A DNA stretch of 42,315 nucleotides from Tetrahymena elliotti 4EA (lineage: Eukaryota; Ciliophora; Oligohymenophorea; Hymenostomatida; Tetrahymenidae), in assembly GCA_000231825.2 (NCBI GenBank), contig JH720310.1:1249270-1291584 (forward strand), written 5' to 3'. The position numbers and the translations under genes are program-made. The notes under the pieces are model-generated. The model ran no database searches. It was not told the origin of the DNA and saw only the letters and a list, made by a program, of their open reading frames with translations. Shown piece after piece: positions 1 to 42,315 of this stretch (its first letter is position 1; every line of letters starts with the position of its first letter).

Positions 1-3000
1 TTTGCATGAAATATTATTTATCAATAAACTTTTATATTCTAAGGTAAATTATATTTAGAGAGTTTTGCTATTTGATCAGAAGAAGATATTGAATCCATCT
101 TTATTTTTCAAATTTAGAGTGGAATTAATATTTTTGAATGATTAACATAAAAAGTTTATTAATTAACTTTGATATTCTAAGGTAAATGATATTTTTGAGA
201 GTTTTACTAATTGATTAGAAGGAGATTGAATAAACTTTTTTATTAAAAAAATAGTCGGTAATTAATATTTTTGAATTATTTGCATGAAAAAATATAATTA
301 ATGAATTAACTTTTATATTCTAAGGTAAATGATATTTTTGAGAGTTTTACTTTTTAATCAGATGAAGATATTGAATCAACTTTTTTATTCAAAAAATAGA
401 TCGTAATTAATATCTTTTGAATGATTAGCATGAAAAGTTTATTAATTAGTTAATTTTTATATTCTAAGGTAAATTATATTTTTGAGAATTTCCTTTTGGA
501 TCAGAAGAAGCTATTTAATCAATTTTTATATTCTAAAAACAGCAAATAATTAATATTTTTTAATGGTTTCCATAAATATTATTAATTAATTTTTATATTC
601 TAAGGTAAATAATATTTTGAGAGTTTTGCTATTTGATCAGAAGAAGATATTGAATAAACCTTTTTATTAAAAAAATAGAGAGTAATTAATATTTTTGAAT
701 GAATTGTATGAAAATATTATTTATCAATTAACTTTAATATTCTAAGGTAAATGATATTTTTGAGAGTTTGCTTTTTGATCGATCAGATGAACATAATCAA
801 TTAATTAATATTTTTAAATAATTAAAAATAGAGGGTAAATTTTTTTAAAATTAATTTTCATTTGATTAAGTTATTTTTAAAGAAGGTTAGCTTAGCAATT
901 AAAAAGAAAGAAATGTTGATAAAATTTTATTTGTACTTGAACAGAATGTAGCTTCTTTTTTTTGGAAATTTTTATTCAACTTTTAAAATTTTAAATTAGA
1001 AATAAATAGTAGTTCACTCTTTAAAATATGATAAACAATTTTAAATTCGTTATTTCAATAAAAAGAGAGTAAACCCTTAAATAAAAAAAAATAAATTTAT
1101 TTGTACAAACTTAATAGATGGTAAGTAATTTCTTTAAATTAATCATAATTTATATTATAATTTTAATTAAAAGGAAGTAAAATTATGCTTCTATTTGAGA
1201 TTTTCAACTTATTTACTTATGTTTGATAGTGAGTACTTGATTAAAATTAGAAAGATAAAATATTTAATAACTATTTACACTAAAAAAGCTAGTAAACATT
1301 CTTCTTAAAATAGCATTTTCCATATATTTTTTCAACAGGAAGTAAAATTTAAGAGATTTCCAAATCTATTCATCTAAAAACTCAAATATTTTAATGATAA
1401 ATTAGAATGTAAAATTTGAGATTTTTATTAATAACTAAAAATATAATAAAAGTAAATTTTATTAAAAGGAAGTAAGATTTTGCTGTTTTCAAAAACAAAT
1501 GATATATTTTTGTTAAATTAAAATACAAAGTCTGTAATTAAATAGAAAGCTTATAAATGAATATAACTACTAATTTGAAATTAAAAAGATAGTAAACTAT
1601 TTTCATAAAACATTTCAAATAATAAAATATATTTAATAACAGTAAGGACAAGTAGTTTTTTGAACTAATTAATACTCTTTATTTTCAAGTAAAAAAAAAC
1701 TTTGTTACTTATTATCTAGGGAGTAATATTGGAAATTAATTATTTTAAAGAATTGAGAAATCTTTTTTGATAAAATCCAAAGGATGTAAATTTGAATTAT
1801 CTTTTCATTAAATAAATATTCAATTTATTTTAAAAAAAGGTAAAAGTAATTTCAATACAAAATGTTTATTGGTGTGACTCAATAAAATAAATAAAATTAG
1901 AATGTAAATTTTTAACCATTATTTGCTGAAAAGACTCTTATAATTTTGATAAAATTTAGCATGTAATTATTTTATTGAAAAATACATGAAAATTAATTTA
2001 ACATTGAAATATCAAAATTAGAGGGTAGCTTTATAACTTTTGAATAGAGAAAATTGTTTACGGACATTTTTAAATAGATAGTAAAATTATAATTCTTGAA
2101 AATCAAATGTTAGATTAACTTTTTAATTTTAATTTCAATAGTGTGTAAAGACAAATATACCAATAATTTAAATGTTCATTTATTTATATCATCAATAGCT
2201 AGTAAGTCTATTTATTAGTCATTTAATTCAAGTAAACTTATATTAATTCTAAATAGCAAGTAATTTCATAGACATTTGAAAAACATTGTTAGCTAATTTT
2301 TTACGAAAAAAAGCATGTAACATTTTTAAACTATTTGATAACAACTATTTTAATTCAATTTGTAACTTTATAAAGCAAGTAATATTTTAATCTACTTTAG
2401 CCTGAGAAAGTTAGCTTTTAACTATTTTATATTATACATAGACCATAGTAATTAGATTTTGAAATATTTGATCACAAAATAGAAACTAAATCTGATTATC
2501 AAAATAGTCAATAGTAATAATAATTCTTGAAAAAATATTTGATGAGAGGATATAATAAGATAATAATTAATCATTATTTATTATTTATTCTAAATCGTAG
2601 CGAGTAAAATATATATTTAAAATAATTTTAATTTGATAATAATCAGTTTATTTTCATTTTAACTTACTAATAAATTAAATAATATATTTAATATAGGAAT
2701 TTGTAACAAATGTTTTAAAAGAGTGGATGGATGAACTAATTTAAATAATAAATTTAGGTTGTTATTTTTAAACAAATCTTATTCAAACATTTAAACTAAT
2801 TTTCAATATAAATATAGCTAGTAATAGTTTGAAACCAATTTGGATTGACAAAAGAGGAATTTAAAAAATTATGAAAAATAGTTGGTATTTTGCTAACAAT
2901 TTGAATTTCATAATGATGAATTATTTTAAAATAAAAAGCGAGTACTTTTAAATATCTAAGACATTTCAAAATAGAAACAAATTTTAAAAAATTAGATAGT

Positions 3001-3509
3001 AAATATTTAATTAATGTTTAAAATTCAACCATAAATGAAATTTAAAAAATGAAGCGAGTAAAACATAATAAATAAATAAATTAAAACTTGAGTTTAAAAT
3101 TATTTAATAAATAGACTGTAATTAATTTGACATATTTTTCTTGGTCTTATTATTAATTTTGAAAAAAAAGCTTGTAAGTTTTTTTAAAAGCTTTGGGAAT
3201 ACTGAAAATGCTTCTTCTAATAAAAGAAGTTGGTAAACATTAAATAATATTTTTAAATATTGATTTTATTTTCTAAACAACTAAATTAATTATTTTGCAA
3301 TAATTATTTTTATTAATCAATTAGAGTAAGACATTTATTTTATCAAAGTTAATCTTTGAAGGCATCAATAAAAACATAAAAATAAATAGAGTCAAGTAGA
3401 AATGATAAAATATTTATAAGTTACCTTATATTTTTTGATTTAAACAATAAGTATGAGAGTTAAATACCATCAATCAGATTCAAATGAGACAGGACACAAT
3501 CAATAATGA
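1..3509 (+). CDS. Micro-exon gene: dozens of 3-9 nt exons plus a normal last exon (5' end outside window)
   Basis: Unrecognised protein. From 883 to 3232 there are 39 sites of form AG-(3, 6 or 9 nt)-GT, mostly 49-63 nt apart. Exons as read: 883-885, 945-947, 1000-1008, 1066-1068, 1118-1120, 1174-1176, 1230-1232, 1289-1291, 1339-1341, 1406-1408, 1469-1471, 1531-1533, 1589-1591, 1643-1651, 1720-1722, 1783-1785, 1840-1845, 1901-1903, 1960-1962, 2022-2024, 2078-2080, 2142-2144, 2199-2201, 2257-2259, 2314-2316, 2376-2378, 2442-2447, 2508-2513, 2601-2603, 2697-2702, 2758-2760, 2818-2820, 2882-2884, 2939-2941, 2996-2998, 3055-3057, 3115-3117, 3171-3173, 3230-3232, then 3362-3509. Sites at 255-257, 400-402, 679-681 and 832-834 extend it upstream. 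Joined with codons split 2+1 across introns, the frame has no TGA, contains KIIGYVYNIKPYQYENLFYC, and enters the last exon in phase, ending at TGA 3507-3509. The other two phases hit TGA (1230-1232; junction 1408/1469). The 129-nt last intron and a few exon bounds (1000, 1840, 2758) are less certain. Splicing itself is inferred. Confidence 0.6.
36..834 (+). repeat. Six-copy ~140-bp tandem repeat carrying paired splice-like sites
   Basis: The string ATTCTAAGGTAAA begins at 36, 174, 317, 461, 597 and 739, a spacing of 136-144 bp. Each unit holds an abutting AG|GTAAAT and, about 75 bp later, an AATAG-NNN-GTAATT site (NNN at 255-257, 400-402, 679-681). Two units have lost the second donor (GGAATT at 121, ATAATT at 546). 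A last AG-NNN-GTAAAT at 832-834 leads into the shorter-period array. The unit looks like a duplicated pair of introns belonging to the micro-exon gene. Confidence 0.85.
835..3361 (+). repeat. Phased array of AG-N(3n)-GTA motifs, period ~58 nt
   Basis: Across 2.4 kb the only conserved sequence is the bipartite AG...GTA motif. The bases between motif copies differ from unit to unit, and the spacer inside the motif is 3, 6 or 9 nt, never another length in the parse given for the micro-exon gene. Unit lengths are mostly 50-66 nt, with longer ones of 87-93 nt near 2514-2696. A decayed satellite would conserve arbitrary unit bases. Conservation limited to splice-like ends points to the intron/micro-exon reading. 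Confidence 0.8.
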
Positions 3510-4590
3510 AGAAGACAGGCACTTTGAAACTGATGATGAATATTTTTAAATAATTAATAAAGAATTATTATTTTATGTGAGGAATAATTATACTTTTTTA
3601 TGTTGTGAAGTTAATTTTACAAACATCATTTTTTTTTTCTTTTTTAAAACCTTTTTAAATAATACATACATATTTTAGTAACTCATAGTTATATATAATA
3701 TAAATAAACAAAGTAACTTTACATGAATTTTAAATACATGTAATTATATTTTTAATTGGCTTAAACTTAACCATTAAAAAACGAATATTCTTTTTTTTTT
3801 TTAATATTTTTCTTACTGCTTTTTAAAATTCCTTTTTAATTTTTTTTACTGGATATTAATCTTAAGAATTAATTCATCCTTGTTTATTTTTTTTAAATTT
3901 AAATTAAATTTGAAGTGAAAATTTAAAGAAAAATAAATATAAAGAAGTTAACTTTTATTTATCAAAATTCATAGTTTATTTTCAACAAATCAATTAAAAA
4001 ATAAAATAAAATAATTCAATTCTTTAAAAAAGGAAGAAAAAATATACCTGTTTCAGTAAAGACATATCATTTTTAAATAGAAAATAAAATGTTGATAGAT
4101 TTTTAAAGTTTGTTTAATATTTGAATGCATTTATCTGTTTCTTTCGTAAATTTGAAATAAAAATTATAAGAGCATCTGCAAATTTTTTATTTACCAATGT
4201 GAAATCTCAATTTTTGAATAAAAACTATAAAATTATTTTTTAAATGAGCTAAAAAACAAATCTGAATCAATTAACATTTAGTTGAAAAAGGGTTTGTATA
4301 AAAAATCTTATTTTTGAATATTTAATTCACAAATTAGTAAAGATATTGATTATTTTATTTTCTTCTCTAATGAGTTTTTGGCAGTAATTAAATACCCTTA
4401 ATTTTCATTAAAAAATCTTAAATTATTTACATTTAATCAGAATAAGATTCTACTAAACAAAAAAGCGCGAATTAATTATCATTAGTAATATTTTTATTTA
4501 TTTATTCAACATAATTAATCAAACAAAATAGTTCACCCACTTGTTTATGAGATTGATAATTTTAATAATAACTAAATTAAAAAAAATTAA
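3510..4590. other. AT-rich spacer, no gene seen
   Basis: Contains the likely 3' flank of the micro-exon gene, T-runs near 3630 and 3790, and no coding-like frame that I could support on either strand. An overlapping frame, 3484-3726 (80 codons), is open but runs into T-rich sequence and is probably chance. Confidence 0.6.
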
Positions 4591-5760
4591 ATGTTAAATT
4601 CAGTTAATCTGTAAGTAAAATTGCTGGGAAACAAAGAATTATGAGGATTCAAGAGTTGGTAGAAAGATGAAAAAGGATACATAGACTTTAAGCATAATAT
4701 TAAAAGAAAGATATACAAATAGTAGAAGTAATAGTTTTTCGTAATCAATAATCTGGATTTTAATTTTAGTAATTAAATTATTTAGATTCTATGGAAGAGC
4801 ATTTTGATATATCATCAAGTGATAGTTGTGATTAAGAGAAAGAAATTGCCTTATTTTATCAACATTTTTGTTTGAAATTTAATGCTTATGTAGTTATATT
4901 TAATAAATATTAGTAAATTCTTACTTACTACAAGGGAGTAGTGAATTTATTTATTTAACTTTCAAGCTTGCTTGTTATTGATCACAGAGCTTTTATAATA
5001 TTTCTAAAAAGTGAATTTTACTAGATTTATCAATATTTTAGATAATACATGATTTTAAAGAAGTTTTTGAACGATTTAAAAGATACGCCTTTCAAATGAG
5101 ATAGATAATAGAAAAAAGCTTTTCATAAGAAAGTTTCAATCGGATACAAAGTTAGAAAATATATTATCTAAAATGGCTAATATCCTATAGATTGAGTAAT
5201 TAATTATGACTGATCACAAAAACTAAATTGAATATTTTAAAAGATATTGAAATCGAGGATTTAATACTCATAGCTTATATTTTTATTTCTAAATTGTCTA
5301 ATCATACGTTAGGTTTTTGAAATTAGGTATTAAAAATTATAAAAATTCTGGTTCTACATAGATTCTACTCTTCTATTTTTTTAATAGAGATTATTTAAGA
5401 AACTAAAAGTAAGATGTTAATTCATCAACTAAAATAAAATAAAACAAAAATAGCATTTTAAAAGATGGAAGTATTATATTTATTTTAGAATAAATAGATT
5501 TTGAAATTAAAATAGCAAATAAAAAACAAATATCTTAATTTATTACATTATAAATTTAAAAAGGTAGTAAGTGAGTAGTGTAAAATTAAACAATATTTTA
5601 TTTTATTTTTCTAAATTGATAAACTAGGTTGATGAAGAATTAGCATTAATTACTTCATTAATAAATATTATCTCTTAGTCATTAAATAATTAGATTGAAT
5701 ATCAATATTTAAGACTAATCAGTTTTTTTAATAAGCAGTGAATAATAGAATTTTATTAAT
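4591..5760 (+). CDS. Unresolved multi-exon gene or gene relic
   Basis: The stretch is coding-like in shifting frames. The clearest piece is 4791-5099, 102 codons from an ATG with an acidic/serine start and TGA at 5097. Coding-like segments continue in other frames at about 5042-5200, 5208-5320 and 5460-5740, with plausible donors (4611 GTAAGT, 5564 GTAGTAAG) and acceptors between them. I could not find one splice solution that keeps a single frame throughout, so start, end and introns are unknown. In this code chance open frames of 60-130 codons are common. The piece around 5208-5320 faintly recalls a cyclin-box helix, but that is too weak to name. It could be a degraded gene. Confidence 0.3.
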
Positions 5761-5772
5761 TAAGAGTAAATC

Positions 5773-6057
5773 TCATTTATTTTTTTGTACGAAGAGCTTT
5801 AGGTACATTTTAGATATGCAGTTAAAGTAAACCCTTACCTTTTCTTTTTTGTTTGATATATCAGAAGTAAAAAAGAAAGAAGGAAATACTTATAAAAATT
5901 CTTCAAATTATCTTTTATAATTGGATAAAGTTTTTTCTCCCATTCTTTGTTCATTTTTAAATTTCTCATAAGCATCTTCGTCACTACTTTTTAAATATTT
6001 TTAAAACATCCGAACGATATTTTTTTGGTAATTATTTTTTAAAGAAGGGCTTTGCAT
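5773..6057 (-). CDS. Small helical protein, 80 aa, unknown function
   Basis: Two exons on the minus strand: 6057-5839 (73 codons from ATG) and 5796-5773 (eight codons including TGA). They are joined by a 42-nt intron with donor GTAAGG and acceptor CTAAAG in phase 0. The product is rich in charged and aromatic residues (for example MFQKYLKSSDEDAYEKF near residues 17-33) and looks all-helical, with no signal peptide or membrane segment. Codons with G at first position and the in-phase intron argue for a real gene despite its size. It converges with the unresolved plus-strand gene just downstream. I do not recognise a family; a longer model with other exons upstream is possible. Confidence 0.55.
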
Positions 6058-7639
6058 TTCTTATTCTTAATCAATTTAATTCATTTACTTGATTTTCCTC
6101 TTTTCTTTTCTTTTCTTTTTAATTTGATATTTTTTTATTAAAAATTATATGATTTTGTAATTATTATTTATTCATTTAAACCAAATAAAAGCTTTTTTTT
6201 AATTTAATTAATAAGGTATTTTCTTTCTAAAAATTCTTTTTTTCTAAAATTTTCAAAATAAACAAATAGATAGTTCTAATTAATTAATTAATAAAATATT
6301 TTTATCTCATTTTCAAAAAATTATTTTATTATTCAAATTCTTCTTATTTAAAAAGAAAATACTTCTTTCATAAAGCACTTGATAAAAATAGTAAATAAAA
6401 ATATTTTGATAATAGAAGCAAGACATTTTGTTTTTATTCTAAAGAACTTAAGTAGCTAAAACTGGACTTTTAATATGACTAATTTTTAGTTTAAAGGCTA
6501 ATTATTTATAAGGTTTTAGCAATGATAATTGTGTGTAATAAAATAGATATATTTTGAGATTTATTTCATTCAATCTAAATAGAGTTAAAAATAATTTTTA
6601 TTTATTTCTTGTAGAAAGCTCTTTTATTCATTTTGTATGTTTAACCTTGAATTTCAAATTTAGAATTTAGAAGTTATTCCATATTGATAATTATTAGTAT
6701 GATTTGATGTTATACTAATTATAATAAAAGCTAATAGCAAAAGAAAGGGAAGAGGAAAATCAAAAAAATTAATTATTGATTTTTTATATAATTAAAGATT
6801 TATATTTATTTGTCGGAGTTTTTTTGTTGTTTTGTGTTATTTCAAATATTAGATACAAATGAATATGAAAAATTAAACTCAAACACATCTAATTTTTGCA
6901 ATTATTAAAAAATAAACCAACAAAAAATATTGATCTCTCATTTGCCTTTTTCCTTTGGATATTTGTTTTTTTAAAATGTGATAAAAATATTTTTTTTGAG
7001 AGGAAAAATTTAAGAAAACAAGGAGAGTTATTCTTAGAACAAATCCCCTAAAATGAATTAGAAAGAAAAGTCTGCCTTGAAAAAAAAAAATCATAAAATA
7101 GATGAAAAAATTATTAAATCTCCCAGCTAGCTAGGATTTTAATCCATAGAGGAACTAATTCTCAAAAGACCTATCAATCTTCACTTGAATTTTTTCTAAT
7201 TTTAATGAAATAATCAATCAAAATCAAATAAAATAATAAAAGTCTTTTATTTTATTTTTATATATTCTAAATTTCTCAAATCAATCATTAGATTTATTAA
7301 TTTTAATGCATGTCGCCTGAATTGTTATAAGTGTTCTTCTTTTCTTGCTTTTTTAACATTGATTTCATCTAATAGCAATTCTATATTTAAGATTTATTGT
7401 TATGCTAACATTTTATTATTATAAAACTTCAAAAGTTGAAAGATATGTTTGAACCTTCTAAAATTTAGAATATTAATTATTTGAAAATAATTAATTTGAA
7501 ATAAGAAAAATAACTTTTTTTATTGTTAGATTTTCAAAAATTAAAGGACTTGACTAATAAATACCAAATAAATACTTTTTCGCAAAAAATATAAAAGGAA
7601 ATAAATTATTGTGGCCAAATTAGAATATTATGTTTTATT
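6058..7639. other. AT-rich spacer with one weak hydrophobic ORF
   Basis: No supported gene. On the minus strand a ciliate-code frame is open from about 7200 to a TGA near 6876 (about 110 codons, very Phe/Leu/Ile-rich). Its composition is what AT-rich noncoding DNA gives, so I do not call it. Confidence 0.5.
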
Positions 7640-9421
7640 TCAATGACTTTGCTATTTTTGGCAAGCTAATTTATTCATTTAAATCCAATTTGTTAATTAA
7701 GTTTTTGTTTTTATATATTGCTCTTAATTAGGATCAACTTGTTTGCCAAGTATTTCTTCTAATAATTATTCAATAGGTGCGTTTGCTTTGTCAGCCACAT
7801 GTTAGAGACATTTTTACTTGTAGAGATCATATTCATGATTCATTTCTGCAGCAATATTACTTTCTAATGCATCAATTGGATTTGGATGAAGCATTAATTC
7901 ACTGATTGAATTAAAAACTGCAGCCATAGTTAAGGCAGGAGACCAATTATCCTTAAGGATGTCTATACAAATTCTTCCTTGAGAATTTATGTTACAATGA
8001 TAAATTGGAGTGATAAATTTCACAGAAGGAGGTTTAAAAGGATATGATTATGGGAAATTTATGTAGAGCATGTACACTCCTTAATGATAGCTTGAACCTT
8101 CTGGACCTATCATTAATACTTTCCAGTTTGTAATATCATCTTGTTCAGGAAAGACTTTTACTTTATAGGTTTCTGGTTATGATGGGAAAAATTCAAGTTC
8201 TTTAAGTAGTCTTTTCATACATCCAGCACTGTACCCTGTTGCTGATTACTATTGTTATTATGGGTTGTTCTAAGGAGGTTAAGATATAATTTTTTAATAC
8301 TTTTTAATTATTTCTGAGGCATCACCAGCTTATTTACTTATTTATGCCTAATGAGTAACTTAAATACCTTCAGTATCAAAAGGTTTGTCACGAAGAATAT
8401 CTAAATTAATTTCTACATTTTGCAAAGGTTAATTGCTGCTATTTGGCAAATCTCTTGCTCTTACAGAGAGGATTGTTTCAATTTCAAATAACTTCATACC
8501 AACTGCAAGATCTTATGGGCAATAACAGCGACCTCCACTAGCATGAGTGATTGTTTTGAGTCCATAACTATCTTTTGAGACTACAAAAGAATCAAGAATA
8601 ATCCTATTCATGACAATTTATTTTGCAACTTCTTCTGGCTTGTATTTAGATTAGTTATCTTCACCATCAGTCATAGCAATTAATCTCAAAATAATGTTTG
8701 GGTATTTCTTTTTAATAAGTATTAAACTATTAATTCCTTCCATAAGCGCATCGTATAAACGAGTAGAACCTCTAGGATTAGCATCATCTACAAGCTTTAT
8801 AAAATAATTCATATCTTTTGTAAAATCGCATTTTTTTTCTATTTTGTCATCAAACCAGTAGAGTTAAACAATATGATTATACTCATAGGCTAAAGTTTTA
8901 TCTGCAAAAGCTGAAAAAAGAGCATTTACAGCTCCAATTCTTGATATCAAAGGGTCATTAAAGAATCCAGATTTCATTGAGCCTGAAACGTCATAAATTA
9001 CTACAATAGCCTCAGCAGGATCTTCTTCTTTTTATTATAAATCTACCTGGTTGGCTTAGTTGCTTTGCTCTTAACTAATTTGATCTGGATTTTTTGAATC
9101 TTAAGTAGGTGGTGTAAGTACTTAAACATTTTAATCCTACTTCTATTAATTCTATTGAATTTGTGCTTGGTTTACAATTACCTTTATCAGATCATTTTGA
9201 CTTATAAGCTATGAGACTATATCCTAATCGGAAAAAGCAAATTCGTCTTCATCTGCTAACAAGTAGTTTTAGGGCTCAAAAGTTTATCCCTTTAACAGTT
9301 CTGTAAGTCTACTTAGAAGAAGAGACTTTAGCTCTCCAATAGTTTACTATGGAGATGAAATTATCTGCTTGAATTTATTTGCTTCAAACTAAACTCTAAT
9401 AGATTTAAGATTTCCATCCAT
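7640..9421 (-). CDS. UBL-vWA-UBC fusion: E2 ubiquitin-conjugating enzyme with a von Willebrand A domain
   Basis: Intronless, 593 aa, ATG at 9421, TGA at 7642-7640. Residues 1-83 look like a ubiquitin-like fold (alternating strands, then ...NDLIKVIV). A Q-rich linker spans about 84-130. Residues about 136-330 form a vWA domain with the MIDAS motif DVSGSM (144-149). A second Q-run precedes an E2 fold from about 400 to 555, with the HPN motif as HCN (475-477) and the catalytic cysteine C485 in [16 protein letters not shown]. The tail is about 35 residues, Q/K-rich. The E2 would take ubiquitin from E1 as a thioester; vWA domains bind protein partners through a metal, so the fusion may carry its own substrate-recognition module. 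The family calls rest on motifs; the function of the combination is inferred. The UBL call is the least certain. Confidence 0.92.
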
Positions 9422-11035
9422 TTTTTTTGCTAACAATTATAAAGATAAATAACTATTGTTGTGAATTAGTATAGAATTTTAATATCTGATGATTATTATA
9501 TTTATGATAATTAAATATTATAGAATCAAGCTAAATTATCTTTTAAAGTAAGACAATTAATCTTAAAGGTATCTATTTAATAGATCAGAACAACAAAAAC
9601 TAATTCAGATTTAAACAAATTTTATTATTATAGACAACCTAAATAAATCTGTTCAGATAACAACTTTTCTTTAATTAATTATTTGATATTAACATTTTTT
9701 ATTAAATATATGTACCTTATCAAAAATTATAATTATATTTTTATTTACTTTCAACAACCTAAATTAAAAAAAAATTTTCAATTAAAAAAATCAATAATTT
9801 TTGATCAAATAATATTTTAATAATTTTAAATAATATATTAGAATAATATTAATATTTAAAAACACTTAGATATTTTTGAAAAACAAAAATCTCTATTTTA
9901 AAAGAATAAAAATTTATCTAGAAATTGAGGAGAAAATTAGATTAAAATATACAAATATAATAGGAAATTAAATTCTGCTTATTTTTAAATTAAAATATAA
10001 ATAATTAATTAGCATAAATAAAAATTGAATTTATAATCTAATTAAAAAAAGTAATCAACTCAGAAAAATAATTCAAAATGGATGAATTAATTATGAATTT
10101 TAGGTTAAGATTGATTAAAAATAATTGTTAACAAATATACGTTTGTTATTCATTTCAATTTTGACTTAAATTTTATTTCTTTTACTAAATTTTCCAATTT
10201 AATTAATAAATGGGGGGAAATGAAGATGAGATATTAGAATAATATTTTTTGGCTGTAAATTGTAAAATAATTTCTTAAATTAAATGAATTTGTGTTTGTC
10301 TTTTTGGAAACTTTGTATATTTAATAATGATTAAAAGATTTTTCAATATTTTTATGAATCTTTTTTCTTTGAAAAGATTAATAAATATTTTGTAATACTT
10401 CTTTGAATTTATTCGTTAAAGAATCTTTGTTTTTATTCCTTTTGAAAAGTTTAATTATTGGTTTATTTTTTTGCTTTATATTTAAAAAATTTTGGTAGAG
10501 TTTTCAATCTTTTTTCATATGAAAACATTTTATATAAATATCATGTTAAATTAAATGACGCAAATTTTAAAACTATTTTAGTTCTTAAATTTGAAATGAA
10601 ACAATCTTAGGATAAAAGTTGTTAGGTGCAGAAATGTTAGTAATTACACCTAACTCACTCAAAAAATACAAATGAATGAAATGTAATTAAAATCGCTTCT
10701 TTATACTTTATCATTTACAATTTCAAGTTTTAAGAAAAGTTTTAAGACTATTGTAATTACTTTATTAGTATTACTTTTATATAAGATTATAGAGAAAATT
10801 ATAAAAACTAACAAAGAAAGCAAACAATCATTAATTCATTCATTAAGTTGGAATTTATGAAAAGGGATAAATTTTTAGATAATTATTAAAATTCTGAGTA
10901 AAATGCCCTTGTTGAGTTTTAGACATTTTCTTTTCAAGGTACATAAATGCATGTTAAATTGAAATATTATTATTCCTAGGATGATTTTTACTTATTTTTT
11001 GTCATTTATAAATTTTAGGAGATTAAAATTCAACT
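9422..11035. other. AT-rich spacer between divergent genes
   Basis: Lies between the starts of the UBL-vWA-UBC gene (minus) and the 11036 gene (plus), so it should hold both promoters. No coding-like frame seen. The only compact feature is the inverted repeat at 10621-10654. Confidence 0.6.
10621..10654. promoter_or_regulatory. Inverted repeat GTTAGGTG...CACCTAAC
   Basis: Perfect 8-bp arms (10621-10628 and 10647-10654) around an 18-nt loop, GC-richer than the surroundings and about 380 bp upstream of the 11036 start codon. It could be a protein-binding site or a transcript hairpin; nothing in the sequence decides. Confidence 0.3.
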
Positions 11036-12251
11036 ATGAATAATATGGCTATTACATAAGACAATTAGCCTAAATATGAGGTATTTTTTCAATCAAAATA
11101 TAATAAATTGAGTGATTTGTTTTTATTTGTGTTTAAATGAGAGTATAAAATATTTTGTGATGTTGAGTCTGGGTTTGAAATTTAAGAAATAACTTAGAAT
11201 ATTATTTGATTTTTTTACACATTTTAATAGTGCGAGATTCTAAATTATTATTTACTGTAAACAATTAGGAGAGAAATTTAGCCTTTTCGCAATTAGGAAT
11301 ATAGTTCGCACCATAAAATAAGCTAGATAAAGTGAATTAGCTCTAGTAATCGCAATTAATTCAGTAAGATTTTTAACATTTGTGCAGTAGATGATGACTT
11401 TATAATTTTATGAAAAGAGAGCTGAAGTAAACAATGCTGATTAATAACAGTAATCTAAATAATTAGTAAGATAGAAGAGATTCTTTATTAAAAAAATAGA
11501 ACTCACCTGGCAAATAGTAAATGCAAGTAAAATTTGCATAAGATTAATTAAGATAAGATCAAATTGAATAAATAAATTCTAGCAAATACAGTGGCTTGAT
11601 AAATTAATAATAGTACTCATAGAACAATAATGTTAAGTAGTTCGATGTTATGCAACAATAAAAGAATATTGACTATTTCTAAAATATAAATCCTTTAAAT
11701 GAATCTAATCTTTCAAGTACATAAAGAAAATTAATGCAAAATGGTAAATAAACTAGAGGCTCAACTGAAGAGTAATCTTACTCTCTAAAATCTCCCATAA
11801 ATTCTCAAAGAAAGAGACTTTTGACTGGTGATTTTAACTAAGACTTAGGTAAAATAAGATGATCTCTCTATTTAATTAGATCGATTGTAACTTTATAATA
11901 AACCAAAATCTTTTATAAAAATTAGATTTTTCTGTCACTTTGAAAAAAGGAACAAGTAAAATAGTAAATGACCAAAATGACACTCTTTCTATAATAAAAT
12001 AAATCAAAGACTTAAGAAACTAATTCTCTTCAAACCAATATGATAAAAATGACAGCATATCTAACTTTTTTTAGTCTTTCTTATCTCATTTATCAACACT
12101 ATCGTAGAAGCTCTTGTATCCTGACAGCAACAATGCATAAGTGGATTCCTCTTTCCAAGTAATGTTATGTTCGAAATTATTTTTGAAGAAATGTATTTAG
12201 CTTAACATTCCTTTATCTAAACAAAACAAACAAATAATTTACCATAAATGA
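11036..12251 (+). CDS. Q/N/S-rich protein, 298 aa, unknown function
   Basis: Four exons: 11036-11080, 11269-11363, 11418-11848, 11926-12251 (TGA at 12249). Introns of 188, 54 and 77 nt have donors GTATTT, GTAAGA and GTAAAA, and the exon total is divisible by three. The exon-3 and exon-4 reading is strong: serine-, asparagine- and glutamine-rich with sequences such as SSTQRKLMQNGKQTRGSTEE. The last 90 residues are less polar with two probable helices. The first intron is less certain; a donor at 11112 with acceptors at 11230 or 11236 also keeps the frame. No recognised domain, signal peptide or membrane span. The composition is typical of ciliate regulatory or cytoskeletal low-complexity proteins, which is not evidence of function. 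Confidence 0.7.
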
Positions 12252-12510
12252 TCTTTAAATTTTTATTAATTTTCTAATTTCTTAAACACAGCAAAAAAAT
12301 ATATCAAAAAAGGATTTGTTTTGAGAAAAGCTTTTATTCATCAATTAATTATATTTTTTCTACCACAAAATATTTATCTTACTATTTAAAAGTATCTATT
12401 TGATATTATTTGATGGATTTCTAAGAATCTATTTTTATATTCCTTCCTCTTTAATGAACTTAATTTCGTTGAAATTCAGAAATATCTAAATGAAATTACA
12501 AAAAAAACAA

Positions 12511-12845
12511 GAGTTTGTATTATAATTAGATAGGCTAAACTTAATTATCAAATTATATTTTACTATAAAAACAGAGTTTTAAAATTAATCAAATAGGCTA
12601 AATATAATTATAAGAGTGTATTTTAAATCAAAAACAAAGATTCAATATTAATAAGAATAAGTTAAATATTATTATCAAATTATATTTTAGTGTATAGAGT
12701 TTTAAAGTTAATAAGAATGATTCAAGAAATTGTATTTTAATGCAAAAACAGAGTTTTAATTTGAATTAGATAGCCTAACAAATTGTATTTTAATACATAG
12801 AAGTTTTATACTAATAAGAATAGACTAAATAAACTTGTCTTTAAA
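12511..12845. repeat. Degenerate ~50-62-bp minisatellite
   Basis: Five to six diverged copies of a unit containing ACAGAGTTTTAA, then AATAAGAATAGGCTAAA, then AAATTGTATTTTA. The gagtttt-like core recurs near 12574, 12635, 12697, 12750 and 12798. It lies in the 670-bp spacer between two plus-strand genes. No splice-like or coding pattern found in it. Confidence 0.7.
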
Positions 12846-12924
12846 TGAAAATAAATTAATTTTTCAATGAAACTTTATAAAATAGGGAGTGGAGAAAGCT
12901 ATAAAATATATAGAAACATAGTAA

Positions 12925-15900
12925 ATGAATTTTAATAATAAAGATACGAATGAGAGTATTTAATAGGCTTAAGCGTTGTAGATTCTGATTTCAGAATTTA
13001 CTTGGTTAAAGGAAAAAAAGAAAGAATTTGAAGAAAGCCAAAAAGAGTTTCAAAATTAATCACCGCTATCACCAAAAAAAAAATTTCTTTTAAATACTGA
13101 AAAAAGAATTCTAACAGAGGATACATAGTTAAATGTTTTTAGTAATAGAGATAAATTTGCTGCTAGTGAAAGAGTAGATAATGATAGAATTAGTCCATTT
13201 AACAAAGATAAAAAATTTCAACTTTAACAAATTTAATCATCTAATTAACAAAATGCATCATAGTTTTCTTAATCAAATTCAACAAATTCTCCAAGCACAT
13301 CTCGTTAATTCTCTCCTTCCAGATCTTAATAAAATTAATAGAGTAGATTTTCTATTAGCTCAATACTGTAAAGATAATTCAGCATAACAACTAATCAGTC
13401 AACTCCAAGACAATTTGAATGTTCTAAGATAGCTTAAAAAAACTATTTTCATAAGAACACTGCTCTTTAAATTTAAACTGAAGGACTCTCTCCCAGATTA
13501 AATAATGCTAATAATATAAATAAATCTTCTCAGAGAAGCTCTTTATCAAGTCATAAAGCTTCTTCAATAGTTTCTGGTTAGCTTTTAACTAATAACTCTC
13601 TAAACAAGTTTCTAATAGGTCTCTAGCAACCTGATGACTTTTAAATTTAATTAGAAAACAAATCGAACGCAGTTTGTCCATTAACTAAGAATTTTTAATA
13701 ATATGAACTAAAGACAGCAAAAACAAAATAATTAAATTCAAGTAAATTTAATGCTTCCCCTCTGTCTGCTAGATCTCTTTCTCCTTTTTCTAAATAACAA
13801 ACTCCTTCTCATTCTTTATCCTCATCTAAAAAAACATTTTTTTTACCTTAGAAAAACGTTGCAAATTAAATAAAATATAAAGAAGTCAAACCTTTTACTG
13901 ACCCAAAAAATAGGGATAAAGAAGATTTAGAAAAAATAGAAAAAAAACTAGAAAATGGATAAAAATATAGAGATTTTTTAGACATCATTAATTTTTCTAA
14001 TGGAATTATTCAGCCATTTAGAATTAAAATGCATGTTCCTATCTATAAAATTGGGTTGAATACCCAAAATAATCCCCAACTTGTAGCTGAAGTTGTCAAA
14101 AAAAGGTTTTTTTTTTTTTTGAATTTAAACAATTTTTAATAAAGATTTTTTACTAAAAAAGATGGTGGTGGAAGTTCTCTGATGGCAAAGAGAAGGGTTG
14201 TGATTTTTAATTGCTCTGGTCTGATGAAAAAGATTATAATTTTTACAAAAATATGAAATCTGTTAAAGAAATATCAAATGAAAATATAGTTATTTGTAAT
14301 GAAACAAATACTTAGAATGAAGACAATGGAATGATCAAAAATTCATTCTATGAAAACCAAAATTAGTAATTTGAAAATCAACTATAGAAATTTGTTAGAG
14401 ATAAAGATGCCTAATAAATTAAACAATACTTGATTTCAAATGAAGTAAAATTTCAATTTATTTCTTATTAAATTTTAATTAATTAATTAAATAGAAATCA
14501 TTTGACAAACCTTTAAATTTACTTTCTCATGAAAACCATCAAGAAGGATGCTTTATAAGTCAAAATTATAAAAATCTAATAATCCTTAAAAACCCAATCG
14601 TTTATCAAATAACTAATCAACTCTAAGAAAGCTAAGAATTTATATCTAAAAAAGTAAATTATTTTCTTTCATATAATATCTAATATATTTTTAATCACAT
14701 GAATAGAACCTAATCACCAACATAAAATACTACTTCTATTAAAAATATGATTCCTCTGAATAGGCCTTTAACATTTTACCTAAATCATTTATTATCTATA
14801 AAAACAACTAACAAAGCATAACAGAGTGGAACAATTACAAAAATTCAGAGATATAATCAAAAAAAATGGACTAAACTCAATAATAAACCTCTACTCGCTT
14901 ATGGATCATCAAATAATAAGGCCAAAACTGCTGGAGAAATTATAAAAGTATCAAAATCCTCTTATTAAATCTTTTTTAAAAAAAAATATTTCTTTTCAAT
15001 TATTTTAGCAAAAGATATTATTTTTTTGACCTTTTATGAAACACTCACTTAATTTAAAAATTTTTTATTGATAAACAAACAAATAGTAACAAATGAATTC
15101 AAGATAATAGACTCATATATTCAAAATTTTTAAAAAAACTAACAAAAATAATAATATTTTATAATACAATAATATATACCTGATCCTTTGTTATTGGTTG
15201 GAAGAAAAATTTCGCTGTAATTTTTCTTGTTGATTACTTGCTATAATAACTATGTAAAGGGTAATTAATTATTTATATTAAAATGATTAGTTGTTTATTT
15301 ACAATTAACAATAAAAAGGATATTTGTATGAAGAAGGAATTGTTAATATGAGTTCCTAAAATTACACAACTGAAGATTTGGATAATATCAGCATACACAA
15401 CACAAATATAAATAACTAAAAATAATAATTTAATGAAAATGAATTTTCTCCAAACAATAAAATTACTTTCTCCTATTTTATGGATTACATTAAGGACTAA
15501 AAGTAAAAAGGAAACTTTATTCAAATAGATGTAAATTAGATATAGCTTAAAATTAAAGTAATACTTTAATTACTTTTAATATTTTCTTTACTTATTTATT
15601 TTATTAATTTTAAACAAAAGAAAATATGCCAAATCTTAATTCTCTCAGCCTACTGTAAGGCAGAGAAAAATCAAAAATAATTCGGCTTTTAGGTAAAATA
15701 TTGAGTTTGTTTTGATAAATAAAGAAATTTAATTGTAAAAAGACATTGAGCATAGACTTCTTGATTGATGAATTAGGCTAAGTCTGGCTTAATGATCTAG
15801 AATAATCTCCCTAATACAACTAGTTTGACGGCTATTCCCTATAAAAACTTGCATTTTCTTTAATTGATCACACGTTTCAAATAGCTATTGACCCTCTTTT

Positions 15901-16027
15901 CCCTCCACCTCATTTCCCTATATCGTACTTAGATCAAATTCCATAAAAAATATACACAGAAAATAAATTCCAACTTATTTTTGATTAACCTCTATCAAAT
16001 ATTAACTTCAAGGATAATTTAAAATGA
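12925..16027 (+). CDS. TTLL-family protein (tubulin tyrosine ligase-like), probable pseudoenzyme, 910 aa
   Basis: Eight exons: 12925-14105, 14162-14444, 14495-14653, 14707-14947, 15009-15253, 15291-15557, 15621-15692, 15743-16027. Introns are 37-63 nt; exon total 2733 nt. Residues 1-370 are Ser/Asn/Gln-rich. A TTLL core follows: NNPQLVAEVVKKRWWWKFSDGK (about 382-403, family N-V-RxWW motif), NILPKSFII (about 563-571), LWIIK (606-610), QYIPDPLLLVGRK, an EEG...SS strand (717-725) and DPLFPPP near the C-terminus. TTLL enzymes ligate Tyr, Glu or Gly to tubulin with an ATP-grasp fold. Here the conserved residues are altered: KPxxxNRGRGI is KQQGQNCWRNYK (610-621), GRKFDIR is GRKISLQ (686-692), IHLTN is IHNTN (738-742), WLIEVNTNP is WLNDLEQSP (831-839). 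All junctions stay in frame, so it is translated-looking but probably inactive. Confidence 0.85.
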
Positions 16028-16642
16028 AGAATAATCAAATCAATCATTAAGAAATTTACATTAAATTAAAACTATAAACAATTCTCACTTCACATTTCAT
16101 AACAAATTAGACATATAATTAAATCAGCGTATTTATTTTCTCACCTTTTATGTTTTTCATGTCAATACTTGTCTTCATTACTAAAAACAATTCATTAAAT
16201 CCAAGCATCAATTTTCATTCAAAAATAAATTATTTTTCTCATTTTAAACAATATAAATATGTTCTAAAATATAATCTACCCGTACATTTTTTTATGAAAG
16301 ATGTCTTCTATTTGCATTTCATTAAAAAGTGATCTTTTTAATTCACTAATTTTTGGATAGGCATTTTATTTTATATCTTAAATGAATAAATAGATTCATT
16401 CCTTAAGTGATCCTTTACGCTTTGCTTGAAAAAAATTATTATGTAATATCAGTAAAAAACATTTCTCTTTCTTTTTAAACTTTTTAGATTATAGTTTGGA
16501 TAACAAAGTAAAGAATTTATTCAAAAAATATCTTTTTAAAGTTAAATAATCACTAAGTTGAGCTCCAATAAGTTTAAACAAAATTCATTCAAATTAAATT
16601 TTTTTAATTATTTTTACAAATATTTTTTTCTACTTCAATATT
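16028..16642. other. AT-rich spacer up to the assembly gap
   Basis: 3' flank of the TTLL-like gene. Short open frames (16150-16332, 16558 onward) are Phe/Lys/Asn-rich and look like chance. Confidence 0.5.
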
Positions 16643-16742
16643 NNNNNNNNNNNNNNNNNNNNNNNNNNNNNNNNNNNNNNNNNNNNNNNNNNNNNNNNNN
16701 NNNNNNNNNNNNNNNNNNNNNNNNNNNNNNNNNNNNNNNNNN
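16643..16742. other. Assembly gap of 100 N
   Basis: Exactly 100 ambiguous bases, the usual placeholder for a gap of unknown size. Anything spanning it, including local distances between the flanking genes, is unreliable. Confidence 0.98.
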
Positions 16743-16807
16743 AATATCTTTTTATTAAATTTGATATATGAAAATCTTTTAATATTTTAAAAACTTCCTT
16801 CAAAATA

Positions 16808-17194
16808 ATGTCTCTTTCAAGTAAAGTAGAGGAAAATTTGTTAATTGCTCTGAAATAAAAATTGCTAATTAAAATTGCTCTTCAAAATTTAAAAATGGAA
16901 TAATTTAATTAATTTAGATAGAATAAAATATCTTTACATCTAAATCAAGTCAATAAAATTATTTATTGGTTAATTTAAAAAAATAATAATTTATCTAATA
17001 AATAAATAAAATTTTATTAGGTTTTTGAAAATTTGTTTCATTTAAAAAATAAAAATAAATTATTTTAAAAAAATATAATAGAATAAATTAAATTTTACAA
17101 AACCATTAAACAAAAAATAGATTAAAAGTATTTTATGAAAAGATTAAAAAAGATATTTTGCGAATTTAAAAAAATAAAAATTTTAAAAATTTGA
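16808..17194 (+). CDS. Doubtful ORF, 128 aa
   Basis: Open in the ciliate code from ATG 16808 to TGA 17192. The first half (MSLSSKVEENLLIALKQ...) is plausible. The second half is dominated by Lys, Asn, Ile and Phe, as expected of AT-rich noncoding DNA with only one stop codon. It starts 65 bp after the gap, so it could also be an exon of a gene hidden in the gap. Confidence 0.2.
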
Positions 17195-17240
17195 AAAGAC
17201 ATTAATAATTCAAAAAAAAGATTAGATAGAATTATAATAA

Positions 17241-17260
17241 TATCTATCTATCTATCTATC
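17241..17260. repeat. TATC microsatellite
   Basis: Five tandem TATC units. The rest of 17195-18399 is AT-rich with no coding-like frame; a second patch of GTAG/GATA and TAAC tetranucleotide runs lies at 18143-18235. Confidence 0.8.
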
Positions 17261-18142
17261 AGTTTATTATCATGAAAGATATTTTTATAATGATTATTTA
17301 TTTAAAATTTTAAAAACGAATTTGGTGTGTATGTATCAAGAATAAAATTTATTAAAAATAATAAAATCTTGAGAAATAATATAAAACACACAAAAAGATA
17401 AAATAGAAATTCTCGATAATTAATTATTAAATCAAGGCTAATTATAATTTATTTATTGCAAAAGTTAATTATTTAAAAAGTTAAGGCTAAAAATTAGTAA
17501 ATTGGTGGAGTATCTAACTAGTTAAGTCATATAGATATGAAAATACTTAAGAATTCAAGACAATATTAGTTATTTATAAATTTTAAACATCAAAAACTAC
17601 AATTTACACACAAGAAATTAGATTTTTCTAATGACATTTTTCCTCAAAATTTAAAAAAAGTTGCAAGAATTCAATAAAAATATAAAATAGGTTATTTTAT
17701 CAAAAATTGCTCATAAATTTAAGAATAAAATGTTTTATTGGTTTTTTGATCATTCTTTTTTAATAGTTATAATAATGTTTCTCTTTTTATTTTCTTTTAT
17801 AAATGTTAATATTTCTATTATGAAAAAAAGAAAAAAATATGATTAGTTAGTTAAAATTTATGCTTTTAAATAAAAAAGCAGGAAATATCAAATAATAATT
17901 ATTGATATTTTAGATAAATGAATACATTATGTGATTTATTAGATTTGTGACTTTTTATAAAATATATATGAGTTTATTAATTTATATATATGTATGTATA
18001 TATTTATGTAAATAAGTTGGTTGTATTTTAAATAAAAAATGCATGAGAGTGAAAACAGTATGTATTTGTATGATTAAATAATTACTATGCTAATAATATA
18101 GGGAATTTAACATGCAGTTTATAACTTAAATTTTAATGTAAG

Positions 18143-18235
18143 CAGTAGGTAGATAGTTAGGTAGATAGATAGATAGGTTGTTATAGTATCTTAGGTTCTG
18201 ATTAAGTAAGTAAGTAACTAACTAACTAGCTAACT
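18143..18235. repeat. Mixed tetranucleotide repeats (GTAG/GATA, GTAA, CTAA)
   Basis: Consecutive short runs of GTAG, GATA, AAGT and CTAA units just downstream of the STM1-like gene's 3' end. They are of simple-sequence origin and no function is seen. Confidence 0.7.
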
Positions 18236-18399
18236 ACATTACTAATTAACTGACTACTCTCTTATACTATCAATAATTGTTTCATACTAATAGAAATAAG
18301 AATATCTTTAGCAATATATTACTTTCTTTTTTAATTTATATGTTTTTAAATAGTATTTAGCTAATCATTTAGTCAATAGCTATTTAGAATTTATTAATT

Positions 18400-20250
18400 T
18401 CAAGCTAATTTAGGGAAGTCTTCTTCGTTTTCAACGTTGACCTATTTTTAAGTTCATAAAAACATCAATTTTCAAAGTAATAAAGCGCTTTTTTTATTTG
18501 TATTATTTATGTTGGTAGCAGATCTTTTTGTTGCAATTAATTAATCAAGTCTTTTTCAAGTTATTTATGTTGATATTTGAATGGTATTGTTTAAAATTAA
18601 TATTATTATTGCTAGAGAGTTTGGTGCTATTAAAGTAAATAGCTTTTTTTAAGAATAAAAGTTTTATTTTTTTTACCTTTTTGTTCTTGTTGAAGGGCTT
18701 CTTTTCCTTGTTATCCTTGAAGTCTCTGGTGGTGTTTTCCTTCTTGGCATCAACAACCTTACCGATGAGTTCATCACCAGCCTTTTCAACCTTGTACTTG
18801 AGGGTGGTGTGACCAGTCTTGACACCGAGTAAGTCGGAGTTTTCGGTGTTGCAACCAAGAGAGTAGGTGGTGGGACCCTTGTTCTTCTTTTGGTTGGCAG
18901 CCTTGACGTTGGTGTCAATAACCTTTTCGGTCTTAGACTTGACGACTTCTAACTTTTCTCTCTTCAATTGGTCTAAGTTGAGTTCTCTTTCGGGGGCCTT
19001 TTGGGCGGGCTTTTCATCAACGTAACCCTTGGTCTTGAAGTATTCTTCGAAGGTGATGGAGTTATCAACGACTTCAGGTTCTTGTTCAACTTCTTCGGGA
19101 ACTTCTTCCTTGACTTCCTTGGTTTCTTCCTTCAATTATCTTTTTTAGAATTTAGAAAAATCATTTAAATTTTTTTCTAAAATAAATATTTGTGATAGAA
19201 TATCTCCTTGTTTTTTTGTTTGTTTTTAATGTTTTTAAGTAGTTTGCTGTTGTGTAGATAGATTATTTCTTTGTTTTATTGTTTTTTTTGTAATTTCTTC
19301 ACTTCTCCTTTCATCTCGAGGAAGATTAGATATTATATAATATTTTTTTTCTAATATTCGCGAAATAATAAAGTTTGATATTATTAGTAAAGCACCGTTT
19401 GAAATTATTTGTTATACAATAGCAGTTTAAAATTAGTTGAAGGAGAGAAAAGCTTGCAAAAAGCAAGTCAGCTAGCTTATTTGGACATAAATTATTTGAC
19501 CATGGATCTTTAAAAAAGAAAATTTTATTGATTAGTTAGCAAATTAATCCAAGCTAGCTAAACATTAGCTAAATTATTGGTTCATCGATTGATTGCTTTC
19601 TTGCTTGCTTGCTTGCTAGTTTGATAGCTTGCTTTAAAGTATTATTGTGTTTGCATTTTTATAAACAAAGGAGAATTTTCTAAAAGAAATGCCTTAAATG
19701 TAATAATTACTGGACTTCACCCTTGACGGTACCGTAGTTACCTCTGCCACCACCGTCTTTTCTGAATTTCTTCTTGCTTTTGTTAATGAGAAAAAGGTTT
19801 AGATAAAAAATAAGAAAAGGTATGATGAAAAAAATAAATGATAAATAGGATAATATATGAATGAATAAATATCTTACTCGACACCAGAGTATCCAGTACC
19901 AGACTTTCTGTCTTAGGGGTGGGGTTCAGCGGGGACACCCTTGGACTTGACACCGTCCTTGAGGTGCTTGGGTCTTTGGGAATCGTCCTTCTTGACCTTT
20001 TCTTCAGCATTGTCACCAGCATCTCTTCTTTCTCTGTGACCTCTGGTGTTAGAGTGGGTACCCTTAGAGGCATTTTGAGCGGGCTTGGCTTCAGTGTTGG
20101 CCTTGGTAGGTTGGGTGGCTTTAGTTGAAGATGAAAATTCATTAGGTATAAATTTGATGATAATCATTTTTTACTCTTAACGGGAGCTTCGTTATCGGAA
20201 TCGTCATTAAGACTAGCGAAAATGTTGTTGGTAGCGACCTTATTAGACAT
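18400..20250 (-). CDS. STM1/SERBP1 (HABP4)-family ribosome-associated RNA-binding protein, 295 aa
   Basis: Five exons, minus strand: 20250-20175, 20118-19878, 19776-19711, 19139-18677, 18441-18400. Introns are 56, 101, 571 and 235 nt; exons total 888 nt. Family features in order: an N-terminal FASLNDD element (residues 12-18), an Arg/Lys/Gly-rich centre with RKSGTGYSG and KDGGGRGNYGTVKGE, an acidic Glu-rich stretch (about 131-150), the ITFEEYF element that matches TLDEWK of SERBP1, and a final EEDFPKLA encoded by a 42-nt last exon. Members of this family bind inactive ribosomes and mRNA and protect the subunits during starvation. Codons are strongly biased to AAG, GTC, ACC, GGT and TCT, unlike neighbours, as in highly expressed ciliate genes. 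The second intron's GAC join and all phases are consistent. Confidence 0.92.
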
Positions 20251-22764
20251 TTAATATTGATATGATATTATAAATTTTTTTTTCTTCTTTTGATTTTTTA
20301 ATAAATAAATGTATTGATTTCTTGTTATTAACACAATTTTTAAATTTCGCCTCTTCTTTCATTCTCTTTCCCATGCATTAAATTTCTCCCTAAACATCTC
20401 CTCCTTTAATTACTAATTTATTTTCTTCGGCGACTTCTTCTTCTCCTTTGTCAATTAATCTATCTATTTATTAGACTATATTTCAGCATCATTCCTCCTG
20501 CATTATCTATCTATCTATCAATCAATCTAACTAACTAACTAATTATCTTCTAAAAGACATTTATTTTCAAACATCACAAAACCATTTAGATGAAACAAGC
20601 ATTTAATTAATTCATCAATCAATTTGCTTTAATCCAGAAAGCACCATAAATGGATGAATATAAATTCCTAGATAATTAAATTTTAATTATTTTATTTTAG
20701 TAGAATTTATATATCCTAACTAAGTATGTATCATTCAAAAATTAATTAGTCAATTAAATTAAACATTTAACTTCTTTAAATAATGCAAGATAAATAAATA
20801 AATTAAAGATACTCTACTTGTTAATTATTAAGTCATTCAAATAAATTCTAAAATTGCTTTCAAATAAACAAACAATTAAACATAAAATTTAGAAAGATAG
20901 ATAGAATCAGCTGCTCTTATGCAAATAAAAAAATAAATAAATAAATCTTTTCTCCTTTTTATTTCTTTTTGGAAATCTACCTTCTTAACTACTTGCTTAC
21001 TTGCTTAAAAAGTAAAATGATAAAAAAGGCTTTGACTAAAATGGTAAAAAAGAAATAAAATCTATTCTAAACAATATATCATTTTTCTAAATAGTTAATA
21101 ATTTATTTATGATTTTTTAAAAACTCTCTCTAATCTTAATTATTATTCTAAACTCCACTCCATTCTACCTTTTGTTTGAATTTTCAAATTTATTTATATT
21201 ATTTATTAAATTTATTGATTATTAAAAAATTTCAAATTTCTTCCCTCCTCTATAATTAATTTATTTCAAAAAAATTTAATAAAAAAAATATTAAAAAAGA
21301 AACAAACGCAATTGATTATTGATTTTACAGTTACTCCTTGCAAGTTTTTCAACTAAATTAAAACATTTTCTCTAAGTTTAATTTCCCAAAAGTTTTTAAT
21401 GTGAGCAAAAAAACTGTTCAAAATCAATAAAATTCTTTGAAACACATTAGTGTTTGGAATATCAAAACAAAATAAATAAAAAAATGCTTAAGGATGCATA
21501 CAAACAAAATCCATTCTCTTTTAGTTTTAAAAATATATATAAAAATTATTTTATCTTTTATAGCTACTCTCTCTAGTTCTCGTTCTCGCCAACTCTCTTA
21601 AATACCTCATAGATATAGATTTATTTATTGATTGATAGATAGATAGAAAGATTTTTGAAAAATAAAAAAAGAAAATTAAAAAGAAGAAAAAATTAAAAAA
21701 TAATAAAAGAAATTAAATACAAAAAAAGAAGCAAAGAAAAATAAAAATAAAATTAAATAACAGCAAACTTTAAAATAAAAATAATAAAGAGACATAAAAT
21801 AAATTTTACATGTATACATGAATTTCCAAAACTCATTTAATAACTCATCCTACAACTTTTCATAAAATTATTTTAAGCATTTGCAATAGTTATTTGCTAA
21901 AATATTTTTTTGTTATGTATGGCTTAAACCCAGATTTAAAAAAAATATTTAAAAGAAGCAATGTTTTTTTGAAAATTTTTTATTAAATATTGAAGCATTT
22001 GCTTTGAAATATTAAATTTTCAAATCGAAATTCAGTGAAAAGTGAATTTTACTCTTTTTTAGAGTTATTTCTTTTTAAGCTTTAGGCAGAGAAAAAATAA
22101 GTTGATTTCTTTCTTTCTTAGTTTAAAAATTTGATTTTCTTTTGATTTTTTAATTTTAAAATTAAAAAATAGAGAAAAAAAAATTATCTAATTTGAAAGA
22201 TTATTTTTGATTTTTATGAAATATTCATACACAATCTATGAGTATTTTGTGTTTAGCTGTAAATTATTTCAATAATTAAAATTGTTCTAATAAATAAATA
22301 AGAGCCATTAAGAACTTGTTTATTTGTAAATTGATTTAATGGTAATTTATAAATTATTTAAATCTTTCTTAACTAATTTTGTTTATAAATGAGAATATTA
22401 AATATAAATAATAAAGGAAATTAGATAAGTAATGAAAAAAATCTAGTTGATCTTTATAGATTGCATTAAGACTTAAATTTAAAAGATTGATTATTTGCGT
22501 GTTTGCTAGTTATTTTAGTTTCGAGTGGTAATAAACTAGATAAATAATTTAGAATTTATGTATAGTAGAGAATAATAAGCATTAAGCGAAATTGTTTAAT
22601 TATTAATTAATTAATTATCAGGAATATATCTATAAAAAAGAAAGACCTTTAGAAGTGTATTATTAATTAAGTTAATGCGATATTATATAAAATTAATAAT
22701 CCCCTTACAATATTATAGGAATAAATAATTTAGTTAGTGAGTTAGTATTCTACCTACTTAAAGT
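20251..22764. other. AT-rich spacer between divergent STM1-like and CDPK genes
   Basis: Holds the promoters of both genes. C/T-rich tracts at about 20340-20470, on the STM1-like side, and short TATC/TAAC runs near 20500-20545 and GATA runs near 21635. No coding-like frame on either strand. Confidence 0.6.
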
Positions 22765-25580
<2,816 letters not shown>

Positions 25581-25859
25581 TATAATATTTAATAATTGTA
25601 AAAGTATTTTTTATATTCATAAATTTCATTTATTCTAAATATCTTACAATTTAGATCCATTTCAATTATTCTTCAATAATTCAATCTAACCTCAAATTAA
25701 AAAGATTTTACCTAAATTTCATTTATTTTAATGAAGCAAAAATCAATTTGTAAATTGCAATGGTCTTAAATTTTTTTTATTGATAAAAAATACCATTTAA
25801 CAATAAATCTAAGCAATTTTTATTTTAATAAATAAGACACTTAAAATATATTCACAGCT

Positions 25860-26460
25860 TAGGCTTTAATTTACACTTTACATACAATAGAATATAAAAA
25901 GTTTGGGCTTTTTACTGAATTAAATAAAAACACTTGATCCAAAAAAAGATTATATTATTCTATAAAAATATTCTTAATAAAAATAAATATCTTTTTATTT
26001 AGTCAACATAAAATATAATATTCATATTTAATTTATAGTTTTTATAATTAATATTTGTATAATATTATAATTATTTTTAGATTTCATTCTTTATCTTAAT
26101 TTAATTAATTAATAAAAAGAAATAAAAGATAAATAATTAAAATTAATAATAGTTTGGGACTTTTATTTTATTAAAGAATAGTAAGTATTTCATTCATTTT
26201 AAAAGATAAAATTACTTTTTAAAAAACACTCTTTACAAAATAAATAAAAAATACTTCGTTAATAGCTTAGGTTTTACTATACTAAATAAAAACACTTCAT
26301 CCATATTAAAGATAAAATAAATTTATAAAAATAAATCAAAAACATTTAGCAAAATAAATTATTGGGCATTTTTACTTTATTAAAATAAAAGTACTTCATT
26401 CATAAAAAATAGAATTGCTTTAAAAAAATATTCTTAATAAAATAAATAAATATTATGAAA
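25860..26460. repeat. Degenerate ~115-bp tandem repeat
   Basis: About five diverged units, each with GGG(A/C)TTTTTA followed by TAAATAAAAACACTT(C/G)ATCC and an A/T tail ending ATTCTTAATAAAATAAAT. The rest of 25581-27084 is AT-rich with no supported gene. A frame from ATG 26476 (about 88 codons) is open but partly overlaps repeat sequence and is not called. Confidence 0.7.
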
Positions 26461-27084
26461 TAAAGAAAAATTTTAATGTCTTCATACCCTAGGTTTTTAG
26501 TTTGTTAAGCAATTTAATATTTTCATAAGCTATTGTTATAAAGCAAAACAGTACTTAGAACGGCAAAAAATACATGCTTTGAAGAATATAAAAAGCAATA
26601 TTTTGAACAATATATAAAACACAAAATTTTGAATAAACAAAAAAATATTATTTTATTTTAAAAAAAATAGACATAAAAGCTGAATAATTTAAATTAAATT
26701 AGTTTTATTTTTAGAAAACCTTTTAATTTTTGAAACCAGAAAAAGAAGAATTTTTGTTAAATTGTTAATACATAATAATATCATGAAATTTGATTTAAAG
26801 CTTTTAGAAAATAATTAAGAATTGATTTTTCAATATAAAGTTTGTTGATGTGTTAAGAATTTCAAAATTTAAAAATGGCATGTTTTTTTTTTTTGCTGTT
26901 TTTCTTATAAATATTTGTTTAATAACGTTAAAATGTTAAGTTTGGATATGAATTTATTTGTTAATTACCTCAGATTAAGTCAAGAAATATTAAAAAATAT
27001 TAAGAAAATTAGATAGCTTGTAAATAGAAGTAAAACAAAACTGATATAAAGAAATTAAATAAAGCAAGTAAATAGTATAGTCAA

Positions 27085-29243
27085 ATGACAGATACTCTGC
27101 TTCCGCCTATGATGTACAATAAGAGTAATAACTAAGTTATGGGATTAGGTAATAATAGCTATTAAAATCCATAATTTAATAACTAAAATGTGCTTACTTA
27201 AGTGGATTCTAAGAATAACTCTTCAGCTGAATCACCTATGATCAAAAGAAAAAAATTACTGAAGTAATTAGACTAATCTTTTTTTATTAGACTTCTGCAG
27301 CTTGAGGAGCAGATAAGCAAAAAATGTTTAACTAAGGAAATTATTAATGAGATAGTGAATCTTTATGCTAAATGTGTAGAATATTATGATTCCATCTAAG
27401 ATCACATAAAAATATATTTTCTTGAAAAGATACAAATTACACTCAGTAGCATTGATTCTTTAAAGGTAATTTATAGCTCTGATGAAAATTCTGCTTAAAA
27501 AACTTAGATCAAACAAGGGAATCAATCAAATACTCCAAATAATAGCTAGAAAAAGAAAAAGTAGAATCTGATTTAGAAGAATAAGATGACAATTAATAAA
27601 TTTTAGACTGAGAGTTCTTTAAATACAGATTAAAAGAGTCAGCAATATTCATCATCATATAATGAATAATCATCATCAGGAATGCAAACAAAATCAAACA
27701 AATTGAAGAATATTAATTGTCCCTAAAAAATCTAAATTGATCATGTGAAAGTCAGTGACTTTTTTTCACCAAAAGCTGAAAATTCAAAACAAATAAATCA
27801 GAATAAAAATAGCTCGTCTCTAACTAAGAATTTAGTAGATGTTAATCACATTCAACAAGAAAATATTGAGGAATAAAATTAAAAGTCTATTTAAAGATTT
27901 CTATAAGAATAGTAATTTAATCAATAATTAAATATGTAAATCAGGATTGATTCTCCAAGCAGTCTTGTCGCATTGAATTAGTCTTTAAGAAAATCTATTC
28001 ATTCCATATACTCATCGTCTACTAAATAAAGTCCAAGCTTAATGAAAAATATTTAAGATTTTCAAACCTCATTTTCTTAAAACAACTAAAACAGTAACTT
28101 TAAAGAAAGCTTCCTCGAAGAAGACATCAAACCCACTAGTCGAAATAAACTTAAATTTACTTTAAATCCTAATAACTTTTTACAGTGTGATTTGAACATT
28201 TCAGATCTTAATGCTGACTTTAGTCTAACTAATAATTCTCAAAATTCTCGAATTGACATCAATGCTACAAACGATGAAAAAAACACTTATAATAAATCCA
28301 AACTAATTGAGCATGGCAAAGCTCTTTTCAACAAAACTCTTGAGAGATAATTCCTTCTTAACAGTGTAAAACTAAACTAGTTAGATAATTAAAATAATAT
28401 TCAAGCCAAAACTGCTCAAACAGAAATATAAGATCTTACTATGTCTAACTGCTTATAAAATAATCAAAACAACAAGTAAGCCTAAGAAAAAAGAACAATA
28501 TTAGGTGTCATTAAATAAAACGAAAACATTATTTAAGATAAGAACTAAATAAAAAATTAACACACTGATGTATACCCACAAGCTCAAGATGTAAAATATT
28601 TAATTCATTAATTGTTATTTTCATTTTAACTTTAGAATTAATAAATTGTTTTTTATGATTAGAATAATTAAAGAATGAAATAAAAAGATAAAGAAAATGA
28701 GGTTTCTGTTTAATATGTAAAATATTATTATTTATTAGTTAAAAATAAATTAAAATATTATTCATTAGAAGTAAAGTAAAAGCTTAGTTAACTCAAACAG
28801 TAAAATAAATGAAAAGTAAAACACTCTTAACAGTATCAATGAATACTCTATCTAATAGAAAAAAATTGAGAGAGCTAAAAGATTTTCAATGTTTATTACT
28901 ATGCAAAATCAGAAAAAGCAGAGAGTAATTAAGCAAGATTTCAATAACATCCTAAACAGATTTGAGTAAGATGCATAACAAAAAGATTAAATTTTTAAAT
29001 CTGATATTGACAATCAAATGGAAATAATCAAAAAGAGACTTTAAGACAGAAGTAATTACCTTCCTTATTATTTTTTAATTGTTTCTTAAATGATTTCTAC
29101 TTTTTTATTAAATAGAATCTAAAAATATTTAAGACAAAGTCATGAAAGATATGTAAAAAAGATAGTCTTCAATTAAAGATTTATTCGTAAATGAAAATCT
29201 TGAGAGAGACCTAAGAAATGGTCTCCAAACAACAAGATTTTGA
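27085..29243 (+). CDS. Q/N/S-rich protein with C-terminal coiled coil, 665 aa, unknown function
   Basis: Four exons: 27085-28590, 28636-28716, 28769-29051, 29116-29243 (TGA at 29241). Introns are 45, 52 and 64 nt; total 1998 nt. After a disordered 50-residue start, residues about 54-128 form a Leu-rich helical region (KRKKLLKQLDQ...LEKIQITL) that is not low-complexity. Residues about 130-500 are Ser/Asn/Gln-rich and presumably disordered, with poly-Ser patches. Residues about 540-665 are highly charged and helical, with heptad-like Ile/Leu spacing (coiled coil). No signal peptide, membrane segment or named domain. Exon 2 has an alternative intron start (28702, GTTTCT), but 28717 GTAAAA is the better donor. 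The layout suits a scaffold or cytoskeletal protein, which is a guess. Confidence 0.82.
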
Positions 29244-30250
29244 AATACTTATAAATATCTAAAAGACCATATTCCTCCCTTCTCATCCATTCATTTAACT
29301 TTTAAATACAATTTATAAAATAACATATTTAAATTAGGAAAGGAATGATAAAAATGTGTTTTAATAATAGTTAAGATCTTGAGTACCTACCTACCTACCT
29401 AAAAAGGCTTCATTAAAAAATTATAAAGCAAACTAATTCAATAAAGTTATTACTATTAAGTATTGATAAAAAAGTATAATTAATTTTTATATAATTTACA
29501 GTCAAATTTATTTATTTGTTTATAAAGAATTTTGTAATCCATTTTTTTAAATATTTTAAAATACTTTAATCTTAATCACTCTAAACATTAATTTCTTATT
29601 TTTTATCAATCGGAGAATGAAAAATTTTAAACTTTTAATTTTAAAAATGGAAAATCCTAATTATAAAAAAAATGATTTTTAAATTAAGGAAATTTTTTAC
29701 TAATTTAGTTTTTACTTTTAAGAGTAAAAAAGCATTTAGGATATAAATAAATATAAAACCTGAACTCAATTTGCTCAAGAGGCGATCTAAAAATCAAAAA
29801 TATATAAAAATTAGGAATTATGGAACAAATATTTAATTAAATAACTCTGAAAAAACATCTTAAAAATTAGATGGTTGGTTTTAGAAATGCTTTAATCGTT
29901 AACTGATAATAATTTTGTAAAAAAATGAGATTATTTTATTTCAATGTAATTGTACATTTTAAAGAAAAATCCAAGCAGAGTTTAATTAAAAAAATTCGGG
30001 TTAAAAGTAAAATTTTTAAAATTCGCTTATTTTAAAAATGTTAAATCTTTAACTAAAAGTATTTGGTGCTTACTTAGTTAATTATTTATTTATTTATTGT
30101 AAATTAGCTTTATTATCTAAATTTTATAAGCAATAATTAGATTACTTTAATTTGTTTTCTATTTTTCAAAAGTCTGTTTGAAAAATTTAATCTAATTTTT
30201 CATATTAATCATTAATTCCTATTCAATAAAAATTTTGTTAAATGAAATAA
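29244..30250. other. AT-rich spacer
   Basis: No supported gene. A TACC microsatellite lies at 29387-29401. The remainder is A/T-rich without long coding-like frames. Confidence 0.55.
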
Positions 30251-33081
30251 ATGTCGATGTAAGACATTAAATATTTTAGAGGTCTCGGTGAGGTACTTTA
30301 ATTTCTTTAGAGATTCAAATATATTTTAGTTTTTATTGATTTAAAGTTACAAAGCTCAAACTAAACTTCTTACTAAAATGTTCATATTATTTTCTAGTAA
30401 TAATTAAATTTTTTTATCGTAATCAAATCTCTAAATTTTTATTTTTAATATAATGTTGTAAAAATAGTGTTTCCATATAATTACCCATTTTTAATAAATA
30501 ATTACTTTCAGTTATAAACAGATATTTCATTTTTTAATAGGTACGATAATTTTGGTGAAATAGAGGCATAAGAATTAGTATCTAGCATAGCTTAATGCTC
30601 TCATCTCTAATCTTTGTAACTTTACTTCTGGTAAAAATAATTTTAATTTATTAATTATCCATTTTTTAATGAATAAATAAAAACTCTAATTAATTAGAGA
30701 CTTATTGACTTCCTAACTAATTTGGGTTTGTTTACTTTATATTTGTTTTGCTTACACTACACATTCATTAATTTTCATTTGCTGTTTCAGATTTAATTCA
30801 AATTCATATTCTTAAAAATATTTAATATTCTTTCATTCAGTATTTACTTTTGTAATATCTTAAAAGGTTTAATCAAACTCGAGAAATTGGCACATAAGGA
30901 TTAGGATCTCACTTAATAAAATTCTCGAACGTCTAAAATTTGATCATTACCTTCTGCTAAAAATAGTGTTTCATTTTTAATTATTGATTTTAGGAAGAAT
31001 AAACAAAAATTAATTACTGAGTGATGAGTGAATAATTTAGGTTTGTTTACTTGAAATTTGTTTTACTTGCTTGATTGATCGCTCATTCAATCATTTATTT
31101 TTATTTCAGATTTAATTCAAATTTTTAAGCTTTTTTCATTCTTCAAAATATTTCTTTATTTATTTATGAAATTTTATTTTTATAAATTTTGAAAAGGTTG
31201 AATAATTTTAGTGAAATTGGAATCTAAAAATTAGGATCAGAGTTAGCAAAACGCTCTAATTTCTAATATTTTAAGTTTGGCCTTGGGTAAAAATGTGAAT
31301 TTTCATGAATTCAGCTAAAAAATAAAAATAGTGTTCATTATTAATTTATCCATTCAGGATGAATGAATAAAACTCTAATTAATTAATAACTGACTGAATA
31401 ATTTGGGTTAGTTTACTTATATTTGCTTTGCTCATTCATTCATTCATTTTTTTGAGATTTAATTAAAATTTTTAACACTTTTCTTGTTCTTCAAAATATA
31501 GTCAATATTTATTTTTATAATTTTATAAAAGGTCTAATAAGATGATTAAAACTGGAGTAGACGGACGGACTAGGATCTGAGTTAGCAAATTGCTCTAATC
31601 TATAAATACTAGATTTTTGTCTTAAGTATAAATAATGTTTTATTATGAATTATGCATTTTTGAATGAATAAATAAAAACTCACATTAATGAGCTATTAAT
31701 TTAATAATTTAGATTTTGTTTACTTAATATTATCTTGACTTGTTTATTTATTAATTTTTATTTGGTGTTTTAGATTTAATTTAAATTTTTATACTTTTCT
31801 AATTCTTCAAAATATTTCAATATTTATTTTTACAATTTTTTAAAAGTTATGATGTAATTTGTCAATAAGAGATATAAGGATTAGTGGATTAGTCTCTGGG
31901 TTAGCATAATGCTCTAATCTGTTAACTTTGACTCATAACCTAAGGTAAAAATAATATTTAATTATCAATTCACAATTTTTGAATGAAGAAATAAAACTCT
32001 AATTAATGATTGACTGATTACAGACAGACAGACTAATTTGGGTTTATTTACTAGATATTTGCTTTATTTTCCATCATTCATTCATTATTTATTATTTGTT
32101 ATTTAATCAAATTTTTTATGTTTTTCTCATTCTTAAAAATATTTATTTTTATTTCTTTTAAAGGTTTAATTAAATTAGTGAAATTGGAGCATTAGGATCT
32201 GAGTTTGCAAAATACTCTAAATTATAAACTTTGGTTATTGATCTAATAAAAATAGTGTTTCTTTGCTAATTATTAATTATTGAATGGATAAATAAACTCT
32301 AATTAATGAGCAATTAGCTGCATACTGACTGAATAAATTGGGTTTGTTTGCTTGACATTAGCTTGGCTTGCTCATTTATTAATTTTTATTTGTGTTTCAG
32401 ATTTAATTCAAATTTTTATTATTAAAAATATTTATTATTGATTTATTCATTCGATATTTTATTTTAATAATATTTACAAGTGGCAACTATATAGATAAAA
32501 TTAAGGACTAGGATCTGGGTTAGCAAAATGCTCTAAACTCTAAATTTTGACTATTAGCTTAGGGTAAAAATAGTATTTAATTATAAATTATGCATTTTCG
32601 AAAAAATAAAAATTCTAATTAAAGAGCAATTAGCTGTTTAACTAATTTGGATAAGTTAATTGATGTTTTCTTGCCTTGCTTATTCAATAATTGTCATTCT
32701 TTTTCCCCAAATTTTAATTCAAATTTTTACTGTTAAAAATATTTATTTATTCATACAATTTGATAATATTTTAAAAGTAATAACCGTATAAATGGAATTG
32801 GAGCATAAGGACTAGGATCTGGGTTAGCAAAATGCTCTCACCTCTAAAATTTGACTATTAACTTAAGGTAAAAAGATTTTCTTGTCTTGCTCATTCATTA
32901 ATTTTCCTATTTTTTTTTCCCAGATTTTATTTAATTCAAATTTTATGCTTTTTTTGTTCTTAAAAATATTTTTTTATGATTTTTGAAAAGTTACAATGAT
33001 ATAGACAAAAAGGCCAAATAAGAATTAAGATCAAAATTAGTAAAAGCAAAAAGATTAGTTAAATTATCATAAAAATATTGA
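30251..33081 (+). CDS. Leucine-rich-repeat protein, one repeat per exon; possibly decaying
   Basis: Nine exon-like blocks, each coding one ribonuclease-inhibitor-type LRR (consensus IGAQGLGSGLAKCSNLQ-L), separated by ~200-300-nt introns starting GTAAAAATAG and ending near AAAAG: A 30541-30630, B 30867-30965, C 31197-31286, D 31532-31625, E about 31847-31944, F 32164-32254, G 32481-32563, H 32778-32867 and terminal I 32991-33081 (...KAKRLVKLSQKY, TGA). Most are 90 nt and symmetrical in phase. B and F seem to use a downstream GTGTTTC donor, and G then restores the phase that F shifts. D carries a 4-bp duplication (CGGA) with an in-frame TGA, and E is 98 nt with a TGA early, so both look damaged; skipping them keeps the frame. 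ATG 30251 is in frame with A but the intervening intron is unresolved. LRRs bind proteins; nothing more specific can be said. Confidence 0.6.
30300..33060 (+). repeat. ~315-bp exon+intron tandem duplication array
   Basis: The LRR exon core (ctaggatctgggttagcaaa-like) recurs near 30570, 30895, 31230, 31570, 31890, 32190, 32505 and 32815. It is accompanied each time by the same intron sequence, including AATTTGGGTTTGTTTACTT and TTTCAGATTTAATTC. Coding and intronic parts are therefore amplified together. A relic of a further unit sits at about 30420-30500, just before exon A. Confidence 0.85.
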
Positions 33082-33439
33082 AATAATAATAAATTTTAAT
33101 TCTTTGAAGTGCTTAATTTGAAGTTTAAAATAAATAAAAAATATTCTTTTGATATTAAAGCTTGTATTTCTATCTATCTGAATCAGATATCTTTTATGAA
33201 TTAGATTAATTTTAAATTGTTTTATTTGATGAAAAATAACTTTCTTTTCCTTTTCTTGCTAAAAAAAACCTAAATTTGAATTTCCTGAATAAAAATAAAG
33301 AAATTAATTTTTTAAACAAGATTTTTTAAAAATCCTTTAAAATAATGGAGTTAACTATTCTTTAGATATTTTAAGACCTCACATAAAAATATAAAAAATG
33401 AAATTTTTTTATGATTTTGTTAAAAAAAAATTATTTTTA

Positions 33440-34260
33440 GCTGAAAATAAATAATTTTTTAAATAGAAATTTAACAAAAAGATTTAGTATTTATAATTTT
33501 ATTTGGTAAAATTTGATTAAAATAATATTAAACATACAAATTTATCATTTTAGAGTTCATTTTTTTAATTTGAATTTTTTGTTAATTTAATCCAAAAGAA
33601 AGTAATTTTTTGATAAATATTTCCCATAGTTGAATTAAATAATTCTTTATGTACAAATTTAACAAGAAGATTTTGTTTATACAAATAACTTTATTAAAAT
33701 AAGATTAAAATTTTTATTAAACAGAATTATCGCTTTTAGATTTAATTTTTTGTCTCTTATTTATCTTATAAATATTTGAATTTTATTTAATTTAATCAAA
33801 TAAAAAGTAATTAATTGATGAATTAGTGTTTAAAAAATTTTAAAAATAAATATGTATTAAGTATAAATTAAATTTTAAACTATTAGATTGATTCTATTTA
33901 CAAACGATTTATAAGATTCACATTCTTATTAAACACAATAATCATTTTAAAAGTTATTTTTTTGTATTTTATTTACAATTTAATAAAACATTTAGATTTT
34001 GTCCTGAAAAATGGATTTATTGAAATAAGATTTCATTTTTGTGTATTTCAATTTTATTTAAAATTTAATCAAATTGATCAATATTTAAACAATCCTTTTT
34101 AGACAAAAATTAAACAAAAATATTTTGTTAATAAAAGTGGCTTTTTTTATTAAAATTCTAATTAAATTTAATAGTGATGATTTTTAGAGTTAATTTTTAG
34201 TATATTAATTTTTTTTAAATGTAAATAGATAAAAAGTAATTAATTAGTTAATTCATATTC
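33440..34260. repeat. Degenerate ~200-bp tandem repeat
   Basis: About four diverged units containing AAATTTAACAA(A/G)AAGATTTTG, then ATTAAAATAAGATTAAA, then TTTTAGA(G/T)TTAATTTTTT. It fills the spacer between the LRR gene and the converging glyoxalase-like gene. No coding pattern was found, and it is unrelated by eye to the LRR unit. Confidence 0.6.
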
Positions 34261-34415
34261 TCAATAGCAGGAAATGATAATATTTTAAATTAATTTAGAA
34301 TTAAATATTATAAATAGGGTAATTTATATTTGAAAATAAAGATTAAATTAATGAAAACAAAATATATTTAGGTTAATAAGAGAGGATATCTTAAATAATA
34401 ATTTATTAAAATTTG

Positions 34416-35582
34416 TCACTTTGATGAGTTATAAAATGTATTCTATAGGCTTTTAAGATTTTTTAATGCGTCTGTAGGACTTCTAGCATTAACATTTTTT
34501 AAGATTTGATTATCATGTAATCTTAAATAGGGATTGCAATTCTTTTCTTCAAGCAAGGATGATGGTAAAATATGTGTCTTCTTTTCTATAGCTTGTTTGG
34601 CTAGCTATATTTTTAAGTTAATTACTGGGTTACCAGGATCTAAGCTCTTTGCAAATAAGAGATCTTCAAGTTAACCATCTTTACTAGGGAAAACTAAAGT
34701 CTCGTTAGGGAATGATTTCAATTTAAATATTGTCTCTAGCATTTATTTATAGCCATTGGGTTGGATATCTCCGATAGAGCTAATTTTTCAATTTTAACGA
34801 ATAATTAATTATTTTTTATATTTCAAATGAATGAATATTTCGATTAAAAAAACTTTTGATTAAAATATTTTCATCAATTAATTTGATATTGAATTTTTTT
34901 GTGTGAAGATAATTTATTAATTAATATTGCATTTAATTATTTTTACCTAATTAATAGAGTTTCTCCAGTGAAGATAATAGGTAATTTAGTAGAATTCTCA
35001 TTTACTTGAGTTATAGCTATAGTAAAAGAATCAGAAGAATGACCAGGAGTATGCAAATAGCAAATAGCTAACTCACCAATGCTAAAAGGTTTTATATCAT
35101 AAGCAATTGAGTTGTGGAAAGTAATATTTTCTCCTTAATTACCAGCAACAATCTTAACGCTATCATTGTAAGATAAAAATTTATGAGTATCTTTATTCAT
35201 ATGAAAGTTATGGGTGCACAAAACATGAGTTAATTTGCATTTTAACTAATTTTCCATAATTTTGACGTGCTCGACTGCAACATCAAATCTACCTGGATCT
35301 ACGCAAACAAGAGAATTTGTTTCATCATCCTTAATGATATATCCTTTTTATTTATTTTATTTAGTTATTTCATTTTTTGGAATGATCTATTTGGATCAAA
35401 ATGCAGCACAAAAATAAATAATTACCACAATATCCTTCTTCTTATTTAAAAATGTAAATATTCTTTAATAAAGTATGGTTTAGTGCAGAATAAGGATTCA
35501 CCAAATTCGAAAAACCAAAACGCTATTTGTAACTACAGCTATTTCTTGCTTGATTGATAAAAATTCTAAATTGTCTAATCAT
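34416..35582 (-). CDS. Mitochondrial-type glyoxalase II-like (metallo-beta-lactamase fold) protein lacking most metal ligands, 305 aa
   Basis: Three exons, minus strand: 35582-35426, 35343-34947, 34779-34416. Introns are 82 and 167 nt; total 918 nt. Residues 1-27 (MIRQFRIFINQARNSCSYKQ...) are Arg-rich, Ser-rich and free of acidic residues, a likely mitochondrial presequence. The fold signature follows: GYIIKDDETNSLVCVDPG, LTHVLCTH (90-97), TPGHSSDSF (151-159), IFTGETLL (176-183) and the C-terminal PSSLLEE...NPYLR segment that is specific to hydroxyacylglutathione hydrolase. In glyoxalase II the metals are held by HxHxDH, a His in TPGH, an Asp in GDTLF and a His in GHEYT. Here HxHxDH reads HNFHMN (97-102), GDT is GET (E180) and GHEYT is SKDGQ (217-221); only H154 clearly survives. 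Probably not a working hydrolase. Confidence 0.88.
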
Positions 35583-36226
35583 ATTTGAACAAAGATAATT
35601 TTATTTTAATCAAATTCTATTTAAATTTAACAATATTAATTTATTAGAATCCTTCCTGCAAAATCTATCAATCTATCTCTTACTATATTTCTAAATAATT
35701 TACTTACAAATCTAATTGTTAATAAACACATATCTTATTTATAATTCTAATTTAATCACATCAAAAATTATCTCTTCTTTATTCTAAGATTAATTTTATG
35801 TTTTGTTAAAAAAATAAATTGCCTTTCAAAGCTAATTTAAAATAAAATAATTCTTTATTGTAAGAGAGAAAAAAATTTCTTTTTGATATTCTAAATGAAA
35901 ATAATTTCAATAAACAAACAGAAAAATTTCTTAAAAGGAAAATATTTTTTAAATAAAAATTTGAATAATCATATTTTTTGAGTCAATTTTTGTTGTTTAA
36001 ATCGTTTTTACTTATGTACATTTTTTGATAAAATTAAAAAAATGGAGAAAATGTTTATTCTGGTTTGTTTTTTTTTTTTGCAAATTAATTTTTAAGAGGA
36101 GAAGATATTGGAAAAATGTAATATTCCAACTAAATTTAACAAATTTTTTTTGAAATTTTAATTTAAATAAATTGATTTATTAAACATAAACAAAAAGAGT
36201 CTATTTCAGTTGTATTATCTTTAAAT
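35583..36226. other. AT-rich spacer
   Basis: Upstream of the glyoxalase-like gene; should carry its promoter. The last ~60 bp (from about 36180) resemble the 3' flank of the surface-protein genes. No gene seen. Confidence 0.55.
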
Positions 36227-36447
36227 TCAGAAGATAAAAATCAACATTATAAAAACAAAAATATGTTTAAATATTGATGAGTTGGATGTAGGTATTGGAG
36301 ATTGTAGTGCATTCACTAATCCCATCATTTTGACCTGTAAAATTAAGAGGGCAAATACAATCAGTTACTTAAGTAGAGGGAAACACCATTTTTTAGCATT
36401 GATTACATGAAGTTGAACCAATTTTATTTGAATAAGTGTTAGTGGGG
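36227..36447 (-). pseudogene. 3'-end fragment of a cysteine-rich surface-protein gene
   Basis: Matches the last ~70 codons of the intact copies (NKIGSTSCNQC..., TQVTDCICP, FTGQNDGISEC) and ends in the same position (TGA 36229-36227). The reading frame shifts within the C-terminal hydrophobic tail, and the GPI-signal region is out of frame. Upstream similarity stops abruptly at about 36447, where sequence belonging to the 3' flank of the next copy begins. It is therefore a truncated duplicate. Confidence 0.85.
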
Positions 36448-36516
36448 TTTTAAACAATTCAATTTTAAATTATTTATTAGATTAACAAAAATATATAAAT
36501 AATTAACTTCTTTAAT
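36448..36516 (-). repeat. Duplicated 3' flank of the surface-protein genes
   Basis: The segment AACAATTCAATTTTAAATTAT and what follows up to the stop codon recurs at about 38470-38527 and, more diverged, at 41700-41766. A longer shared flank containing CTGATAAATCATAAACAAC occurs at 38392 and 41631. The gene copies were therefore duplicated together with their downstream DNA. Confidence 0.75.
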
Positions 36517-37680
36517 TCAGAAGAAAACAATTAAAGTTATAAGAACAAAACTATATTTTAACATAGTTGAATTTGATACAGGTATAGGTAATGCAGGCAT
36601 ACACTAATTCCATCATTTGAACCTAGCAAATACAGTCAATTACTGAAGTAGAACCAGAAGGCAAAATACGATTGTTTTAAAATTGATTACAGTAAGTTGA
36701 ACCATGTTTTATTTTAGTAAAAATTTTGAGGACATTAACTACAACCTAAGCAATGTCCGTTTTTATCATACCCAGATGGACTACTATATCCTCATAATTT
36801 TGTGGTTATTTAGCAAGAATTAGAGCCTTCTGTACACCATGTACCTGCTACACAAGGAATACATTATACAGCTCCTTAAGAATTTTAATAACTACCTTCA
36901 GGACAAGGTAAACATTTAAAAGCCCCAGTAGAATCTGAGTAGGTACCTTCTTTGCAATCAGAACAACCTTAGTAATCATTCCCTGTAGAACTGTATTTCC
37001 CAGGAAGACATAAACTAACATTTATTTCACAAGAAGAAGCTCCTTATTCCGATCATTTATTTTGAGGATATTTGGTACAGAAACTGGTTCCTTGGTTTGC
37101 AGCATAAGTTCCAGGGTCACACAAACTACATCCTACACCATTTCCATTAATATCATATTGCCATTTCTTTATTGGCTAAACATACCTTTTGGGCATAATT
37201 GAGTTTCAATAAGACAAATACTTACATTATCTGGTAAAGTCCAAGTACCATGTTTGCAAGCTTAGCAAGTAGTTGAACCAGCATTAGATGCATAAGTACC
37301 TGCTTGGCAATCAAAGCACCCGTTAGTTCCTTAATACCCAGTTTCACTATGGGTTCCAGCTGGACATTTCATATCTTAGATTGTACATGGTATAGCTCCT
37401 TCAGAAGAAAAATAACCTATGGGACATAGAGAACATCTAGTAGTTCCTTATTCTTCTGCAAAAGTACCAGCCTTGCATAATTAACATCCGTACCATTTCC
37501 ATCTTAATCGTATCCAAACTAACTGTAAGCCTGGTGGACATTTCTTAGTAGGAATAGAGCAAAAACTACTTCCTTATGTAGAACTGAAGCCACCTGGGCA
37601 ACGCTAACACCTTTTAGAACCAGAATAAGGTGCAAAAGTACCTTATTCACATTAGATGCATCCAGTACCTTACCCTTTTA
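36517..37680 (-). pseudogene. Cysteine-rich surface-protein pseudogene
   Basis: About 80% similar by eye to the intact gene at 38528-40090 and colinear with its last three quarters. Lesions: a 2-nt insertion near 37152-37160 shifts the frame; a TGG codon for Trp has become TGA near 37063 (AATAAATGATCGG on the minus strand); a 13-nt deletion lies near 36625; and the 5' quarter, including signal peptide and start, is missing. Similarity ends at about 37675 in unrelated AT-rich DNA. CxxC modules remain recognisable. Without expression data, residual transcription cannot be excluded, but no full protein can be made. Confidence 0.9.
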
Positions 37681-37889
37681 AAACATTTTATTTTCAAATA
37701 AAATACTTCAAAAAAAAACAAAAAAAAAATTATTTTTTTTCTTAAAAAAAACATATCACAAAATTAAAAGTTTGAATGAAAGAAAAAATATTAAATTTAT
37801 AAAGTAAAATAATAAATGCATTCAGTATTTCTTTTATATAAAATTATAAATATTTAATTTAATTAAATAAGAAAAAGAAAAATAATATT

Positions 37890-38405
37890 TCATATAAATT
37901 TTGTTTAAAGATAAATACTTTAAAATTATATTTAAAATATTTACAAAATTAAAAAATTAAAAAAATATTACAATAAATAAAATTTCTTTATCAAAAAGGA
38001 ATGAAAATTTTTTTTTAATTTAAAATGCTAGATTTAAACCTATCCATATTAATTTGTTTATTTCTCATTATTTTTTATAAAAGATAAAATGATTAAAACT
38101 TTTATTTTATCATGGTTATACAAATCAGCTTAATATTTCTTGTAATAGTTTTATATTCTATGAATATTGTAATTTCTTGAAGATTAGTATTCAATTTAAC
38201 TTCTAAAATTCTTGAACAAATTCACAAATTTATTAAAATCAATTTTATGAATGCCATCAAGATTTGCAGCATCCTTCCCTTTTTAGATCAGTAATCTAAT
38301 TTTCTAAATAAGTATGCTATTGTGAATTTTATTTTAATAATTCTTTTTAAATTATTTATCAAATCTTTAATGAGCGTAATAATTTTATTTATCCTGATAA
38401 ATCAT
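37890..38405 (-). CDS. Possible EF-hand-like protein, 171 aa
   Basis: Open in the ciliate code from ATG 38405 to TGA 37892-37890. Residues about 1-110 look genuinely coding: basic and helical, with an EF-hand-like piece (NLDGIHKIDFNKFVNLFKNF) whose loop is not canonical. The last ~50 residues are Phe/Leu/Ile/Gln-rich and may be intron or noncoding. The start codon lies in the flank sequence shared with 41625-41645, so the ORF may be a gene fragment captured between surface-protein copies, or the end of a longer gene whose other exons I could not find. It lies on the same strand as the surface-protein genes, between the pseudogene and the intact copy. Confidence 0.4.
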
Positions 38406-38527
38406 AAACAACCATCAACAATTGAAAAGGTATTTCGCAAAAAGACAATTAAAAAATAAATTTTCCAAACAACTCAATTTTAAATTATTAGTTTAACAAA
38501 TACATATATATAATAAACTTCTTTTAT

Positions 38528-40090
38528 TCAGAAGAAAAAAATTAATGTTATAAGAACCAAACTATATTTTAACATAGTTGAATTTGATACAGGTATTGGT
38601 AGTGGTGTGCATACACTAATCCCATCATTTGGACCTGTAAAGTTAGGAGGACAAATACAGTCAGTTACTTAAGTAGAACCAAAAGGGGAAACACGATTGT
38701 TTTAGCATTGATTACATGAAGTTGAACCAGTTTTATTTTAATAAGTATTTCTAGGGCATTAACTACAACCTAAGCAATGCCCATTTTAATCATTCCCAGA
38801 TTTACTATAAGTTCCTGCTAGACATAGCTTTGTGGTTATTTGGCAAGAATTAGAACCTTGCTTAGACCATGTACCTGCTGCACAAGGAATACATTATACA
38901 GCTCCTTAAGAATTTTAATAAGTACCTTCAGGACAAGGTAAACATCTAAAAGCTCCAGCAGAATCTGAGTAGTTACCTTCTTTGCAATCAGAACAGCCTT
39001 AATAATCATTCCCTGTAGAACTGTATTTTCCAGGAGAGCATAAACTAACATTTATTTCACAAGAAGAAGCTCCTTATTCTGACCACTTATTTTCAGGACA
39101 TTTTGTACAGTAACTGGTTCCTTTATTTGCAGCGTAAGTTCCAGGGCCACACAAACTACATCCTTTACCATTTCCATCAATATCGTAACCATTTCTTTAT
39201 AAGCTAAACATACCTTGTGGGCATTATTTAGTAATTATAGTGCAACTTACAGCGTTTTTTGTAGACCAAGAACCAGGTTGACAAGTTTAGCAAGTTGTTG
39301 AACCAGCATCAGATGCATAGTAACCTCCTTAACAATCATAGCATCCGATAGTTCCTTCATATCCAGTTTCACTATAGGTTCCAGCTGGACATTTTTTATC
39401 TTAGATTGTACATGATATAGCTCCTTCATAAGAAATATAACCTATGGGACATGGAGTACATTTAGTAGTTCCTTATTAATCTGTAAAAGTACCAGCCTTG
39501 CATTATTAACAACCTGTACCGTTTCCATCTTAATCGTATCCAAACTGACTGTAAGTACCTGGTGGGCATTACTTAGTAGGAATAGAACAAAAACTACTTC
39601 CTATTGTAGAAGTGAAGCCATCTGGGCAACGTTAGCAACGTTGAGAACCAGGTTTAGCAGCAAAAGTACCTTATTCACATTAGTTACATCCAGTACCTTA
39701 GCCATCTATGTCATATCCATTGAAATTGTAAGAACCAGGTAAACATTAATTTGTAGAAATATCACAAGAAGCTGATCCTGGATTAGAATAATAGCCAGAA
39801 GGGCAATACACACACTAAATAAGATGTCCTTAAAGTTTTTAAGGATACTAACCTGCAGGACAAGGATAACATTCTTAATTATTATATGAACTCACATAAC
39901 CTGCTTGGCATTGAGTGCAACCTCCACCTTAACCATCTAGATCATATCCACTTTCACTATAAAAGCCATCTGGACAATTAGGAGTACAAAATGGATAATC
40001 CACATAATCTCTATGCATAGAGGTTATACCAACCTAATATGCTGATGTTAAAAATAGTGAAATTAAAAAAATGATAAGAGTATTTCTCAT
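38528..40090 (-). CDS. Cysteine-rich, probably GPI-anchored surface protein (i-antigen-like), 520 aa
   Basis: Intronless; ATG 40090, TGA 38530-38528. Residues 1-18 (MRNTLIIFLISLFLTSAY) form a signal peptide. The body is a chain of about nine modules of 45-50 residues built on CxxC pairs, with recurring GYDxDGxGxGCxxC, CPxGxYS and GS(T/A)xC(Q/N)xC elements. This resembles GCC2/GCC3 or ephrin-receptor-like cysteine-rich repeats and ciliate immobilisation antigens. The C-terminus, NSTMLKYSLVLITLIFFF, is a hydrophobic tail with nothing after it, as in GPI-anchor signals. The protein should be secreted and held on the cell or ciliary surface by disulfide-rich modules. The neighbouring paralogues share up to the last residue. 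The surface-antigen role is inferred from architecture only. Confidence 0.93.
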
Positions 40091-40497
40091 TAATTTTTTT
40101 AGTAATTTAAAATTTTACTTGAATTAAAAAATTAAATGATTTGTTTTAATGATTTGACTTTTAAATTAGTTTGATTTTAATTTAAGCTTGAGATTAATTT
40201 GTCTATTTTTATTATTAACCTGATCAGCTAGAAATTATTTTAGAGTAATTAAACATTTGTGACCTTTTGTCAATGGTAAATTTTTCTATTCCCAAATTTT
40301 AATTAGCACCAATCTCTTTTTCTTTATTTTTTAATTTATCCAGAATAAATAATAATTTTTGATATTCTTATGTTATTTAAACCTAATCAATATTTTTCTC
40401 ATATTATCAACAGAGTATATTGTAAAAAAACTTTTAAAATTGCTTTACTTAAGTTAAAAAAAATGAAATCTCACGTAGGTTGTGAACATTGCGAGCA

Positions 40498-40511
40498 GTG
40501 AACATGTTCAC
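40498..40511. promoter_or_regulatory. Perfect 14-bp palindrome GTGAACATGTTCAC
   Basis: About 410 bp upstream of the 40090 start codon, inside a locally GC-richer patch. An imperfect outer repeat (ATTGCGAGCAG on the left, CTGTTAGCAAT on the right) extends the symmetry. It has the form of a dimeric transcription-factor site. It may instead be coding sequence of the small ORFs that cross it. Confidence 0.35.
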
Positions 40512-41418
40512 ACTATCGCTGTTAGCAATATTCATAATTCTCGTGAATTACCAAAATAAATACCAATGTTAATATCAGTAAGAGAATATCTTAATTACTC
40601 TAGAAATTATTTTAAATGAGTTAAATGTTATTAGATGAGCTAGTTATATTAAAAAAATAAAATTAAAAATGTATCCCTGATTTCTTATTCTAAGTTTTAA
40701 TTTGGTATCTCAAATGTATTGTACTAACAAAAATAATAAAGATATCTACCAAACTCTTTAAAAGAAATGAATTATTTTCAATCAATATCATTCAATAAAA
40801 ACTTTAGAAAGTAAATGAAAAAAATTTAAAAATGTTTTAATAATTGTTTTTGTAAAAAAAAGTCAGATTATTTTCAAAATTTAATTTTTTTAACTTTAAT
40901 TATGAGCTCTAGCTTAGATCATTCTTAGATAAAATTAGAATCCAAGGGATAGTTGGTAAAAAGATGAGTGATTTTGCCCACAACGCCTAAGAAAAATAAA
41001 ATAAAACTAATTTTGATTTTAACATTAAATTCATTAAATAGAATTTATAAAAGTAGAAATTTTTTTCAGAATTATAAATTACACTTTTTTTAATCTATTT
41101 AAATATATCATCTTTATTATTTATTTTATCTTTGATTTTCCATAGCTCTCATTTCAATACACTGTATAAATTATTTGAAAAAGTTATGTGAACTAAAATT
41201 TTAAAAATAATTTATGTTATTTTGTAACAAAATTTTTTCTAGATTTGGGTCTTAATTAAATCGGGTCTTAATTAAGGAACATTTACAGTAGATTCTATAT
41301 TTATAAAGAAAAAAATTTTGAGATTTTTCAAAAATTTTGAATGGAGATTTGATTATCATTGCTAAATCTGATGATAATGAGTGAATATTGTATGTGAATC
41401 TTAAACAATATTTAAAAT

Positions 41419-41634
41419 ATGAGAAATACTTTTAAAGATAGTGATAAAACAAGAAACGCAAGATTTCCAGAAGAAGAAAAAATAAAACGAATTAATTTGT
41501 TTTTTTCTTTATTTATCTTAAAATATCAAATTTTGGGTTTTACAAATTTGACTAAAAAAATTAATCATAAGTTCAATATAAAATTAAAAAAAGTAAAATT
41601 CAAACATTTTTCAAAATAATTTTAACTATTCTGA
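41419..41634 (+). CDS. Doubtful small ORF, 71 aa
   Basis: ATG 41419 to TGA 41632. The first 25 residues (MRNTFKDSDKTRNARFPEEE...) look coding, the rest is Lys/Phe/Asn-rich. It ends within flank sequence shared with the other surface-gene copies. Could be an exon, a fragment or chance. Confidence 0.25.
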
Positions 41635-41766
41635 TAAATCATAAACAACTGTTAACAATTTTAAAGTTTCACAATAATCAATTAAAAAACAATATGTTTC
41701 AAGTAGCTAAATTTTCAATTATTAGATTAACAAAAAAAAATTTATATATAATTAACTTTCTTTAAC

Positions 41767-42315
41767 TCAGAAAATAAAAATCAACATTATAAAAACAAAA
41801 CTATATTTTAATATTGTTGAATTCGATGGAGATGTAGGTATTGAAGATTATTATTTTGTGCATTCACTGATCCCATCATTTGGACCTGTAAAGTTAGGAG
41901 GGCAAATACAGTCAGTTACTTAAGTAGAACCAGAAGGGGAAACACGATTATTTTAGCATTGATTACATGAAGTTGAACCAATTTTATTTGAATAAGTATT
42001 TTTAGGGCAATAACCACAACCTTCGCAATGTCCATTTATGTCATACCCTGATTAACTATAAGTTCCTGGTAGACAGAGTTTTGTGGTTACCCAGCAAGAA
42101 CTCGAGGCTTAAGAAGAAGATGTACCTGCTGTACAAGGAATACATTATACAGCTCCCTAAGAATTTTAATAAGTACCTCCAAGACAATCTAAACAATTTA
42201 AAGATCCAGCAGTATCTGAGTAAGTACCTTCTTTGCAATCTAAACAACCTTAATAATCATTCCCAGTAGAACTGTATTTCCCAGGAGGACATAAACTAAC
42301 ATTTATATCACAAGA
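41767..42315 (-). CDS. Cysteine-rich surface protein paralogue, C-terminal 182 aa (5' part outside window)
   Basis: Open to the right edge of the window; TGA 41769-41767. Same modules and order as the C-terminal third of the 38528-40090 gene, all cysteines kept (for example CDINVSLCPPGKYSSTGNDY near the edge). It ends in a hydrophobic tail, ILKYSFVFIMLIFIF, typical of a GPI signal. The stem before the tail differs (KQQSSIPTSPSNST), so the copy is diverged but intact here. With the gene at 38528, the pseudogene and the fragment it forms a head-to-tail family on one strand. Confidence 0.92.

Follow-up and report, generated by a model that had tools for sequence, protein, structure and literature searches.

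In the window, by which we mean the whole stretch of 42,315 nucleotides that was analysed (C18:1249270-1291584), AG and GT dinucleotides recur along positions 832-3232 with three, six or nine bases between them, and this locus raises the question of whether a coding region can be cut into pieces of a single codon. Our answer is that the region very probably encodes the predicted C-terminus of a likely kinase-family protein, in 40 mostly one-codon exons between which introns of about 56 nt would be spliced out. The assembly searched comprises 134 contigs and 89,954,799 bases; GGGGTT repeats were observed at one of the three contig ends inspected. The genes of the window are readable with TAA and TAG as Gln, and Tetrahymena is the source of the nearest named proteins. 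We take the assembly to be the macronuclear genome of a Tetrahymena-like ciliate, distinct from T. thermophila SB210, whose matching proteins differ.

The array is laid out as follows.

832-3232, + strand: micro-exon array with its introns; 40 predicted exons, each with AG before and GT after it
832-834, 883-885, 945-947, 1000-1008, 1066-1068, 1118-1120, 1174-1176, 1230-1232, 1289-1291, 1339-1341, + strand: micro-exons 1-10
1406-1408, 1469-1471, 1531-1533, 1589-1591, 1643-1651, 1720-1722, 1783-1785, 1840-1845, 1901-1903, 1960-1962, + strand: micro-exons 11-20
2022-2024, 2078-2080, 2142-2144, 2199-2201, 2257-2259, 2314-2316, 2376-2378, 2442-2447, 2508-2513, 2601-2603, + strand: micro-exons 21-30
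2697-2702, 2758-2760, 2818-2820, 2882-2884, 2939-2941, 2996-2998, 3055-3057, 3115-3117, 3171-3173, 3230-3232, + strand: micro-exons 31-40

Thirty-four of these 40 micro-exons are 3 nt long, four are 6 nt and two are 9 nt; the last one is more likely TTG (3230-3232) than AAGTTG. The introns are nearly uniform, 37 of the 39 falling within 47-68 nt and the other two measuring 87 and 93 nt (mean 57.8 nt, computed with the last micro-exon still in its 6-nt form, AAGTTG), and the GC content is 29.2% in the 40 micro-exons compared to 17.3% in their introns. The first-pass annotation, which had counted 39 AG-(3,6,9 nt)-GT sites, thus gave the correct layout of the array, whereas the number of micro-exons found here is 40. 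Joined without their introns, the micro-exons yield a predicted codon string of which CGAATACGAACTCTT is an example, and the whole joined frame, with the A at 3323 included, reads GRINKQEWNDQKMNLYKDKEMQKIIGYVYNIKPYQYENLFYCEYELF*. As had been claimed, internal TGA is absent from one joined frame only, the other two frames containing TGA, and the codons are divided 2+1 between neighbouring micro-exons.

A chance origin of the window array is excluded. AG-N3-GTA occurs 32 times on the + strand of 820-3520, compared to 1.67 +/- 1.21 times (maximum 5) in 300 first-order Markov shuffles and to an expectation of 2.4 derived from the rest of the + strand of the window. When the 13 gap lengths from 0 to 12 nt were tested, only 3 stood out, gaps of 6 nt (6 sites compared to 1.7 in shuffles, maximum 7) and of 1 nt (4 sites compared to 1.7, maximum 5) being mildly raised. 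Chains of AG-(3,6,9)-GT sites lying 45-80 nt apart have 29 and 10 members in the array, whereas the longest such chain elsewhere in the window has 3 members on the + strand and 7 on the - strand.

The window array is not alone in this genome. The pattern GTAA-N(40-60)-AG-N3-GTAA-N(40-60)-AG-N3-GTAA has 478 genome matches compared to 107 for the reversed pattern, whereas the same chain with 4-nt exons has 50 matches compared to 94 for its reverse. Seventeen stretches of 10 kb were chosen from clusters and single matches among those listed (the first hundred or so places, on contigs C1-C17), together with the neighbours of the window. A strict chain of at least five members was present in 10 of the 17, located on C1, C3, C5, C16, C17 and C18, and no such chain was found in the other seven (L041, L044, L045, L048, L051, L054 and L055), although 13 of the 15 exons parsed in L041 are multiples of three. 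Exon lengths were measured with a free-length parser, in which splice sites were weighted and every exon length from 1 to 30 nt had the same prior probability; the sites used for training lay 3, 6 or 9 nt apart, but the weights carry no length information. Of the 419 micro-exons parsed in the nine strongest arrays, 402 were multiples of three and 333 exactly 3 nt long, compared to 72 of 213 (12 exactly 3 nt) in 30 control chunks of the window and 15 of 39 (6 exactly 3 nt) in the antisense of the nine arrays. Over all 17 regions, weak ones included, the figure was 491 of 529, with 399 exons of 3 nt. This frame-free parse was preferred because a frame-aware parse detoured round the terminal TGA in some arrays. 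The earlier statement that the exon-sized gap is a multiple of three in a consistent parse is borne out for nearly all exons with length left free. By reading of the parses, intron phase is constant within each array, being 2 in the kinase family and 0 in L039, L046, L047 and L049. The introns are short, 320 of 331 being below 100 nt with a median of 60 nt. Among these 331, neither an avoidance of multiples of three (length classes 116/109/106) nor an excess of in-frame TGA (127/331 compared to 224/662) was seen, and a signature of NMD, considered as a candidate, was not seen in them either.

The coding nature of the micro-exons is supported by homology, codons being kept on another chromosome over saturated introns.

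2939-3173, + strand: five micro-exons CGA ATA CGA ACT CTT (C-E-Y-E-L), identical on C24

The four introns between these exons show identities of 0.64, 0.58, 0.60 and 0.49 between C24 and the window, compared to 0.62, 0.58, 0.62 and 0.48 when shuffled, this distant intron-by-intron comparison over all five exons having been made with one copy only (C24). Between C17 and the window, three of the four exons compared are exact matches, and the introns are at or below the shuffled level, with one slightly above it. The triad AG-CGA-GTA, AG-ATA-GTA, AG-YGA-GTA is found at 15 places in the genome, compared to none for the reversed pattern and none with permuted codons. On C3, two genes with 75 and 77 exons in the parse could be aligned along 76 triplets; the coding frame holds the terminal TGA only in each copy, whereas the other two frames hold 7 TGA each.

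Two further copies of the window array, A and B, lie upstream on C18 (in L053), and related copies indicate where the reading frame would end.

TG 3231-3232 and A 3323, + strand: predicted TGA stop, interrupted by an intron; copy A, C17 and the two C3 copies split it in the same way

The five readable tails, carried by three chromosomes, all end in C-x-Y-x-x-x-TGA, the last micro-exon supplying TG and the following one A (CEYELF* in the window, CEYELL* in copy A, CEYELN* in C17, CLYELY* and CLYVIF* in C3). The C-terminus of the window protein is thus predicted to read ...FYCEYELF*, with its stop written TG|A. It had been proposed that the frame runs in phase into a normal terminal exon ending at 3507-3509; this stop is not supported, since TG|A stands directly behind the C-x-Y motif in the tandem copies and in C17 and C3 alike. 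Two features were recorded past the predicted stop.

3390-3395, + strand: possible 6-nt exon AGTCAA between AG and GT; copy A has GATCAA
3493-3629, + strand: segment with one frame open, more alike between copies than the introns are

The second of them has the same base at 117 of 137 positions in copy A and at 125 of 137 in copy B (85% and 91%). Reading on past the TGA into this segment is doubtful: judged by eye, its changes look mostly nonsynonymous and C17 has no such frame.

In recursive splicing, ratchet points consist of an acceptor and a donor that directly adjoin, and removal proceeds stepwise in one direction. The AG-NNN-GT sites could be such points within a 3' UTR or a single long intron, and the triplets would then not be kept as codons, a reading that we consider very unlikely. 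It is true that AG and GT nearly adjoin throughout the array, and that sites with nothing between AG and GT are present in each aligned unit of the tandem repeat that lies beside it.

1-780, + strand: tandem repeat of 143 bp in 5.6 copies; in its units AG and GT enclose a variable triplet, and an AG|GT site is present in addition
255-257 (TCG), 400-402 (ATC) and 679-681 (AGA), + strand: intact 3-nt exons parsed in the 143-bp repeats

In the main array, however, zero-length exons are not in excess, a true AG|GTA occurring once compared to 2.6 times expected. Moreover, ratchet points need neither a gap in multiples of three nor conservation of codons, whereas here the gap lengths are divisible by three and C24 has kept the codons; a single frame is open, ending at a stop common to the copies; and the peptide WEKY-EDI, parsed as micro-exons in L049, is present in a T. 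thermophila protein (see below). Unlike in recursive splicing, the acceptor is separated here from the donor by a conserved codon, which is predicted to be kept in the mRNA.

The 143-bp units themselves also inform on how the arrays may grow. Eight of them were aligned, three from L052 and five from the window; in two of the eight, window units other than those with intact exons, the donor is broken. Over these 8 units the triplet is 30% identical compared to 87% for the other columns, the lowest value of 130 triplets, which suggests diversifying change in codons. The units look like recent duplications and may represent a young case of array growth, which brings some support to the earlier proposal of intron gain by duplication; the two other roles put forward there, a splicing timer and a quality-control target, would be candidates.

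Comparison of the tandem copies bears on another possibility, namely that the window array is a decaying, non-functional tail. Copy B is clearly broken, with 15 of 35 AG/GT pairs intact in the alignment, the donor is lost in two of the 143-bp units of the window, and the tail changes fast. Overall, exons are not better kept than introns between tandem copies (93/120 or 77.5% compared to 74.9% in copy A; 62/97 or 64% compared to 79% in copy B), and, its motifs apart, the tail evolves no more slowly than its introns. The changes in the coding frame are mostly nonsynonymous, with synonymous:nonsynonymous ratios of 7:15 in C18 and 9:36 in C3, compared to 1:22 and 3:20 (C18) and 2:46 and 8:39 (C3) in the two other frames. 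Set against this, copy A keeps 31 of the 35 pairs, with 64 of 70 AG bases, 66 of 70 GT bases and 1349 of 1802 ungapped intron positions the same as in the window. One run of codons is identical in the two.

2022-2378, + strand: seven micro-exons AGG ATA TGT CTA CAA CAT CAA (G-Y-V-Y-N-I-K), identical in tandem copy A

Forty successive exons in multiples of three, an open frame, a stop common to copies on other chromosomes and five exons identical to those of C24 also argue against decay, which we hold to be highly unlikely. Finally, a non-coding repeat of about 60 bp, or a DNA-binding motif AG-NNN-GTAA unrelated to splicing, has a negligible probability: the spacing is regular and a true tandem repeat adjoins the array, but Tandem Repeats Finder, which detects the 143-bp array at 1-780, shows no repeat within 832-3232, the spacing of the sites varies from 50 to 77 nt while the gap between AG and GT stays a multiple of three, the triplets of the triad are specific, and the antisense shows nothing.

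With these alternatives set aside, the reading of the array as the tail of a kinase-family protein rests on what lies upstream. In C3, C17 and C18, ordinary exons upstream of the arrays encode a protein kinase domain and, where the order could be read, this domain is followed by a coiled-coil-like stretch and then by the micro-exons. The joined C3 exons match PF00069 with 119.8 bits (cut-off 31.7, E 1.8e-34), the kinase exon of the window itself being a tblastn match only. By eye, the HRD motif of the catalytic loop is replaced by CLVNDLKxDN, with D, K, N and DFG kept. The N-lobe exon has 38 matches in the genome and the best 29 matches of the catalytic-loop exon have at least 69% identity (E <= 1e-24), which points to some 30-35 kinase loci. 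The best 33 database matches to the kinase come from T. thermophila (29), T. utriculariae (3) and T. malaccensis (1). For eleven of the 15 triads, a kinase-family exon is located 5.6-13.8 kb upstream on the same strand (within 15 kb, chance per triad 0.0029, binomial P 1.8e-25), the kinase list comprising 35 exons from which a weak C26 match, duplicate rows and weaker kinases were left out. Of the remaining four triads, one is 20 kb and one 41 kb from a kinase exon, and two have none upstream on their contig. In the window the distance is 13.8 kb and, because part of the intervening DNA reads N, we infer from the sister loci that the array belongs to this upstream kinase exon. Arrays also occur in genes without a kinase, one (L049) behind a cysteine-rich protein and one (L046) behind a zinc-finger-like reading frame, both recognised by eye. 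The window array would be a single tail out of a family that comprises about 30-35 kinase loci, and other genes have arrays too. The first-pass annotation's gene of consecutive micro-exons is supported by homology, by exon lengths, by the open frame, by the common stop and by linkage to the kinase family; its view of a single odd gene is not.

As regards splicing, three nucleotides would be too few for U1 to sit next to a 3' splice-site complex, so that removal of the introns is likely sequential. The introns are small enough for intron definition, and pure intron definition would be the most likely mechanism. In a stepwise, recursive-like order, removal of one intron would join a codon to the growing exon and free the next donor three bases further on, so that introns removed one after another would result in one continuous reading frame. 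From the pattern as a whole we infer that the RNA is spliced codon by codon. Regarding their origin, the arrays may grow and shrink by whole units of intron plus codon, with frame and phase kept; the constant intron phase implies that such units can be gained or lost without frameshift, and the two C3 copies do differ by several whole exons. A wider proposal is tentative and may well prove wrong: a genome-wide class of genes would write its tails one codon per exon, unzipped strictly from 5' to 3' with a donor regenerated at each junction, residues being skipped, gained or lost frame-neutrally. As every exon is frame-neutral, such tails could be edited and grow residue by residue at the level of splicing.

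We file the array under micro-exon genes, a kind already known, at an extreme unfamiliar from elsewhere. Many consecutive very short coding exons are present (40 predicted in the window, coding by homology), and their lengths are mostly multiples of three. Schistosome MEGs have 10-20 short exons, mostly of 15 bp, with introns of 0.1-5 kb, the shortest exon being given as 6 in its text and 3 in its abstract. The present arrays resemble them in having many very short exons in a row, mostly in multiples of three and missed by automatic annotation, and differ from them by their 40-76 exons, mostly of 3 nt, by introns of about 50-70 nt, well outside the schistosome range, and by their place in a ciliate kinase family (PMC10526429). 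Microexons of 1-15 nt in plants and others occur mostly once or twice per gene and about half are multiples of three; they likewise comprise a few nucleotides, are often unannotated and are evolutionarily kept, whereas here tens of them stand in series and nearly all are multiples of three (PMC8831610). Closer in taxonomy, the Tetrahymena LRR genes contain arrays of 90-bp exons in phase 2, explained by exon duplication in PMC6564038. They are also ciliate arrays of equal-sized exons in one intron phase, but 90 bp corresponds to one leucine-rich repeat, whereas the window exons measure 3-9 nt, one codon per exon, share no common exon repeat and belong to a kinase family (PMC6564038).

Forty to 76 consecutive, mostly single-codon exons in a ciliate were not found described in the open-access papers searched. 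To our knowledge these would be the most finely divided coding regions known, if transcripts confirm them. Up to about 75 introns would then serve some 80-100 residues, and a layout in 40 pieces would demand dozens of precise splicing steps for each short tail. Such genes would put pure intron definition to the test on exons too small for an exon-definition complex, would allow a direct test of the order in which introns are removed, and would provide a case of intron gain through duplication of an intron plus codon unit.

A search with the tail peptides, covering proteins of about 223-710 aa, found no homologue in the 106 candidates obtained at E <= 10, and no Pfam family was matched at its cut-off. 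Existing gene models suggest that annotated Tetrahymena proteins are perhaps cut short where the arrays start. The C17 tail is absent from the three T. thermophila models compared, and a T. malaccensis model diverges ahead of WEKY. The gene of L049 matches TTHERM_00189380 (T. thermophila, 272 aa), whose annotated end is ...LLNVSWR-WEKY-EDI-VINYILK. WEKY and EDI are the peptides of two micro-exons in the L049 parse, one of 12 nt (3978-3989) and one of 9 nt (4054-4062), and the VI behind EDI is how the intron start GTAATA would read, so that this model apparently reads into an intron after two tiny exons. By eye, 13 model sequences run out beyond the kinase and coiled-coil-like part.

The features considered here include the following (L043 to L053 are stretches fetched from the same genome):

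L053:3031-5393, copy B, third tandem copy of the window's micro-exon array
window 1-780 and L052:2415-3351, 143-bp tandem repeat
L050, L043, L045 and L053, exons of the predicted kinase family
window 7640-9604, minus strand, ubiquitin-conjugating enzyme domain (PF00179) encoded in an open frame
window 36227-40507, minus strand, cysteine-rich repeats of the ephrin-receptor-like type (PF07699) encoded in open frames

The majority of the splice sites are gone from copy B, in which the former exons are the more diverged part, retaining 64% identity to the window compared to 79% for the introns. Downstream of the predicted stop, window 3493-3629 displays 85-91% likeness among the three tandem copies with a single frame open, and could be a further exon or a conserved 3' UTR. 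In the 143-bp repeat, every aligned unit conserves the AG|GT site TTCTAAG|GTAAAT and also carries an AG-triplet-GT, the triplet of which is hypervariable.

Regarding the kinase family, LVND replaces HRD, and the D, K and N residues and DFG are retained. T. thermophila proteins account for 29 of the best 33 database matches.

A predicted micro-exon tail also occurs in a second gene type, in L049 (C16:847500-857499), whose annotated T. thermophila orthologue, TTHERM_00189380, seems to be truncated within the array. Finally, the PF00179 open frame also gave a VWA-like match slightly below the cut-off.
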